Shown here piece by piece: positions 1 through 64,000 of a DNA stretch of 64,000 nt. A program made the position numbers and the translations under genes. The notes beneath the pieces are model-generated. The model did not search any database, was not told the DNA's origin, and saw nothing but the letters and a program-made list of their open reading frames with translations. Source of the stretch: Pseudomonas sp. FP1742 (lineage in GTDB: Bacteria; Pseudomonadota; Gammaproteobacteria; Pseudomonadales; Pseudomonadaceae); NCBI RefSeq assembly GCF_030687145.1, contig NZ_CP117460.1:4030001-4094000 (forward strand), in the 5' to 3' direction. The number at the start of each line of letters is the position of its first letter. Within the stretch, counting starts at the first letter, position 1.

Positions 1-2
1 AC

Positions 3-680
3 CTTTATATCGAACGGCTGCTACTGATCACCTACGAAAACGACTGCCCTCCCTGCTTTCGAGCCGTGCACGACGCACAAGCCCATCTGCCCGACGATGA
101 GCTGCAACTGTTCCCCTGCCTGTTCAATGACGATTTCGCCTTGATCAGCGAAGGCCAATCTATCCCAGATGAGTTAGATGAACGCTGCCCGTCCACCGGG
201 CTGGTGCGCCAAGTGATCTATGCCGTGATGGGCGAAATGCTCAACGAGCGGCATCACGTCGGCGACCTGTACTCCCTGGAAGAAGCCCAAGCCATGGTCC
301 GTCGCTTGCGCTTCGAAACGGGACACTACAGTCGAGCCTGGGAAATCAGCACCGCACACCTTCCCGAAGAAGCGATGCTTTATCTAGAAGAGTGGGTCAG
401 TCACTCCGCACCGAGGCAAACCGGCCTCTTGTTCGAGCTGTTCACGTTGTCGGATTGCTGTGGCATCGGTTGCAAATTGATCGGCACGCCATGGACCGAC
501 GATAACCTGCTGAAGATTGAGGGCCGTCCTTACTCATCGCTGAGGCAAGAGCAACTCGATGCCGGTACGCCAGTAGCGTTGATCGAGGTGCTGTACCTCG
601 CGGCATTGGCCGATGTGCGATTGTTGATCTTCGACCCCGACGCTGCCGTTTTGGATGGCCTCGCCACTTTTGATGAATAG
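3..680 (+). CDS. ICE-associated hypothetical protein, 5' end outside window
   Basis: The reading frame is open from base 3, and the first in-frame start inside the window is a GTG at 66, so the gene probably begins upstream of the window. The visible part is an acidic soluble protein of more than 200 residues with no signal peptide or membrane segment. A Cys-Cys-Gly-Ile-Gly-Cys cluster lies near residue 135 counted from the GTG. It sits directly before pilL, in the accessory stretch that precedes the transfer operon in PFGI-1 class elements. I do not recognise the family. A strong hairpin terminator follows it. Confidence 0.7.
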   Translation, partial: LYIERLLLITYENDCPPCFRAVHDAQAHLPDDELQLFPCLFNDDFALISEGQSIPDELDERCPSTGLVRQVIYAVMGEMLNERHHVGDLYSLEEAQAMVRRLRFETGHYSRAWEISTAHLPEEAMLYLEEWVSHSAPRQTGLLFELFTLSDCCGIGCKLIGTPWTDDNLLKIEGRPYSSLRQEQLDAGTPVALIEVLYLAALADVRLLIFDPDAAVLDGLATFDE

Positions 681-741
681 CAACGTGTTCAGCGTTAACA
701 CGACCCGCCTTGAATCAACTTTCTCACTGAATCGCTCCTTC

Positions 742-784
742 ACCTCATGTCAGGTTCTGCACTGAATCTGACATGAGGTTTTTT
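742..784 (+). terminator. Rho-independent terminator directly before pilL
   Basis: A perfect 12-bp stem (arms 742-753 and 768-779) with a 14-nt loop is followed by six T residues. It ends three bases before the pilL start codon. The descending arm contains GAGG, the only plausible ribosome-binding site for the ATG at 787, so the same hairpin could also mask pilL translation. Confidence 0.8.
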
Positions 785-786
785 CC

Positions 787-1329
787 ATGGAGCGTTTTTT
801 CACGCCTGTCTGCCTGCTGGGTTTGTTGAGCGCCTGCACCGCGCAAATCCCCAACCCATTGCCGACCAATCCAGCGGTCAACGGTGGCTTCAATCGAGCC
901 CAGCTCTCGAAGGGCACGGCCGAAGGAAGCCATCCGCGAGAGCTCCGCTATGGCCGCTACACGCTGGTCAGCACTGAGCCCACCACGGAACAACGCGATC
1001 TTCTCGCCCAAATCATGGAAGTGAACATCCCGTCCAGTCTGAGTCCTTCGGTGCAGGATGCGTTGCAGTACGTATTGCAGCGCTCGGGCTATTCGCTCTG
1101 CCCCGTTACCGCGTCAGTGAGGGTGCTCTTTACTCGGCCCCTGCCAGCGGCCCATTACCGGATGGGTCCAATCCCTTTGCGCAGCGCGCTACAAGTGCTG
1201 GCTGGTCCCGCCTGGCAACTCACGACCGATGAAGTCAGCCGTTCGGTCTGCTTCAAACAGCAGAAAGCTGATGCCGGCGTCACGCTGACCATACCCGTCT
1301 CGCCCCATCAGTTGGAGGCACGTCCATGA
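787..1329 (+). CDS. pilL: PilL-type ICE lipoprotein, PFGI-1 class (TIGR03748-like)
   Basis: This 180-residue protein has a lipoprotein signal with lipobox LSAC (acylated Cys17). The 'RYGRYTLVSTEPT' stretch after about residue 55 and the following domain match my knowledge of the N-terminal part of PilL in PFGI-1 class ICEs. There it is an outer-membrane component of the conjugative type IV pilus or transfer apparatus. It is the first gene of the transfer operon, and its stop overlaps the start of the next gene (ATGA). The start lies just behind a terminator hairpin, so expression may depend on antitermination or on an unseen promoter. Assignment is from recalled family features and gene order, not from a search. 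Confidence 0.82.
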   Translation: MERFFTPVCLLGLLSACTAQIPNPLPTNPAVNGGFNRAQLSKGTAEGSHPRELRYGRYTLVSTEPTTEQRDLLAQIMEVNIPSSLSPSVQDALQYVLQRSGYSLCPVTASVRVLFTRPLPAAHYRMGPIPLRSALQVLAGPAWQLTTDEVSRSVCFKQQKADAGVTLTIPVSPHQLEARP

Positions 1330-1997
1330 AAGCCTCAACGTTTCAAACCCTTACAATCGGGCTTCTTTGCCTAGCGGTCGCCGGCCTGAGTGGTGGTTTG
1401 TATAACCAGTATCAACGAGTGGCCGAACTGCAGAGCACGAACACTCAACACCTACAAACCCTGGACACCCTGCAACGTGATTCAAACGCCCTCAAGGATG
1501 CACAGGAAAAGCTGCAGTACGCGCTGAAAGACTTGAAGCAGATGGTCGATAGCGGTGAGCAACAGGCCAATACCCTCGATCCGATGTTGGATCAATGGGC
1601 GCAAGAGATACAGGAACTGCGCGATGGTCTGGCAGCCCGTGCCACCGAGGCAGACATGACAGCGCTACGCGCACGCCTCGAGCACGTCGAGCAGCAGCTC
1701 CTGGACCTCAGGACAAAGCCATTCCCTCCACCGCCGACGCCTTCCGCGACCCAACCGAAAAAGACCGCTCGCCCCAAGCCCGCCCCGCTTTTGCCACCGT
1801 TCTCAGTGTTGGGTGTCGAGTCCCGCGGGGGTGAGCGCTTTCTGGCGGTCGCACCTCCTGACAGTCGCTCTCTTAGAGATGTTCGGCTGCTGCATAGCGG
1901 CGAGCAGCTCGGGGCCTGGCGCCTGAAAGTGCTGGAGCCGAACTCAGCCATCTTCGCGGTGGCCGCTCAGCCAGACCAAACCGTGCACCTCCCTTGA
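1326..1997 (+). CDS. Coiled-coil membrane-anchored ICE protein
   Basis: A 223-residue protein with one N-terminal membrane segment (about residues 8-28), a long charged coiled coil (about 30-125) and a Pro/Lys-rich linker (about 133-155). A small C-terminal domain begins with 'FSVLGVESRGGERF'. This is the layout of a periplasmic spacer protein. It overlaps pilL by four bases and precedes the TIGR03759-type gene, where PFGI-1 class ICEs carry an uncharacterised coiled-coil protein. The role in pilus or channel assembly is inferred from position only. Confidence 0.75.
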   Translation: MKASTFQTLTIGLLCLAVAGLSGGLYNQYQRVAELQSTNTQHLQTLDTLQRDSNALKDAQEKLQYALKDLKQMVDSGEQQANTLDPMLDQWAQEIQELRDGLAARATEADMTALRARLEHVEQQLLDLRTKPFPPPPTPSATQPKKTARPKPAPLLPPFSVLGVESRGGERFLAVAPPDSRSLRDVRLLHSGEQLGAWRLKVLEPNSAIFAVAAQPDQTVHLP

Positions 1998-2006
1998 GAC
2001 GCGATC

Positions 2007-2726
2007 ATGAACAGAGCGCCACTCCTCCCCGTCGTCTGTCTGGTCTCACTGCTGACCATGGGTGCTGCGATGGGTAACCCCATCACGACACAGTCACAGA
2101 TCCAGGACACGCAGTCCGCTCCGCTGGGGCGCTCTCACACAAAGCAGGCGACAAGCTGGGGGCTGACGGAGCAGGAGTGGACACGCTTCGAACAGATCCA
2201 AGCCGGCCCGCGCGGTTTCTGGAGCCCGAACCTCGATCCGTTGACCGCACTCGGGGTCGAGGCCCAGACCGACCAAGAGCGCCAGCGCTATGCCGAATTA
2301 CAGGTAGCGCTGGAAGCCAAACGCGCCCAGCGCGAGTTGGCCTACCAAAACGCTTACACTGCGGCCTGGGCCAAGCTGTTTCCCGGGCTGCTGCCGATCC
2401 AGGGCATGGCATCCCCGTCCCCTGCCAGCTCATCGGTCGTGCCGCGCCCGGCTCTGTTTGTGGAGGACCACTGTCCAGCGTGCACCGCCGAAGCGCAGCG
2501 TCTGCAAAGCAGTGATACGGCGTTCGATATCTACCTGGTGGGCAGCCAAGGCGAGGATGAACGTGTCCGTAGCTGGGCCCGGCAAGCAGACATCGATCCG
2601 GCCAAGGTTCAACGCCGGCAGATCACCCTGAATCATGACCGTGGTCGCTGGTTCAGCCTAGGTGCTCCGGGGCCATTGCCTGCCACATTTCAACAGGTGA
2701 ACGGACAATGGCAACGCCTCGACTGA
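2007..2726 (+). CDS. ICE protein, TIGR03759/PFL_4693 family
   Basis: A 239-residue secreted protein with a signal peptide at about residues 1-23. The central 'LTEQEWTRFEQIQAGPRGFW' block typifies the PFL_4693 family of integrating conjugative element proteins. The C-terminal part contains a CPAC motif (Cys156, Cys159), which suggests a thioredoxin-like fold or a redox role in the periplasm. The 3' end overlaps the transglycosylase gene by 19 bases. The exact function in mating-pair formation is not known to me. Confidence 0.85.
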   Translation: MNRAPLLPVVCLVSLLTMGAAMGNPITTQSQIQDTQSAPLGRSHTKQATSWGLTEQEWTRFEQIQAGPRGFWSPNLDPLTALGVEAQTDQERQRYAELQVALEAKRAQRELAYQNAYTAAWAKLFPGLLPIQGMASPSPASSSVVPRPALFVEDHCPACTAEAQRLQSSDTAFDIYLVGSQGEDERVRSWARQADIDPAKVQRRQITLNHDRGRWFSLGAPGPLPATFQQVNGQWQRLD

Positions 2727-3256
2727 GTGGTATAGCGCTCATGCTGACGATGCTCGCCGTCCAAGCTGACGAACTTCCGCCTCCTGCGTACCAACTGGCG
2801 GCGCATGGCGCCGAGATCCCTTCTACGGTGCTGTTCGCGATTGCTCTACAGGAGAGTGGCATCCCCATCCATGGTCGACTGCTGCCCTGGCCTTGGACCT
2901 TGAACGTCGCCGGAACACCCTACCGCTTCGCCACTCGCCAGGCCGCCTGTCACGCTTTGCTTCAGGCACTCGCCCGACATGACGCCAAGCGGGTCGATGC
3001 CGGACTCGGACAAACCAACCTGGGTTACCACGGGCAACGTTTTTCCAACCCCTGCGAAGCCCTTGATCCCTACCGAAATCTCGCCGTGACCGCCGCACTG
3101 TTGCAGGAGCATCACGCCGCCACCAGTGATTGGGTGTCAGCTGCCGGACGCTATCACCGCCCGGCGGGAGGTACACCCGCCGCGCGTTACCGCGCCGGCT
3201 TTTCCCGGCAACTCGAACGACTTCAGGTTTCCTTCAAACAGGGCACACCACCATGA
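2708..3256 (+). CDS. Lytic transglycosylase-like protein (SLT fold)
   Basis: A 182-residue exported protein with an N-terminal signal peptide and an SLT-type catalytic region. The 'ALQESG' motif supplies the presumed catalytic Glu49. 'GLGQTNLGYH' and 'NLAVTAALL' further on correspond to conserved blocks of Slt/VirB1 enzymes. These enzymes cut peptidoglycan locally so that the transfer channel can cross the cell wall. The gene overlaps its neighbours on both sides (19 and 4 bases), consistent with translational coupling. Confidence 0.87.
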   Translation: MATPRLSGIALMLTMLAVQADELPPPAYQLAAHGAEIPSTVLFAIALQESGIPIHGRLLPWPWTLNVAGTPYRFATRQAACHALLQALARHDAKRVDAGLGQTNLGYHGQRFSNPCEALDPYRNLAVTAALLQEHHAATSDWVSAAGRYHRPAGGTPAARYRAGFSRQLERLQVSFKQGTPP

Positions 3257-3768
3257 AGCGAATCCCCATTGTCCATTTTTGCATCCTACTCTTGGCACCT
3301 TTCGCCCAACCGGAACTGACCGTAGCCGGGGATCCGCCTAGCGACTTCACCCGACACCATTTTCAAGTTGCCAGGTCGCCAATAAACAACAAGATCCAGC
3401 CTGATCGGGCCGTGCATGCTGACCTGTCCACGTTTGCCGGTGAAGCCTGGATACTGCCCATCCGCAGCTCCCTCTTGAGCCCAGGCCAGATCACGTCTCG
3501 CGCCCTGAACATGCCGGGCTTGCGGCCATTTTTCCTGGTCGGTGAGGATCCCCACTCACTGGCTTGGTTGCGTCAACGCGCGGATAAACTGCAGGAAATG
3601 GGCGCGGCTGGCCTCGCCGTCGAAGTGGCCGATACTGAAGCCCTGGGCCGGATTCGAGCAGCCGCTCCGGGCATCACCATTCTGCCGGTCAACGGTAACG
3701 ACATCGCCACCCGCCTCCAGATTGACCACTACCCTGTCTTGATCACTGCCACCTCACTGGAACAGTGA
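3253..3768 (+). CDS. ICE protein, TIGR03765/PFL_4695 family
   Basis: The start chosen is the ATG at 3253, which overlaps the upstream stop codon, although the frame is open further upstream. The 171-residue product begins with a hydrophobic export signal. It contains 'ITSRALNMPGLRPFFLVG' and 'SLAWLRQRADKLQEMGAAG', the pattern of the PFL_4695 family found before traD in these ICEs. It is probably periplasmic. I do not know its biochemical role. Confidence 0.83.
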   Translation: MKRIPIVHFCILLLAPFAQPELTVAGDPPSDFTRHHFQVARSPINNKIQPDRAVHADLSTFAGEAWILPIRSSLLSPGQITSRALNMPGLRPFFLVGEDPHSLAWLRQRADKLQEMGAAGLAVEVADTEALGRIRAAAPGITILPVNGNDIATRLQIDHYPVLITATSLEQ

Positions 3769-3778
3769 GTCCCAGGTC

Positions 3779-5884
3779 ATGGCCGAGCATGCGATGGAGT
3801 CCAAGCTCCGGCCAGCGGTGGAGCTGTACACCGTAGCGATCTGCATCGCCGCCGCGGTGTTGTGCGTGTACTCGCCCTGGGCTGTGGCCCTGTCACCCGA
3901 GATCGGTCTGGTTGCAGCGCTGGCCTATACCCTGTTCGGCCTTATCCGACTGCGACAAGCCTGGGAGGTGCTGCGCTATCGGCGCAATATCCGTCGGCTG
4001 CCGCGCTACGAACTGACCAGCCGACAGATTCCAGTCAGTCGTAAGCGTTTGTTCATGGGGCGCGGCTTTCGCTGGACCCGCCTGCACACCCAGCGCTTGG
4101 TCGAGGCCCAGGATCCGGCGGTCGCCCACTATGTCGACCAATCGACCAGCTACCGTCTGGCCCGTGGACTCGAACGGCGCCTGGAACATCCACCGTTTCC
4201 GCTCTCGACATTGGCCCGTGTCACCGCCTGGGACAGTGCCTTCAATCCGTTGCGTCCGTTGCCCCCAGTCGGTGGTTCGCCGCTGTTGCATGGGGTCGAA
4301 CCCAACGAAACGGAGGTCAGTCTGCCGCTGGGCGAACGGGTCGGACATACCCTGGTGCTCGGCACGACGCGTGTTGGGAAGACCCGGCTCGCCGAGGTGT
4401 ACATCACCCAGGACATTCACCGCGTCGAACATGAGGTGGTCATCGTCTTCGATCCGAAGGGCGATGCCGACTTGCTCAAACGGATGTACGTCGAAGCCAA
4501 ACGGGCCGGTCGAGAAAAGGAATTCTATGTTTTCCATCTAGGCTGGCCGGAGATCTCGGCCCGCTACAACGCCGTGGGACGTTTCGGACGCATTTCTGAG
4601 GTGGCGTCTCGCATTGCTGGGCAACTCAGTGGTGAAGGCAACTCTGCGGCCTTCCGTGAGTTCGCCTGGCGTTTCGTCAACATCATCGCCCGCGCACTGA
4701 TCGAACTGGGGCGACGTCCGGACTACCTGCAGATCCAGCGACATGTAGTCAACATCGACGCGCTGTTCATCGAATACGCCCAGCAATTTTTCGCCAAGAC
4801 CGATCCGAAAGCCTGGGAAGTGATCGTCCAACTTGAAGGCAAGCTCACCGAGAAGAACATTCCCCGACATATGGTGGGGCGCGAAAAGCGTGTGGTGGCC
4901 ATCGAGCAGTACCTGGCGGTGAAGCGGGTATTTGATCCGGTAATGGACGGACTGCGTTCGGCGGTACGATATGACCGTACTTACTTCGACAAAATCGTTG
5001 CCTCGCTACTGCCGCTGCTGGAGAAACTCACCACCGGCAAGACCGCCCAGTTACTGGCCCCCAACTACACCGATTTAGATGACCCTCGGCCAATTTTCGA
5101 CTGGATGCAGATCATCCGAAAACGCGGCATCGTTTACGTCGGTCTGGATGCACTGACCGACGCCGAGGTGGCCGCCGCTGTGGGCAACTCCATGTTCGCC
5201 GACTTGGTCTCGGTCGCCGGACACATCTACAAACACGGCATCGACCATGGCCTGCCCCAATCGGGTAAAAACAGTGACAAGTTGCCGATCAACCTCCACG
5301 CCGATGAGTTCAACGAGTTGATGGGTGATGAATTCATCCCGCTGATCAATAAGGGCGGCGGTGCCGGTATCCAGGTAACCGCCTACACCCAGACTCTCAG
5401 CGATATCGAAGCACGTATCGGCAACCGCGCCAAAGCTGGCCAGGTGATTGGCAACTTCAACACCCTGCAGATGCTCCGCGTGCGCGAAACCGCCACCGCG
5501 GAACTACTCACCCAGCAGTTGCCCAAGGTTAACGTGCTGACCAAGACCCTGGTGTCGGGTGCCACCGACACCTCCGATCCTGAGGCCAACACGGACTTCA
5601 CCTCGTCCTCACAGGATCGCGTCAGCAGCACCAGTGTGCCGCTGATCGAGCCAGCGCATATCGTCAGCTTGCCCAAGGGGCAAATGTTCTCCTTCCAGGC
5701 CGGTGGTCAGCTCTGGAAAGTCCGCATGCCTTTACCTAAATCCTCCAACGACGATGCTATGCCCAAGGATCTGCAGGAACTCACTCTGCGGATGCGGGCC
5801 ACCTACAACGAGCAAGCAGGGCACTGGTGGAGCGCAAGCGGTGGCGGCCCAACAACCAACTTTGATTTGGATCGGGTGGGGTAG
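3779..5884 (+). CDS. traD: Type IV coupling protein TraD (TIGR03743-like)
   Basis: A 701-residue VirD4/TraD-type ATPase that brings the relaxase-DNA complex to the secretion channel. Two membrane segments lie near residues 15-60. The Walker A motif GTTRVGKT is at residues 195-202. The later 'INLHADEFNEL' block is the Walker B region, and 'TAYTQTLSDIE' follows it. Length and order fit the ICE-specific TraD family rather than plasmid VirD4. It precedes the TIGR03747-type membrane protein, its usual neighbour. Confidence 0.95.
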   Translation: MAEHAMESKLRPAVELYTVAICIAAAVLCVYSPWAVALSPEIGLVAALAYTLFGLIRLRQAWEVLRYRRNIRRLPRYELTSRQIPVSRKRLFMGRGFRWTRLHTQRLVEAQDPAVAHYVDQSTSYRLARGLERRLEHPPFPLSTLARVTAWDSAFNPLRPLPPVGGSPLLHGVEPNETEVSLPLGERVGHTLVLGTTRVGKTRLAEVYITQDIHRVEHEVVIVFDPKGDADLLKRMYVEAKRAGREKEFYVFHLGWPEISARYNAVGRFGRISEVASRIAGQLSGEGNSAAFREFAWRFVNIIARALIELGRRPDYLQIQRHVVNIDALFIEYAQQFFAKTDPKAWEVIVQLEGKLTEKNIPRHMVGREKRVVAIEQYLAVKRVFDPVMDGLRSAVRYDRTYFDKIVASLLPLLEKLTTGKTAQLLAPNYTDLDDPRPIFDWMQIIRKRGIVYVGLDALTDAEVAAAVGNSMFADLVSVAGHIYKHGIDHGLPQSGKNSDKLPINLHADEFNELMGDEFIPLINKGGGAGIQVTAYTQTLSDIEARIGNRAKAGQVIGNFNTLQMLRVRETATAELLTQQLPKVNVLTKTLVSGATDTSDPEANTDFTSSSQDRVSSTSVPLIEPAHIVSLPKGQMFSFQAGGQLWKVRMPLPKSSNDDAMPKDLQELTLRMRATYNEQAGHWWSASGGGPTTNFDLDRVG

Positions 5885-5975
5885 CCCGCCCCCCCACCAC
5901 CGGTTTCTATTCAGCTGAAAACTATCCAGAAGGCGTTGTGACCACATCAACTCTGCAGCGCGCATGGAGTGAACG

Positions 5976-6707
5976 ATGGCAACTTCCGCCCAGAACACGC
6001 CGCCACAACCGGTCCAGCGTCCGGGAATGATCGTCTCAGCCATCAGCCTGGTCCTGCGCATCATCGGTTTGCTGATCGCCACGTTGCTGTTCTCGATTCT
6101 GATTGAATTCGCTGGTTTGCTGCTGTTCTGGAGTGATCAGGGCTGGCGGCACAGCCAGGCCATGCTGACCAGTGAACTGGGCTGGCTCAGCGAGCACTTC
6201 AAATCTTCACTTCTCATCCAACAGCCTGGGCCAACGATTATCCAGATGCTGGATTTCCTCAATCAGTGGCTGCTGGTCAAGACCGGCTTTGCAGATTTTT
6301 TCCTGCAGGCGCGGGTGTCGAGCCAAGGCAACGGTTTCTGGGGCTGGATCAACCAGCTCTACGTGGGTATCGAGGACTTTGTCCTTGCGGCGGTGTATGT
6401 CACCTTCACCTTCGTGGTGCGCCTGAGCATTCTGGTCCTGGCGACACCCTTGTTTCTGCTGGCCGCGCTCACCGGTTTGGTCGATGGTTTGATGCGTCGC
6501 GACCTGCGAAAATTTGGCGCAGGGCGGGAAAGCAGCTTTGTTTATCACAGGGCTAAACGAGCAGTGATACCACTGCTAGTCGTGCCCTGGATCATTTATC
6601 TGTCACTGCCCTTTTCGCTCAATCCCATAGTTATTTTTTTGCCTTGCGCGGTAGTACTTGGAACGGCGGTAGCGATCACAGTGACGACATTCAAAAAATA
6701 TCTCTAG
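5976..6707 (+). CDS. ICE membrane protein, TIGR03747/DUF4400 family
   Basis: A 243-residue integral membrane protein with hydrophobic segments near residues 20-48, 135-170 and 195-235. A basic stretch, 'MRRDLRKFGAGRESSFVYHRAKR', spans about residues 171-193. This pattern and the place after traD match the PFL_4697 family (DUF4400). It probably assists the coupling protein at the inner membrane, as inferred from constant gene pairing. The region downstream departs from the standard layout because a cargo gene follows. Confidence 0.87.
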   Translation: MATSAQNTPPQPVQRPGMIVSAISLVLRIIGLLIATLLFSILIEFAGLLLFWSDQGWRHSQAMLTSELGWLSEHFKSSLLIQQPGPTIIQMLDFLNQWLLVKTGFADFFLQARVSSQGNGFWGWINQLYVGIEDFVLAAVYVTFTFVVRLSILVLATPLFLLAALTGLVDGLMRRDLRKFGAGRESSFVYHRAKRAVIPLLVVPWIIYLSLPFSLNPIVIFLPCAVVLGTAVAITVTTFKKYL

Positions 6708-6815
6708 ACGCTTAGCGAAGCTATTTTCCCATTAGCCCTACGCTTTCAACTCAAGCTGCCGAAACAAATCATGTTTACAGCGGACGACTCAAAATCAACG
6801 GAAGGAAGGCAATAG

Positions 6816-8096
6816 ATGAACGCACAGTCAAACGCTTCAGAAGAAGCGATCAGGACACAAAACACTGAAACACAAAATCAAAGTTCGATAGGTTATATCC
6901 AGGTTTTCTTGGAAATTCTAAATGATGGCAAGTGGTGGTTGGCCCCCATGGCTAGCCTAATTTCGATCTTACTGCTGTCGAAGTATTTATGGGTCATCGG
7001 TCATCCAGAATTGATCCTGAGTTCCATTGGAAGTCCCTCGAATCTGCTAGTTTGGCTGATCTTTACGGTACTTGGCTTTCTACTACTGCTGGTAACCTTC
7101 TCAGTACCGTCGCTGTCATTCATGCTTTGCATGGGCTTGGTTGAACCTGGACGCGACTTAGAACCGGTGCTTGCCAAACACTTGAGCTGGGTGATCGCAG
7201 TTGGCTTCGGAATAATGGCGTTGAATCTTCTGGCCTCCACGTTTGATCTTGAGCTGGCACCATGGTTGACGTTCGCGCTGGTGACGGTCATATCGATGTT
7301 GGCGGCGAAGGTATTGCTGTCTAAACACAAGGAGCTCGCCGACGCGGCATTTGAGGTACCGCAAGGTCAAAAAAAAACGATGCACCATAAAGCTCATCGA
7401 TACCTACGAATGACGCTATTGGGCTTCCTGTTAGCGTTTACCGCAATGAGCGGAGTCCTACCTGCGCAAATCGCGCTGCTGGCTTGGCGAGGAGCTGAAA
7501 ATGGCTGGGAGGCGCGAGCAGCCATTGGAGTCTGCCTACTCGTAATGATGATCTATCTAGTCCCAGTAATTTTGTTCTATTCGTTTAAGGGGAGTCTGAT
7601 ACAACGCGCCGGCAAAGCATCTCTTGCTATGTTAGGGGCTATTTTTCTCAATGCCATGCTAATGCCCGCAATTTTCGACATCTGGGTATATTCCGCCGCC
7701 AACCTGCTTAAACTTCGTGACAATCGACCTCTCGGCTATGTGCTGGATGTAAAGGACTATCCTAAAGCCCTATTTGAGTCCGCTCCCTGGGAACGTCAGT
7801 CATTCGAGGGCACAGAGGGTCTCTACAGCGTGAGCGCCTTTCGCCAATTCCGTTTTGGCGACGTTCTACTTCTATGTCCGGGACGTTACGCCGGACTTTC
7901 ACTCAAGCTCCTTGACGCTTTTTCCGATCGTTGCATCGCAGTTTCAGACGCAAAAGTGAAAGCGGCCGCGAAGCGCACGCCGGTAGCAACACGCCCACTT
8001 CCAGAGCCGTCTTGTCTATTGGCGGCACGTGTACCTACCAGGATTCCGTTGCCGATAGGAGATTCCGTGCATTGTATCTATAGGACTATTTTCTAA
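6816..8096 (+). CDS. Multi-pass membrane protein of unknown function (probable cargo)
   Basis: This 426-residue protein starts at an ATG preceded by a good ribosome-binding site (GGAAGGAAGG). It has about eight hydrophobic segments in two groups (about residues 40-170 and 195-300). A soluble C-terminal domain of roughly 120 residues follows, with a Cys near each end. I recognise no family. It lies between the TIGR03747-type and RAQPRD genes, which are usually close neighbours, and it is more AT-rich than both. Gaps of 109 and 231 bases isolate it from the transfer genes, so it looks like an insertion with its own expression. Confidence 0.7.
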   Translation: MNAQSNASEEAIRTQNTETQNQSSIGYIQVFLEILNDGKWWLAPMASLISILLLSKYLWVIGHPELILSSIGSPSNLLVWLIFTVLGFLLLLVTFSVPSLSFMLCMGLVEPGRDLEPVLAKHLSWVIAVGFGIMALNLLASTFDLELAPWLTFALVTVISMLAAKVLLSKHKELADAAFEVPQGQKKTMHHKAHRYLRMTLLGFLLAFTAMSGVLPAQIALLAWRGAENGWEARAAIGVCLLVMMIYLVPVILFYSFKGSLIQRAGKASLAMLGAIFLNAMLMPAIFDIWVYSAANLLKLRDNRPLGYVLDVKDYPKALFESAPWERQSFEGTEGLYSVSAFRQFRFGDVLLLCPGRYAGLSLKLLDAFSDRCIAVSDAKVKAAAKRTPVATRPLPEPSCLLAARVPTRIPLPIGDSVHCIYRTIF

Positions 8097-8327
8097 CATC
8101 CGGGTGCTGCCTCTGCATATCCGAGCAGCTCTTTCACAGCGCACTGCTCGGATGTGACCTGGGAATGATGTCGGTTGCACTTTCCACCAAAGGCCGAAGG
8201 GGTAAATACTGCAAGTAAACATCTCCAGTACTTCCCCTCAAAAAGCGATCCATCACACCTCATATTTCCTGCTGAATAAATCGATCTCAGACTTGATTCT
8301 GCCCTCAGATCCATACGGGCCAGCATC

Positions 8328-8663
8328 ATGCCAACTATTACCGTCTTTCGCTGCTTACTACTCTCGCTGGCTATCGTCGATGACAGCAGCTATGCCGCAT
8401 CTGGTCATGAGCAGGATCAGCTCAGCCTAATCCAGCAGCAGCTCGACATTATCGAACGCGTTGCAACGAAAGCTGAGGCAGCCAGCACGCCTCAACCCGA
8501 CGATCGCTATCGCTTCGACTATCCCCGACTAACCCAGGACATTCAGCGCATCCGTCACGGAGTGCAGGGCTACCTGTCCCCTTCCCGCGCTCAACCCCGC
8601 GATCCCACTGAATTGGTCGGCGATTACCGCCTCGACACTCCGCCCGCGGAGTCCTCGCCATGA
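8328..8663 (+). CDS. RAQPRD-family ICE protein
   Basis: A 111-residue exported protein with an N-terminal signal. It contains the diagnostic RAQPRD motif at about residues 88-93 ('SRAQPRDPTELVGDYR'). This motif defines a family (TIGR01690) of small periplasmic proteins in PFGI-1 class ICEs. The gene overlaps the following DUF3262 gene by four bases, and gene order downstream is standard. Confidence 0.93.
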   Translation: MPTITVFRCLLLSLAIVDDSSYAASGHEQDQLSLIQQQLDIIERVATKAEAASTPQPDDRYRFDYPRLTQDIQRIRHGVQGYLSPSRAQPRDPTELVGDYRLDTPPAESSP

Positions 8664-8899
8664 GCATGACTGACGCTCAGATCGCAGCATTCCAAAATGC
8701 CTCCGGCTTTTCTGCGCAGAGCAGTTCGATGCTGTGGCTGTCCCTGGTTCTCATCCTGGCTTTGCTCTGGTGTACCTGGGTGATGTGGACGGCTTACCGG
8801 GGCTGGGCAGTCGGCAGCGTGCGTTTCGGCGCGTTTGGCGGCAGCGTCGTGCGCGTGCTGCTCACATTGTTGGTACTGATGTTCTTCACCCTTTCCTAA
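8660..8899 (+). CDS. ICE membrane protein, TIGR03758/DUF3262 family
   Basis: A 79-residue protein starting 'MSMTDAQIAAFQNASGF', which is the family signature. Two membrane segments follow (about residues 22-45 and 58-77). It is a small inner-membrane part of the transfer apparatus, comparable in place to VirB2/VirB3-sized proteins, but no direct homology to those is visible. It is coupled to RAQPRD by overlap. Confidence 0.88.
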   Translation: MSMTDAQIAAFQNASGFSAQSSSMLWLSLVLILALLWCTWVMWTAYRGWAVGSVRFGAFGGSVVRVLLTLLVLMFFTLS

Positions 8900-8916
8900 A
8901 CCAGGAGATCACCGTC

Positions 8917-9288
8917 ATGCTCAAGTGCCTTGCCCCCCTGAAAAACAACCTGCGTGATCGTGCCAGTCAACGTCTAATCGGCTTATTGTTGGTGCTCGGT
9001 CCAAGCCTGGCTTTTGCCGAGCTACCGACCATGGAAGCCCCTTCGCGTGGTGAAGGATCTGGTCTGATTGAGACGATCAAAAACTACGCCTACGACGGCG
9101 GCATCTTGCTCGGCCTACTGATCGCCCTGCTCGCTTTTCTCGGCGTGGCCTGGCATTCGCTGACCGTTTATGCCGACGTGCAGAACCAGCGCAAGACCTG
9201 GAAGGACTTGGGTGCTGTAGTCGGAATCGGAGCTCTGCTGGTGGTAATCATCATCTGGTTCCTGACCAAGGCTGCCGCGATTCTGTGA
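8917..9288 (+). CDS. ICE membrane protein, TIGR03745/DUF2976 family
   Basis: The start is taken as the ATG at 8917, preceded by AGGAG, giving 123 residues. The protein has a cleavable signal (about residues 1-35, ending 'LAFA'), a Gly-rich segment and two further hydrophobic segments. This resembles pilin-like TraA/VirB2 proteins in shape. Its place between DUF3262 and DUF3487 proteins matches PFL_4702. Major-pilin function is a reasonable inference but is not shown by the sequence. Confidence 0.88.
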   Translation: MLKCLAPLKNNLRDRASQRLIGLLLVLGPSLAFAELPTMEAPSRGEGSGLIETIKNYAYDGGILLGLLIALLAFLGVAWHSLTVYADVQNQRKTWKDLGAVVGIGALLVVIIIWFLTKAAAIL

Positions 9289-9295
9289 GGTCGAC

Positions 9296-9709
9296 ATGAA
9301 CGACTCTATCGAACGTCTTGCCGACGGCACCTTGGTTTTTCTGCCGGAGCGACTCAACCGTGATCCTGCCGTGTTGCGCGGTTTGACCAATGATGAGATG
9401 TGGGTGGCGCTCGGCACCGGCGCAGTCATTGGTCTGGTGCTGGGCGTGCCTCTGGCGACCAGCACCGCCTCCATTGCCTTGGCGCCGACCAGCATGATCG
9501 CAGGCATGGCGGTGGTGTTATTTGCCAGTGGCACGCTACTGCGTCGCGCTAAACGGGCTCGCCCCGAGACCTGGTTGTACCGCAAGCTCGAATGGGTACT
9601 GGCCAGCCGTTGGCGCCTGGATCGAGGGACTTTGATCCTCCACTCCGGCGCCTGGACGGTTCGCCGTTCACGTCGACTGCGCCCTGCCCTGTCCCGGCGG
9701 CAGCCATGA
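9296..9709 (+). CDS. ICE membrane protein, TIGR03750/DUF3487 family
   Basis: A 137-residue protein with the family-typical opening 'DGTLVFLPERLNRDPAVLRGLT', then paired membrane segments (about residues 35-85) and a basic C-terminus. It is comparable to VirB3/TraL in size and topology, anchoring the VirB4-type ATPase. Its last four bases overlap the start of the VirB8-like gene. Confidence 0.9.
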   Translation: MNDSIERLADGTLVFLPERLNRDPAVLRGLTNDEMWVALGTGAVIGLVLGVPLATSTASIALAPTSMIAGMAVVLFASGTLLRRAKRARPETWLYRKLEWVLASRWRLDRGTLILHSGAWTVRRSRRLRPALSRRQP

Positions 9710-10347
9710 GCCGATTTCGAAACAAGGTGGATGCCCAACAGGCCCATATCTTCAGCCTGCGTCTGGCGGTAATGATCCTGGCCCTGCTCTGTGCCGGACT
9801 CTGGTATGGCTGGCACTCGGCACCGACCGATCTGACCGTGCATGTACCACCCGATCTGCGCTCGGGTAGCACGCGCAAATGGTGGGACATCCCCTCAGAG
9901 AATGTCTATGCCTTCGCCCTGTACATCTTTGGTCAGCTCAACCGCTGGCCCTCGGATGGCGAGCAGGATTATCGCCGCGCTATCTATGGTTTGCAGTCCT
10001 ACCTGACACCTTCCTGCAAGGCTTTCCTCGACGGCGACTACGAGTATCGCAAGGCCGCTGGTGAACTGCGCCAGCGGGTGCGCGGCGTCTACGAGATCCT
10101 GGGCCGAGGCTACAGCGAAGATCCGGAACTCAGGGTCAAGCAACTCGACCGCGACAGCTGGCTGGTCAAGCTCGACCTCAATGCCGATGAGTATTACGCC
10201 GCCGAACCGGTGAAACGGGTGGTGGTACGTTATCCATTACGCGTGGTGCGTTTCGACCTGGATCCCGAACGCAACAAGTGGGGGCTGGCACTGGACTGTT
10301 ATCAGGGCACTCCGCAAAAAATCTCCCTGCCCGGAGGTGAGCCATGA
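9706..10347 (+). CDS. VirB8-like ICE protein, TIGR03746/DUF2895 family
   Basis: The ATG at 9706 overlaps the upstream stop codon. The 213-residue product has one N-terminal membrane segment (about 17-35) and a periplasmic domain with 'SENVYAFALYIFGQLNRW' and 'RRAIYGLQSYLTPSCKAFL'. This layout and the PFL_4703 pattern correspond to the VirB8/TraE scaffold that links the inner and outer membrane complexes. It overlaps the next gene by four bases. Confidence 0.92.
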   Translation: MSRFRNKVDAQQAHIFSLRLAVMILALLCAGLWYGWHSAPTDLTVHVPPDLRSGSTRKWWDIPSENVYAFALYIFGQLNRWPSDGEQDYRRAIYGLQSYLTPSCKAFLDGDYEYRKAAGELRQRVRGVYEILGRGYSEDPELRVKQLDRDSWLVKLDLNADEYYAAEPVKRVVVRYPLRVVRFDLDPERNKWGLALDCYQGTPQKISLPGGEP

Positions 10348-11156
10348 AGCGGATTTCTACCCTGGGATTCACCGTCGCACTGGTGCTATGGGGAGCAGCA
10401 GCGCAGGCCGTCGAGCTGATGCACTGGGAACGTCTTCCCCTTGCGGTCCCACTGGTGATCAACCAGGAACGGGTGGTCTTTGTCGATGAGGATGTTCGAG
10501 TCGGTGTGCCCTCAACCCTGACGGGCAAGCTGCGCGTGCAATCAACCGGTGGCACATTGTACCTGCGCGCCTCGGAAGCCATCGCCCCGACCCGCCTGCA
10601 ACTGCAATCGGTCACGACGGGCGAGATCATCCTGCTGGATATCGCGGCCACTCCCGGCGATCAACCGCTGGAGCCCGTGCGTATTCTCAAGAATGCTCCG
10701 GTGCAGGCTACCGAAGCTGAATTTAACACCATCCCTGTTCCAGAACGTACGCCGATCCCGGTCGCCTTGACGCGCTATGCCGCACAGAGCCTGTACGCGC
10801 CGCTGCGCACCGTGGAGTCCCTGCCCGGGGTACGCCGCGTCCCGCTTAAGCTGCGCACCGAACTGCCAACTCTGCTGCCGACCGAAAACGTGTCCAGCAC
10901 ACCTGTCGCCGCCTGGCGACTCGGGGATTACTGGGTGACGGCGGTGAAGTTGCGCAATCGTGGTTCAGCGATGGTGCAACTCGACCCGCGTCGGCTTCAG
11001 GCCAAGCTGTTCGCCGCGGCCTTCCAGCATGCTTTCCTCGGGCCTGTCGGCAGCGCCGAAGACACCACGATTGCCTACCTCGTCACCCGCGGTGCTGGCC
11101 TCGAAAACGCCGTGCTGCTCCCGCCCGTTGCGCGAGGTGCTGACGATGAAGGCTAA
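10344..11156 (+). CDS. VirB9/TraK-like ICE protein, TIGR03749/DUF3438 family
   Basis: A 270-residue exported protein with a signal peptide ending near 'AAAQAVEL'. A beta-rich domain begins 'MHWERLPLAVPLVINQERVVFVDED' and ends with an 'FLGPVGSAEDTTIAYLVTRG' block. This is the PFL_4704 family, the periplasmic/outer-membrane TraK/VirB9 counterpart of this ICE class. It overlaps the VirB10-like gene by 11 bases. Confidence 0.91.
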   Translation: MKRISTLGFTVALVLWGAAAQAVELMHWERLPLAVPLVINQERVVFVDEDVRVGVPSTLTGKLRVQSTGGTLYLRASEAIAPTRLQLQSVTTGEIILLDIAATPGDQPLEPVRILKNAPVQATEAEFNTIPVPERTPIPVALTRYAAQSLYAPLRTVESLPGVRRVPLKLRTELPTLLPTENVSSTPVAAWRLGDYWVTAVKLRNRGSAMVQLDPRRLQAKLFAAAFQHAFLGPVGSAEDTTIAYLVTRGAGLENAVLLPPVARGADDEG

Positions 11157-12663
11157 CGCCTTGCTCAAATGGCTGGTACCGGCTGCGCTGCTGGCCGTGG
11201 TGTTGATCATTCTGAAAACCTGGGTCGCGGGTGGCAGCACGCCTTCTCCAGAAAACTCAGTTGATCAGGGCAACATTCAGTTATCCGCCGAGCAAGCCAA
11301 GTCGCTCGGCATTGCGGGCGATACCCCACACGACACGGTTGCCACCCTGGTCGGCCAGGTGAAGGCCATGCGTAGCGACATGCTCGGTTTGAAGAAACAC
11401 AACGATTCGCTGCAAACAGAGAACAACCGTCTGCGCGAGCGGGAAAACAGCGTCGATTTGCGTATCCAGACGGCGCTTGGCAGCGTGACCCAGCAGGTTG
11501 ACGAAGGCCGCCGACAAGCCAACGAGGCCCGACTCAAAGCGGAACAAGACAGTCGTCAGGCTCGCGGTCTGCTGACGCAATTGCAGGAGCAGTTGTCGGG
11601 GCTGACCGGCAAAGGCAAGGATATGCCGATCGGATTGGGGCTTGAGCCGGGCGACGGGGCTCAGTTCGACGGGCAGCATTCTGCCAATGATGCGCTGCAG
11701 TGGATTGAACCCTCGGATGCTCTGTCCACCGACGCCCGAGACAAAACCAAGACCTCCTCCGCGCTGAGCCTGCCTACCACCTTCAACTCACTGGAGAGCT
11801 TGAACGATAACGCGATTGATCGCAGCCAGAAACAGCTGCGCGCCGTCACCCAGGGTGAACGTGACCTGACACGATCCGCTAATCGAACCGAAGGCGCGAA
11901 GCCGGTCTACACCATTCCCGAAAACGCGACATTGATGGGCTCGGTCGCCATGACCGCGCTGATCGGCCGAGTCCCGGTGGACGGCACAGTGAATGATCCC
12001 TACCCCTTCAAAGTACTGGTCGGCCCGGAGAACTTGACCGCCAACGGCATCGACCTGCCGGACGTCGCGGGTGCCGTGATGAGCGGCACGGCGTCCGGAG
12101 ACTGGACCCTGTCTTGCGTACGCGGGCAGGTCGAGTCAATCACCTTTGTGTTTACCAATGGCACCATCCGCACGGTGCCTCAGCCGAAAGCGGTAGCCAG
12201 CCGCACTGCCTCCACCACCCAGAATTCGAGCACCGACAAGATCCGTGGCGGACTCGGTTACCTGTCCGATCCGTATGGCATTCCTTGCATTGCCGGCGAG
12301 CGCCGCTCGAACGCCCAGCAGTACCTCGGCAGCCAGAGCCTGATCACCGCGGCCGGCGCCGGTGTCGCCGCCCTGCTTGGGGATGAGCGGAACAACAGCA
12401 GCGTGATCAGTTCGGGCGGCAGTACCCTCGGGGTCACCAGTAGCACGGGCAACAGCGCACTGAACTCAATCCTCAGCGGTGGAGTCAGCGACATTCGCGA
12501 GTGGGTCAACAAACTGTATGGCGAAGCCTTCGCTGCCGTGTACGTGCCACCGGCCGCCCAAGTCGCCCTGCACCTCGACCATGAGATCACCATCGACTAC
12601 GAGCCCAAGGGCCGGAGCGTTCGCCATGAAAAAGACCATGCCTCTCTGCCTGACCTGGATTAG
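11146..12663 (+). CDS. traB: VirB10/TraB-like ICE protein, TIGR03752 family
   Basis: The ATG at 11146 gives 505 residues: one N-terminal membrane anchor (about residues 6-24), a long coiled coil (about 65-150), then a beta-barrel-type C-terminal domain. The latter contains 'PENATLMGSVAMTALIGRVP' and 'GERRSNAQQYLG'. This matches TraB/VirB10 proteins that span the envelope and sense ATPase energy. The 3' end overlaps the lipoprotein gene by 38 bases. The symbol follows function; naming varies among ICEs. Confidence 0.92.
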   Translation: MKANALLKWLVPAALLAVVLIILKTWVAGGSTPSPENSVDQGNIQLSAEQAKSLGIAGDTPHDTVATLVGQVKAMRSDMLGLKKHNDSLQTENNRLRERENSVDLRIQTALGSVTQQVDEGRRQANEARLKAEQDSRQARGLLTQLQEQLSGLTGKGKDMPIGLGLEPGDGAQFDGQHSANDALQWIEPSDALSTDARDKTKTSSALSLPTTFNSLESLNDNAIDRSQKQLRAVTQGERDLTRSANRTEGAKPVYTIPENATLMGSVAMTALIGRVPVDGTVNDPYPFKVLVGPENLTANGIDLPDVAGAVMSGTASGDWTLSCVRGQVESITFVFTNGTIRTVPQPKAVASRTASTTQNSSTDKIRGGLGYLSDPYGIPCIAGERRSNAQQYLGSQSLITAAGAGVAALLGDERNNSSVISSGGSTLGVTSSTGNSALNSILSGGVSDIREWVNKLYGEAFAAVYVPPAAQVALHLDHEITIDYEPKGRSVRHEKDHASLPDLD

Positions 12664-13042
12664 CGTGTTCTGCTGGGTCTTGGCGGGGTGCTCCACCGAC
12701 AAGGAGACACTGCTGCCCCATGGCGAGCAAACCATGCTGGACATCTGGAACGGCGCCGGTTCGCAAGGTACTCAGCAACAACTACTGGATGCTCGGCAGC
12801 AGTTACGCCGCCCATTGGCTCAAGCAGAGTTCTCCGTGGCTCTCCAGGAACCGTACACGCGCACAGCGGCGAACGAGATCCGCAACCTGTTCCCTCGCTT
12901 GCCCAATCCCGATCTGGTGCTGTACGTGTATCCGCATTTGAGCGGTACCGAGCAGGCACCGGTCCCGGGTTACTCGACCGTCTTTCCGTTCTACCAACGA
13001 GTGCAGTACGCATTGCCGGGTGAACGTCAGGAAGACTTGTAG
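12626..13042 (+). CDS. ICE lipoprotein, TIGR03751 family (TraV/VirB7-like role)
   Basis: The ATG at 12626 gives 138 residues with a lipoprotein signal and lipobox LAGC (Cys22). The body includes 'TRTAANEIRNLFPRLPNPDLVLYVYPHL', typical of this ICE lipoprotein. It probably stabilises the outer-membrane core with the VirB9- and VirB10-like proteins. The start is embedded in the preceding gene, and the stop shares a base with the next start. Confidence 0.9.
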   Translation: MKKTMPLCLTWISVFCWVLAGCSTDKETLLPHGEQTMLDIWNGAGSQGTQQQLLDARQQLRRPLAQAEFSVALQEPYTRTAANEIRNLFPRLPNPDLVLYVYPHLSGTEQAPVPGYSTVFPFYQRVQYALPGERQEDL

Positions 13043-15795
13043 TGCGTACCGGCGATTCGGGGAACCGCATTCCCGCGTGGAAAGCCTGGCGCAATTCAGT
13101 GCACCCTCGCGCCACCTTGGCCAATGAAGCGGCACTCTATGCGCACCACCCCAGCTTCACCGATCACCTGCCGTGGGTCGAATACCTCGACACCGAGCAG
13201 TGTTTTCTGCTGGATGACAGTCGCTCGGTGGGCGCGGTGTTCGAGTTGCTGCCCATCGGTACCGAAGGGCGCGAACCCGATTGGCTGATGGCGGCCCGCG
13301 ATGCCCTTGAGGACTCCCTGCAGGATAGCTTTGACGAACTGGATCAAGCGCCTTGGGTGGCGCAGTTTTTCTGCCAAGACGACAACGACTTCACCCCCTA
13401 CCTGAGCCGGCTCACCGATTATATTCAGGACAGCGCGCGAGGCACGGTCTTCACCGAGGCGTATTTGGAACTTAGCCGCCGTCATCTGAAGGCCATCGCC
13501 AAGCCCGGTGGTCTGTTTGAGGATAAGGTGGTTACGCGCCTACCCTGGCGCGGCAATAACCGCCGGGTTCGCCTGGTGGTCTATCGCTGGCTTGAGTCTG
13601 ATGTTGAGGAGACAGGACTCACCCCGGTGCAATCCCTGCAACAGGCTTGCGAACGAATCGCTGCCTCGCTGCAAGCATGCGGGGTGCAATCGACACGAGT
13701 CGATGGCCGAGGTTTGTATGCCTGGTTGTTGCCCTGGTTCAATCCGGCTCCCAGGCTCACCGATGAAGCGCCCGAGGAGTTCTACCGCCGCGTGGCCTAT
13801 CCGGAGTCTAGCGATGGCGAGTCGCTGGAGCTGCCCTTCGATCATGACTTTGCCGAGCGGCTGTTCTTCAACGAACCGCGTTCGGATGTGCAGCGCGGAC
13901 TCTGGTACTTCGATGATCAGCCCCACCGGGTCATGGTAGTGGACAAGCTGCGCCGAGCGCCCTTGATTGGTCAACTCACCGGAGAAACCCGCAAGGGTGA
14001 CGCGGTGAATGCCCTGTTCGACCAGTTACCCGAAGGTACAGTGATGAGTCTGACCCTGGTGGTCAAACCACAGGATGTGCTTGAAGACCAGTTAAACCGA
14101 TTGGCGCGTAAAGCCATCGGTGAAAACCTGGCCTCCACCCAGACCCGTCAGGACGTCGAAGAGGCTCGCGCGATCATTGGCCGCCAGCACAAGCTGTACC
14201 GCGGCACCCTGGCGTTCTACGTACGCGGTCACGATGAGCAGCAACTGCACCAGCGCTCGGTCAGCCTTGCCAACGCACTGCTGGGTGCGGGCCTGCAACC
14301 TGTACGTGAAGGCGATGAAGTCGCCGCCTGCAACAGTTACCTGCGTTGGTTACCGATGGCTTACAACCCGGCCCGCGACACGCGCAACTGGTACACGCGA
14401 CTGATGTTCGCCCAGCATCTGGCGAATCTAGTCCCAGTCTGGGGCCGCAGCACAGGCACCGGCCAACCGGGTATCACCCTGTTCAATCGTGGTGGCTCGC
14501 CGTTGAGCTTTGATCCATTGTCACGCTTGGACCGGGCCATGAACGGCCATCTGCTGTTGTTCGGCCCGACCGGCGCCGGCAAGTCGGCCACCCTGGTCAC
14601 CCTGCTGATGCAGGTCATGGCGGTGTACCGCCCTCGCCTGTTTATCGTTGAGGCCGGCAACTCATTCGGCTTGCAGGGAGACTACTTCTCGACACAGGAC
14701 CTGTCGGTCAACAAGGTCCAATTGAAACCTGGCGCCTCGGTCAGTCTCGCCCCGTTCGCCGACGCTTGGCGCCTGGTCGAGCAACCGGATCAGGTGGCGA
14801 GTCTGTCAATCGATGAGCTGGACGATGAGGTGGTGACCAGTCGCGAAGACCAGCGTGATGTTCTCGGCGAACTGGAAATCACCGCCCGCCTGATGATCAC
14901 CGGCGGCGAGGCCAAGGAAGAAGCCCGCCTGAGTCGAGCCGATCGCAGCTTGATCCGCGAGTGCATCCTGGATGCGGCGCAGACTTGTGTCGTAGCGGGC
15001 CGCCAGGTCCTGACCCGCGACGTGCGCGACGCTTTGTTGCGCGTCGCCGCTGACCCGCACTTACCGGAGAAACGTCGCGAGCGTGCCCAGGAAATGGGCC
15101 AGTCCATCGATCTGTTTTGCCAGGGTTTCGAGGGTGAGTTGTTCGATCGCGAGGGCACGTCTTGGCCTGAGAGCGATGTGACCATTGTCGACTTGGCCAC
15201 TTACGCTCGCGAAGGCTACGAGGCACAGCTGTCCATCAGCTACATCAGCCTGATGAACACCGTGAACAATCTTGCCGAGCGCGACCAGTACCTGGGCCGA
15301 CCGATCATCATGGTCACCGACGAGGGCCATATCATCACCAAAAACCCGCTACTGGCGCCCTTCGTGGTCAAGGGGACGAAGATGTGGCGCAAGCTCGGCG
15401 CGTGGTTCTGGCTGGCAACGCAAAACCTTGCCGACTTTCCCACTGCTGCGCAGACCATGCTCAACATGATCGAATGGTGGATTTGCTTGAACATGCCGCC
15501 CGCGGAAATCGAAGAGATTGCTCGCTTCAAGAAGCTCACGCCGGCGCAGAAAGCCCTGTTGCTCTCCGCCAGCAAAGAACCCGGTAAATACACCGAAGGG
15601 GTCGTGCTGTCGAAGAAGCTCGAGACGCTGTTTCGAGCCGTACCACCCAGTCTTTACCTCGCCCTGGCCATGACAGAACCCGAGGAAAAGGCCGAGCGCT
15701 GGACACTGATGCAGGACAGGGGCTGCTCAGAGTTGGAAGCGGCTTACCGGGTAGCTGAACGGATCGATAGAGCGCGAGGAATAGAACCCGCATAG
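13042..15795 (+). CDS. traC: VirB4/TraC-type conjugative ATPase, TIGR03744 family
   Basis: A 917-residue ATPase starting at a GTG that overlaps the lipoprotein stop by one base. Walker A is GPTGAGKS at residues 508-515. Walker B is 'IIMVTDEGH' at about 754-762. A later 'WFWLATQNLADFP' block is the VirB4 motif that follows Walker B. The N-terminal third is the VirB4 oligomerisation region. It powers pilus assembly and substrate transfer at the inner membrane. It is the last gene before the insertion at 15.8-16.5 kb. Confidence 0.95.
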   Translation: MRTGDSGNRIPAWKAWRNSVHPRATLANEAALYAHHPSFTDHLPWVEYLDTEQCFLLDDSRSVGAVFELLPIGTEGREPDWLMAARDALEDSLQDSFDELDQAPWVAQFFCQDDNDFTPYLSRLTDYIQDSARGTVFTEAYLELSRRHLKAIAKPGGLFEDKVVTRLPWRGNNRRVRLVVYRWLESDVEETGLTPVQSLQQACERIAASLQACGVQSTRVDGRGLYAWLLPWFNPAPRLTDEAPEEFYRRVAYPESSDGESLELPFDHDFAERLFFNEPRSDVQRGLWYFDDQPHRVMVVDKLRRAPLIGQLTGETRKGDAVNALFDQLPEGTVMSLTLVVKPQDVLEDQLNRLARKAIGENLASTQTRQDVEEARAIIGRQHKLYRGTLAFYVRGHDEQQLHQRSVSLANALLGAGLQPVREGDEVAACNSYLRWLPMAYNPARDTRNWYTRLMFAQHLANLVPVWGRSTGTGQPGITLFNRGGSPLSFDPLSRLDRAMNGHLLLFGPTGAGKSATLVTLLMQVMAVYRPRLFIVEAGNSFGLQGDYFSTQDLSVNKVQLKPGASVSLAPFADAWRLVEQPDQVASLSIDELDDEVVTSREDQRDVLGELEITARLMITGGEAKEEARLSRADRSLIRECILDAAQTCVVAGRQVLTRDVRDALLRVAADPHLPEKRRERAQEMGQSIDLFCQGFEGELFDREGTSWPESDVTIVDLATYAREGYEAQLSISYISLMNTVNNLAERDQYLGRPIIMVTDEGHIITKNPLLAPFVVKGTKMWRKLGAWFWLATQNLADFPTAAQTMLNMIEWWICLNMPPAEIEEIARFKKLTPAQKALLLSASKEPGKYTEGVVLSKKLETLFRAVPPSLYLALAMTEPEEKAERWTLMQDRGCSELEAAYRVAERIDRARGIEPA

Positions 15796-15836
15796 GGGAA
15801 TCTATTCAGGTATCGCGCTCTAAAGCGAGCGACAGG

Positions 15837-16094
15837 TTATTGTGATGCTCCTCGAAGCCGCTGCTGAATCCTCAACAGGAATCCAGCTTCAAAAGCATCT
15901 TGGCAATCACCGACAGGAAGGGTCTTGCGTGTTTGCGCCAGCTCCCACCACAGGGGGATCTCACCGGTTGTATCAAGCCAAGCCTGAGCGCATTGCACGC
16001 CACGCTCGATCATCGGGGCAAATTCGCTGCCCCAAGGTGTCAGAAGACTTGAGCAACCATCTGCCGCAGGAATGGAAATGTAGTTTTCGTCCAT
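15837..16094 (-). CDS. Small protein, possibly QslA-like LasR antiactivator
   Basis: The ATG at 16094 has AGGG just upstream; a GTG six bases earlier is less likely. The 85-residue product contains 'WGSEFAPMIERGVQCAQAWL', then 'IPLWWELA' and 'FEAGFLLRIQQRL'. From memory this resembles the short proteins annotated as QslA, which bind LasR and block quorum sensing in Pseudomonas. That assignment is tentative and needs a profile search. The gene lies antisense to the transfer operon directly after the VirB4 gene. A shorter opposing frame over the same bases shows no protein-like features. Confidence 0.6.
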   Translation of the reverse strand: MDENYISIPAADGCSSLLTPWGSEFAPMIERGVQCAQAWLDTTGEIPLWWELAQTRKTLPVGDCQDAFEAGFLLRIQQRLRGASQ

Positions 16095-16248
16095 ACACAC
16101 CCTAGATTTCTGATTTATTGTTAGACGCAGAGTCCAGCCTCGAAAATCTTAACGACACCAAATGAACGCTCGATAACAGGCATGAGCATCAAATGGCCTA
16201 GATCAATACCAATGTAGACTATATCCCGTGGATTGAGAGTCCCTCAAG

Positions 16249-16261
16249 GCGCAATTTGCGC
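16249..16261. promoter_or_regulatory. Palindrome before the XRE gene (possible operator)
   Basis: The 13-base palindrome GCGCAATTTGCGC ends two bases before the XRE start codon. XRE repressors commonly bind such short palindromes to control themselves. Its closeness to the start suggests it could overlap ribosome binding or an early transcript position. No binding evidence is available. Confidence 0.35.
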
Positions 16262-16263
16262 GC

Positions 16264-16518
16264 ATGACTCAAGACTACGAACAGCTTCGCCTGCAACTGG
16301 CGGAGAACATCCGCTTGATACGGCGCGTGAAGAACCTTACCCAAGAGCAGCTGGCGCTCATGGCCGAGGTGGATCGTACCTATGTCAGTCAAATCGAACG
16401 AGGGGTAGGCAACCCGTCGCTATTGGTCCTGTGCAAACTCGCCAATATTTTCGAGATCACCGCAGATCAGTTACTCATCGAGCCTGACGCCCTTCGCCGT
16501 GTGCTGGACATCGAGTAG
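16264..16518 (+). CDS. XRE-family transcriptional regulator
   Basis: This 84-residue protein is almost entirely a Cro/C1-type helix-turn-helix domain. The helices are recognisable in 'LTQEQLALMAEVDRTYVSQIERG' (about residues 23-45) and 'PSLLVLCKLANIFEI' after it. It is read in the direction of the transfer genes and sits between the VirB4 and TraU-like genes, where a regulator is not standard. It may control the antisense neighbour or the downstream transfer genes. A palindrome lies immediately upstream. Confidence 0.9.
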   Translation: MTQDYEQLRLQLAENIRLIRRVKNLTQEQLALMAEVDRTYVSQIERGVGNPSLLVLCKLANIFEITADQLLIEPDALRRVLDIE

Positions 16519-16634
16519 CCATTTCATCGTCCTGCAAATCCTTGCAAACCGACAACCCCACGTTCGGCTTTATCACTGACAGCCCCCTCTTACATCATTG
16601 AACCTGCCCAGGCCATTCATCTAGAGCCTGGATC

Positions 16635-17591
16635 ATGTCTGTTTCCTGCCTGTCAATTGCGCCCCATAATCTACGGCCTTTGGTTCTGAGCATCCTGCTG
16701 GCGTGCGGGCCAAGCATGGCGCTGGATACCGGCAGCATCACGTCCTCTGTGTTGTCGCCAAATTGCCTTGCATACAGGGTCGTCGGCATTTGTTTCTGGT
16801 TGCTCTGCACACCCTTCGGCTGCACAGTCAAAACCTCGACCAAGGTTCGTCATTTCATTCCTGAACTCGTGGTCTCGAGCTACGCCACCACCGGCAACAA
16901 CCCCTGGACCGAGATGGCCACCCTCTCCTCTCCTATCCGCGGTGCGGAAGGTGGCGGCAACCTGATCACGCCGAACACCCTGCGCGACAACCTGCCCCGC
17001 TTCAAGAACGTCGATGGCATCGGCCACCCCGGTGGCTGGGCCGCCACGCAACTGGCTTCGCAATCCGGCTACGCCTGCGCCAGCGGCGCTACTGCGTACA
17101 TACCCTACTACCTGAGTACCCTGGACACGTTGGCCTGGCGCCATGGCATCCCGGAAAGTTTCTACCCCGAGTCGCTCATGCCGGGGATCCGTGAAATCGG
17201 TAGTCAGGCCTCGGGAAACATGTGGGGCAATGTTTATCCCAGGCAGGGCTTTCTGGTACAGCCCGACGACTTCAAAGCCGCCGCCGTCATGGCGCAACGG
17301 GCCGGCGATGTCATTACCCGGAATGGGCAGCCACACGTGTACGTACCGCTCACGCCCGCTAAACGCGATGGTTACTGGCCGCCTGGTCCTATCGTTGAAA
17401 ACGACGCTTCGACCCACAAGTGGCAATTGCTCTACCCTCAGGTTCAACCCACGTGCACCATCTTCCCCAGCGATCCGGTACAGAGCGCGGATGACGGCTA
17501 CGCCTGGTCGCTGTGGCGTCCCTATAGCTGTTGTAAACGTGAGGGGCAGACCTTTCTGTTCAGCATCGACTTCGAAGGCGGTGCGTCATGA
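16635..17591 (+). CDS. TraU-like ICE protein, TIGR03756/PFL_4710 family
   Basis: A 318-residue exported protein with a signal peptide ending near 'SMALDTG'. 'CLAYRVVGICFWLLCTPFGC' and 'HFIPELVVSSY' are characteristic TraU-family blocks with conserved cysteines, and more cysteine pairs ('PYSCCKREG') lie near the C-terminus. It is a periplasmic mating-pair protein. It overlaps the next start by four bases (ATGA). The gene that usually precedes it in this class (TIGR03757) was not found. Confidence 0.93.
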   Translation: MSVSCLSIAPHNLRPLVLSILLACGPSMALDTGSITSSVLSPNCLAYRVVGICFWLLCTPFGCTVKTSTKVRHFIPELVVSSYATTGNNPWTEMATLSSPIRGAEGGGNLITPNTLRDNLPRFKNVDGIGHPGGWAATQLASQSGYACASGATAYIPYYLSTLDTLAWRHGIPESFYPESLMPGIREIGSQASGNMWGNVYPRQGFLVQPDDFKAAAVMAQRAGDVITRNGQPHVYVPLTPAKRDGYWPPGPIVENDASTHKWQLLYPQVQPTCTIFPSDPVQSADDGYAWSLWRPYSCCKREGQTFLFSIDFEGGAS

Positions 17592-18970
17592 ATCAGCTTC
17601 TCACACGAGCATGGTTGGGCGTGGTGAGTCTGTTGCTCTACGGACTGCTCGCCATGGCCACGCATGCCCGCGCCGCCGAAGGCGATTACCGCCTGGGCAC
17701 TCAGGGTGAAGTACTCGACGACCGGGTGATGTACACCATCGGTGGCGGCTCGGCAGTGGGCTCACCGAGCTCGCTGTATCGACCCAGCGGTCTCGGCGTC
17801 GGCGGGTCCTGGCGAGCAAACATGATGTGCGGCAACATGAGCCTTACCAATACCCTACAAAACCAACTGAATGGTGCCACCGAGGGTTTCCAGCAGATCA
17901 TGGGCAGCATCGTGCAGAACGCGACCCAGGCGGTGATGTCGCTGCCCGCGTTGATCATCCAGCGCGCCAATCCCGGCCTCTATGAGTTGTTGAGCAACGG
18001 GGTGATGCAGGGGCGTATCGACTTCGACCGATCCAAACTGACCTGCCAGGCCATGGCCGAAAAGATGGCGGACAAGGTCGGTCAAGCCGGCTGGGGCGCG
18101 CTGGCCAAGAACCAAGAAATGCAGGGCAATCTGGAGCAAACCGGCGGTGATGCGGTGGCTGCGGTAAAAAATACCGAGACCCATAACGGCAACAATGGGG
18201 TGTCTTGGGTCGGCGGCCAGAAGGCTGGAGGTAGCGGACAGACACCCATCCGCGTGACCTCCGACGTAGTGCGAGCAGGCTACAACCTGCTGCATAACCG
18301 GTCGGTGGATGACAGTGCCTCGATCAGTAGCAGTGATTGCCTGGGTGGGGCTATTTGCCAGACCTGGGCTTCGCCCCAGGAGGAATCCGAATGGGCCGTT
18401 CGGGTGTTGGGCGAGAGCGAAGTTGCGACCTGCGACAGCTGCGAAACCTTACGTGCGACCGCCGGCAGCGGATTGACGCCGCTGATCCAGGAGGCCTACA
18501 GCGAACGCCTCAAGGCTCTGCAAGGGTTGCTGTCGGGTTCACTGCCGCCTACCCCTGACAACCTGGCTAAAGCCTCCAGTTCAATGCTGCCGGTGACCCG
18601 TGGCGTGATCGAAGCCCTGCGCGACGATCCCGACCAGGATCTGCTGGCGCGGCGCTTGGCCAGCGAGACAGCCCTGTCCAGCGTGCTCGACAAGGCGCTC
18701 CTGCTTCTGCGCACGCTGCTGGCAGGCAGTCACGAACCGAACATCGCTTCAGCCGAACCAGCCCAGACGGCCTTGATGAAAAACATCGACACCTTGGAGC
18801 GCGAAATACGCCTGCTACAAACCGAGCTACAGGTCCGGCAGATGCTGGCCACCAATACCGCCAGCCTGGTGCTCGATCGGCATGCGGGTGGTGCCGATGC
18901 TTCGCGTACCGTCGAGCAAGGCGACCCCGAGCCGGGTCGACTCAATGATGCTGACGCCAGGCGCAAGTGA
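17588..18970 (+). CDS. TraH-like ICE protein, TIGR03755/PFL_4711 family
   Basis: A 460-residue exported protein with a signal peptide through 'ATHARAAEG'. The 'MMCGNMSLTNTLQNQLNG' block and a hydrophobic stretch at about residues 98-130 follow. A coiled-coil C-terminus runs from about residue 375. This pattern matches the PFL_4711 family, the TraH counterpart of F-type systems, which helps pilus extension in the periplasm or outer membrane. It is coupled to its upstream neighbour by an ATGA overlap. Confidence 0.91.
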   Translation: MNQLLTRAWLGVVSLLLYGLLAMATHARAAEGDYRLGTQGEVLDDRVMYTIGGGSAVGSPSSLYRPSGLGVGGSWRANMMCGNMSLTNTLQNQLNGATEGFQQIMGSIVQNATQAVMSLPALIIQRANPGLYELLSNGVMQGRIDFDRSKLTCQAMAEKMADKVGQAGWGALAKNQEMQGNLEQTGGDAVAAVKNTETHNGNNGVSWVGGQKAGGSGQTPIRVTSDVVRAGYNLLHNRSVDDSASISSSDCLGGAICQTWASPQEESEWAVRVLGESEVATCDSCETLRATAGSGLTPLIQEAYSERLKALQGLLSGSLPPTPDNLAKASSSMLPVTRGVIEALRDDPDQDLLARRLASETALSSVLDKALLLLRTLLAGSHEPNIASAEPAQTALMKNIDTLEREIRLLQTELQVRQMLATNTASLVLDRHAGGADASRTVEQGDPEPGRLNDADARRK

Positions 18971-18973
18971 GCC

Positions 18974-19282
18974 ATGAAACGCTCACCGCTATTCACTTTG
19001 CTTTCGAGTCTGGGGATTGCCGCGGTGATGATCCTGACCGCCGCACTGGTCGCCTGGATCGGCCGTGCTGCGCTGGGTAGTTTCGAGGTCTGGCAGCAGG
19101 CGTTCGAATCCGTACGGCCCTATCTGCGGTGGTGGCGTGCCCTGCTCTATGGTGGCTGCTTTGCGCTCTGGTGGGATCTGCTTCGACGCTACCGACATCG
19201 ACCACAGGATCTGCTACGCGTGAAACGCATCGGGGTATTTGGATTCGTGCTCTTTATCTGCGTCGAACTCACCCGACTGTGA
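18974..19282 (+). CDS. Small ICE membrane protein
   Basis: A 102-residue protein with three predicted membrane segments (about residues 8-30, 53-72 and 85-100) separated by basic loops. It starts four bases after the TraH-like stop and ends 10 bases before traG, so it is clearly part of the operon. PFGI-1 class ICEs carry an uncharacterised small membrane protein here. No function is visible in the sequence. Confidence 0.82.
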   Translation: MKRSPLFTLLSSLGIAAVMILTAALVAWIGRAALGSFEVWQQAFESVRPYLRWWRALLYGGCFALWWDLLRRYRHRPQDLLRVKRIGVFGFVLFICVELTRL

Positions 19283-19292
19283 GGCCACCACC

Positions 19293-20837
19293 ATGCTCAT
19301 GAGCACCAACAGCTACCTGGAGTTTTACCTCTCCCTGCTGGCCTGGATCATCAACAACGGCCTCTGGAGTGTCTTGTCCGACACCGGGCTGTTCGCCGCG
19401 CCCTTCGGCGCGATCATCCTCCAGGAGTGGCTGTCGGCCCGTCAGCAAGGCGCGGATGAAGGTAACAAGGGATTGCTCTCGGTGCCGCGGATCGAGAACC
19501 GGTTGTGGCTGGCCTACATCGTCGTATTGTTCGGCTGCGCGCCGGTCTTTCCGTTGAGCCTCACCTCAATAGCATTCGACGATGCGGCGAGCCAGCGCTG
19601 CGGCGTGAGTGTGGCCAAGCCGGCGGATACCGCCTGGGGGACCACCTTCAATACCATTGGCGAACGCTCCACCAACGTGCCGATCTGGTGGTTTCTGGTG
19701 CATGCCTTGAGCAAAGGCGTCACCGCGGCGGCCATCGCCTCCATTCCCTGCGCACCGGATATCCGGCAAATGCGCATGGAGATCGACAGTTCGCGCATCG
19801 ACAGCCAGGTACTGCTGCAGGAAGTCGCCGACTTCACCCGCGACTGCTATGGCTATTCTCGTTCTCGGCTGTTCACCAACCGTCCGCAGCTGGACAAGAC
19901 ACAAAGTCACGATGCGTCCTGGATCGGCTCAAGCTATTTTCTCGATACGCCCGGCTATTACGACACGGATCGCTCACGCACACCGCGGGCCAGTTGGCCA
20001 TATGACGAAAGCCGCGATGTTTCCTTACCTCGGCTGGAGAATGGCGCGGGCTACCCCAACTGCAAGCAGTGGTGGAGCGATAGCGGTGTCGGCTTACGCG
20101 AGCGCTTGATCGAGCAAGTCGATCCTTCGCTGCTGACTCAGCTGAAAGGTTGGTTGACTGGCCGTTCGAGCAACGAGATCGAGGATGCCACCCTGCGCGA
20201 ACTGGTCAGCCCGCGCCAGCAATCGATGTCCATGTCGCCCGGACAGGTGTACCAGGACTATGGCTCCAGCGCCCGCGGCGGCTCGATCAATCAGGGGCTC
20301 AATAACCTGGCCACCAACACCGGGCTAGCCCTCGGCTCCTTCAGCAACTTCCCGGCGATGAATGCGTTACGCGCCGCCCTACCGATGGTGCAGGCCTTCC
20401 TGATCATGGGCGTCATCATCAGCTTGCCGCTGATTCTGTTGATCAGTACCTACCAGCTGAAGACCGTCATGACGGTGACGTTCGCGCTGTTCACGCTGCA
20501 CATGCTGAGTTTCTGGTGGGAGCTGGCCCGCTGGGTCGACTCCAGCATGCTCGATACCTTGTACAACCAGGTTTCGGCGTCCAATCAGGTGCTGTTGTCG
20601 CTGCCCACATCCGGGCTTATGGATGGTACTGTCACCGCGCAGGTGATCGAGTACGTGATGGGGGCAATGTTCGTCGTGCTTCCAATGTTATTTTTGGCTG
20701 CGATGAGCTGGGCAGGATATAGCGTTGGCTCAATTGCCGACAGCATGCTTAGCAAAGGAGCAGCTCAAGCGCAGGACGCTGGTGCAAGGGGTGCTGGAGC
20801 TCTGATGTCTGCTGGAAAGGCCTTGAGGAAGGGGTGA
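19293..20837 (+). CDS. traG: TraG-like mating-pair stabilisation protein
   Basis: The ATG at 19293 gives 514 residues. The protein matches the N-terminal domain of TraG (TraG_N). It has an N-terminal membrane segment, a long periplasmic stretch with 'CGVSVAKPADTAWGTTF', and several hydrophobic segments at about residues 365-490. It lacks the long C-terminal domain of F-plasmid TraG, as usual in ICEs. It takes part in pilus assembly and mating-pair stabilisation in the inner membrane. It ends 9 bases before a convergent DUF3742 gene. Confidence 0.9.
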   Translation: MLMSTNSYLEFYLSLLAWIINNGLWSVLSDTGLFAAPFGAIILQEWLSARQQGADEGNKGLLSVPRIENRLWLAYIVVLFGCAPVFPLSLTSIAFDDAASQRCGVSVAKPADTAWGTTFNTIGERSTNVPIWWFLVHALSKGVTAAAIASIPCAPDIRQMRMEIDSSRIDSQVLLQEVADFTRDCYGYSRSRLFTNRPQLDKTQSHDASWIGSSYFLDTPGYYDTDRSRTPRASWPYDESRDVSLPRLENGAGYPNCKQWWSDSGVGLRERLIEQVDPSLLTQLKGWLTGRSSNEIEDATLRELVSPRQQSMSMSPGQVYQDYGSSARGGSINQGLNNLATNTGLALGSFSNFPAMNALRAALPMVQAFLIMGVIISLPLILLISTYQLKTVMTVTFALFTLHMLSFWWELARWVDSSMLDTLYNQVSASNQVLLSLPTSGLMDGTVTAQVIEYVMGAMFVVLPMLFLAAMSWAGYSVGSIADSMLSKGAAQAQDAGARGAGALMSAGKALRKG

Positions 20838-20846
20838 AGAACTCGA

Positions 20847-21230
20847 CTACAGGTCTTTTAAATCAGGCTGACCAGGTGCGCGGCCATACTCATACTCACC
20901 ATATGGGTCGTCATATGCTTTGTACCGGAGAGCATCCTTAGGTTTGGTAGGCGTTCCATTGGCTATGGCCCAACACAAGACAATAAGGATCATCACCGAT
21001 ACGGTGAACCATAAGCTCACTAGAAGGAGTCCTGCAGCAACTGCCAACTTGATAACTAGAAAACTCCCGCGAACAAGTAATTTACCTGCGGGCATACCTG
21101 CCGTCACCGCGCGCTCAGCCACGCGGGACTCAAACGTTTTCAACCTACGGTAACCACGCTTTACCGACATGCCACAGGCGTATGCCCAGCGGTGGGCACG
21201 TGAATTCCGAACAGGTTGCTGAGTCGGCAT
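20847..21230 (-). CDS. DUF3742 family protein
   Basis: A 127-residue protein with an amphipathic basic N-terminus ('RAHRWAYACGMSVKRGYRRLKTFE'). A hydrophobic pair at about residues 58-90 and an acidic Tyr/Pro-rich tail ('DDPYGEYEYGR') follow. These are features of DUF3742, found convergent to traG in PFGI-1 class ICEs. GAGGG lies upstream of the ATG at 21230. The role is unknown; it probably resides in the inner membrane. Confidence 0.88.
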   Translation of the reverse strand: MPTQQPVRNSRAHRWAYACGMSVKRGYRRLKTFESRVAERAVTAGMPAGKLLVRGSFLVIKLAVAAGLLLVSLWFTVSVMILIVLCWAIANGTPTKPKDALRYKAYDDPYGEYEYGRAPGQPDLKDL

Positions 21231-21630
21231 GGTCTCGCCCTCTTCTGAGCGTTTTCATGGTTGAGACAGGAGTAACAGCCTACTACTGAAAACGGTCCGT
21301 GCCTGACCGCTTATCAGTTTGCCCAGTCGAAAAATCTTCACTGGAAGACAGAAGACAAGCCCCGTAAAACAGCTTCTCTACAGTGATTGACCCATGTAAT
21401 TCGTCCGGCTAAATACTAGGTACGGATCGCTGTTACCGACAGCACCCTTCCCAGATAGTCAGGACCTTCAAGACTACGTCACCTCGGTGATGGTTCTCCC
21501 CAAGTGCGATTAGCGTTCGGTAGCTCGCACGGTGACCGTTTCTACGGTGATGAACGCCTACTGCTCTCCTGAGTGCCTTTCGAGCTCTACTCGCCAGACA
21601 AACCTTCTTGTTTTTCTTCAACCCACCGCG

Positions 21631-21660
21631 GGGAAATTCTTTCCCGCACGGGACAGGTTT
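21631..21660 (+). promoter_or_regulatory. ICE leader motif, first copy
   Basis: A GGGGAA-N5-CCCG-N-ACGGG hairpin-like block lies 27 bases before the next start codon. A clearly related block occurs at 22096-22120, before the ArdC-like gene. Shared leaders before accessory ICE genes suggest common regulation. The rest of 21231-21630 holds no gene I can support. Confidence 0.4.
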
Positions 21661-21686
21661 CTTCGCGCTTTCAACGGAGGCACACC

Positions 21687-22025
21687 ATGTCCGACTCACT
21701 TACACCGGAAACACTGAAGCCCCTTCGGTTGCCCATCGTGTTCACGCCTGGCGCGTGGCAACACGCAGTATTGCTCGAGCACTCAGGTCATCCTGAGAGG
21801 CTGCAGGTCGATCGGCTGAGCCACGTATTGCGCGCAGCCTTCGAGGCTCACCTATCCTCTCCACACGAGCCCTATGTGCTGTTCGAGGTAGCCCACATCG
21901 CGTCAACGGGTCATCCACGCCATCACCCGCTGCTGCAACTGAGCCTTAGCCTGCTCCTCGAGCCGGGTCAGCCTGGCGCCTTGCTGATAGCGCTTGCAGG
22001 AGAGGCCAACGCTAAACGCACATAA
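21687..22025 (+). CDS. ICE accessory hypothetical protein
   Basis: The ATG at 21687 follows an 'AACGGAGG' ribosome-binding site and gives 112 residues. The protein is soluble, with a His-rich middle ('STGHPRHHPLLQLSLSLLLEPGQ'). I do not recognise the family. It is preceded by the leader motif shared with the ArdC-like gene downstream, so the two probably form an accessory set of the ICE that is expressed together. Confidence 0.72.
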   Translation: MSDSLTPETLKPLRLPIVFTPGAWQHAVLLEHSGHPERLQVDRLSHVLRAAFEAHLSSPHEPYVLFEVAHIASTGHPRHHPLLQLSLSLLLEPGQPGALLIALAGEANAKRT

Positions 22026-22095
22026 CCGCACTCGGCTCTCAAATCCACATTCGGACAGCATGCAAGACCTGCATCAATCCACCCATCACCCAATC

Positions 22096-22120
22096 GGGGA
22101 ACCCTCCCCGACGGGCACGG
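22096..22120 (+). promoter_or_regulatory. ICE leader motif, second copy
   Basis: This GGGGAA-N-CTCCCCGACGGG block resembles that at 21631-21660 and lies 31 bases before the ArdC-like gene. Both are followed by a short T/C-rich stretch and a purine ribosome-binding site. Self-complementary G and C runs suggest an RNA hairpin. Confidence 0.4.
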
Positions 22121-22151
22121 CGTTCCTCCGTTTTCTCTCGAGGAAAATGCC

Positions 22152-23114
22152 ATGCGCGATATCTACCAAGACGTGACTGACAAGATCGTTACTGCTTTGG
22201 ACCAAGGCGTTGCCCCCTGGATCAAACCCTGGTCCTCAAGTGGTTCAGCTTACGCCGGTCATCATCAACCCTACCCCATTAACGCCATCACGCGCCGTCC
22301 CTACTCCGGGATCAACTTGCCGCTGCTCTGGGCTGAGGCCAGGTTGCAGGGATTCACTCAAGATCGTTGGTTGACCTTCAACCAAGCCAAAAAGGCCGGT
22401 GGGCACATCCGTAAGGGTGAACACAGCACTCTGGCGGTGCTCTATAAGCCGATGGAGCGCGAGGAACAGACCGAGTCAGGCCAACCCGTACTTGATGAAC
22501 ATGGTCAGCCCAAGGTCGCTCACTTTGGCATTCTCAGGACGCATTTTCTGTTCAACATCGAGCAAACGGAGGGGCTCGAAACGCTCAATGACACCCTGCT
22601 CGAGACAGACCCGACCGGCCCCTTCCTGGCCAACAGCGCTGCGGAAAATCTGCTGTTACGTTCGGGGGCAAACATCGTGCATCGCTCTGCCGACGAAGCC
22701 TTTTACCACCCGATCAGGGATCTCATCCAACTGCCGACAAAAGCGCAATTTCACGATGAAGGTGGGTACTACGCCACCGCGCTGCACGAGCTAACGCACT
22801 GGACCGGGCATCACGCTCGGTTGCAGCGCGAAGGCGTGACGTCAGCCTGCCCATTCGGCTCGCCAGGCTACGCTTTTGAGGAGTTGATCGCCGAGATGGG
22901 CGCTGCGTTTTTATGCGCCTACGCTGGCATACAGGGAGAACTGCGGCACGAGGGCTATATCGATTCCTGGCTCGGCCTGCTCAAGGCTGACAAACGCGCG
23001 ATCTTTCGCGCCAGTGGTCACGCCCGAAGCGCCTCGGAGTATGTGCTCAACCTGGAGCAGCAACTGAAGCAGACGGTAATGGATGACTCACGATGCATGA
23101 ACGATGGAGTTTGA
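22152..23114 (+). CDS. ardC: ArdC-like antirestriction protein with zincin domain
   Basis: A 320-residue protein with an N-terminal ArdC-type ssDNA-binding domain (about residues 1-130; 'QGVAPWIKPW', 'YSGINLPLLW', 'WLTFNQAKKAGGHIRKGE'). A C-terminal zinc-metallopeptidase domain carries HELTH (His212, Glu213, His216) and a downstream 'FEELIAEMGAAFL' helix. In IncW plasmids ArdC binds ssDNA and protects incoming DNA from restriction. Here it would protect the ICE after transfer into a new host. A strong terminator follows. Confidence 0.92.
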   Translation: MRDIYQDVTDKIVTALDQGVAPWIKPWSSSGSAYAGHHQPYPINAITRRPYSGINLPLLWAEARLQGFTQDRWLTFNQAKKAGGHIRKGEHSTLAVLYKPMEREEQTESGQPVLDEHGQPKVAHFGILRTHFLFNIEQTEGLETLNDTLLETDPTGPFLANSAAENLLLRSGANIVHRSADEAFYHPIRDLIQLPTKAQFHDEGGYYATALHELTHWTGHHARLQREGVTSACPFGSPGYAFEELIAEMGAAFLCAYAGIQGELRHEGYIDSWLGLLKADKRAIFRASGHARSASEYVLNLEQQLKQTVMDDSRCMNDGV

Positions 23115-23145
23115 TCGTTACCTCACCGCTGCAATCGCATCACAG

Positions 23146-23171
23146 GGCCCAACACGAGTTGGGCCTTTTTT
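23146..23171 (+). terminator. Terminator after the ArdC-like gene
   Basis: A perfect 8-bp GC-rich stem (GGCCCAAC/GTTGGGCC) with an ACGA loop is followed by six T residues, 31 bases after the stop codon. Confidence 0.9.
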
Positions 23172-23244
23172 CTACGCCCAGAAAAATCCCTATGCCGCGG
23201 GGCACTGATGCAAAGAATCAGAGAGGGCACACACCCGCAGCCTG

Positions 23245-23442
23245 TCATTCCGTATCCAGGTTCTGCGCCAGAAAATCCACCAAATCGAGCGGACTCCGGC
23301 TGTCGATCACCTTGTAGATCAGATCGCGCTTACTGCGCGGCAACTTCTTGACCACGCTCTTCGCCGAGGCCCTGACGGCCTCGTCGGTCCCATGGATACG
23401 TGCCGCGAGCAGCAGCACGAGCGTGGCGTCAGTAAGGTTCAT
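23245..23442 (-). CDS. Small basic ICE protein upstream of the relaxase
   Basis: The start chosen is the ATG at 23442, giving 65 residues; a longer in-frame extension upstream looks non-coding. The product ('VRASAKSVVKKLPRSKRDLIYKV') is helical and basic and could bind DNA. It is divergent from the relaxase, a place where ICEs often carry a small conserved protein. Function unknown; an oriT-related role is only a guess. Confidence 0.6.
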   Translation of the reverse strand: MNLTDATLVLLLAARIHGTDEAVRASAKSVVKKLPRSKRDLIYKVIDSRSPLDLVDFLAQNLDTE

Positions 23443-23665
23443 GGCAAGACCCAAAAAATATGCACCGCAGTGTACCGACTCTTGTCTTTTCCGTACCACC
23501 CCCCCAACAAAACGATGCCTAGCGGTATCGAGATTCCGATTGCCGCACAAAGGGACACGAGCCAAAAGGACGGGTAAGGGTTGGAAGGGAATGGGGATTC
23601 AAGGGTAAGAGCCCTATCCGAAAAGGCTAAAAGGCCACTGACCCAGCGACTTCCCGGAGGTCACA

Positions 23666-25387
23666 ATGCTCAGTTTGTTTCGCCACAAAAGGAAGAAGCC
23701 CCCTCCGCCATCGACCGTGAGTGTCGCCGAAGGTTACCTACCCATCGAGTCGGCCCACAGCTTGTTAGCAGCGGAGCACCGCCACCAGTTGCTCGATCGC
23801 ATCTGGCAGTACACCGCCCTCTCCCACGCGCAGTTCATCCAACTCTATTTAAATCCGATCCATCGCTACGCCGAACAGGTCCAGCAACTCCCGGCCAGCG
23901 AGACGCACCACCATGCTTATCTCGGGGGCATTCTCGACCATGGACTGGAGCTGGTCGCTTGCAGTTTGAAACTGCGTCAGTCGTACCTACTGCCCACCGG
24001 CGCCGCGCCCGAAGACCAGGCCGCCCAGACCGACGCTTGGTCCGCTGGCATCGCCTATGGCGCCCTGCTGCATGACATCGGCAAGATCGCCGTGGACCTG
24101 CAGGTCGAACGCCAGGATGGCCGGCTTTGGCATCCTTGGCAGGGTCCCCTGGATCAGCCCTACCGTTTTCGTTACCTCAAAGGTCGTGACTACCACCTGC
24201 ACGGTGCCGCCGCAGGCTTGCTCTATACCCAGATTCTCGACCGCTCGATCCTGGACTGGCTCAGTGGATTTCCGTCGCTGTGGGCCAGTCTGCTGTATGT
24301 CCTGGCCGGTCAGTATGAACATGCTGGTGTGCTGGGCGAACTGGTGATTCAAGCCGACCGCGTCTCCACCGCGCAGAACATCGGCGGCAACCCAAGCAAG
24401 GCGCTGCAAGCGCCGATTCATTCGCTGCAACATCACTTGATCAGCGGACTGCGTCATCTGGTTCAACATGAGCTGAAACTCAACCAACCGGGTGCCGCGG
24501 GTTGGTTGACTCAAGACGCACTGTGGCTGGTCAGCAAGACGGTCACGGACAAGCTGCGAGCCTATCTGCTGTCACAATCGATTGAGGGCATTCCCTCATC
24601 CAACATCGCAGTGTTCGATGAACTGCAATCTCATGGGCTGGTCGAGTCGACCCCGGAAGGCAAAGCCATCTGGACCGCGCTTGTCGTGCAGGGATACTGG
24701 CAGCAGAGCTTCACCTTCCTGCGCCTTCAACCGACGTTGATTTGGGGGAATGAAGACCGGCCTGAGGCTTTCAGCGGAACAGTGAGCATGGCAGCCGATG
24801 ACCACCCGACTGACGCTCCGGCATCACCACCGCCCATGGCGGTGAATAAAAAACCAACTCAAAGCCCATCGCAGCCAGATCTCTTGGCCATGGAAGATGC
24901 CGACTACCTCGGAACGTTACTGGACATGTTCGAATTGGCAGACCCCGAGGCCACTGATGCACCGTCAGAAAGCGCCCTCGAAATATCAAGCCCCCCTTCG
25001 GACAACCCTGGCCAGGCATTCTTGAATTGGGTCAAGGAAGGCATCCTGAGCCACAAGCTGGTCATCAATGACAGCAAGGCCAAAATCCACACAGTGGGTG
25101 GCAGCGTATTTCTGGTCACGCCTGGTCTCTTCCAACGCTACGCGCAGGAGTTTCCTGGTATCTCACAGGGTACCGATCAAGAGATTGAAGAATGGCGTTG
25201 GGTGCAGAAGCAGTTCGAGAAACTGAAGGTCCACAAGAGGCGAGACAACGGTCTGAATATCTGGGCATGCCAAGTGCAAGGCCCAAGGAAGAAAACCACC
25301 TTGAAGGGATATCTGATCGAGGAACCGAAGTTACTTTTTGAATCGATACCACCAGATAATCCTTTTCTGAAAATCGAAAAATATTAA
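23666..25387 (+). CDS. traI: MobH-family relaxase (TraI_2 domain)
   Basis: A 573-residue relaxase of the MobH type, which nicks oriT and pilots the strand into the recipient. The N-terminal TraI_2 domain carries HHH (residues 81-83) and an HD motif in 'LLHDIGK' (His136, Asp137), the metal-binding pattern of this class. A variable acidic linker spans about residues 375-445. The C-terminal TraI_2_C (DUF1528) domain ('FLNWVKEGILSHKLVINDSKAKIHTV') follows. AGG precedes the ATG. In related ICEs the integrase lies just downstream, but here it is absent. Confidence 0.95.
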   Translation: MLSLFRHKRKKPPPPSTVSVAEGYLPIESAHSLLAAEHRHQLLDRIWQYTALSHAQFIQLYLNPIHRYAEQVQQLPASETHHHAYLGGILDHGLELVACSLKLRQSYLLPTGAAPEDQAAQTDAWSAGIAYGALLHDIGKIAVDLQVERQDGRLWHPWQGPLDQPYRFRYLKGRDYHLHGAAAGLLYTQILDRSILDWLSGFPSLWASLLYVLAGQYEHAGVLGELVIQADRVSTAQNIGGNPSKALQAPIHSLQHHLISGLRHLVQHELKLNQPGAAGWLTQDALWLVSKTVTDKLRAYLLSQSIEGIPSSNIAVFDELQSHGLVESTPEGKAIWTALVVQGYWQQSFTFLRLQPTLIWGNEDRPEAFSGTVSMAADDHPTDAPASPPPMAVNKKPTQSPSQPDLLAMEDADYLGTLLDMFELADPEATDAPSESALEISSPPSDNPGQAFLNWVKEGILSHKLVINDSKAKIHTVGGSVFLVTPGLFQRYAQEFPGISQGTDQEIEEWRWVQKQFEKLKVHKRRDNGLNIWACQVQGPRKKTTLKGYLIEEPKLLFESIPPDNPFLKIEKY

Positions 25388-25763
25388 ATTTCCGCAGTGC
25401 CCCGTTAGTGGGGATCGAAGCGCAGAGTTGACTCTGGAGTAACTCGCGAACTCACCGCTCTGTTACCCACCCCCGGTGGTGAATCGCGCCCAATGATGGA
25501 TTGGACCGGCTAAGACTAAGGGCCACAGAAATAAAGGCCTACAGATCATTACAATTATCCTCGTACCACTTTTGTACCAGATTAGTTGCTAGACACCTTC
25601 AAATTTTCTGCTTGAGCAGACCGCCAAGGGTGACAGTCGCGTTACAGCCAGAAATGGCCACTCGATAAGATGAATCAGATCCACTTTTCATCCCAGACAA
25701 CCAGATCTGCTTTACTGAGCAAAAATCGCGTTTATGTCCGCCATGCAGAGCATCGGTACACCC
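25388..25763. other. Gene-free ICE/island junction region
   Basis: These 376 bases carry no supported gene. A small hairpin (CCCCGTTAGTGGGG) lies 11 bases after the relaxase stop codon. An AT-richer stretch with 'GTACCACTTTTGTACCAG' occurs near 25.57 kb, and composition changes across this stretch. It is the likely place where the ICE transfer module meets the accessory island, but no attachment-site repeat could be identified by eye. Confidence 0.4.
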
Positions 25764-26180
25764 TTATAGTCCCGCCAAACTGCAGGCCTTAAGTGCGCGA
25801 TAGGTGACCGTTCGACGCGGATCATCCTCCGGGAAAATTGTGTGGACATGGGCAGAAGCAATTGTCGTCCCGTTATTTTCGTAGAACTCAATAACTAAGC
25901 CTGTCGGAGGCGTTCCTCCACCTGGCCCTTGAACACGAACCTTAGAGTAATCTGTGAGTACATTCCAGGATCCGAGGTTCCAACTTATACCCATTTGTAC
26001 CGCAGCATCTTGCCAATATCGTCCTACACAATTAGCAGCTTCAGGAACAGATCCGGCCATTTTCTCTGTTACAAATGGTGGTTCCTCCAGTGTTCTAGTC
26101 TCAGTAACGATACCAAATGAGCATCCACTCATTAGTATCAATAATAAAATCGCGGAACCATTTTTGATAATTTCGTTCAT
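25764..26180 (-). CDS. Predicted lipoprotein
   Basis: The ATG at 26180 follows a GTGAGAGA ribosome-binding site; an in-frame GTG nine bases earlier overlaps that site and is less likely. The 138-residue product has a lipoprotein signal with lipobox LMSGC and then a secreted domain with two cysteines ('EAANCVGRYWQDAA' and 'ALKACSLAGL'). This recalls short Pseudomonas surface lipoproteins, but I do not recognise the family. It is AT-rich relative to the ICE and stands alone. Confidence 0.75.
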   Translation of the reverse strand: MNEIIKNGSAILLLILMSGCSFGIVTETRTLEEPPFVTEKMAGSVPEAANCVGRYWQDAAVQMGISWNLGSWNVLTDYSKVRVQGPGGGTPPTGLVIEFYENNGTTIASAHVHTIFPEDDPRRTVTYRALKACSLAGL

Positions 26181-26357
26181 TTCTCTCACTGACCGTTAAT
26201 AAGAAGTAGTGTGAATTTCAATCTACCCATCTATGAAAGACATTAACCAGAGATCCCTTTAGTCCTTCAGGCTAGTACACCGATGTAAATGACGCTATGG
26301 CGGAACCATAAAAGTCTGGTATTCCGCATATGGGGATCGTGGCGACCACGGGCTTAC

Positions 26358-26399
26358 AAAAAAGGCCCCCACCCCGAGACTCGGGGCGGGGGCCTTTTT
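26358..26399. terminator. Strong bidirectional terminator
   Basis: A long GC stem (AAGGCCCCC-A-CCCCGAG paired with CTCGGGG-C-GGGGGCCTT) is bordered by A and T runs on both sides, so it can end transcription in both directions. It follows the rhs remnant on the minus strand. Confidence 0.93.
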
Positions 26400-26424
26400 G
26401 ACCAAACACCTGTTATGCGTAGCG

Positions 26425-26649
26425 CTAGTGCCCCGACGGGTCGCGAAAGTTGATGGGATCGCCCGTGCAGTAGGCATAGGCGTTCGGCCCCCCTTCGCCG
26501 AACGGGCTGAGGTTGTCGGGAGACAGAAACCGCACCTGCGCAATGGCCTCGGAACCGCCCACCACGCCGGCATCGGCCGCGAGGCCCACGTTCACACCTT
26601 GGGCCAGCGGGTCCAGCTCAAACGGTGGGATTTGGAGAATGTCGCTCAT
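26425..26649 (-). pseudogene. Rhs core C-terminal remnant
   Basis: A 74-residue frame that contains the hallmark end of Rhs repeat cores: 'FLSPDNLSPFGEGGPNAYAYC', then 'GDPINFRDPSGH'. In complete Rhs proteins this block closes the YD-repeat shell and is followed by a variable toxin domain. Here the frame stops right at the normal toxin junction and lacks the rest of the shell. It could be a decayed relic or an orphan rhs tip left after recombination. A terminator follows. Confidence 0.78.
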
Positions 26650-27022
26650 GGTGGGTCATCCTTGATGGTGCAGTGGGGAGTCGTCAGTATAGAACGGTAT
26701 TCTGGCGGGGCCTTTCTCCCAATCCGCTGCACACTGCCACCACATAAAATTTACGCTCCCATCCATGACTGGCAGTAGCGTACTGACTTACTTCAATTAC
26801 GTCCTCCATAAGCTGGGTGCTGGATTTGGCAGCTTCCCAAGCTGACAACGAGGGTCGATCCCTTCACCCGCACCACTATATTCAAGGCCTCCAGCAGCGT
26901 CGAGGAAGCGTCAGGCGAAGCTGATGACAGTTTTCGGTGACAGTTACTCAATTTGCATGGATGCGCCAGCTTGGCCCCCTCCCTCTGCAATACCCGGTTT
27001 TTAGGTTGACCCATGGGAAAAA

Positions 27023-27296
27023 GGTAATTTTGGTAATTTCTTTTTTAACTCGCTTAATAACTCTATAAAATCAAAGACTTGAGTGAATTCTATAAAGGTA
27101 ATAATAGGGTAAGGAATAGGTTAGAAAATTACCTTTGACCTTAGTAATTACCGCTTCTTAAAAAACCCTTTAAAATCAGCTAGTTGGCAAAATATTACCT
27201 CCAGCCTTACCAAATATTACCCTCTGAGGTAATGTGTAGAAGCGACGGTTTATAAGGGCTACAGCCCATTCTCCGCGTCGCCTTACCAAAATTACC
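27023..27296. repeat. Cluster of GGTAAT/ATTACC repeats
   Basis: About eight copies of GGTAAT or its complement ATTACC, plus several close variants (CTTACC, GGGTAAG), occur in both orientations within 275 bases that are otherwise AT-rich and gene-free. Two pairs are spaced 9-10 bases apart (GGTAATTTTGGTAAT; CTTACCAAAATTACC). Such density suggests a multi-site binding region, such as an operator, a replication iteron or a recombinase arm site. The rest of 26650-27022 shows nothing I can support. Confidence 0.6.
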
Positions 27297-27340
27297 CTTT
27301 CCCCGCCCTCGACCTGAAAATACCCTTCCGGCTACGCTGC

Positions 27341-27346
27341 TATGCT
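27341..27346 (+). promoter_or_regulatory. Predicted -10 element of the first small-gene copy
   Basis: TATGCT lies 28 bases before the ATG at 27374, inside a CGCTGCTATGCTT block that is repeated exactly before the second, frameshifted copy of this gene (35302-35307). Conservation of the block between two diverged copies supports a promoter. No clear -35 box is seen. Confidence 0.4.
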
Positions 27347-27373
27347 TCCAATTTTCCGAATGGAGTCGAAGCC

Positions 27374-27589
27374 ATGGCCAGCGAATATTCCCTCTCTGTG
27401 GTTCTTGAAAGAATCTACGAAAACCAGCAAGCCTTGGAAGCAGCGATAATGGAGCTGACGCTCGTGGCAGAACAGCAAGGCTTCGCTGTCGCCGGTGACA
27501 ACGCTCGGACTGCCCTGGATCGAATTGGCGAGAATGCTGGCTTTGTCAAGCAGGGCTTAGCGCGCCTGAGAGCGATTGAGAATGAATAG
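27374..27589 (+). CDS. Small helical protein, intact copy of a duplicated gene
   Basis: A 71-residue acidic, helix-rich protein. The block 'LERIYENQQALEAAIMEL' and a C-terminal 'GENAGFVKQGLARLR' block recur in a second, frameshifted copy at 35333-35547. The leader (TATGCT box and GGAGTCGAAGC before the ATG) is also shared. I do not recognise the family, and nothing suggests an enzyme. The two copies bracket three candidate defence modules, so the gene may mark a cargo-exchange site or regulate the cargo. Confidence 0.72.
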   Translation: MASEYSLSVVLERIYENQQALEAAIMELTLVAEQQGFAVAGDNARTALDRIGENAGFVKQGLARLRAIENE

Positions 27590-27791
27590 GGCCTGACTAT
27601 GAAGCTTGAGCGGGGGGAGCCGTTCAAAAACAGCGAGGTGGCCTAAAGCCCCCCCACACAAGCCTCCCTCAGTGAAATGCCGCTATAGATGAAAGGTGTC
27701 TTGCGTTGCAAATACCTTTCGTTGCCGGTAGGTCTATGTAATCATGCTGCGGTTTGATTTTTGTTCAGGATGAACGAATGAGGAAGAAAGT

Positions 27792-28937
27792 ATGAAATTA
27801 GTATCTTTAAAGTATTCAGAAAATATCGGCCATGACCGAGAATGGATTCTTAACGAACTCACGCTTGGCGACAAAAACTTAATCGTCGGACGTAACTCTG
27901 CTGGTAAGTCTAGAACTCTGCACGTACTCGGAAGCCTGGCTCGCATTTTAACAAGCTCTCAATATATGCTACCAACATCGTGCAAATACCATTGCGAATG
28001 GACTAACAGCTCCGGCAGCCTGTACGCATATGAATACACTGTGGAAAATAGCCGCATCACACTAGAACGACTAACTATCGATAACAAAATCTATATCGAC
28101 AGGAAGGAAGTTGGTTTCGGAGTCATTTACTACGAACAAGTTAATGGAGGGACGAATCTTCCATTTCAATCGCCAGAAAATGAATTTGCAATAGCTAAAC
28201 GCCGAGATGTTTTACAGCATTCCTTCATAGAACCTCTTCATCTCTGGGCATCTGAATTAAGGCATTTCTTTTTTGGAAGCGCTTTCGGCAAGGACCAGCT
28301 TGCAGTCTTCATACCAAATATGCCACCGGTTGACGAACGAGATTCAAATCAAGTTGTTGGTTTATTTAGGAATGCTGTACGAGATTTCGGAGACGAGTTT
28401 CTTAATTCAATTTTACAAGACATGCAACATCTTGGTTACGACTTGCAATCGGTAGAGTTGGGCTTTCCTGTTTCTATAGACCCTCTCGTTGTGCCGCCCG
28501 GACTGAACTGTATAAAAATCAAGGAAGTCGGCGTTAGAGGACATGTAGATCAACTTACAATGTCGCAAGGCATGTACAGGGTCCTAGCTCTTTTAGTTAA
28601 TGTTAACTACCTACTACTAAAAAAGACAAGCACTTGTGTAATCATTGATGATATCGGCGAGGGACTTGACTTTGAACGCTCCTGCAAACTCATATCTTTA
28701 TTGAGACAAAAAGCTCAAGACTCAAATATTCAAATAATAATGTCTACGAATGATAGATTCGTCATGAATGAAGTACCTTTATCCGAGTGGACTGTTCTGC
28801 ACCGCATCGGCTCTGAGGTCCATGTAAGCAACTACCACAACTCCAAAGAAAAATTCGACGAGTTTAGATTTACAGGATTAAGCAATTTTTCATTTTTTGA
28901 AATGGATTACCTAACAGATCAAGGTGAGGAACTATAA
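27792..28937 (+). CDS. AAA/ABC-type ATPase of a two-gene defence-like module
   Basis: A 381-residue ATPase of the AAA_21/OLD-like type. Walker A is GRNSAGKS (residues 33-40). A signature-like 'MSQGMYR' is near residue 257. Walker B is 'CVIIDDIGEGLD' near 282-293, with an Asp in place of the first Glu of the usual DE pair. It begins at an ATG behind AGGAAG. Its stop shares one base with the start of the next gene (TAATG), so the two proteins are made together. Codons are AT-rich, unlike the ICE. ATPase plus TOPRIM-like pairs are known from PARIS, AbiL and Gabija phage defence; this pair is not one I can name. Confidence 0.88.
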   Translation: MKLVSLKYSENIGHDREWILNELTLGDKNLIVGRNSAGKSRTLHVLGSLARILTSSQYMLPTSCKYHCEWTNSSGSLYAYEYTVENSRITLERLTIDNKIYIDRKEVGFGVIYYEQVNGGTNLPFQSPENEFAIAKRRDVLQHSFIEPLHLWASELRHFFFGSAFGKDQLAVFIPNMPPVDERDSNQVVGLFRNAVRDFGDEFLNSILQDMQHLGYDLQSVELGFPVSIDPLVVPPGLNCIKIKEVGVRGHVDQLTMSQGMYRVLALLVNVNYLLLKKTSTCVIIDDIGEGLDFERSCKLISLLRQKAQDSNIQIIMSTNDRFVMNEVPLSEWTVLHRIGSEVHVSNYHNSKEKFDEFRFTGLSNFSFFEMDYLTDQGEEL

Positions 28938-29641
28938 TGAGACGATTAGCATTTTTTGTAGAAGGATATTCTGAAATGCTTTTCGTGGAGAGACTTGTCG
29001 TAGCTATTGCGGGAAAAAATGAAGTTCGTATTGAAGAGATTAGAATCAAAGGCGGCAAAACTGTTCCGAAGAGCATTGTTACCGTAAAGGCGGCAGATGA
29101 TGACGTGGGTCAGCAATACTATATTTTGATAGTCGATTGCGGTGGAGATCACCAAGTAAGGACTAGACTTCAAGAAGAGCATCAAAACTTGACTGACAAA
29201 GGATATGAGAAAATCGTATGTGTTCGAGACGTCCGACCGTCATTTTCTCGCGCGGATATCCCTAAGCTTTATGCCGGTTTAAGAACTGGCTTAAACACGG
29301 ACCTTACACCCGTAGACTTTATTCTGTCTATCATGGAAGTCGAAGCGTGGTTTTTGGCTGAGTTCAATCACTACGAAAAAATAGATCCGTCACTTACACC
29401 AAGTATGGTAGCGTCGTTCCTCACATTCGATCCCACTACAGATGATCCAACCCTGAGAGATGAGCCTGCGGCGGATTTGAACAACTGCTATGCGTTGGTA
29501 GGTCAAGCGTATACAAAGGGCGATGTCACTCGCACAATGGACGCTCTTGATTACGCATACGTGTACACAGATTTGGGCGACCGCATACCGGAAATTAAAC
29601 GGCTGGTAGCGCATGTGGATTTATTTTTAACTCCAGAATGA
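28937..29641 (+). CDS. TOPRIM/DUF4276-like effector partner of the ATPase
   Basis: A 234-residue protein opening with 'FFVEGYSEMLFVERLV', the Glu-rich first motif of TOPRIM-like and DUF4276-type nucleases. 'YYILIVDCGGD' (acidic second motif) follows, then 'ILSIMEVEAWFLAE', a pattern seen in DUF4276/RloB-like proteins. It is therefore a candidate metal-dependent nuclease or effector released or fired by the ATPase. It is translationally coupled to the ATPase gene. Family assignment is from motifs only and is moderately sure. Confidence 0.82.
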   Translation: MRRLAFFVEGYSEMLFVERLVVAIAGKNEVRIEEIRIKGGKTVPKSIVTVKAADDDVGQQYYILIVDCGGDHQVRTRLQEEHQNLTDKGYEKIVCVRDVRPSFSRADIPKLYAGLRTGLNTDLTPVDFILSIMEVEAWFLAEFNHYEKIDPSLTPSMVASFLTFDPTTDDPTLRDEPAADLNNCYALVGQAYTKGDVTRTMDALDYAYVYTDLGDRIPEIKRLVAHVDLFLTPE

Positions 29642-30716
29642 GGGCTGCGTAAATCACAATTTTCTATCGATACAACTCCATAACCTTCAGGGGATGGGTT
29701 CGGAGCCAGGAAGTCACTGCTAGCTCGTTTGCCGATCATCCATAACTGCCCTAGTGGAATTCAAGCGTTTGGATCATTCATTTTAATTGGCATTGCGATA
29801 TTTATCACTTACCCCCCAGCGCCAAAATCAATGGGTTTTGGTCTCTATTACAGTGAAATGGGCTAAACGACCTAGAAGCCTTGCTGCACTGCGTTTCCCA
29901 GCGATGTTGTCACCTTCCTAAGATACGTGCCCCCTCCCCTGATGCGAGCTATTGAGAAATAGAAAACTCGATAAAGCGCTTGTTTTCAAACAATGCTCCC
30001 TTGCGAAACGGGGTCTCCAGAGATCACCACCAAACTTGTCTTGCTCCGTTCCCTGCGCAAAGCCGCTGCACTTTTTTGCAAATCCTTTCACTTCGTGAAA
30101 TCGCCATATGCAGTGCAAGCCCCGCTGTGGGCTTAGGCGCGCTCTTGACTTGCACACCACCAGCCTTTGCAAAAAAAAGGAACACATAGCCCGTCGGCGG
30201 GAGGGGGATAAGTGCTTTTTCGCCTGTTTTTTCTTGAGCTGCGATTTTTTCCCTCGTAACGCGTTTGCCGTCAGTCGCCCTTAGCATTCCAATGAAAAAG
30301 GTGGCTCCGATGAGCAGAGAATCCGCGCAGGCTGAAGACGCCAAATCATTAGCCATCGCGCATTGGCAAATCATGTTGCGCGATGAAATAGCGTTACTCG
30401 CAATGCCCGGTGCCCACACAATGCATTGCTTAGGGGGCACATGCGTTGTACCAGAGCCGTGTGATTGATGATCTAGGTGATTTGCTGGAACACTGACGCT
30501 GCTCTGGCCTTCGCGGTGGAGTCACTACTTGATATCGAAACGAGAAAGTAGAGCGAACCATGCACGTACTGATGACACCAATGCGCGTACGGGGTATTGC
30601 TTTAGATGCTAAGGAGAGGCGCCGCTATCCCTCCTAAAAGAGTCACGTAAAAACCTGAGTACAAGGATAAGGAAATCAGCTATTGTCCTTTGGCGAATAA
30701 AAAATGAGGAGCAAGG
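29642..30716. other. Largely gene-free spacer between defence-like modules
   Basis: About 1.07 kb without a firm gene. A 138-codon frame on the minus strand (30024-30440) contains 'VQVKSAPKPTAGLALHMAI'. I associate this phrase with non-coding or doubtful frames next to P4-like satellite genes, so the stretch may be satellite debris. A short plus-strand frame (30310-30468) is listed separately. The last 240 bases should hold the promoter of the HEPN gene, but no clear consensus is visible. Confidence 0.4.
30310..30468 (+). CDS. Doubtful 52-residue frame
   Basis: The ATG at 30310 (or the in-frame ATG at 30292) opens a short acidic frame ending 'MHCLGGTCVVPEPCD', with two cysteines. Ribosome-binding context is weak and I recognise no family. 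It overlaps a longer minus-strand frame. Recorded because it may be a small gene of a satellite remnant. Confidence 0.28.
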   Translation: MSRESAQAEDAKSLAIAHWQIMLRDEIALLAMPGAHTMHCLGGTCVVPEPCD

Positions 30717-31955
30717 ATGAAGATTTCACTGATCGATAACGGACTGGACTCTTTAAAAAAGGGTTATAAATATCTAGAAAGTTATGAGCGGCTTTTGGGC
30801 GCGGGCGCGACAGATCCCGAACGTTTTTCTGCCCTCAAAGATTCTACATTGTCGATACAGCATGGAATAGAAATTTTATTCAAATATTCCTTAAGGCAGC
30901 GCAATGAGCTTTTGCTATTTAATGATATAACAAAACTAAAAACTGCATTTCGCAACAGAAGAGAAGGCCTTATCAATGAGTTATATGAAGAGGATGGCGC
31001 TCACACCATATCCTTCAAAGAAACTATCGAACGCCTAATCGATATCTGCGGACTTCCTATTAATGAACGCTTTAAAAAGAAACTCCTCAAAGTGGAGAGC
31101 TGGAGGAACGGCATAACACATAGCGCCGTACTTCTAAACGAAATGGAGGTATCGAATGTTCTGGGAGGATTACTAGTTGATCTTGATAATTTTTTTGGTC
31201 CGGTTATCGGGGGCGAGTATCTTCAGGGGCAAGGGCGAGTTGAATTGGATCGTGCGTATCGCTTAACAAAAGCAGTGCATGGCGAACTAGAAAATAAGGT
31301 TAAGGCGCAAACGGTAGAGCGATTAATTAATGCACTACAAGCAAATAAGCTTCGAAACATCACAGCCCCAGGGGTTTTTTTAATCAACAATCCAAAGGTA
31401 GCCTGCTCTATATTGCAAGAAATACAAGATACTGAACATGGCTACGGGTGTGATTTTATAAATGGTCACTGTTCCGGAAAGGCGTCAATTAAGGACTTAG
31501 GGACTGATGGAAGGTTAACCATCTTTACTGAGGATAACGACACTTACTATCAGTTCCCACTTGGAAGCATGCTTATATACATACCTGAGATAAACAATAG
31601 CTTGTCCCCTCTTATCTTTCTGTATGCGACAGGCTCAAAGCCTATAGGGACGTCGCCATACATACGTGATAACGGTAATTATAAGGTACAGCACGGTGTG
31701 ATGTACGATGATTCCAGATCAGTGGATTGGAGCAAAGAAACCCGCCTGCAATATTACGACGACTACAATTCTGATGAACCTATATTGATGTCTCACAAAG
31801 AAATACTACATTTCCTAACAGCTGGCCCGGTTTGCTTTCTAAATGTAGGAAAGCTCGATTACGGATCGGCGCATCGACTCCTTGATGATAATAATTTTGC
31901 AGATGCGAGCCGGTTGTATGCTGAGTTTCAGCGCTACGTGGAGAGTCAAGAATAA
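30717..31955 (+). CDS. HEPN-like domain protein, first gene of a pair
   Basis: A 412-residue protein preceded by GAGGAGCAAGG. Its N-terminal 150 residues look like a HEPN RNase fold: a helix 'STLSIQHGIEILFKYSLRQRN' and, at residues 130-135, RNGITH, which fits the catalytic RNxxxH motif. The C-terminal two thirds have no recognised domain; 'GRLTIFTEDNDTYYQFPLGS' suggests a beta-rich region. HEPN proteins are RNA-cutting effectors in abortive infection and toxin systems. It is followed after 49 bases by a SEC-C protein on the same strand, and both are AT-rich. Confidence 0.8.
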   Translation: MKISLIDNGLDSLKKGYKYLESYERLLGAGATDPERFSALKDSTLSIQHGIEILFKYSLRQRNELLLFNDITKLKTAFRNRREGLINELYEEDGAHTISFKETIERLIDICGLPINERFKKKLLKVESWRNGITHSAVLLNEMEVSNVLGGLLVDLDNFFGPVIGGEYLQGQGRVELDRAYRLTKAVHGELENKVKAQTVERLINALQANKLRNITAPGVFLINNPKVACSILQEIQDTEHGYGCDFINGHCSGKASIKDLGTDGRLTIFTEDNDTYYQFPLGSMLIYIPEINNSLSPLIFLYATGSKPIGTSPYIRDNGNYKVQHGVMYDDSRSVDWSKETRLQYYDDYNSDEPILMSHKEILHFLTAGPVCFLNVGKLDYGSAHRLLDDNNFADASRLYAEFQRYVESQE

Positions 31956-32004
31956 CGAGTGGACTTTTTTTGCCAAGGATAGAAATCAAAAGTCAGGAGG
32001 CGAA

Positions 32005-33453
32005 GTGTTAAAGCCTATAATTAAAGAAGCAAGCGTAAACGATAGTGAGCGAATTCTAACAAAGGTCGCTACCACAACGTTTTTTAGCCTGTGGAGTTAC
32101 CCCAGCCTTTTTCGAGACGTAGATGGAGGCAAGGAGGTCGCTGACCTGACAGTGTATTTTAACAATACTCTCATACTATTCTCAGACAAGGGAGAGGTCC
32201 GATTTCAAACGGATAGACCTACGGATATTGCTTGGAAAAGGTGGTATCGGAGTGCGGTAAAAGACTCCGCCAAGCAACTCCATGGTGCTGAATCCTTTAT
32301 TAGGAAGTATCCAGATAGGATCTATCTTAATCAGAAATGCAAAGATCCTTTCCCCTTTGACATCTCCAATCCAGATTTAAAGATTCACTTAGTCTGTGTA
32401 ACACGAGGTATTGGTACAGCTGCGAAGGAGTATTTTGACTCTCTTGCTCCGGGAAGTGCAGGGACGCTAATCTCTCATTTTCCGTTGAATGAATACCAAA
32501 TTCTGGAACATCCATTTACTGTCAATGACATTGATCCTTCGAAAACGTTTGTGCATGTGCTAGACGAAACCGGAATAAATCTGTTGCTAACGGAACTTTC
32601 AACCCCCACCGATTTCATTAATTATTTGGCGGAGAAAGAGAAAGCTGTACGAAAGCTAAAATTGGTTATTGCAGGAGGGGAAGAAGATATCCTCGCCTAC
32701 TATCTTCTGGAACCCCAATCAGAGGGTTATGGTTCGATTCCGAACCCCGGAGCACAGTTTTCAACCCCCTTCATGATTCACGAGACGCTATGGTCGCAGT
32801 TTAGAGATACGATTGCATATGCGCTTCATTTCGCTCAAAACAAGCAAGGTAGGGGTTGGGCGGGAATACTAGAGCGCTTCTCGGATTGTATTATTAACGC
32901 GACTGTTGGAGAGGCAGCGGATCGTCCACTAATAGAGCATTCTAAAGTTTTAGAATTTTTAGCTTCCGAGAATATGTACTCAAGGGCATTTTTATCAAAA
33001 TCCTTATTTGATAAGTTTGGATTGGTTCCTGAGCTTGTAAGATCTGCAAGGATTGTAGAGTCCCTATGCTATCCGAATCGAATGTATGTATTCGTATTCT
33101 TCCCATGGGATGACGAGTATGCCGACTATCAAGACTATCGTGAGGAGCGGCTCTCCTGCATGCAGCTTTATGCGCTAGTTACACAATATAAATACCCAAA
33201 AGTCAAAGAGTTGATAGTTTTTGGTGCTGACACGAAGGGTTCCAGTGCTGCCTCGGAGACAATAATAGCATTTGACGCATCTATACCGTTGACTTCAGAA
33301 GAAAGAGCGCAGGCTCAAAGTGTAATGCGAACCTTTGATGTATTGCATGGGACTACTGAGACGAAAACTAAACATCCTTGTCATGCGGGTATTAAACGGA
33401 ATGATCCGTGCCCTTGCGGATCCGGAAAAAAATACAAAAAATGCTGCTGTTAA
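32005..33453 (+). CDS. SEC-C motif protein, partner of the HEPN protein
   Basis: The start is taken as the GTG at 32005, which follows a perfect AGGAGG by four bases; the frame is open further upstream but would overlap the HEPN gene. The 482-residue product ends with a SEC-C zinc motif ('NDPCPCGSGKKYKKCC'), as on SecA and many accessory proteins, where it binds zinc and often ribosomes or partners. The large N-terminal region ('KLVIAGGEEDILAYYLLE' near its middle) is unfamiliar. It may sense infection or control the HEPN RNase. That pairing is inferred from the operon arrangement alone. Confidence 0.8.
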   Translation: MLKPIIKEASVNDSERILTKVATTTFFSLWSYPSLFRDVDGGKEVADLTVYFNNTLILFSDKGEVRFQTDRPTDIAWKRWYRSAVKDSAKQLHGAESFIRKYPDRIYLNQKCKDPFPFDISNPDLKIHLVCVTRGIGTAAKEYFDSLAPGSAGTLISHFPLNEYQILEHPFTVNDIDPSKTFVHVLDETGINLLLTELSTPTDFINYLAEKEKAVRKLKLVIAGGEEDILAYYLLEPQSEGYGSIPNPGAQFSTPFMIHETLWSQFRDTIAYALHFAQNKQGRGWAGILERFSDCIINATVGEAADRPLIEHSKVLEFLASENMYSRAFLSKSLFDKFGLVPELVRSARIVESLCYPNRMYVFVFFPWDDEYADYQDYREERLSCMQLYALVTQYKYPKVKELIVFGADTKGSSAASETIIAFDASIPLTSEERAQAQSVMRTFDVLHGTTETKTKHPCHAGIKRNDPCPCGSGKKYKKCCC

Positions 33454-33486
33454 ATGCTTTCATACCCAAGGTATCTAAAGGCATTT

Positions 33487-34143
33487 CTAGAGAGTGATTG
33501 GTGTTAGTTTTTCTCGCAGTGCTAACGATGTTTCGACGTTGGCGTTGAACTCCATTGCATTCCCGGGGACTGGAGTTTGACCGTGAGTGTGGAGTGCTAG
33601 CTGAGTGTTCATTTCTTGCAAGAGATCCAGTATCTCGCAGGTTACTTGGAAAAGATTGACCTCATCGGAACCAATCCAGTTTTTTGGTGCCTGCATCCGC
33701 TGACTGATACCAGCCATGCTTTGTCGTAACCCTTGAATCTTCTCCTGCATGTCGCCACCCACCGTGGCGTTGTACTTCTGCCCCACCACCAGGTTCAGAT
33801 CTCTCCCGGTGGCCTGATGCAGATCATCCACGGCCGCCAGACTCGCAGATCCGCCCGATAGCAACTTGAGCGCGCCCAGCGCCTCAATCGTTTTCACACC
33901 ACCCACCGTCTCGGTCGAATGATCGTCCACCGTCCTGGTGTGGCTCTGGTACTGCTCACGGTTCTCCAGAGCCTCAACCTCGCGCTCGATCGCCTTGTCC
34001 TGGATCTTGCCATCGGTCTGGCGCAACCAGTTGCCATCGCCGTCGACGCGCTGCTGGACAGCTTCGCTGTGCTGCCACACCTGATCGCCCTTCGGCACTT
34101 TGGGCATGCTTAGGCCGTGGGGCAGGATCGTCTGGATGAGCGT
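33487..34143 (-). pseudogene. VgrG/phage spike C-terminal remnant
   Basis: The frame is open from an upstream TAG at 34144-34146 to the stop at 33487. The first ATG is at 34107, but 'IQTILPHGLSMPKVPKGDQVW' reads through it, so the 5' part of the gene is missing. The repetitive 'TVGGDMQEKIQG' beta-spike segment and a 'MNTQLALHTHG' tail are typical of type VI secretion VgrG or phage gpV spike ends. With the rhs remnant it indicates a lost T6SS effector locus whose middle was replaced by defence-like cargo. Confidence 0.72.
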
Positions 34144-34362
34144 CTAGCGCTTTACTACTCTCAAGTACAGTACGACACCAGGAGGGAGCGCGCGTGCGCC
34201 AATGTCTAGCGGGTTATATAATTCAGTGTTTTCGTCTGGAACTCCCCCTTCCGGCAAGCCCCTCCATCCTCAATATCAGTTTATGGTTGGCAACGCGCGC
34301 ATAAAATGCTGCCACTCTTTGTGTCTGGCTCTTAATGATCAATCAAAGGAACTGGAAAGCAT

Positions 34363-35226
34363 ATGGGAAACGTATCATCTGAGCGGCTAGAGCCTGGCGC
34401 CATCTACACAAGGAAAGATCTCAGACAGCTTTTCGACGTCAATGACGCCACCCTCAACAACGGTATTTTTCGGCCCAAAGGATACGATTCGGTTTGGCTA
34501 TTTGTGACAGAGAGGAAGACATCCGACCGGACTCAGTACGTTGATGCCCTTACGGACGACACTCTGGGCATGGAGGGGCAGCTTAAGGGACGAACAGACC
34601 ACCTAATTCTTGAGCACAGGAAACGTGGGCTCGAGCTACTGGTCTTCCATCGCCGGGAGAAATACGAGTATTCCGATGCGGGTTTCCGATACGAGGGAGC
34701 ATTCGTTTATGAAAGCCATTCGGGCTCGGGGCCCACCTCCTTCGTTTTAAGGCGCGAACGCACCAAAGGCAACGACCTCGATCCGAAGGAGATTGAGCGG
34801 AAGTTGGATGCCCAAGACGCGTTCAACCCTACCGACATCAGGGACGCACGAGAGCGATCTCTTGCCTCAATCGTTTTGCGACGCGGCCAGGCTCGATTTA
34901 GGAAGCTGCTGCTACATGCCTACCAGGGACGTTGCGCCATCACGGGATGCGAACTCGAACCGATACTTGAGGCCGCGCACATCCATCCCTACCAAGGTGA
35001 TCAGACGGACGTGGTCTCCAACGGCCTGCTATTACGAGCTGACATTCATACTCTGTTCGATCTGGGGTTGTTCTGGATCGAACCAACGAATTTGTCGATT
35101 CGAATCTCTGATCGACTGAAATGTAGCGAGTACGCTTCGCTGGAGGGAAAACTTCTGACCCGTCCGGAAAGAGAGTCAGACCACCCCAGTCAGGCTGCTC
35201 TGGAATTCAGGCTCAAGTCTAAATAA
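34363..35226 (+). CDS. HNH endonuclease with DUF3427-like N-terminal domain
   Basis: A 287-residue protein. The N-terminal half ('PGAIYTRKDLRQLF', 'SVWLFVTERK', 'YEGAFVYESHSGSGPTSFVLR') resembles the DUF3427/PUA-like module found on helicases and restriction proteins. The C-terminal half is an HNH_2 nuclease (about residues 190-245: 'CAITGC', 'EAAHIHPY', 'NGLLLRADIHTLFD'). Sensor-plus-HNH fusions of this type can cut foreign or modified DNA, so a stand-alone type IV-like restriction factor is a fair hypothesis. It is transcribed alone. Confidence 0.85.
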   Translation: MGNVSSERLEPGAIYTRKDLRQLFDVNDATLNNGIFRPKGYDSVWLFVTERKTSDRTQYVDALTDDTLGMEGQLKGRTDHLILEHRKRGLELLVFHRREKYEYSDAGFRYEGAFVYESHSGSGPTSFVLRRERTKGNDLDPKEIERKLDAQDAFNPTDIRDARERSLASIVLRRGQARFRKLLLHAYQGRCAITGCELEPILEAAHIHPYQGDQTDVVSNGLLLRADIHTLFDLGLFWIEPTNLSIRISDRLKCSEYASLEGKLLTRPERESDHPSQAALEFRLKSK

Positions 35227-35301
35227 ACGTGACGATTGGGTAGACAAAACCAATACGGCGACCAAGCTGCGGTAAGTACCTGTCGCGATAAATGTCGCTG
35301 C

Positions 35302-35307
35302 TATGCT
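35302..35307 (+). promoter_or_regulatory. Predicted -10 element of the second small-gene copy
   Basis: TATGCT in the same CGCTGCTATGCTT block as before the intact copy at 27374. It lies 26 bases before the ATG at 35333. Confidence 0.38.
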
Positions 35308-35332
35308 TGGGTTTCTCCTAAGGAGTCGAAGC

Positions 35333-35547
35333 ATGTCAGGTGATTATTCGCTGCCTGATGTATTGGAAAGGATCTATGGTAACCAGTTAGCTCTGGAGGC
35401 GGCCATTATGGAATTGACACTGTTGGTTGAGGAGCAAGAGCGCAGGAAGTGGGCGGAAATATCCGTGGCGCATTGGAGACATTCGGTGAAAACGCCGGCC
35501 ATATCAAACAAGGCCTGGCTCGACTAAGGAAACTGAACATCGGTTAA
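35333..35547 (+). pseudogene. Frameshifted second copy of the small helical gene
   Basis: The frame opens with 'GDYSLPDVLERIYGNQLALEAAIMEL', close to the intact copy at 27374, then diverges after about residue 40 and stops at 35527. Reading on in the +1 frame from about 35450 restores homology ('GENAGHIKQGLARLRKL') up to a stop at 35545-35547. One indel near 35445-35455 therefore broke the gene. Promoter and ribosome-binding blocks are still intact. Confidence 0.82.
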
Positions 35548-35932
35548 CGGATTGCGCACCAAAAGCTCATCGACGGCCATAACGAGGCGAATTCAAACGA
35601 TGATTCAAGTAGCCATAATTATCAGGATCGCGGGTACCAGACACCCAAGCGTCACAGGCATATTAGGGGTCTCTCAATATGCCCAATTGACCTAGTGATT
35701 TCGACAGGATCTCACATCTTGCCTATTCTTCCGGAGCCTCTCGCACCAATCTCCATCCTACGTCTGTGATGCTGTCAAATGGACTTGCTGGGCTGGTGCT
35801 ACAATGCTTTTGGCCATGCACCGAAGTCGACTCTATAGGTCCCACTTTGTCCAGCAAGAAAATGTCATCTACCAAGGGGCACTTAAGCAAAACAATTCGT
35901 GCCTAACAGTAAGCCATTACGAGGGCTGACAT
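35548..35932. other. Gene-free spacer before the GIY-YIG gene
   Basis: These 385 bases hold no frame with protein-like features on either strand and no obvious terminator or repeat. The last part must carry the GIY-YIG gene promoter, which I could not define. Confidence 0.4.
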
Positions 35933-36676
35933 ATGAAGCTCCGGGCAGGAATCACCGGTGAAGGTCTTAGTCTATGTTTCGGCGAATCAGAGTATCTGCG
36001 ACTTGAACCATCCCCAGACGCCAATCAAGTCTCGCCGAGAGGCAACTATGTCTACGCGCACTATGACGAGAAAGGCACGCCATTCTATATCGGAAAGGGG
36101 AAGGCGAGACGGGCATGGGACAAGTCGCGCCATCAGCTCTGGCATCGATATGTAGAGCGTCACTTAAAAAATAAATACACGATCCGCATACTCGCAGACA
36201 ACCTCTCTCCTGAGCAGGCCGAGAATCTCGAAGATGAATGGATTGCCCAAGAGTCAGATACCTTGGTCAATTGGATCAATTTTGGACGAAAGACTGACTT
36301 CGATGCACTGAATAAGTACCACGCACTTCGCAATGCAAACCGCGAACTCATTGTGGCAACTCGCTCACTGGAAAAGTCGGACCCAGAACTCGCCATCTCG
36401 CGCTACTACAAAGTCATTGCCGACACCGAGGCATACGCTTCACTGAAACTTGAACACGGGTTGATCGGCCTCCTGCTGGATGAGGAACAGAAGGAGTTCG
36501 GCTACTCGGGTGAACTGCAAGCCCTTGATCGTCTCACACTCTGCCTCACGCGCCTTGGACGCGCCCTTGAAGCTCGGTCTGCGGCAGAGGAGTACTTTGC
36601 AACATATCGGGCCGATCAGACGCTTCGCCTTGCCGAGTTGATCAAGAAGCGTGTTGCCAAAGCAACCCGATCATAG
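35933..36676 (+). CDS. GIY-YIG nuclease-like protein
   Basis: A 247-residue protein preceded by GAGGG. The GIY-YIG core is at about residues 38-115: 'GNYVYAHYDEKGTPFYIGKGKARRAW' supplies the two Tyr-containing strands and the catalytic Arg region. 'LSPEQAENLEDEWI' supplies the acidic (Glu) metal-site helix. The C-terminal half is helical and unfamiliar. Stand-alone GIY-YIG proteins occur in mobile elements and restriction systems. It lies downstream of the HNH gene but has its own spacer. Confidence 0.82.
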   Translation: MKLRAGITGEGLSLCFGESEYLRLEPSPDANQVSPRGNYVYAHYDEKGTPFYIGKGKARRAWDKSRHQLWHRYVERHLKNKYTIRILADNLSPEQAENLEDEWIAQESDTLVNWINFGRKTDFDALNKYHALRNANRELIVATRSLEKSDPELAISRYYKVIADTEAYASLKLEHGLIGLLLDEEQKEFGYSGELQALDRLTLCLTRLGRALEARSAAEEYFATYRADQTLRLAELIKKRVAKATRS

Positions 36677-36828
36677 CGATCACTATACTGGCTGCGGTGC
36701 TGATGAGTGATCACCTAAGCCAATTTTTGACGACTCAGCCAGCGTGATGTCCAACATTTCGGGGTCAGTTCATTAAGCGTTCGCAGTTGCCCTTAACATC
36801 AGGATCGCCATGCGCCAACGTAAGTCCT

Positions 36829-37100
36829 AACCGCCTGCCCATGACCCGAATCATGGTCCTGAAGTTGGGGTCCCACGGCATTCGCGTGAACAGCGTCAAC
36901 CCGGTGGTGACGCTGCCCCACATGGCCGAAAAGTTTGGAGTGACGCCGACAAGGCCGCCACCATGCTCGCGCGAATTCCCTTGGGGCGATCCGTGCAGCC
37001 GAGCGAAATAATCTCGACCATTGTCTTTTTGCTCAGCAAGGACGCCGCGATGGTGGACGGCATCACGCTCATCGTCGACGGTGGTTTCGGCGCCGGATGA
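36829..37100 (+). pseudogene. Remnant of a short-chain dehydrogenase gene
   Basis: Only the C-terminal third remains: 'MTRIMVLKLGSHGIRVNSVNP' in one frame, then, after a frameshift near 36940, 'KAATMLARIPLGR', 'VQPSEIISTIVFLLS' and 'VDGGFGAG' up to a TGA at 37098. These are typical SDR end motifs of xylulose/carbonyl reductase-like enzymes. The catalytic part is missing. It probably marks the original chromosomal locus or an earlier insertion scar. Confidence 0.8.
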
Positions 37101-37112
37101 GTGCTAATGGTC

Positions 37113-40100
37113 TTACTTGTTCGCCGGTTCCTGCGGTGGTGCTGGGGGGAGCCACACTTCAATGATTGGTTTGTCGGGTGCACCAGCTAGCTCTCGCCGC
37201 TGCCAGGGACCGTTTTCGCCCCAACCGGCAGGTACGCCGCCGCCGGTGGTGGCCTTTCCCTTCGCAACAAGCTCTTCGGCGCATTCTCTGCTTTTGTCGG
37301 TGTACTGAATGACAGTAGGTTGAGCATACCCCCTGGGGATTTTTCGACCCTGACGGCGAGCAGTATCAACCACGTCTTCGATGGAGGAAACGTTGGCACC
37401 CAACTCTGTTGCCCATGCATTACGATAAAGTTCTGCCGCGTCGCGCAAGTCCGGGCCATAAATCTGGATGTAAACGGTGTAGCCCGCACATAGCTTCGCC
37501 CCACCAGGAGCCTGCGCTTTGCTTTTATTCTGAGTCTCGTCGGGGGCCGGTGCCATGCAGTTGTCAGGAACCTGAGCACCTGGGGCATACTGGCGGACCC
37601 AATATCGCGGCGCGCAATCCTGGCGCGGGGCCGGGGTCAGGCAGCTAGGCGCATCTTTGCTGGTCAGGATGCCGCAGAAAGGTGCCCTTTTATCAGAGTC
37701 TTGCAGACACTGATTTTTTGTCGTTTCCACCACAGTTTTCAAGTACCGATTCTGGCTGAAGTCATCAAAGCCGACTTTTTTACAACGTTGCTCAGCCACC
37801 CTTAGAATTGCAGCGGCCACTGCGTCCCACTGGGAAAACGCCAGCGGTGTTTTCGCCAGCGGTGTGCTCTCGGTGGCATCTAGGGCAGGCACTGAAGGGG
37901 GACTCTTGAGAGCATCTACGGCAACCGCCAGCGGAGTGTTCTTGGTGGCATCCATATACCGCCCATTGATCTCATTGGATTCTTCACTGCTGATCCCCTT
38001 GTTTGCGGTAGTGCGCTGCACCTGCGTATCGAAGGCCTGCCAGGCGGCGACGCCCGCCGACGCCACGGCTCCGAAGCTGAGCGTGGCGCTCACCGCCCCG
38101 GTTGAGACTAGCCGGGACACGCGCCGACCGCCGTTGAATTTCAGCTGTTTTTCGCCATTAACGGCGGTCACGATCACCGCCCCATCGTCGTCGGTAAAGT
38201 TGCTGAAGTATTTGGATAGCTCGCCTGCCGGAGGTATCGAGACGCCCTGTCCCAACCGGCAGCCCAACTGGAAATAGCTTTCCCACTGGGCCTCGCTGAA
38301 AAACTGGTCGGTGGTGGATTCCTGCGGGAACAAAGGGTTACTGGCCTTGAAGTTCTGCAGGTCAACCGGTACACCGTTGCACAGGTTGGGTTTCACGAGT
38401 ATCAGAAAGCCTTCGTGACCGGTGGCGCGGTAATGCACCTTGGCCAGCGCCAGGCAGGCGTCGCTGTCGTTGGCAGCGAGGTCGGCCAGTGCGCCATAGG
38501 CATCGGCGCTAATGGGTGAATTCGGACGCTGGAAGACGATGTCTACGTCCAGATCGATGCGCGCCTTGCGCACAAGGTTTTCCAAGTCTTCGAAGCGGTA
38601 GGCAGGATCTGCGCCACAGTCAGCGAGCACGATCAGTTCGCATTCCTCGCGCAGCAGCGCATAGGCACCGGTATTGTCGAAATGGCCGCCATCGGTGAGG
38701 AACCAGTGGCGCCGGGCGCGGCCGGCGAAACGCCCGGTCAACTCGGCAAACAACAGGGAGTACTTGCCCCATACAGCGTCGCGAGACTGGGCGCTGTCCC
38801 ACCAATACCCCAGACGGATGCCAGCCATGGTCAAAAGTGCCGCAAGACCCGAGCGCGTACTGGCGCCGAGGCCAGGCGCGAAAGCGGCGCCGGAGATCGC
38901 CATCCAGTCGCCCAGGCCCATTGCCTGTTCGGGTGTCATGTGCTCCCAACCGCCGCGAGCAACGCGCAGCAACCCGCCGGGGCCGACCGTCATGGACTCG
39001 CCTTTGCGGTCACTGTTGAAAATACCGCCTCGCGGATCCTGGGTCTGGTTGATGCAGACATTGAGCAGCTGTACCGCCCCGCCGCTGCGATACGGCGCAT
39101 AGTTCGTCAGCGCAATATCGTCCTCCGCCACCGGCACCGCTACCGCCAAGTCGTCGGGATTGGGTGCGCGCCGTTGCATTGGTCCTATGTTGCCGAGGGT
39201 CATCCTCTCGCGAGTGCTGGCGCCCAGGTAAGCCCGCATCAATCGCGCACGGTAGAACGGCTGCAATGAGGAGCGATTGAGAAAATCCAGATTGCCCAGT
39301 GACGTCAGCACCAGCAACAACACCGGCAGCGCCAGACTCATCAAGGCGAACCCGCCGTACTGGTAAAAGGCAATCTGGGCGCCGTCACGGAACAACGCCG
39401 CGGTGACCAGGCCCTGCACGACGCTGACCCAGAACACCAGCAAGGCGGCGAGCAGGCCTATGCCGGCAATACTGAACAGTCCCAATAGCGCACTTCGGGC
39501 CACCGGGGGGAGGCTTTTCGGCATGTTGGCGATCATCGGCAGCGCCACGCGCAACGCAATGCCCACGATGACGAGGGCTGGCCCCAGATTGTCCGTGTTG
39601 CGATTGCGCGCCAAGTGCCAGGCCAGTTGGTCCACCCAACCAAGCAGCACGGTCGCCAAGGCGAGGATGAGGATGCAGCCGAGCCAGCGGGTCAATTGGT
39701 TACGCGCGATATCAGCCTGATAATCGCGACGCCCGCGCATGACCGCCGACAGACAGGCCCCGCCAAACCACGCGCTCATGAACAGCACCCCCAGTATCAG
39801 CCAACCAGGGGGTATCGGCGCCCAGCGTCCAGTAGTCTGGCCCACCGCACTGAACTGACTCCAGGTCGCGTAGCCCACACAGCCGAGCCCGCTCAGCGCC
39901 GTCAGCGCGATGCAGGCTACGCGCGTGGTCGAGGGGCCCTTGGCGCGAGAGGGTAATAGCAAATAGGCGTAGCTCAGCATGCCCGCCACCAGTACCAGCA
40001 GCGGTAACAACAGGAAAAGGGTGGGCAGTGTTGCCGCCATTGGCAGCATGGACCACAAGACCGAGGTGCCGGTGGGCGGCGGGGCGCTGCCTGCCTGCCC

Positions 40101-40586
40101 ACTGGCCCAAGCCCAGACGAACAGGTCGATGGCAGCCAAGGCGCAGCCCAACAGCAGTCCCATGAGGCCAAGCTCCAGGTGCACGCCTAACAGGTTGCGG
40201 CCAAAGTTGGCGAAGGCAAACAACGTATCTTTCGCGCCATTGGGCGTCAGGTACCGGCCGTTGGCTCTCAGCCAATTGAGCCACCAGGAGGCTTCCATTC
40301 GCGCCAGCTCTGGCTCCAGCGCCTGGGCACTACCCGCCTCGTGCAACAGTTTGCCCAGGCTGGATCCGGCATAGCCCCCACCGGACACGGTGGACATCAG
40401 GTCGAATTGGCGAAACTGCCCCTTTTGCGCCAGCGCCTTGATCAGCCCGAGGCAGAAGGTGGCACTGCGAATGCCACCACCGGACAACGCCAAGCCCCAG
40501 TAACGCCGTTGTCCCGGCAGCGCGGGGGTGTACGCGGCCCGCCGTTGTTGCACCATTGCGTCTAAATCCGCGCCCGACTGAGCCAT
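37113..40586 (-). CDS. Giant patatin-like phospholipase with membrane segments
   Basis: The start is the ATG at 40586, behind an AGGAAT ribosome-binding site, giving 1157 residues; the open frame further upstream looks non-coding. The patatin domain is split. The oxyanion loop GGGIR (36-40) and the nucleophile Ser68 in 'STVSGGGYAG' lie N-terminal. About seven to nine membrane segments follow (about residues 130-500). The catalytic Asp is near residue 632 in 'LTDGGHFDNTGAYALL'. A C-terminal region of about 350 residues with a Cys-rich periplasmic-type part is unfamiliar. The expected activity is lipid acyl hydrolysis at the membrane. A defence or effector role is possible but unproven. Confidence 0.88.
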   Translation of the reverse strand: MAQSGADLDAMVQQRRAAYTPALPGQRRYWGLALSGGGIRSATFCLGLIKALAQKGQFRQFDLMSTVSGGGYAGSSLGKLLHEAGSAQALEPELARMEASWWLNWLRANGRYLTPNGAKDTLFAFANFGRNLLGVHLELGLMGLLLGCALAAIDLFVWAWASGQAGSAPPPTGTSVLWSMLPMAATLPTLFLLLPLLVLVAGMLSYAYLLLPSRAKGPSTTRVACIALTALSGLGCVGYATWSQFSAVGQTTGRWAPIPPGWLILGVLFMSAWFGGACLSAVMRGRRDYQADIARNQLTRWLGCILILALATVLLGWVDQLAWHLARNRNTDNLGPALVIVGIALRVALPMIANMPKSLPPVARSALLGLFSIAGIGLLAALLVFWVSVVQGLVTAALFRDGAQIAFYQYGGFALMSLALPVLLLVLTSLGNLDFLNRSSLQPFYRARLMRAYLGASTRERMTLGNIGPMQRRAPNPDDLAVAVPVAEDDIALTNYAPYRSGGAVQLLNVCINQTQDPRGGIFNSDRKGESMTVGPGGLLRVARGGWEHMTPEQAMGLGDWMAISGAAFAPGLGASTRSGLAALLTMAGIRLGYWWDSAQSRDAVWGKYSLLFAELTGRFAGRARRHWFLTDGGHFDNTGAYALLREECELIVLADCGADPAYRFEDLENLVRKARIDLDVDIVFQRPNSPISADAYGALADLAANDSDACLALAKVHYRATGHEGFLILVKPNLCNGVPVDLQNFKASNPLFPQESTTDQFFSEAQWESYFQLGCRLGQGVSIPPAGELSKYFSNFTDDDGAVIVTAVNGEKQLKFNGGRRVSRLVSTGAVSATLSFGAVASAGVAAWQAFDTQVQRTTANKGISSEESNEINGRYMDATKNTPLAVAVDALKSPPSVPALDATESTPLAKTPLAFSQWDAVAAAILRVAEQRCKKVGFDDFSQNRYLKTVVETTKNQCLQDSDKRAPFCGILTSKDAPSCLTPAPRQDCAPRYWVRQYAPGAQVPDNCMAPAPDETQNKSKAQAPGGAKLCAGYTVYIQIYGPDLRDAAELYRNAWATELGANVSSIEDVVDTARRQGRKIPRGYAQPTVIQYTDKSRECAEELVAKGKATTGGGVPAGWGENGPWQRRELAGAPDKPIIEVWLPPAPPQEPANK

Positions 40587-40948
40587 AGCGTATTCCTGCC
40601 TACCGCATGGCAATGCCATGCGCTGGGGGGTCAAGAGAATCGCGGGAAGGCAATACGGCAAGCTTAGCGTTCGGTGGTGCGCAACTGCCGTGTCTCCGCA
40701 AACAAGGGAACGGCGGCGCGCAGCTGGGTACCGGCAGCAACCATTTCGTGCACTATAGAACAGTAAATCGCGGCGTCCAGTCAGCGGTATGATGGAGCAT
40801 GACTTCGTTGATCTCACGCAAGTGACAGCCCAGCCGGATCGCAGGAAAGTGGGTTGGCCGGACGCTTACAAAGGGGATGCAAAAAAAGGGAGGTATGACT
40901 CACCCACTTAGGTGGCAAATCAGTTCAAGCACAAAATGATAAAGTGCC

Positions 40949-42205
40949 TCAACTGTTATCTCCTCCCCTGTCTTGTGCTTCCTGTATGCCACACACATAT
41001 CGTGACCAGTGATCCATTAACATTTGACGCTTCCCGAACAGATCTCCACGACGATAAGCAGCCTCAACCGCATTCTCTACTGTGTGTGCAAGCGCCTGTT
41101 CGCAAACCTCTCGAGGATAGTGGGTGACCTCACTCGCCCAGTCCCGAAAAGTTGAGCGAAATCCATGAGCCGTGAGATCGTTGCGCTTCATTCGACGTAA
41201 CACCATCAACATCGCCATATTACTCAGCGGCCTCCCTTTTCGAGCACCAGGAAATAGATGGTTGTTCCCTTCTACGCGAGGAAGACCGATCAGTAGATCC
41301 AATACAGCTTTCGACAGCGGAACCCGGTGCTCTTTCCCTGCTTTCATTCGCGACGCTGGAATGGTCCATATCCCTGCAACGAGATCAATCTCCGCCCACG
41401 TAGATAAGAGTACTTCGCTGGTTCGGCAGGCAGTCAGGATAGTGAAGCACAGGGCTTTAGAACTCAGATCTTCTGCTTGCTCAAGAGTCGCCACGAACTC
41501 GGGGAGCTCGGTCCATGGGATTGCTGCGTGATGTTTTACAGCACGCACTTTTTGGCGAGGAGGCAAAAGCTTGTCCAAGTGTCCTCGCCATCGAGCGGGG
41601 TTTTCGCCTGCGCGTAGGTCTCGAGCCTTTGCTGCGTCGAGGACAAGTTCGATACGGTTTCGCAAACGGCTAGCGGTTTCGGGCTTTTCTGTCCAAATTG
41701 GCTTGAGGATTTTCAGCACATGTTCAATGCCTATCTCCTGCGTGGGAAGATCGCCTATGACTTTGAACGCATAAGTAGTCAGCGTGTTCTTCCACTGTTG
41801 GGCGTGCTTGGCATTTTTCCAGCCCGCCTTATGGGCAGCGATGTAATCAAGAGCGACCTCCTTAAAGGTTATTGGTTTGGTCGGGGTTTCGCCCTCCGAT
41901 AGAAACGTGGCTTCTTTCTCCAGCCTTTTCCGCTCCAACGCCTCATCTCGACTCGCAATTGGATCGACTCCAGATCTACTCAACCTTCTAGCATCAGATG
42001 CTTTTTCCCGAGCTACCGCGAGACTTGTCTCTGGATGCTTTCCCAAGCCCATGTATCGGCTCTTTCCTGATAGTTTGTAGCGGAAAAGCCAACTTGCGCC
42101 ACCGGTAGGGCCAACTCTCAGATACAACCCATCTCCGTCATTGGTCATGCCAGGCAAGCCAGTCCTGACTATTTTCTCCACCGCCTTTGTCGTAAGTGAT
42201 GCCAT
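40949..42205 (-). CDS. int: P4-type tyrosine integrase
   Basis: A complete 418-residue tyrosine recombinase. The N-terminal arm-binding DUF4102 domain ('KAVEKIVRTGLPGMTNDGDGL') leads into a core-binding domain and a catalytic domain with Arg261, His347-x-x-Arg350 ('HGFRSTFRDWA'), His374 and Tyr384. It integrates and excises genomic islands, usually at tRNA or tmRNA ends. It reads leftwards from near 42.2 kb, so the island lies to its left and one attachment site should lie at about 42.21-42.43 kb. Confidence 0.95.
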   Translation of the reverse strand: MASLTTKAVEKIVRTGLPGMTNDGDGLYLRVGPTGGASWLFRYKLSGKSRYMGLGKHPETSLAVAREKASDARRLSRSGVDPIASRDEALERKRLEKEATFLSEGETPTKPITFKEVALDYIAAHKAGWKNAKHAQQWKNTLTTYAFKVIGDLPTQEIGIEHVLKILKPIWTEKPETASRLRNRIELVLDAAKARDLRAGENPARWRGHLDKLLPPRQKVRAVKHHAAIPWTELPEFVATLEQAEDLSSKALCFTILTACRTSEVLLSTWAEIDLVAGIWTIPASRMKAGKEHRVPLSKAVLDLLIGLPRVEGNNHLFPGARKGRPLSNMAMLMVLRRMKRNDLTAHGFRSTFRDWASEVTHYPREVCEQALAHTVENAVEAAYRRGDLFGKRQMLMDHWSRYVCGIQEAQDRGGDNS

Positions 42206-42249
42206 ACGTCACCTCATCTTTTTAAGGACGATGACCTAATCTAAATCAG

Positions 42250-42273
42250 CTCCAGCCCACACTCCAGCCCACA
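42250..42273. repeat. Tandem 12-bp repeat before the integrase gene
   Basis: CTCCAGCCCACA occurs twice head to tail, 45 bases upstream of the integrase start codon. Position and spacing fit arm-type binding sites for the integrase or a regulator of its promoter. Confidence 0.55.
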
Positions 42274-42426
42274 CCTTGGACGATGGCTTTCGGTAATATC
42301 CATTGGAACACAAAAGACAAAAAACCATATATCTACATGTTTAATAAGGATTTTTTAGTAAGCAGCCAGACGGCAATAGAACTCAAAATACGTCAAAATA
42401 GCGGACATCGCCTCCGCCATCTTTAT

Positions 42427-42463
42427 ACGACAAAGCCCTGATTTTTCAGGGCTTTGTCGTTTC
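42427..42463 (+). terminator. Terminator at the probable island edge
   Basis: A perfect 15-bp stem (ACGACAAAGCCCTGA paired with TCAGGGCTTTGTCGT) has a TTTT loop and a short T-run after it. Just before it is 'CGCCTCCGCCA' (42409-42419), which looks like a tRNA- or tmRNA-type 3' end without the rest of the gene. Confidence 0.8.
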
Positions 42464-42780
42464 TGGGGCACGCGACTTCTGTTGCACCATTTCTGTATCG
42501 TTTCCGCATCTTTTCGGTCATTTCCGCAACCCTACCTCTCCGCCCCCTCCTCCCGCCCAAATCAAATAGCTCGATCAAAACGTGAAGGATGCGTTTGATG
42601 TTGTGCGATAGGCAGCTTTCGGCCCAGAGTGTGTCAAAACCCTTGTTAGCCGTTTCCACTCCGGAATGTTTTGCCCTACTCAGCCTAGGTCAGGTCAGAC
42701 ATCAGTTGCTCAGTATAAAACTCCAGAGATCAGCAGGCACGCCGACAAACTGGGCTAGAGGCTAGAAATCTGGGGGCTGG

Positions 42781-43053
42781 ATGATTGCAGGCAACGTTTC
42801 ATATCTTTGTCCGGTTTGTGGATACGCGGGGCTTGAAGAGCCTCCATACGACGACGTTGGTTGCTCTTCGTTTGGCATGTGCCCGTCCTGCGGCACGCAG
42901 TTTGGCTATGATGACGCGACGTCTGCTCATGCTGATTTGCGCAGGTTATGGATCTCTAAAGGAATGCTTTGGTGGAGCAAAGCTCAAGCGTCGCCGAGTG
43001 GTTGGGACCCGGTAAGGCAACTACAGGCGGTCGAAAAACGCATCAATGTCTGA
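42781..43053 (+). CDS. Small zinc-ribbon protein, passenger in the IS
   Basis: A 90-residue protein with two cysteine pairs: 'CPVCGYAGLEEPPYDD' and 'CPSCGTQFGYDD'. These are typical of a small zinc-binding ribbon. The C-terminal 'WISKGMLWWSKAQ' half recalls short CPCC-type hypothetical proteins. It precedes the transposase on the same strand inside the inverted ends, so it appears to be a passenger. Function unknown. Confidence 0.72.
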   Translation: MIAGNVSYLCPVCGYAGLEEPPYDDVGCSSFGMCPSCGTQFGYDDATSAHADLRRLWISKGMLWWSKAQASPSGWDPVRQLQAVEKRINV

Positions 43054-43112
43054 ACATAACGCCGCCGTTAGTCCTGCTATGATTTCTGAGGATTTCATCG
43101 CAGGGATCGCCC

Positions 43113-44543
43113 ATGAAGCGCTTCATCCAAGGTGAACATCGAGGGCAAAGCACCTTACTTCCCGAAAGCCTCGACGACTATGTCAACGATTCCAATCCGG
43201 TGCGCATAGTCGACGTCTTCGTCGATGAACTCGACCTGGTCAATCTGGGTTTTGACGGTGCTATTCCTGCTGGCACAGGCCGGCCTGCTTACCACCCTTC
43301 GATCCTGCTGAAGATCTACATCTACGGCTATCTCAACCGCATTCAGTCGAGCCGACGGCTGGAGCGAGAAGCTCAACGCAACGTTGAACTGATGTGGTTG
43401 ATCGGGCGTTTGATGCCGGACTTCAAGACCATCGCCAACTTCCGAAAAGACAACAGCAAGGCCATCCGAGGCGTCTGTCGCCAGTTCGTTGTGCTGTGTC
43501 AGCGGTTGGGATTGTTCGGAGAAAATCTGGTGGCCATCGACGGCAGCAAATTCAAGGCAGTCAACAACCGTGACCGCAATTTCACCAGCGCCAAACTAAA
43601 GCGGCGGATGGAAGAAATTGAATCGAGCATCAACCGTTACCTGACGGTACTCGATGCTGCCGATCAGCAAGAACCCACAGCTTCCGAGCCCAGTGTCGTG
43701 CGGCTGGAAGAGAAAATCGCCAAGCTGAAGGCGCAAATGAAGGAGCTTCAAGCGATTGAAATTCAGCTCAACGAGTCGCCGGATAAACAGGTCTCACTGA
43801 CCGATCCAGACGCTCGCTCCATGATGACGCGCGGCACCGGAATCGTCGGCTACAACGTGCAGACAGCGGTCGATACGCAGCACCATCTGATCGTTGCGCA
43901 CGAGGTGACCAACGTCGGTTCCGACCGCGATCAACTCAGCTCGATGGCCAAGCAAGCCCGCGAGGCGATGGCGTCAGAAACGCTGTCGGTAGTGGCTGAT
44001 CGAGGTTACTTCAAAAGTGAACAAATCCTGGCTTGTCACGATGCAAATATCACCGCCTATGTGCCCAAGCCGATGACCTCAGCAGCCAAAGCCGATGGGC
44101 GTTTCAACAATGATGTCTTCATCTACGACGCTTCAAAAAATGAATACATTTGTCCGGCTGGAGAGGTATTGATTTGGCGTTTTTCCAGCGTTGAAAAAGG
44201 CCTGAAGTTTCACCGTTACTGGAGTTCGAATTGCCAAGGCTGCGCCATGAAGCCGCAGTGCACACCGAGCACGCAACGACGAATTCGCCGCTGGGAACAT
44301 GAAGCCGTATTGGAGGCAATGCAGCTTCGGCTGAGCAAAGCCCCGGAGATGATGCGAGTCCGAAAACGGACGGTTGAGCATCCCTTCGGGACGCTCAAAC
44401 AGTGGATGGGTGCAACGCACTTCCTGACGCGGAAGCTGGCCGGGGTGAGTGCGGAGATGAGCTTGAATGTGCTCGCCTACAACCTGAAACGGGTCATGAA
44501 AATCATCGGTGCCAACGGTTTAATGAAGGCGTTGCTGGCCTAA
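43113..44543 (+). CDS. IS1182-family transposase
   Basis: A 476-residue DDE transposase, apparently complete. The 'MKRFIQGEHRGQSTLLPESLDDYV' opening and 'GRPAYHPSILLKIYIYGYLN' are IS1182 hallmarks. DDE residues fall in 'LVAIDGSKFKA', 'VVADRGYF' and the late 'RKRTVEHPFGTLKQWMG'. A helical insertion with coiled-coil character lies at about residues 165-225. GGGA precedes the start. The element is likely still active. Confidence 0.95.
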   Translation: MKRFIQGEHRGQSTLLPESLDDYVNDSNPVRIVDVFVDELDLVNLGFDGAIPAGTGRPAYHPSILLKIYIYGYLNRIQSSRRLEREAQRNVELMWLIGRLMPDFKTIANFRKDNSKAIRGVCRQFVVLCQRLGLFGENLVAIDGSKFKAVNNRDRNFTSAKLKRRMEEIESSINRYLTVLDAADQQEPTASEPSVVRLEEKIAKLKAQMKELQAIEIQLNESPDKQVSLTDPDARSMMTRGTGIVGYNVQTAVDTQHHLIVAHEVTNVGSDRDQLSSMAKQAREAMASETLSVVADRGYFKSEQILACHDANITAYVPKPMTSAAKADGRFNNDVFIYDASKNEYICPAGEVLIWRFSSVEKGLKFHRYWSSNCQGCAMKPQCTPSTQRRIRRWEHEAVLEAMQLRLSKAPEMMRVRKRTVEHPFGTLKQWMGATHFLTRKLAGVSAEMSLNVLAYNLKRVMKIIGANGLMKALLA

Positions 44544-44785
44544 AAAAGGCTGATTTTGGCCCATCCCAGAGACTGTAAAAGCGACGTTGATGTGTTCCAG
44601 GTCACGACTGATACGACACGCAGCATTTGCCTTGTGATCGTTCCGCCAATAACGTCGATGATCCAAGACGATGAGGCCATGAGCGTTTTTACACACTCTG
44701 GGCCAATAGCGGTCACTCGCAGGCGCCTTGGGTAATGTGCCAAATTGAACCATCGAAGCTTCCCCCCTTCACTTGAGGATCTCTA

Positions 44786-45232
44786 ATGACAAACCAATCC
44801 GCTATTGTCGAGGTGGTTCGAGAAACCGATCCTATGCTGCTCAGATCTTTGAATGACCTTCTCCCGCAGCTTTCCAAAAACGCTCAAGCGATGACAATGG
44901 AAGATTTGAAGCAGATTGTGGATTCAGAGTGCTCCGATTTATTGGTAGTGAGAGCAGCAGGTGGAGGAAGCATTTTGGGGGCGCTAACCCTAATTCATTT
45001 TCGCATTCCGACAGGCATTCGTGCCTGGATCGAAGACGTCGTAGTAGATGCCAGCGCTCGAGGTCAAGGGGTCGGCAAAGCACTCATACAAGCAGCAATA
45101 GAAAAAAGCCATGACCTCGGCGCGAGAACTCTGGATTTAACCTCCAATCCAGATCGTGAATCTGCCCATCACTTATACGAGGGGACAGGATTCTCGGTCC
45201 GTACAACAAAGGTCTATCGACATATCAAATGA
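44786..45232 (+). CDS. GNAT family N-acetyltransferase
   Basis: A 148-residue acetyltransferase with the acetyl-CoA loop in 'VVVDASARGQGVGKALIQAAIE' (Arg/Gln-x-x-Gly-x-Gly type) and the later 'NPDRESAHHLYEGTGF' block. GAGG precedes the ATG. The substrate is unknown. It stands alone, just outside the right end of the IS1182 element. Confidence 0.9.
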   Translation: MTNQSAIVEVVRETDPMLLRSLNDLLPQLSKNAQAMTMEDLKQIVDSECSDLLVVRAAGGGSILGALTLIHFRIPTGIRAWIEDVVVDASARGQGVGKALIQAAIEKSHDLGARTLDLTSNPDRESAHHLYEGTGFSVRTTKVYRHIK

Positions 45233-45409
45233 CTACGCACTGCCACTGAGCATCTCGATTGCATCACATGGTTTTTCCCGCTGGAAGTTTGTGTCTGACA
45301 GCGACTACTTTGTCCGGGGCAGGTATTGATGATGTGTCAGCGAACGCAAGATTGTTATCGGCATGTATACAAGAGCGGGATTGATAGATGCCAATACAAA
45401 ATGCAAAGC

Positions 45410-46336
45410 TTATTTAAGGATTTCGGAAGCTGAGGCAGATTCGGCGCTCTGCACCAGATCGATCAGCCAGGTGCGGAATGCCACGACTTTTTTCGAGTTG
45501 GCAATTTCCAGCGGCGTCACCAGGTAGAAACCCAGATCGGACTTCAACTTGAGGTTGAACGGCGCTACCAGTTTCCCGGCCTTCAAATCGTCATCGACGT
45601 AGGTGGAGCGACCGATGCACACCCCCAATCCGTCAATGGCAGCCTGCACCGCCATCATTGCCAAATCGAAGGTCAGCCGCGTGCCTTCGGCGAGTTTCTT
45701 CGGTTGCCCTGCCGCGCTCAACCACATGTTCCAGTCGTTGCTGGTCATGCCGCTGACCTGCAATAGCGCGTGATTGGCCAGATCGACCGGGCTTTTCAGG
45801 GCTTTGGGGCCAGTCAGCAGTTTGGGGCTGCACACAGGAAAGATCTCGTCGGACATCAGCCAGTCCGCCCGCAAGCCCTTCCAGTCGCCGAAACCGTAGC
45901 GGATCGCGGCGTCGATGCCGCCCTTGCGGAAGTCGACCAGTTCGGTTGATGCGGTGACCCGCACGTCAATGTTGGGAAATGCATCCTGAAAGGATGCCAG
46001 GCGCGGCAACAGCCATTTGGACGCTAGGGAAACCAGGGTGCTGATCGTCAATGCGCTGTTGTTGGTCGACTCGAGCAACATTTCCGTGGAATAGCGCAAC
46101 TCGTGAAACGCCGAGCGAATGCCAGGTAAATATGCATGGCCTTCAGTGGTAAGCGCCAGGCCGTCCTTGAGCCGCAGAAACAGGCGAATGCCCAGTTCAT
46201 CTTCAAGTCGGCGAATCTGATGACTGATGGCCGCCTGCGTGACATTGAGCTCTTCAGCGGCCTTCGTAAAACTCATATGGCGGGCAGCAGATTCAAACGC
46301 TTTCAATCCATTGAGAGAGGGAATTCTGGCAACCAT
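45410..46336 (-). CDS. LysR-family regulator, GcvA-like, of the adjacent cluster
   Basis: A 308-residue LysR protein. The winged helix at residues 8-66 ('LKAFESAARHMSFTKAAEELNVTQAAISHQIRRLE') resembles GcvA-type members, and an effector-binding domain follows. It is divergent from the PLP-enzyme gene, with about 141 bases between starts, the usual layout for a LysR regulator and its target promoter. The inducer is probably a metabolite of the cluster. Confidence 0.93.
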   Translation of the reverse strand: MVARIPSLNGLKAFESAARHMSFTKAAEELNVTQAAISHQIRRLEDELGIRLFLRLKDGLALTTEGHAYLPGIRSAFHELRYSTEMLLESTNNSALTISTLVSLASKWLLPRLASFQDAFPNIDVRVTASTELVDFRKGGIDAAIRYGFGDWKGLRADWLMSDEIFPVCSPKLLTGPKALKSPVDLANHALLQVSGMTSNDWNMWLSAAGQPKKLAEGTRLTFDLAMMAVQAAIDGLGVCIGRSTYVDDDLKAGKLVAPFNLKLKSDLGFYLVTPLEIANSKKVVAFRTWLIDLVQSAESASASEILK

Positions 46337-46477
46337 AAGACTTCGTAATGCTCATGAGATTTTGTCATAAGGTAGCACTCAAGAAGTCCTTTGCAAAATG
46401 TTTCAGCGGTCGTGGATCCTAGCGTCGTTCTCAAGCCACTACGGCTTGAAAACGACCACTCAAAGGATGAGATCGCC

Positions 46478-47773
46478 GTGAATAAAACAGTTGAAATCAA
46501 CAACAGCCCGGACGAAAAAGCGCCACAACTGAAGGCTCGCAATGCCTCGAGAATGGCTGAAATCAGCCGTCCGCATTTCGACGCCGCGTATGAAAAAGGT
46601 CTGATGGGGGTTTCCTGCCGTGTGCTCGACAACCGCCGCATCGAAATTGCCACCAGCGGCAAGGAAGTGATCGACTACACCCGCTGCGGTTACCTCAACC
46701 TGGACGCCCACCCCAAAGTGCTCGCCGCCGCCAAGGCCTCGATGGATGAAATCCCCTCGGCGCACTTTTCGGTAGCCCGCACACGCCTCTCCGCCGAGCC
46801 GCTAGTACGCCTGGAACACACCCTGGCCAAGCTGTTTGATGTAAACGGTGTGGTGGTGTTCCCGACCGTGGCTGCCGCCAACATGGGCGCCCTGCCGCTG
46901 CTGGCTGCCGGCCTGTTCACCGGAGGTGAGAAACCGCTGATCGCTTTCGACCGTTTCGCCCACGTGACTCTGCAGTACCACATCCCGGTTCTGCGCGAAG
47001 AAACTGACGTGATCGTGATCGAGCACAACGACCTCGAACACCTGGAGCGTCTGTGCCAGGGCGGTCGCAAGGTCGCCTACGTGGGCGATGGTGCCTACTC
47101 GATGGGCGGCGCGGCGCCGGTTCGCGAGCTGCGAGCCCTGCAGGACAAGTACGGTCTGTTCGTGTATCTGGACGATGCCCACGGTATCTCGGTGGTTGGC
47201 CAGCACGGTGAAGGCTTCGTCCGCTCGCAACTGGACAGCCTGGATGAGAACACCATCGTGGCCGCGTCCCTGGGTAAAGGCTATGGCGCAGCGGGCGGTC
47301 TGTTGATGCTTGGCACCAAGCACATCGAGAACTCGATCCGTCGCTATGCACCCACCTACGGCTTCTCCTGCGCACCAAACATGGCTGCCGTGGGCGCAGC
47401 ACTAGCGTCGGCGGAAATCCATGCCACGCCGGAATTGCACAAACTGCAACGCTCGCTGCGCAACAACATGAAGCTGTTCGACAACCTGATCCCAACCGAA
47501 ACCAGCGGCAGCGAATTGCCGATCCGGATCGTGCGCATCGGTAACGAAGAGGAAGCCATCGCCAAGGGTGAGTACCTGCTGCAACAGGGGCACTACACCT
47601 CCGTCGTGTTCTTCCCGACCGTACCACGCGGTCAGGCAGCACTGCGTATGTCGGTCACCTCGGCACATAACCCGGCCGACATCCTGGATCTGAGCCTGAT
47701 GCTCAAAAGCTGCGATTCAAATCGCGATAGTGCCCCTATCGCTGCCCAACTCCAGCCTGCGCTGGCCGTTTGA
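46478..47773 (+). CDS. PLP-dependent alpha-oxoamine synthase-like enzyme
   Basis: The GTG at 46478 follows AAGGATGAG and is preferred over a TTG at 46391, giving 431 residues. The fold type I enzyme resembles 8-amino-7-oxononanoate and aminoketone (CqsA-type) synthases: 'CGYLNLDAHP', 'DDAHGISVVGQHGEG', the PLP lysine Lys267 in 'SLGKGYGAAGG', and a C-terminal 'RGQAALRMSVTSAHN'. Such enzymes condense an amino acid with an acyl-CoA and lose CO2. It opens an operon with a dioxygenase and a dehydrogenase, not with biotin genes. Confidence 0.85.
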   Translation: MNKTVEINNSPDEKAPQLKARNASRMAEISRPHFDAAYEKGLMGVSCRVLDNRRIEIATSGKEVIDYTRCGYLNLDAHPKVLAAAKASMDEIPSAHFSVARTRLSAEPLVRLEHTLAKLFDVNGVVVFPTVAAANMGALPLLAAGLFTGGEKPLIAFDRFAHVTLQYHIPVLREETDVIVIEHNDLEHLERLCQGGRKVAYVGDGAYSMGGAAPVRELRALQDKYGLFVYLDDAHGISVVGQHGEGFVRSQLDSLDENTIVAASLGKGYGAAGGLLMLGTKHIENSIRRYAPTYGFSCAPNMAAVGAALASAEIHATPELHKLQRSLRNNMKLFDNLIPTETSGSELPIRIVRIGNEEEAIAKGEYLLQQGHYTSVVFFPTVPRGQAALRMSVTSAHNPADILDLSLMLKSCDSNRDSAPIAAQLQPALAV

Positions 47774-47799
47774 CTGACGTCGTGCAGGAGACTCTCAAC

Positions 47800-48672
47800 G
47801 TGAAGCGAACGGATTTGGCGGAAACCTTCGTCACGGCAGTGACGGATTTCGATATCAACACGGCTTCCCTGGACGAGATTCGTGCCATTCAGGAGCTGGT
47901 ATACGAACGCAAAGTGGTGGCACTGAAAAACCAGACGCTGACCCGTGAGGGCTATCAACAGTTCGCAGCGTGCTTCGGGGAACTCGAACAGTTCAAGCTC
48001 AAGAGTTACCACGACCCGGAGTATCCGAACATTCTGGTGATCAATAACCGCAACGGAGCTGGCGCGGTCGGTGCGCGCAAGCTCGGCAACATGTGGCATA
48101 GCGACTCCAGCTACCTGGCCGAACCACTGCCGCTGACCATGCTGCACGCGCAACAGATTCCCGAGACGGGTGGCGATACGCTCTTCGTGGATATGCAATC
48201 GGTGTATGACGATCTGCCCAAGGATCTGTACGAGCGGGTCAACAATCATCAGGCGGTACATGATGTTCGCTGGACTTACAAAGTCAAGGAAGACGATGTC
48301 GGGGAGTCGATCCAGGAAATCTTCACTCGCCTGGAGAAGACCTTCCCGGCCAGCACCCACCCAACGGTTGCCGTGCATCCGCGCACACAGCACGAAAGCC
48401 TCTACGTTAACCCGGGCTACACCACGCGCATCAACGGTTACTCGCAAGAGCAAAGTCGGGCATTGCTTGATGAGCTGTTTGCGTTTGCCCTGACGCCGGA
48501 GCGGATTTTCAACTACCAATGGGAGCCCAACGACCTGCTGATCTGGGATAACCGTTCGGTGCTGCACTGCGCTACCGAGCTGTCGCGGGATGCCCAGCGG
48601 GTGATGTTCCGCATCGGCGTCAATGACGGCGAGTTCTTTGCCCGGGACGCGTTACAGGAGCACGTCGCATGA
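47800..48672 (+). CDS. TauD/TfdA-family 2-oxoglutarate-dependent dioxygenase
   Basis: The GTG at 47800, nine bases after CAGGAG, is preferred over a TTG at 47770, giving 290 residues. The Fe(II) facial triad is visible: His100-x-Asp102 in 'MWHSDSSY' and His256 in 'NRSVLHCAT'. The 2-oxoglutarate Arg lies in 'QRVMFRIGV'. These enzymes hydroxylate or cleave small substrates. It follows the PLP enzyme by 26 bases and overlaps the dehydrogenase by four bases. Confidence 0.92.
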   Translation: MKRTDLAETFVTAVTDFDINTASLDEIRAIQELVYERKVVALKNQTLTREGYQQFAACFGELEQFKLKSYHDPEYPNILVINNRNGAGAVGARKLGNMWHSDSSYLAEPLPLTMLHAQQIPETGGDTLFVDMQSVYDDLPKDLYERVNNHQAVHDVRWTYKVKEDDVGESIQEIFTRLEKTFPASTHPTVAVHPRTQHESLYVNPGYTTRINGYSQEQSRALLDELFAFALTPERIFNYQWEPNDLLIWDNRSVLHCATELSRDAQRVMFRIGVNDGEFFARDALQEHVA

Positions 48673-49703
48673 ACAGGAAGCGCGTACTGATTGCCCATAT
48701 CCTGGGCGCCGAAGGCAAGCAAATGCTGCGCGAGCGTGACGACATCGAAGTGGTGGAGTTTCCTAACACCATCGAGCAGGGCCAGTTCCAGGCCTTGCTC
48801 GAGAGCTTCGATGAAGTGCACGGCGTGGTTCTCGGCCTGTCCCGGTTCGGCACCGCCGAATTGCAACGCGCACCGGGTTTGCAGGTGGTGTCGCGGATCG
48901 GCGTCGGCTTCGACGCCGTCGATATCCCGGCGATGACCGAGGCCGCCATTCCAGTGATGGTCTGCGCCAATGCCAATCACCGGGCGGTTGCGGAGCACAC
49001 CCTGGGCTTCATGCTGTCCCTGGCGAAACGTACCGAGGCGCTTACCCATCTGGTGCGCAACGGCGATTGGCATCAGCGCTACGACTACCTGCCCAGTGAA
49101 CTGGAAGGCCGCGAAGTGCTGCTCGTCGGTTGCGGGCGGATTGGCGCCCGTGTTGCCACGCTCCTCGTGGCGCTGGAGATGCGGGTCAAGGTGTACGACC
49201 CGTACCTCGCCCCACGACAATTGCCCCACGGCGTGGAGCCGGTTGCCGTGCTGGAAAACGGATTGGCGAGCGCCGATTACGTCAGCCTGCACTGCCCGAA
49301 GACCGCGGAAACGATCGGCTTACTGTCCGCCGAGCGTTTGGCCCTGATGAAACCACAGGCGTACCTGATCAACACCGCGCGTGGCGGCATCGTCGACGAG
49401 CAGGCGCTCTATCGGGCACTGGTCGAAAAACGTATCGCCGGCGCCGCGCTGGACGTGTTCCTGCCAGAACCGCCTTCCCATGGCAGCGGTCTGCCCAGCC
49501 TCGATAACGTTATCTGCTCGCCGCACCTGGCCGGGGTATCCCGCGAGGCAGTGAGCCGCATGGCAAAACTGGCCGCAGGCAACGTGCTCGACGTTTTCGA
49601 TGCTCAACCGAACCACGAAAACGCGGTGAACCCACAGGTGTTCGATCGATCGTTTTTTCTGGCCGACGCAGACTCCGTCGCCACCATCCCTTACCCAATT
49701 TGA
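48669..49703 (+). CDS. D-2-hydroxyacid dehydrogenase
   Basis: A 344-residue NAD(P)-dependent D-isomer dehydrogenase. The Rossmann motif VGCGRIG is near residues 153-159. The catalytic Arg is in 'NTARGGIVDE', a Glu site follows in the 'LDVFLPEPP' region, and the catalytic His is in 'CSPHLAGVS'. It resembles phosphoglycerate dehydrogenase in general form but lacks the ACT domain. In this operon it probably reduces a 2-oxo acid or oxidises a hydroxyacid intermediate. Confidence 0.92.
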   Translation: MNRKRVLIAHILGAEGKQMLRERDDIEVVEFPNTIEQGQFQALLESFDEVHGVVLGLSRFGTAELQRAPGLQVVSRIGVGFDAVDIPAMTEAAIPVMVCANANHRAVAEHTLGFMLSLAKRTEALTHLVRNGDWHQRYDYLPSELEGREVLLVGCGRIGARVATLLVALEMRVKVYDPYLAPRQLPHGVEPVAVLENGLASADYVSLHCPKTAETIGLLSAERLALMKPQAYLINTARGGIVDEQALYRALVEKRIAGAALDVFLPEPPSHGSGLPSLDNVICSPHLAGVSREAVSRMAKLAAGNVLDVFDAQPNHENAVNPQVFDRSFFLADADSVATIPYPI

Positions 49704-49706
49704 CTT

Positions 49707-50141
49707 GTGAGCAATGGAATGTACTTACGCTATCAACTGTTCGATGACCAACGCGACGCACTGATCCTCATGGCACGGATCATGATTCTGATCCTGTACG
49801 GCTACTTCGGCTTTACCTATGTCACCGACCACGGCAGCTTCGTGACCTACCTCAAATCGGTGAACGCGCCGATCCCTGAGTTCACCGCAATCGTCGCCAC
49901 CCTCGTCGAATTCTTCGGCGGACTGGCCCTGCTGTTCGGCTTCTGGACCCGTCCCATCGCCGCGATTTTCGTGCTGTACACCATCGGCACCGGGATCATC
50001 GGTCATGCGTTCTGGAACACCACCAATCCGGCCGATCATCACACGCTGTTCGTGCACTTCTTCAAGAACGTGAGCATCGCCGGCGGTTTCCTTTTCCTCT
50101 GCCTGTTGGGGCCTGGAAAGTACTCGATCGACAAACGTTGA
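49707..50141 (+). CDS. DoxX-family membrane protein
   Basis: A 144-residue protein with four membrane segments, matching the DoxX family ('LVEFFGGLALLFGFWTRPIA'). The start is the GTG at 49707, with an ATG at 49719 as an alternative. DoxX proteins are often encoded beside oxidative or quinone-related enzymes, and their role is unsettled. It begins three bases after the dehydrogenase stop and ends nine bases before a terminator-like hairpin. Confidence 0.87.
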   Translation: MSNGMYLRYQLFDDQRDALILMARIMILILYGYFGFTYVTDHGSFVTYLKSVNAPIPEFTAIVATLVEFFGGLALLFGFWTRPIAAIFVLYTIGTGIIGHAFWNTTNPADHHTLFVHFFKNVSIAGGFLFLCLLGPGKYSIDKR

Positions 50142-50149
50142 TCTGCTGA

Positions 50150-50182
50150 CGGCGGGTGCAGAAATGCGTCCGCCGTTTTTTC
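50150..50182 (+). terminator. Terminator-like hairpin between doxX and ubiD
   Basis: ACGGCGG and CCGCCGT arms, with partly paired inner bases, are followed by six T residues. It should reduce read-through into the ubiD-ubiX pair, which may need a promoter of its own. Confidence 0.75.
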
Positions 50183-50207
50183 TATTCAGTCCCCACGGAT
50201 ACCCAAG

Positions 50208-51716
50208 ATGAACGAATTGATTGAACCAGTTGCCGACCTTCGAGACTGGCTGGCGCGGGCCGAGAAGATCGGCGAACTGCAGACCGTCTCGCAAGCCGTC
50301 GACCCGATTGAAGAAATGAGCGCCATCACTTATCTGGTGGCCCGCCAAACCGCCTCGCCTGCGGTGCTCTTCGACCAAGCGGACTCGCCGCTGGGCTTGC
50401 GTCATTTGTGGAACATCTTCGGCCCGAGCGTGGCGCGCACCGCGATCACGCTTGAAGAGGCACCGGATACGCCGACCATGGAACTGATCCGGCGCACCAA
50501 AGACAAGCTCAAACACAGCATCGCCCCGCTTGAAATCTCGGCTGAAGCCGCGCCGATCTACCAGAACACCGTCACCGGCAACGACATCGACCTCACCCGC
50601 CTGCCAATCCCCAAACACTGGCCAAGGGATGGCGGCGCCTACGCCGGTACGGCGGATGCGGTGTTTACCCGGGATCTGGAATCCGGCTACTTGAACGTCG
50701 GCACTTATCGAATGATGATCCAGGGTCCCCGTGAGGTCGGCCTGTCGCTGGCACCGGGCAAGGATGCCCTGCGCCATATCCACCAGGCGTGGGCCAGGGG
50801 TGAGGCTCTGCCCGTCGCGGCAGCCTGGGGCGTCGATCCATTGATGATGGTGGTGGGGTCGCAGTCGTTGCCGCCGGGCGTCAGCGAGTATGATTTTGCC
50901 GGTGGCATCAAGGGCAAACCCGTTGAAGTGGTGCGCGCGAAAAACTCCGACCTACTGATTCCTGCCGCAGCGGAGATTGTCATTGAGGGCGTCATTCGCC
51001 CGGGCTCGACCCGTGAAGAAGGGCCTTTCGGCGAATTCACCGGCTACTACGGCTACAAGGACATCGATTGCCCGCTGATCGAAGTCACCGCCCTGCACTA
51101 CCGCACCCGACCGATTCTGACCAACGCGCTGATGGCCGATTTTCCCTCGAACGAGCAAAGCGCGTTTTTTTCCACCATCCGCTCGGCTAAGATCTGGAGC
51201 GACCTCGACAAGCTCGGAATCCAGGGCATTAAAGGGGTGTATTGCCCACCCGCCGCTGCCGGGGCCTTCGGCATGATTGTCATCAGTCTTGAACAGAAAT
51301 ACGCCGGGCATGCCGCACAAGCCCTGGCGCTCGCCAGTCAGGTGCCCGGCGGCGCCTACATCAGCAAATGGATCGTCGCGGTGGATGAGGACGTCGATCC
51401 CACCGACATGAATCAGGTGCTGTGGGCCATGGCCACGCGCGCCACGCCCAGCGATGACATCGACATTCTGCGTAACACCCGCGGCTCGCCGCTGGATCCG
51501 GCACAGAATCCGCCGGAGAAGCGTTTCTTCGGCTCCAAGGCCTTGATCAACGCCTGCAAGGATTACCGCAACATTCGCAACTTCCCGACTCGCACCCTGT
51601 TGCGCCCATCAGTCTATGAACGCGTGCGCGAGCGCTGGAACGATTTGGGTCTGCCGGGCGAAGCGCCGGTGATCAGCGCATTCGACAACGCGGTGGATTC
51701 CCATGAGCAGCCCTGA
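50208..51716 (+). CDS. UbiD-family prenyl-FMN-dependent decarboxylase
   Basis: A 502-residue (de)carboxylase of the UbiD family. 'LNVGTYRMMIQG' carries the prenyl-FMN/metal Asn and Arg, and 'REEGPFGEFTGYYG' carries the catalytic Glu-Arg-Glu group. Family members remove or add CO2 on aromatic or acrylic acids. Ubiquinone use is unlikely because the gene sits in a catabolic-type or biosynthetic cluster beside its own ubiX. It overlaps ubiX by 14 bases. Confidence 0.93.
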   Translation: MNELIEPVADLRDWLARAEKIGELQTVSQAVDPIEEMSAITYLVARQTASPAVLFDQADSPLGLRHLWNIFGPSVARTAITLEEAPDTPTMELIRRTKDKLKHSIAPLEISAEAAPIYQNTVTGNDIDLTRLPIPKHWPRDGGAYAGTADAVFTRDLESGYLNVGTYRMMIQGPREVGLSLAPGKDALRHIHQAWARGEALPVAAAWGVDPLMMVVGSQSLPPGVSEYDFAGGIKGKPVEVVRAKNSDLLIPAAAEIVIEGVIRPGSTREEGPFGEFTGYYGYKDIDCPLIEVTALHYRTRPILTNALMADFPSNEQSAFFSTIRSAKIWSDLDKLGIQGIKGVYCPPAAAGAFGMIVISLEQKYAGHAAQALALASQVPGGAYISKWIVAVDEDVDPTDMNQVLWAMATRATPSDDIDILRNTRGSPLDPAQNPPEKRFFGSKALINACKDYRNIRNFPTRTLLRPSVYERVRERWNDLGLPGEAPVISAFDNAVDSHEQP

Positions 51717-52269
51717 ACGCCGCATCGTGGTCGGCATCAGCGGTGCCAGTGGCGTGATTTACGGCGTGCGCACCCTGGTGCTGCTGCGCGAGCTGGGGCT
51801 CGCCACTCACTTGATCATGACCAAATCGGCTCAAGTCACGCTGGCCCATGAACTCGACATGAAAGTGGCAGATGTCAAAGCTCTTGCCAGCGTCGTGCAC
51901 GATCCGGCGGACATCGGCGCATCGATTTCCAGTGGCTCGTTCAAGACCCTGGGCATGGTGGTGACCCCTTGTTCGATCAAGAGTCTTTCGGAAATTTCCA
52001 GCGGCATCACCGGCAGCCTACTCAGTCGCGCCGCCGACGTGACGCTCAAGGAGCGCCGACCATTGGTTCTGATGGTGCGGGAAACGCCGTTGCATCTTGG
52101 ACACCTGCGCAGCATGACCCAGATCTGTGAGATGGGCGGCATCGTGATGCCGCCGGTACCGGCGTTTTACGCCCGGCCGCAATCCATCGAGGACATGGTC
52201 GATCACACGGTTGGCCGCATGCTCGATCTATTGGGACTGGACACCGGCAAGGTACGCCGCTGGGGTTGA
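51703..52269 (+). CDS. ubiX: UbiX-family flavin prenyltransferase
   Basis: A 188-residue prenyltransferase that attaches dimethylallyl to FMN to make the UbiD cofactor. 'VGISGASGVIYG' (phosphate loop), 'SIKSLSEISSGI', 'RETPLHLGHLRSM' and 'MPPVPAFYARP' are all family motifs. Overlap with the ubiD-type gene shows a dedicated pair. The housekeeping ubiX/ubiD are expected elsewhere in the genome. Confidence 0.94.
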   Translation: MSSPERRIVVGISGASGVIYGVRTLVLLRELGLATHLIMTKSAQVTLAHELDMKVADVKALASVVHDPADIGASISSGSFKTLGMVVTPCSIKSLSEISSGITGSLLSRAADVTLKERRPLVLMVRETPLHLGHLRSMTQICEMGGIVMPPVPAFYARPQSIEDMVDHTVGRMLDLLGLDTGKVRRWG

Positions 52270-52438
52270 ACATCGCTGTTGGCTGCATCTTCTGCAAGCG
52301 TGCTTCGGCGCCTTGCCGAATCGCTCTTTCACAACCTGAAGCCACGCAACAACGTTGTGTCTGCCTGCCTGCTCCACATGGGCAGGCAACGCAACATCTA
52401 TTCATTGAAACACTCACCGGTTAGCTTCGGCGCGCCGG

Positions 52439-53812
52439 TCAGCATTCCCTCACGACATCGACTTCGTCGGTGTACAGCCGCAGCACGGTCAACAGGCTGG
52501 CGGCAAAGAACGACAGGGCAATGATCGATAAGGCGCCGGTGGCGCGCCCCGACTCTCCGAGCGAGGCGCCGAGCAAGGCAATACCGGTCACTCCTCCACA
52601 TTGGCGCGCGGCATTGAGTACCCCGGAACCGACGCCGACCTTGCCGCTTGGCACACTCGCCAGACAAGCGCCGACGATGACCGGCAAGGTCGCACCGCCC
52701 AGCCCGATCAACAGCCCGCCGAGTACCAGACTGACGCGATCCATTCCGTACAGCGCCAACAATGCCGCCCCGAGTGCTCCACAAAGCATACCGGCAGCAC
52801 CGACTGAACGGGCACCGAAGGCATTCGACAACCGCCCCGAGAGCGTTGCCATGCCGCCGGTCGCAATCGTCATTGGGATCATTGCCAGACCGATCTCCAC
52901 CGGCGTCCGGCCCTGCCCCTGCAATGCGAACGGCAGCACGAACAGGCTGCCGTAATACGCCAGGGTTTGCAGAAACCCGGCGCCAATGGCGGCGGAAAAG
53001 GTTCTGGACTCGAACAGATTCAGCGGCAGCATCGGTTCACGCTGCGCCTGCTGCGAATAGATAAACGCCGCGCCCGAAACCAGCGCCACCAGCAACGTAA
53101 CGATGACCCAGGCGTTGTCCCAGCCCCACCCCGGCCCTTCAATCAGGGCAAAGATCAACGACACCAGCGCCAGCGCCGAAAGCATCTGTCCCGCCCAGTC
53201 AATCGAACGCGGCTGGATGGCAAGGCGACTGCTGCGTATCACGCAACAGCCCAGGGCAATCAGGCAGAACGGTACGTTCAGATAAAAAATCGAACGCCAG
53301 TCGACCAATTCCACCAGCATGCCGCCCAACAACGGACCGCTCACCAGCGCGAGTGCCGAGATCCCGCCCCAAAGGGCCACAGCCTTGGCTCGCGCCTTGG
53401 GGTCGGGATACGCCTCGACCAGCAGTGCCATGGAACTGGGCAGCATCAGTGCCGCACCGATGCCTTGAATGGCCCGCGCGGCAATTAGTTCAACAACGCC
53501 TTGGGCCAATCCGCAGGCCAGCGATGAACTCGTAAAAACCAACAGGGCAAACAGGAACACTTTCTTGGCCCCCAGACGATCACTCAACGCACCGGCCGAC
53601 AACAGCAGGCTCGCAAACACCAGGGTGTAGGCGCCGGCGATCCATTGCAGCCGATCCATACCCGTTGCCAGGTCACGCCCGATGCTCGGCAGCGCCACGT
53701 TCAGCGCTGTGACATCCAGCGCAACCATGAACGAACTCAACGCCACGCTCACCAGAACAGGAGCCGCCGAGACGGGTCTGGCCGCCAGATCCATTGACAA
53801 GGTTTTGCCCAC
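52439..53812 (-). CDS. MFS drug/metabolite exporter (DHA2-like, 14 TM)
   Basis: The GTG at 53812 has GAGGTG seven bases upstream and is preferred over a GTG at 53827; it gives 457 residues. About 14 membrane segments are visible. The 'DVTALNVALPSIGRDL' opening and 'SDRLGAKKVFLFALLVF' loop are typical of EmrB/QacA-type exporters. It is convergent to ubiX and divergent from the second LysR gene. It probably exports the cluster product or a toxic intermediate. Confidence 0.9.
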   Translation of the reverse strand: MGKTLSMDLAARPVSAAPVLVSVALSSFMVALDVTALNVALPSIGRDLATGMDRLQWIAGAYTLVFASLLLSAGALSDRLGAKKVFLFALLVFTSSSLACGLAQGVVELIAARAIQGIGAALMLPSSMALLVEAYPDPKARAKAVALWGGISALALVSGPLLGGMLVELVDWRSIFYLNVPFCLIALGCCVIRSSRLAIQPRSIDWAGQMLSALALVSLIFALIEGPGWGWDNAWVIVTLLVALVSGAAFIYSQQAQREPMLPLNLFESRTFSAAIGAGFLQTLAYYGSLFVLPFALQGQGRTPVEIGLAMIPMTIATGGMATLSGRLSNAFGARSVGAAGMLCGALGAALLALYGMDRVSLVLGGLLIGLGGATLPVIVGACLASVPSGKVGVGSGVLNAARQCGGVTGIALLGASLGESGRATGALSIIALSFFAASLLTVLRLYTDEVDVVREC

Positions 53813-53912
53813 TTTCCAACACCTCACTGTGTATTCAGAGGCGATCCTGAGGCTGTGCAGGTGCTTCGTAAAATTAAATCTCGATTAGCCGAACATAAGA
53901 GGAACTACTGAG

Positions 53913-54839
53913 ATGATGAACCTGATGCATTGGCGCCTGCTAGTCGCCGTGGCTGACGCCGAAAATGTTTCCCGCGCCGCCGAGCGTTATGGCATTACCC
54001 AGTCGGGCGCAAGCCAGGCCCTAACGCAGATGGAGGAAGCGCTGGGCGTAAAAGTATTCGTGCGCGACCGCCGCCAGACTACCGCGACGGCGATCGGGCA
54101 GCAGATCATCGACCGCGCACGACGCATGCTCAGCGAGTTCGAATCAATCCAGAACCTGGTAGATGCATCGCGCGGATGCCATCTGGGGCGGATCAAACTC
54201 GCAAGTTTTCCATCCGTGTTCGCCAACCTGCTGCCGCCGCTGCTGCAAAGCTTCAGCCGGCTGCACCCCGGTATCGAAATCGTCTCGCTCGAAGGCACCG
54301 ATGAAGAAGTCGAACAATGGCTGACCAACAGCAGCATCGATCTGGGCGTCGTGATGAATCCCTGCCCTTCCCGTGGTGCGCTGTTGCTGGGCCGCGACTC
54401 CTGGGTGGCGGCAGTCCCCGCGAACCATGACCTGGCCCGCAAATCCTCGGCCAGCACTGTCGCGCTCAAGGATCTGGTGGAAGAGCCTTTCATCCTCGCG
54501 ACCGGCGGCTGCTACCTCAATGGTCAGTCACTGGTCGAGCGCGAAGGACTCAAGCTCAACGACATCAAGATCACCGTGCGCGACTGGACCACGGCGTTTG
54601 CGTTGATCAGTGAAGGCATGGGCATTTCGATCGTACCGGCCTCGACACTGCCGGTTGATCGCCGGGGAATGCGGATCTTCGAATTGAGCAAACCGATCTA
54701 TCGTGAGTTCGGCCTGGTTTGCTCACCCGCCGGCGAACACACGCCTTCTGCCCAGGCGTTTCTCAATGAAATCCGCAAGTCGACCCTCGGCAGCGACATC
54801 CCGATGACGGTTCGCAGTACTGAAGCGAAAGTCGCCTGA
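53913..54839 (+). CDS. LysR-family regulator
   Basis: A 308-residue LysR protein with its helix-turn-helix in residues 5-65 ('WRLLVAVADAENVSRAAERYGITQSGASQALTQME') and an effector domain behind it. It is divergent from the MFS gene, with about 100 bases between, and upstream of the gst gene. It may control either or both. It differs clearly from the first LysR of the cluster. Confidence 0.92.
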   Translation: MMNLMHWRLLVAVADAENVSRAAERYGITQSGASQALTQMEEALGVKVFVRDRRQTTATAIGQQIIDRARRMLSEFESIQNLVDASRGCHLGRIKLASFPSVFANLLPPLLQSFSRLHPGIEIVSLEGTDEEVEQWLTNSSIDLGVVMNPCPSRGALLLGRDSWVAAVPANHDLARKSSASTVALKDLVEEPFILATGGCYLNGQSLVEREGLKLNDIKITVRDWTTAFALISEGMGISIVPASTLPVDRRGMRIFELSKPIYREFGLVCSPAGEHTPSAQAFLNEIRKSTLGSDIPMTVRSTEAKVA

Positions 54840-54994
54840 ATGGACATAAGAGTACCTAATGATGGGCACATAAGATCGTAATTTTACCGTTCGATGACAT
54901 GACACCAATATGTCTGGAACGAGGTTCACAGCCGTTTCAGGCCAGGAACGGCAACACGTTCGGGTAAGCGTTGCCCGCTTATAAGGAGATACCC

Positions 54995-55606
54995 ATGAAA
55001 CTGTACTTTGCCCCCATGACCTGCTCCCTGTCGCCGCACATCGTGTTGCGTGAGCTAGGCCTGCCTTTCGAACTGATCCGAGTCAACAACAAGACCAAAG
55101 CCACGGCAGACGGCCGTGATTTCCGCGACATCAACCCAAAGGGATACGTCGCCGCACTGGTGCTGGATAACGGCCAGGTACTGACCGAAGGGCCAGCCAT
55201 CGTCCAGTACCTGGCCGATCAGGTTCCGGGCAATTCCCTGGCACCGGCCAACGGCACCTGGGAGCGCACTCGTCTGCAGGAACTGCTGAACTTCATCACC
55301 TCGGAAATCCATGGTGGCAGCGCGCCCTTGTTCAATGCTGATATTCCTGAGTCCACCAAAGAAATTTTCCGGCAGAAACTGTTCAAGCGCCTGGACTACC
55401 TGAACAAGGGCCTGGTGAACAAAGACTACCTGCTGGGCGCCTTCGGCCTGGCCGATGCCTACCTGTTCACCGTGCTGAAGTGGCTGCCGTTCTTCAATAT
55501 CGATGTCAAGGACTGGCCGGAACTGGCGTCGTTCATGCAGCGCATCGAAGCACGTCCCAGCGTGCAAGCCGCCATTGCCGCGGAAGAGGCAACGCAGCCG
55601 GTTTAA
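54995..55606 (+). CDS. gstA: Beta-class glutathione transferase GstA
   Basis: The ATG at 54995 follows AAGGAGAT by five bases, giving 203 residues. The N-terminal thioredoxin fold starts 'MKLYFAPMTCSLSPHI', with the beta-class Cys10, and continues with 'TEGPAIVQYLAD'. The helical C-terminal domain contains 'LADAYLFTVLKW'. Overall it resembles E. coli GstA. It may conjugate or isomerise an intermediate with glutathione. It leads a three-gene operon. Confidence 0.92.
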   Translation: MKLYFAPMTCSLSPHIVLRELGLPFELIRVNNKTKATADGRDFRDINPKGYVAALVLDNGQVLTEGPAIVQYLADQVPGNSLAPANGTWERTRLQELLNFITSEIHGGSAPLFNADIPESTKEIFRQKLFKRLDYLNKGLVNKDYLLGAFGLADAYLFTVLKWLPFFNIDVKDWPELASFMQRIEARPSVQAAIAAEEATQPV

Positions 55607-55672
55607 TCACGGATGACAGAAGCCGGTCGATGCTGGCTTCTGCCTCACTTCAACCTGGATGAAGTCCCCCCT

Positions 55673-56044
55673 ATGCACACAATTGAACGCGTCCCGAGCG
55701 GCCACGCAGGACGTAGCCGTTCCTGCGCCTACGCCAACATCGTTTATACCGTGGCAACTTCTGCGGACACCTCACTGGACATCGCCGGCCAGACTCACCT
55801 CGCCCTGGCTGCGTTGAGCACCAGCCTCGAAGGCCTTGGCTCTCACGCCTCGCGCATGCTGTCGGCCCAGGTGCTGCTGGCAGACATGGGCAGCAAACCC
55901 GTGGTCGATGAAATCTGGGCCAAGTGGATCGGCGACAACCCGCAGCACTGGCCCCAGCGCGCCTGTTACGGCGTCGATCTGGGCGGCAAACTGCTGATCG
56001 AAATCATCGTTACGGCGGCGCGAGGAACGGCTGATGACGCATAA
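55673..56044 (+). CDS. RidA/YjgF-family protein
   Basis: The ATG at 55673 gives 123 residues, the normal size for the family; the longer frame adds residues unlike RidA. 'YANIVYTVATSADTSLDIAGQTHLALAAL' and the end 'RACYGVDLGGKLLIEIIV' fit a divergent RidA-like protein. RidA members hydrolyse reactive enamines and imines released by PLP enzymes, which suits this cluster. It overlaps the next gene by 11 bases. Confidence 0.82.
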   Translation: MHTIERVPSGHAGRSRSCAYANIVYTVATSADTSLDIAGQTHLALAALSTSLEGLGSHASRMLSAQVLLADMGSKPVVDEIWAKWIGDNPQHWPQRACYGVDLGGKLLIEIIVTAARGTADDA

Positions 56045-56438
56045 CGATCAAATAGACCTGGTGATCCGCACCTGCGAAGCACAACGCAGTGCCGCGATGC
56101 TCGGCGGTCATCTGGATATCTTCAGCTACCTGTTCCACCCGGACCTGACCTACATCCACGCCAGCGGTGTGGTCGACGATCTCAAGAGCTACCTTGAGAA
56201 ATGCCGCTCCCGGGAGTTCATCTATCACACCCTCAACCATCAAATCGACAAAGTGACCCGGGTGGGTGAAATGGCGATCACGTTTGGCGAGATGTTCGCC
56301 ACCGTCACCTCCGGGGGCGTGCGAAAACTTCTGCACAACCGAACGCTCACAGCGTGGCAGAAAACCGATGAACAATGGCAACTGCTGGTCTATCAAGCGA
56401 CGCCGCTCAAGCCGGCCGTGGTGCTTGAGGCAACGTAA
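56034..56438 (+). CDS. NTF2-like (DUF4440-type) protein
   Basis: A 134-residue cone-fold protein of the NTF2-like superfamily. 'FHPDLTYIHASGVVDDLKSYLEKC' and 'HNRTLTAWQKTDEQWQLLVYQAT' are characteristic. Members act as isomerases, dehydratases or cyclases, or simply bind small ligands. Overlap with the RidA-like gene implies a joint function. A terminator follows after about 40 bases. Confidence 0.87.
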   Translation: MTHNDQIDLVIRTCEAQRSAAMLGGHLDIFSYLFHPDLTYIHASGVVDDLKSYLEKCRSREFIYHTLNHQIDKVTRVGEMAITFGEMFATVTSGGVRKLLHNRTLTAWQKTDEQWQLLVYQATPLKPAVVLEAT

Positions 56439-56480
56439 GCGATTCGGCGCGCGCCAGCGCTCAATCGCGTAAAACAAAAA

Positions 56481-56510
56481 AGCCCTGTACGCATCTGGCG
56501 TGCAGGGCTG
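56481..56510. terminator. Terminator at the end of the gst operon
   Basis: AGCCCTGTACGC paired with GCGTGCAGGGCT (one T-G pair), with an ATCTG loop. An A-run lies on the left and a T-rich run on the right, so it can work in both directions. Confidence 0.85.
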
Positions 56511-56673
56511 ATTTCTTTTGAGGATCAGATTCGCACTGTGCCGCCATTGAGCCTCGCGCTGAAGGAACCAAAGCTTCTCGTTCCAGGGTCGATCTCCCTG
56601 TGCAGTTAGGTGCTGGCCGGCCAAGGTCAACTATTTCCAACTCAGCGCAGACATTGCACAGGGTGGCGTTGGA

Positions 56674-56970
56674 CTATATCCAGACGTCATTCAAGGCCGT
56701 TCTTTCGCCATAAAGCGTTCTGAAGTCGCGTGACAGGCTCCAGCGTTCGCGCCCACTGGCACGCTCCAGCATCTCCAGCGTAATGTATGAATGCAGATGT
56801 TCCAGGATGAACGCTCTAGCGCGCTCGGCTGCGCAGTAATCCAGACGCCTGCGCCCGCGCGGCTTGCCACCGACGGCACGCAACGCCATTGCCAAGTCAA
56901 ATAGCGCGTCCTGTTCCTCCAGTGTTTCCAGTGTTTCCAGTGGATGATCCACTGCTTGGTATTTAGATGT
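56674..56970 (-). pseudogene. AraC-family regulator remnant
   Basis: A fragment of about 95 codons encoding part of an AraC protein: 'LDYCAAERARAFILEHLHSYITLEMLERASG', then 'WSLSRDFRTLYG', which is the first helix-turn-helix of the family. The usual continuation of the DNA-binding domain is missing, and the N-terminal domain is cut off by a MITE at 56979. A longer frame that reads across the MITE is an artefact of the insertion. Confidence 0.75.
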
Positions 56971-56978
56971 CTGCTTCT

Positions 56979-57163
56979 GGCCGATTCTGTTGAAAAAGTC
57001 GGTTTGCCCAAACCGCTCGAATAATGATGGGTGAAAACACCTCTTTTGCACGCTGCTACGTGAAATCCGAGTCCTGAACCTTCTGCCCAAAACACAGAAT
57101 TCAATCTCAGGCGCGTACTTTTTGCCGTGGAAACCGAAGCAGACTTTTTCAACAGAATCGGCC
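56979..57163. mobile_element. 185-bp MITE with perfect 22-bp inverted ends
   Basis: The ends at 56979-57000 and 57142-57163 are exact inverted copies (starting GGCCGATTCTGTTGAAAAAG). The 141-bp interior has no gene. Size and structure fit a non-autonomous miniature element moved by an IS5-like transposase. It sits at the edge of the AraC remnant. The 57164-57440 stretch to its right holds a degenerate copy of the hairpin repeat and no gene I can support. Confidence 0.85.
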
Positions 57164-57442
57164 GTTTTCAGCCGGTCGCGACAGGCAACAATCGGCCAGA
57201 AGCTGCCGGTCGACATCAGTGCAGATAGCGCCTGGTTCTGAGTACTGGTAGAGACGCAGCCACACACCGCAAGACCGGATAGAAACGCCTCGAACTCAAT
57301 AGCCCCATTCCTGCCGCATGAAGATAGCTGTGAAAACGAGCGCTCAACCCACTTGCATTAGACACGTTCCGTGCGAATGGAGTAGTGTCTCAGCCGAATC
57401 TGCTCGCGCACTTGGTCGAGCAAATGAGGCTGTCCACACCAC

Positions 57443-57530
57443 GGTGTATAACTCCCTTATACGATCATTGGAAACCTGAAAACCTCAACCTAGATACGGA
57501 TAGCGAGAGGAGCAAAGAATGTTATACACC
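57443..57530. repeat. Inverted pair, possible degenerate attC site
   Basis: GGTGTATAAC (57443-57452) and GTTATACACC (57521-57530) are perfect inverted repeats 68 bases apart, which is attC-like spacing. They do not match the RYYYAAC/GTTRRRY consensus at every place. A GTTAGAG at 57570-57576 marks the more likely cassette boundary. Confidence 0.4.
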
Positions 57531-57582
57531 ACGCCCATCCGGGGAGCTATGCACCATATGCACCATATAGTTAGAGGCTAAA

Positions 57583-57990
57583 GTGATTAAGCCGATAAGA
57601 GCCCTGATTTGGGAATGGTACGGTGCTGGCGACAAGTCAAAAATTGAATCCACATTCGAACTGGGGAATGTACTCAGGCAGCTAGCCCTGACACCCGAAG
57701 AGAAAAGTGAAACAATACCTGACTGCGCTTACTGTGAACTGACAAATCAGTATTTCGGCAGAGATTCATGTTTCTTAATAGTATGCACAGATGAAGTAGA
57801 TATCGAGCCAATTCAAAAAATTAAAGATTTGTCTTGTGTGCTTGAAAACTTATCACTTGAGGAAACCACATGCTTCTCAAACTCCATATTCAGCTTACCC
57901 GGCTGGCTGAAAGCACAAGAGCTATCTAGCCAAGCGCTTAAGTTAATGAACTGGACTGAAATCCAAGAGTATGAAAAAGAGTTATCGTAG
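57583..57990 (+). CDS. Integron cassette protein 1, unknown function
   Basis: A 135-residue acidic protein starting at a GTG 12 bases after a GTTAGAG boundary, the short leader typical of integron cassettes. It has six cysteines ('IPDCAYCELTNQYFGRDSC') and no signal peptide. Codon use is AT-rich and unlike the chromosome. I recognise no family. An attC-type site follows 11 bases after the stop codon. Confidence 0.75.
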   Translation: MIKPIRALIWEWYGAGDKSKIESTFELGNVLRQLALTPEEKSETIPDCAYCELTNQYFGRDSCFLIVCTDEVDIEPIQKIKDLSCVLENLSLEETTCFSNSIFSLPGWLKAQELSSQALKLMNWTEIQEYEKELS

Positions 57991-58001
57991 CCATCCGCAC
58001 C

Positions 58002-58077
58002 CTCTAATCAGCGATTCAAATCGCTTGCTTCGCTCACTGGGACGGGCTAAAGCCCGCCCCTTAATCAAACGTTAGCC
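58002..58077 (+). repeat. attC-type recombination site 1
   Basis: A 76-bp imperfect palindrome ending in GTTAGCC, the cassette-boundary type sequence. The core CGCTCACTGGGACGGGCTAA is followed by AGCCCGCCCC. It shares more than 40 nearly identical bases with the second site at 58511-58586. The pattern is characteristic of Pseudomonas and environmental integron attC sites. Confidence 0.85.
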
Positions 58078-58093
58078 TAAGCTAGACTTCGCC

Positions 58094-58516
58094 ATGAAAA
58101 ACTGGATAGCTAATACGAAAATTAATGCACTGCTAGAGGCTGGCTCTCATAATTTTGATGGAGTGAAGGCTAGGCGAACCCTTATAGAGTACTGCGGCAG
58201 GTATCAAGAGATTTATCCTTTTGAAATTCTAGAAGATCCACTTGAATTTCTGACCAACAACGGAAAATCAGATAATAAATATAGGGTAATTCGAGCAGAG
58301 CTAAGGATTGCTGCTGAAGAATACTGCTTTAGTCTAAACGAGATGGCCGAAGCTCTTCTTGAGCTGATAGACACGCAAGGCCTTACTACGGAACAAGCAA
58401 AGAAAATTATCAACCACGTTTTCGAAGCATTTTCCTGCAATGAAAGCCCTGAAGATTTCATCCCGAGAGAGGATGCTTACTTGTGCAAAAATCTATTTGC
58501 GATTACCTCCGGCTAA
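58094..58516 (+). CDS. Integron cassette protein 2, unknown function
   Basis: A 140-residue helical acidic protein starting at an ATG 17 bases after the first attC site. Its stop codon lies inside the next attC site, the usual cassette layout. 'LLELIDTQGLTTEQAKKIINHVFEAF' suggests a mostly alpha-helical fold. No family is recognised, and codon use is AT-rich like its neighbour. It may be an immunity or toxin-control protein, a common cassette role, but the sequence does not show it. Confidence 0.75.
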   Translation: MKNWIANTKINALLEAGSHNFDGVKARRTLIEYCGRYQEIYPFEILEDPLEFLTNNGKSDNKYRVIRAELRIAAEEYCFSLNEMAEALLELIDTQGLTTEQAKKIINHVFEAFSCNESPEDFIPREDAYLCKNLFAITSG

Positions 58517-58586
58517 CAAATGGTTCAAACCGCTCGCTTCGCTCACTGGGACGGGCTAAAGACCGCCCCTGAACCGCCCACAACTT
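58511..58586 (+). repeat. attC-type recombination site 2 (3' end degenerate)
   Basis: It begins with GGCTAAC, a good RYYYAAC box, then repeats the core of the first site (CGCTCACTGGGACGGGCTAA). The closing GTTRRRY box is missing ('CCCACAACTT' instead), so the array seems truncated here. No integron integrase gene is present in the window. Confidence 0.8.
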
Positions 58587-58648
58587 GACAGACACTAGAT
58601 GCTCGCTTCAGGCCCGTTTTAGGCCTTTGGTGACCGGCAGCTTTTGGC

Positions 58649-58680
58649 CGTTTTCTGCCCATCGCGAGAGGCAGAAAACG
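58649..58680. repeat. Intergenic hairpin repeat, copy A
   Basis: CGTTTTCTGCC and GGCAGAAAACG arms form a perfect 11-bp hairpin. Related copies, mostly degenerate, are at about 57164-57200, 60545-60562, 61153-61184 and 63615-63650. The family looks like a REP-type repeat confined to the debris-rich end of the window. Confidence 0.75.
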
Positions 58681-58801
58681 ACCTATAGGGTCACTAATAT
58701 CTTCGTTAACAGTCGCTTCAGGCGCAGATGGTCAATGTCCTGTTGTTCTGTTATCGGTCGCGGTAGTTGGGGCATACGCAGAGTGCGGCGAGCCCTCTAA
58801 T

Positions 58802-59410
58802 TCAATGTCCAACCCGATATACGCGACCGCTCTGCACGCCTTCAACGCTGCGTCGATAGGCCATTGCTACACGCGTCGCCGGCACGCTTTCGTAGCCAGG
58901 AAAGTACGGACCAAACCGGTCCATCGATTCCGTCAGCACTGTCGGACTAACTGCGTTGATACGGATGCCTCGTGACAGATCGCACGCAGCAGCACGCACG
59001 AACCCTTCAATCCCAGCGTTCGACGCTGCGGCATTGGAGCCCTGCGCAATCGGATCATCGACAGCGATGCCTGAGGTCAGCGTGATCGACCCGCCGTCGT
59101 TCAGGTAATGCTGGCCAACCAGCGCGACGCGCACCTGACTTAGCAGCTTGTCCTGCAAGCCTTTGTTGAAGTCGGCCGCCGTCATCTTTTCGATTGGAGC
59201 GAGGATTACATTGCCTGCGGTAGCAATGATGGCGTCGATTTGTCCGATCTTCTTGAACAACGCCCCCACGCTGTCATCACTGGCGATGTCAACCTGATAG
59301 TCACCTTGGGTGCGACCGACGCGGATGATTTCGTGTTTGCCGCCACGCGCAAGTTCATCTGCCACGGAACGACCTACATCACCACCGGCGCCAATTATCA
59401 CAATCTTCAT
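58802..59410 (-). CDS. Short-chain dehydrogenase/reductase-like protein
   Basis: The ATG at 59410 follows AAAAGGAG, giving 202 residues. A Rossmann fold with 'IVIIGAGGDVGRSVADELA' and 'AIIATAGN' is clear. The usual Tyr-x-x-x-Lys is replaced by 'GSNAAASNAG', as in a known atypical SDR subgroup, so classical dehydrogenase chemistry is uncertain. It is divergent from a LysR gene, which probably controls it. Confidence 0.88.
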   Translation of the reverse strand: MKIVIIGAGGDVGRSVADELARGGKHEIIRVGRTQGDYQVDIASDDSVGALFKKIGQIDAIIATAGNVILAPIEKMTAADFNKGLQDKLLSQVRVALVGQHYLNDGGSITLTSGIAVDDPIAQGSNAAASNAGIEGFVRAAACDLSRGIRINAVSPTVLTESMDRFGPYFPGYESVPATRVAMAYRRSVEGVQSGRVYRVGH

Positions 59411-59517
59411 AGAGCACTCCTTTTCGAATTCAGGTTGGAACGCCGCTATTGTGTATCGAACCATTAAGGTGATAAATGTGCTCTAAATTCAAACTCTACG
59501 AACCTACAGTTAGCAAT

Positions 59518-60411
59518 ATGGACAAACTGCGAGCCATGGAAACCTTCGTTGCCGTCGTGGAGGGTGGCAACTTCACCGAGGCGGCGCAGCGGCTTGAAAT
59601 GTCGGCGGTAATGGTTGGAAAGTATGTGCGCGAACTGGAAGGACGCCTCGGTGCGCGCTTGCTTGAGCGCACCACACGACGCCAGAGCCTGACTGATGCT
59701 GGTCGCGTTTTTTACGAAGACGCCAAGCGTGCGCTTGAACACGTACGTATGGCCGAAACCTCGATCGAACGGTTGCGCGCTTCGCCATCCGGCACGTTGC
59801 GCATTAGCGCTCCAATCACCTTTGGCTCGTGTGTCATCGCTCCTCTGGTTGCGACTTTCCAGCAGCTATATCCGCTCGTGCGCATTGAACTGGAATTGAG
59901 CAATCGCGTCGTTGACCTCATTGACGAGGGTTTTGATCTGGCTATCCGCATTGGTGATCTGGGCGATGCCGACCTGATAGCAAGGCCGCTGACCATGTAT
60001 CGCATGGTGATCTGTGCGTCGCCGGACTACCTCGCCCGACATGGCCGCCCAGAGACACCACAGGACCTGAGCGCGCATCACTGCCTTTCTCACACAGTGT
60101 GGAACAGCCGCAACGGCTGGAAACTCAGAGGCTGGGATGGGATGCAGTTGCCGATGGACCCAGTCTTCACATGCAATGATGGCAACGGATTGCGCATCGC
60201 AGCGATCGCCGGTGCGGGATTGTTGCTGCAGCCCGAAGTTCTGGTGGCCCACGATCTGGCAAGCGGGACGTTGGTGCCGGTCCTGCAAGCCTACTTGCCC
60301 GAGCCACACCCTATCCATATCGTGCATCGACACGATCGGCGACCGCTGCCAAAACTCACCCATTTTATTACGCATTTGCTCGCACATGTGGCGGAGCAGG
60401 AGTCGTCCTAG
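59518..60411 (+). CDS. LysR-family regulator paired with the SDR
   Basis: The ATG at 59518 gives 297 residues; earlier in-frame codons lack LysR features. The winged helix ('LRAMETFVAVVEGGNFTEAAQRLEMSAVMVGKYVRELE') and the effector domain ('LRISAPITFGSCVIAPLVATF') resemble the common subgroup that controls a divergent oxidoreductase gene. The shared intergenic region of 107 bases should hold both promoters. Confidence 0.92.
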   Translation: MDKLRAMETFVAVVEGGNFTEAAQRLEMSAVMVGKYVRELEGRLGARLLERTTRRQSLTDAGRVFYEDAKRALEHVRMAETSIERLRASPSGTLRISAPITFGSCVIAPLVATFQQLYPLVRIELELSNRVVDLIDEGFDLAIRIGDLGDADLIARPLTMYRMVICASPDYLARHGRPETPQDLSAHHCLSHTVWNSRNGWKLRGWDGMQLPMDPVFTCNDGNGLRIAAIAGAGLLLQPEVLVAHDLASGTLVPVLQAYLPEPHPIHIVHRHDRRPLPKLTHFITHLLAHVAEQESS

Positions 60412-60588
60412 CGCGCTTTCCCCGGGTTCTGGCGCCCACCAAAGGTGTTGTTGCCGCTTCAGCTGTGAGAGCCCCTTTGGACGACAGCGTAGGCATATGC
60501 TTGCTCAGACACGACGGACGCTCGCCTGAACGCCGGTCAGTCGTGACAGGCAGAAAACGGCCAAGTGCGGACTGACAGATTCCGTGCA

Positions 60589-61055
60589 TTAGCGCGAACC
60601 GACGAACTGCTCCGTAACAATCGCGGCACCTAACGACTTTCGTAGATAGGTTGCCGATGCAGGACACAAATGTTTGAACTGGGCGGTTTGACTGATAGCG
60701 ACCGGCGCTTCACCCCTATCGAAAATTTCATACCCGTTGGCTGTAAAAAATCCAGTCGCGCTATGAGTTAACAAGTGCAACCGAAGCCCCCCCTGGAAGG
60801 CAGCATATTGTTCCAGCTCTGACAGCACAGCTTTGCCAAGCCCTTTCCCACGATGCGAATCACTAACGACTAGTGAGCGAAGCAGCATGTCTTGACCAGA
60901 ACCCTCCAGCCCGCCATACGCAATCCATTTTCCGTCCATCTCAAACGGAAAAACTGCCTACCCGGTTCGCTTAAATCATCAAAGGGCAATGCGGCTTGAC
61001 TCAGAGCCTCACGGAGCTGACTCAATCCGTTCGCCTCGATTTTAAACATCTGCAT
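60589..61055 (-). pseudogene. arsN2: ArsN2-like N-acetyltransferase gene with frameshift
   Basis: Two frames join into one GNAT protein. The first ('LREALSQAALPFDDLSEPGRQFFRL') runs from 61055; the second ('MDGKWIAYGGLEGSGQDMLLRSLVVS', 'GLGKAVLSELE', 'LCPASATYLRKSL') runs to 60589. One missing T in the TTT run near 60947 explains the break, since FFRFEMDGKW would be the restored reading. The pattern matches ArsN2-type acetyltransferases linked to arsenic resistance. It could be a true mutation or a sequencing error. No ars genes are nearby. Confidence 0.82.
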
Positions 61056-61152
61056 TATCAGCGCCTTCTATAGCTCCCAAAGCACTCAACGCTAGCAGAC
61101 TTAGCCGTTTTGGCCTTGTCGCCGGTCGACACGGTATTGGACCCTTTGGGGT

Positions 61153-61187
61153 CGATTTCTGCCAGTCATGACAGGCAGAAATCGGCC
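61153..61187. repeat. Intergenic hairpin repeat, copy B, beside IS110
   Basis: CGATTTCTGCC (61153-61163) and GGCAGAAATCG (61174-61184) form a perfect 11-bp hairpin, followed by GCC. The IS110 element begins within about 15 bases of it. IS110 members often choose such palindromic repeats as targets. Confidence 0.78.
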
Positions 61188-61279
61188 AGAAGCAATGGGA
61201 TGGACTCCTCCTCACCTCGGCATCTTGAGTGCCAGACTGAAAGTGCGAACCACAGTCAACCGTGAGAAGGAGTCCACAC

Positions 61280-62269
61280 ATGAAGCTTATGCGCATTGGG
61301 GTCGATCTGGCCAAGAACGTGTTTCAGATTCACGGCGTGGATCGTCATGAGCAACCAGTCTGGCGGCAGCGTTTACCTCGCGATCGCTGGCTTCAAACGG
61401 TGCTGGAGAAGATCGAGCCCGGCTGTGAGATTGGCATGGAAAGTTGTGGCGGTGCCCATCATTGGGCGCGGCAGCTACAGGCACGCGGATTTCATGTGAG
61501 GCTGATCGCGCCGCAGTTCGTCAAACCGTACGTCAAGAGCAACAAGAACGATGCCAACGATGCCGAAGCAATCTGTGAAGCGATGAGCCGCCCCAGCATG
61601 CGCTTCGTCGCCGTCAAGACCATCGAGCAACAGGATATCCAGGCGACGCATCGCATCCGGGCCGGCTTAATCGAACAGCGAGCGGCCAAAGCGAATCAGA
61701 TTCGTGGGTTGGTCGCCGAGTACGGCAAGTGCTGGCTAGAAGATGCGGAGAACGATTTGATGGCACGCTTTCGTCGTCTGCTGAATGGCTTGTGGGACGA
61801 CTTGCGCACACTTGATGAGCGCGTGAATGAACTCGATAGTGAGATATCTGCGATCGCGGCAAGTGAGCCAACGGCCGTCCGTTTGCAACAGCTTCGTGGC
61901 GTCGGTCCGATGATTGCCACCGCGCTAGTTGCTGCCATCGGTGATGCCAGTCAGTTTGCCAACGGCCGACAACTGGCCGCCTCGCTAGGGCTGACGCCAA
62001 AGCAACACAGCTCTGGTAGCAAGGATCGACTGCCTGGCATCAGCAAGCGTGGGGATGCTTATCTGCGAACGTTGATGGTCCACGGGGCGCGGTCGGCATT
62101 GCGCACAGCCAAGTCCAAGGACGATCGACTCAGCCAGTGGGCTGTCCGTTTAGCCGAGCGCTCACATCCCAACGTGGCCGCTATTGCACTAGCCAACAAA
62201 ACTGCGCGCATGGCATGGGCAATGCTGCGCAACGGCACTGATTACCAACCGGATCGGGCAGCGGCCTGA
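61280..62269 (+). CDS. IS110-family transposase (IS1111-like)
   Basis: A complete 329-residue DEDD transposase. The start at 61280 follows AGAAGGAG. The N-terminal RuvC-like part holds 'RIGVDLAKNVFQIHG', 'CEIGMESCGGAHHWAR' and 'SNKNDANDAEAICEA'. The C-terminal transposase_20 domain holds 'LQQLRGVGPMIATAL' and 'GISKRGDAYLRTLMVHGAR'. The element spans roughly 61.2-62.34 kb; exact ends could not be fixed because IS110 elements lack clear terminal repeats. Confidence 0.95.
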   Translation: MKLMRIGVDLAKNVFQIHGVDRHEQPVWRQRLPRDRWLQTVLEKIEPGCEIGMESCGGAHHWARQLQARGFHVRLIAPQFVKPYVKSNKNDANDAEAICEAMSRPSMRFVAVKTIEQQDIQATHRIRAGLIEQRAAKANQIRGLVAEYGKCWLEDAENDLMARFRRLLNGLWDDLRTLDERVNELDSEISAIAASEPTAVRLQQLRGVGPMIATALVAAIGDASQFANGRQLAASLGLTPKQHSSGSKDRLPGISKRGDAYLRTLMVHGARSALRTAKSKDDRLSQWAVRLAERSHPNVAAIALANKTARMAWAMLRNGTDYQPDRAAA

Positions 62270-62362
62270 TCCAATCATCCTGGGAGAAGCCCCACACACC
62301 ACGATTGCGAAGCAACCCGAGCAATGGTAAACCGATCGAACCGGCGTCGGCAAAACCCTCTA

Positions 62363-62776
62363 ATGAGCTACTCAAATGGCTGCACCGTGGCCGAACGATG
62401 CTCCATCGATTTTCTAATTAACGAACGTTCATTGCTCAATGCTCTCATCACAGCTGCTGGTGATCATTCAGACTATATGGGCTGTTTCGTCAAAGGCTTT
62501 CCGGAGCCAAACAACCTGTCTAACTCTCGCCTGCTTTTATGCGAACACGCTGAAACAGAAAGTGGTCGTATCCTCCTCTACATCTGCCCCGAGTGTGGCG
62601 ACATTGGGTGTGGTTCCTACTCAGTACATGTTCGCCAAAACGATGACTGCTTTACGTGGGATTCCTTTGCTTACGAGAACGGTTATGAAGAGCCTTTAAT
62701 CATAGAAGGCGTTGGCCCCTTCACATTTGAGAAGCATGCATATGAGGCGGCTATCAACGATGCGGCGGGGATCTAA
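62363..62776 (+). CDS. Hypothetical protein with metal-site-like cysteines
   Basis: The ATG at 62363 gives 137 residues. The sequence has a 'RLLLCEHAETESGRILLYICPECGDIGCGSYSVHV' stretch with four cysteines that could hold zinc, and an acidic C-terminus. I recognise it only as a type of conserved bacterial hypothetical protein. It lies just right of the IS110 element, which may have separated it from its promoter. Confidence 0.7.
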   Translation: MSYSNGCTVAERCSIDFLINERSLLNALITAAGDHSDYMGCFVKGFPEPNNLSNSRLLLCEHAETESGRILLYICPECGDIGCGSYSVHVRQNDDCFTWDSFAYENGYEEPLIIEGVGPFTFEKHAYEAAINDAAGI

Positions 62777-63056
62777 AAGGTGATTCAACTGAACTACTAA
62801 AGCGGGATCGATTGCAGACCTTTGCAACGGGCAACCATCGGCCATATTGCAACCCTCCCTGACGGGCAGCTACCAGCCGAGGGGCGGTCAGTCTTCGAAA
62901 GCCCGTCTCTCCCTTTCCGATAATAGTGCGCGCGCCCGGCAGCAACCTTGACCATTGCGGCTATCATCAATGTCACTGTACTTTTTACGATTAAGCTCAG
63001 AAATGGGAAGCGTCACAGCAGTTTGCAGTGTCGTCCAGCCTTCTTGGGGGTGCATC

Positions 63057-63500
63057 ATGAAATGGACTTCGCACTTGGCACTCGCGGCCCTTTATACCAC
63101 CATCGTCCAAGCTGCGGATGTGTACAAATGCACGACCCCGGATGGTCGTGTGGTTTTCTCGAACTCCGGATGCGGAACCGCGAACGGGAGCGCAGAATTA
63201 CAAGAGCTGAAAATCAACAACATGGGGGAGCCCATCAAACCATCTCCTGGGCAACGGAAAACCCAAAGCGTGGATCCGGATTCGCCTCATAACTCGCCGA
63301 CCGTAGTCCAAGATTCCGCCGATGAAGATACAAGGGATGGTCGTATCAAGCGACGCTTAAGGGCTCAGGAGGGGTATCTCGACAGTCTGAAACCGAAAAT
63401 CCCTGGCGTGACGGTGATCAAGAATAAGGGTAGCGAAACCAATCACGAAAAATCGATGCGTCTGAGAGAAGAGGCTCGAGAACTTTACTACCAACACTAA
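63057..63500 (+). CDS. DUF4124-domain exported protein
   Basis: The ATG at 63057 gives 147 residues and is preferred because it starts a clean signal peptide ('HLALAALYTTIVQAAD'). Directly after it is a DUF4124 domain ('VYKCTTPDGRVVFSNSGCG') with its conserved cysteines, then a low-complexity Ser/Pro/Asp linker and a charged tail. DUF4124 proteins are periplasmic and mostly uncharacterised. No operon partner is visible. Confidence 0.85.
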   Translation: MKWTSHLALAALYTTIVQAADVYKCTTPDGRVVFSNSGCGTANGSAELQELKINNMGEPIKPSPGQRKTQSVDPDSPHNSPTVVQDSADEDTRDGRIKRRLRAQEGYLDSLKPKIPGVTVIKNKGSETNHEKSMRLREEARELYYQH

Positions 63501-63668
63501 TTGTCTTGAATGACGAGTTTGAATTGATGGTCTTGCGTGACCGGACTTCGCGCGCCGCTCAAGCGCCTATCTAGCGAACAAGTGATACCGCTATTTCGGT
63601 CCATGGTCGAAGCAGCTTTTCGTCACAGGCAGCAATCGACCCAAAGCGGACTGTCGCAACAGACTACT

Positions 63669-63840
63669 TTCGGCCCAGAGTGTGTAAAAACGCTTTGCCA
63701 AAATTGAAGTGTGCGCGTCTACGTTAAATCTGAAATTTATCGGCACGTCAGCAGATGTGGATTTCGCGTAGAAGCGCGATTTCCAGTCCAGTATTGAGTA
63801 CCTGTCGCGCTCAACAACGTTTTTACACTCCCTCGGCCAA
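63669..63840. mobile_element. 172-bp MITE with IS1182-element ends
   Basis: The ends TTCGGCCCAGAGTGTGTAAA... (63669-63691) and the inverse of TTGGCCGAGGGAGTGTAAAA (63819-63840) match each other imperfectly and match the ends of the IS1182 element at 42618-44706. The interior has no gene. It looks like an internally deleted relative that could be moved by that transposase. Nothing else is seen in the final 160 bases. Confidence 0.7.
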
Positions 63841-64000
63841 TAGCGGACGTCTGTTCCAAAGTTCCCCGAAAAGGGCGTAAATCATGGTGAACTCAGTCAC
63901 AGCGCATGCAGTCTGCGTGACGTTTTTTTCTCACCCAATTGATCGTCAACAGCACACAGGCCGCAATTCCTTGCGACCCGCAGATAAGCCAGATGAGGCC

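Follow-up and report, generated by a model that had tools for sequence, protein, structure and literature searches.

HEPN defense enzymes and nuclease-type defense proteins are kinds already known. PMC3710099 describes two features of HEPN domains, a polar residue right behind the motif arginine and a secondary motif, Ex3[KR], in helix 2. HEPN toxins include HepT of the MntA–HepT pairs (6m6u and 7bxo), which is about 130 residues long and has MntA as its partner, and HEPN proteins of the DUF3644 type form a further group. In addition, the PADLOC library holds a phage defense candidate, PDC-S64, whose model is 339 positions long; PDC-S entries of PADLOC are single-gene candidates. Among nucleases, the catalytic domains of the nicking and restriction enzymes Nt.BspD6I and R.BspD6I and the CRISPR nuclease Can2 are relevant here, as is phrog_18195, a phage protein family without a functional description in PHROGs. 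SecA carries a metal-binding tail that binds SecB, according to PMC8076867.

Here, we analyze two neighboring genes, gene 1 and gene 2, in a 64-kb stretch of Pseudomonas DNA, referred to as the window. The structure and conservation of the genes, their predicted folds, their occurrence apart from each other, and their mobile and defense-rich contexts were computed. The family libraries and the literature searched gave no functional description for either exact architecture. Within that literature, nothing joins SEC-C with HEPN and defense, or with phage defense and nuclease, although other literature may differ; in the papers listed by further searches, SEC-C phrases did not occur.

Results

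Two adjacent genes under selection

Gene 1 and gene 2 are co-oriented and separated by 49 nt, counted from the stop codon of gene 1 to the GTG start of gene 2 (Table 1). Their GC contents are 41.8% and 43.2%, respectively, as against 55.8% for the window. The GTG codon at 32005 follows a perfect AGGAGG by four bases. A preliminary description of this DNA had noted the adjacency, co-orientation, AT richness, and GTG start with its AGGAGG, and all of these are borne out. The intergenic RNA showed no unusual structure (z = -0.49). The nearest relatives of both genes, found in Pseudomonas koreensis, share 75% (gene 1) and 81% (gene 2) amino acid identity with those of the window. In comparison with P. 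koreensis, synonymous differences reach a proportion of 0.81 for gene 1 and 0.89 for gene 2, which is saturated, and nonsynonymous differences 0.15 and 0.12, respectively. As synonymous change is saturated and protein identity is kept, both genes are real and under selection.

Table 1 Features of the locus, in window coordinates
Feature	Coordinates	Strand	Basis
Gene 1 (412 aa), predicted HEPN ribonuclease plus a distinct C-terminal part	30717..31955	+	Relatives, AlphaFold2 model, fold match
HEPN domain, residues 1-165	30717..31211	+	PADLOC PDC-S64 match over residues 1-169; HEPN structures over 2-171
E52-x3-K56, secondary HEPN motif in helix 2	30870..30884	+	Invariant 8/8; helix 33-61
R130-N131-G-I-T-H135, HEPN catalytic motif ending helix 117-135	31104..31121	+	R130/N131/H135 invariant 8/8
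Gene 1 C-terminal part, residues 166-412, strand-rich after an initial long helix	31212..31952	+	Secondary structure of the model
AGGAGG ribosome-binding site of gene 2	31995..32000	+	Sequence
Gene 2 (482 aa), member of phrog_18195, predicted to be nuclease-like, SEC-C tail	32005..33453	+	PHROGs E 1.2e-103
Gene 2 nuclease-like N-terminal domain, residues 1-231	32005..32697	+	
Putative active-site hairpin of gene 2, E44-x2-D47 ... S60-D61-K62	32134..32190	+	Identical 22/22
SEC-C metal-binding tail of gene 2, residues 465-481	33397..33447	+	Pfam PF02810 E 3e-9
Truncated phage baseplate gene flanking the pair	33487..34107	-	phrog_4011 positions 119-314 of 315

Gene 1 carries a predicted HEPN domain with an additional C-terminal part

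The AlphaFold2 model of gene 1 reveals a helical bundle in which the RNGITH motif closes helix 3. In a fold search with this model, HEPN proteins were the best matches, and the closest folds were those of HepT-type toxins from toxin–antitoxin pairs. Gene 1 has the fold and the catalytic motif in common with HepT and other HEPN domains; however, it is extended by 247 residues, and the window shows no identified MntA-type gene next to it. The alignment consisted of the window sequence and seven relatives, three of them distant. Besides the catalytic residues, E52 and K56 are invariant in all eight sequences and supply the Ex3[KR] motif, and N131 is in each of them the polar residue directly after the HEPN arginine. 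When gene 1 was shuffled 10,000 times, the pattern R[NDH]xxxH arose in 736 cases, and the motif by itself is therefore weak evidence. It is judged to be real because of the invariance of R130, N131, and H135 together with the predicted HEPN fold. On alignment and model, then, the HEPN domain of gene 1 is genuine, and the RNxxxH-type signature that the preliminary description had placed at residues 130-135, to be checked by structure prediction, stands on both counts.

In sequence comparisons with solved structures, the single protein gave one match (E = 0.54) and the profile gave none at E <= 10. A search with the HEPN part across the class covered 369 genomes and returned, apart from the window itself, a single match (E = 7e-6). 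All eight aligned sequences match PDC-S64, the HEPN region of gene 1 doing so at model positions 1-148 (E = 5e-13). This is the N-terminal part of PDC-S64 rather than the whole model, and in its C-terminal part gene 1 is unlike PDC-S64. PDC-S64 was not found in the papers listed by the literature searches. The motif region also matched DUF3644-type HEPN proteins, but only about 46 residues of the window's gene 1 align with them (E = 5e-4). The preliminary description had also named ApeA, RloC, and Abi families for comparison; no ApeA, RloC, or Abi HEPN names appeared among the PADLOC matches of gene 1 at E <= 1, in a library that may lack these families. The C-terminal part is conserved across the five full-length sequences, and the three distant relatives are not convincingly alignable there; in the model, its pLDDT is partly below 50.

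Gene 2 is predicted to resemble nucleases and has a tail that appears dispensable

Gene 2 matches phrog_18195 over its full length (residues 1-480 to positions 1-485 of 489). The SEC-C zinc motif at its C terminus, already recognized in the preliminary description, is the sole convincing Pfam or NCBIfam match. The same description had called the N-terminal region large and unfamiliar, but this region is not featureless. In the structure model (mean pLDDT 80, pTM 0.81), residues 5-278 adopt a fold resembling nucleases, with the helix–strands–helix–strand core of PD-(D/E)XK-type enzymes. The best structural matches of the N terminus are the catalytic domains of nicking and restriction enzymes, including Nt.BspD6I and R.BspD6I, and Can2 has a similar fold. 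Gene 2 differs from these proteins in its low identity (10-14%), its accessory regions, and the third strand, where S60-D61-K62 replaces the literal (D/E)xK in all 22 aligned sequences. E15, E44, D47, D61, K62, and Q91 are likewise kept in 22/22, and the invariant E44, D47, D61, and K62 could form a variant nuclease site. As the literal (D/E)xK is missing, we call gene 2 nuclease-like and not a canonical PD-(D/E)XK member. The alignment comprised the window sequence and 21 relatives and omitted the copies at L049/L050, L077, L081 (in-frame stops), L003, L004, L069, and L085-L088 (our locus numbers). Sequence comparison of gene 2 with solved structures returned SEC-C stretches and weak matches, nothing more. 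A fold search of BFVD gave no match at E <= 0.001; among the best 50 rows, many with E values of 0.02-0.13 were labeled PD-(D/E)XK, RecB, Cas4, or exonuclease.

The SEC-C tail is missing from nine of the 22 aligned sequences (L053, L054, L055, L075, L076, L078, L079, L080, and L082), seven of which end in a Lys/Arg-rich stretch, the exceptions being L053 and L082. L051, whose available sequence ends inside the motif, was not counted among them. The alignment thus indicates that the tail is dispensable in this family. Gene 2 might instead be a Sec- or chaperone-related protein without nuclease activity whose SEC-C motif binds SecB, like SecA and perhaps YecA, which would suit both the tail's standing as the only convincing family match and the SecB binding described for SecA in PMC8076867. 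However, the tail is absent from sequences in which all six residues listed above are kept, and the predicted fold resembles nucleases, so we regard such a role as quite improbable.

The two genes mostly occur apart

Among 398 Pseudomonas genomes, gene 1 was found in four at E <= 1e-3 (the window's genome, G405, G604, and G607) and gene 2 in 13 at E <= 1e-10. The SEC-C tail was left out of this gene 2 search because an earlier one had matched 257 of 293 genomes, with nearly all listed places owed to the tail. Only one of the 16 carrying genomes, the window's own, has both genes; G405, G604, and G607 gave no gene 2 at E <= 1e-10. An overlap of 0.13 genomes is expected by chance (P = 0.12 for at least one). 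A pattern scan of an 84,980-species collection yielded four further gene 1 loci, all from Pseudomonas (P. koreensis, P. extremorientalis, P. saxonica, and P. japonica). Gene 2 adjoins gene 1 at two of the five full-length loci; within flanks of 8 kb on each side, P. koreensis is the only one of the four other species to have it, with a gap of 38 nt in place of 49 nt. The pairs of the window and P. koreensis lie on one homologous segment of about 3.5 kb, which includes the neighboring phage gene and has 72% nucleotide identity, and were therefore counted as one event. Conversely, gene 1 is present at two of the 33 gene 2 loci inspected (the window, L043, L003, L004, L032, L033, L034, L048-L056, L069, L071-L082, and L085-L088). 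Within this set, L033, L049, and L050 look like near-identical elements, L054 and L077 look like the same gene, and L003, L004, L051, L069, L072, and L076 have short or missing flanks. L038, L039, and L047 share a contig, and L039 is 100% identical to L043 (P. koreensis) over 9,261 nt; the three were counted once, as L043. L040, L041, and L042 (G607, G604, and G405) were taken as L044, L046, and L045, respectively, with which they agree in identity and length.

The preliminary description had proposed a two-gene module of HEPN and SEC-C proteins, which would be refuted if the genes mostly occurred separately. In the sets searched they do, and a dedicated system of this kind was rejected as the main reading, as the genes are not regularly joint. 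Since most relatives found carry either gene without the other, gene 1 and gene 2 are probably not one two-part system. A true abortive infection module, in which gene 2 acts as the sensor or launches the attack on phage DNA, gene 1 kills by RNA cleavage, and both are needed, could account for the co-oriented, closely spaced neighbors in two Pseudomonas genomes and for the purifying selection on both genes there. Nevertheless, three of the five gene 1 loci lack gene 2, 31 of the 33 gene 2 loci lack gene 1, the three further gene 1 genomes show no gene 2 at E <= 1e-10, and the two joint loci are a single segment, which leaves such a module unlikely. The first two of these counts weigh against a toxin–antitoxin pair with gene 1 as the HEPN toxin and gene 2 as its antidote or regulator. 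Despite the HepT-type fold of gene 1 and the position of gene 2 directly after it, we consider this arrangement very improbable.

Baseplate flank, neighbors, and mobile contexts

The truncated baseplate gene lies directly downstream of gene 2. In P. koreensis, longer copies of it adjoin both genes, and in P. saxonica they adjoin gene 1 without gene 2. Listed by locus, relatives of the baseplate gene lie beside gene 1 alone at L045 and beside gene 2 alone at L072, where the related piece has 43% identity over 76 residues. With this flank beside gene 1, gene 2, or both, the site holds either gene or both. Upstream of gene 1, P. koreensis and the window have the segment 26993-27571 in common; the AbiLi-type ATPase gene that lies between this segment and gene 1 is a different one in each genome, which is what one would expect if the cargo of the slot can be exchanged. 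The defense-like neighborhood that the preliminary description had noted is supported.

In the window, this AAA ATPase gene (27792-29641) matches the AbiLi model at E = 3e-18 and AriA at 1e-10. The gene directly after it has a weak DUF4276 match (E = 0.11), and by sequence the two look like an AbiL- or PARIS-like pair. On the other side are an HNH_2 endonuclease gene (34363-35226; Pfam E = 1.6e-14), which falls below the cutoff of a phosphorothioate-dependent restriction model, and a protein with a weak PD-T4-3 match (35933-36676; E = 0.011), the start of which looks by its motif like a GIY-YIG nuclease. A 1,234-aa protein (37113-40817, minus strand) has a Patatin-like phospholipase match just over the cutoff (28.1 versus 27.7 bits). 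A TraI_2 conjugal-transfer helicase gene (23666-25387) and a tyrosine integrase gene (40949-42205) bracket the AT-rich stretch, and their presence on both sides suggests a position of the cargo at the margin of integrative elements.

Elsewhere, gene 2 lies near GajA/GajB at L071, L079, and L080 and near PtuA at L055, and one relative sits after an AbiH-annotated gene. At L049/L050 (5953-7470) and L033 (5001-6473), apparently near-identical prophage- or satellite-like elements, gene 2 lies between primase-type and major capsid genes. These neighbors were chosen by eye from the reading frames and are not a random sample; PADLOC was applied to gene 2 neighbors at four of the 33 loci and to the gene 1 loci. 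The neighbor of gene 1 at L045 (5526-6869) had no PADLOC match. A search of 72,556 plasmid records gave relatives of gene 2 on 142, of which 91 are predicted to be conjugative; contexts were inspected for seven of the 142. Neither gene matched phage records at E <= 0.01, and no hit came from a close-DNA search of complete Escherichia coli genomes in which one satellite-type copy of gene 2 was the query. The genes could also be prophage cargo with a use other than defense, such as controlling lysogeny, acting on kin of the phage itself, or stabilizing plasmids. Contexts that are often prophages, satellite-like elements, or plasmids would be compatible with this, and a defense role is something we infer; the known defense genes near gene 2 at several unrelated loci nonetheless speak against a use other than defense, and we hold such a use to be rather unlikely.

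Discussion

We favor, with a probability of roughly 60%, the reading that gene 1 and gene 2 are two independent, single-gene, defense-type cargo genes, an HEPN RNase and a nuclease-like protein, side by side in a prophage baseplate cargo slot. The slot would adjoin the genes for the tail (baseplate) in a Pseudomonas prophage that is now a remnant in this genome. We infer the catalysis, triggers, targets, and anti-phage role of both genes as follows. The N-terminal helical bundle of gene 1 would cut RNA by means of R130, N131, and H135, and the strand-rich C-terminal part would most likely restrain this activity until infection is sensed. Once released, gene 1 would stop growth or translation, resulting in abortive infection. 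Gene 2 would have a restriction enzyme–like core containing E44, D47, D61, and K62, then a second region at about residues 230-447, and at the C terminus a tail that is exchangeable, and it would most likely degrade invading nucleic acid. The tail, either the SEC-C zinc motif or the Lys/Arg-rich end, probably docks the protein to a partner. SecB is one known partner of a SecA-type metal-binding tail (PMC8076867) and would be a hypothetical one for gene 2.

In the family libraries and literature searched, the exact architectures had no earlier functional description that we found, above all the combination of a nuclease-like phrog_18195 protein and a SEC-C tail that is exchangeable. More tentatively, at somewhat less than an even chance, phrog_18195 proteins may be unrecognized single-gene anti-phage or anti-plasmid nucleases carried by conjugative plasmids, prophages, and phage satellites, with the tail as an exchangeable docking module, either SEC-C or basic. 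If so, the SEC-C tail in one branch may tie the nuclease to Sec/SecB or to the translation machinery. Where gene 2 had carried an empty label (SEC-C domain protein, phrog_18195), it now has a nuclease hypothesis that names residues and can be tested, and gene 1 would be a further HEPN enzyme with an unusual extension that is perhaps used for sensing. Moreover, the locus serves as a caution that neighbors in a phage cargo slot can mimic a two-gene system.
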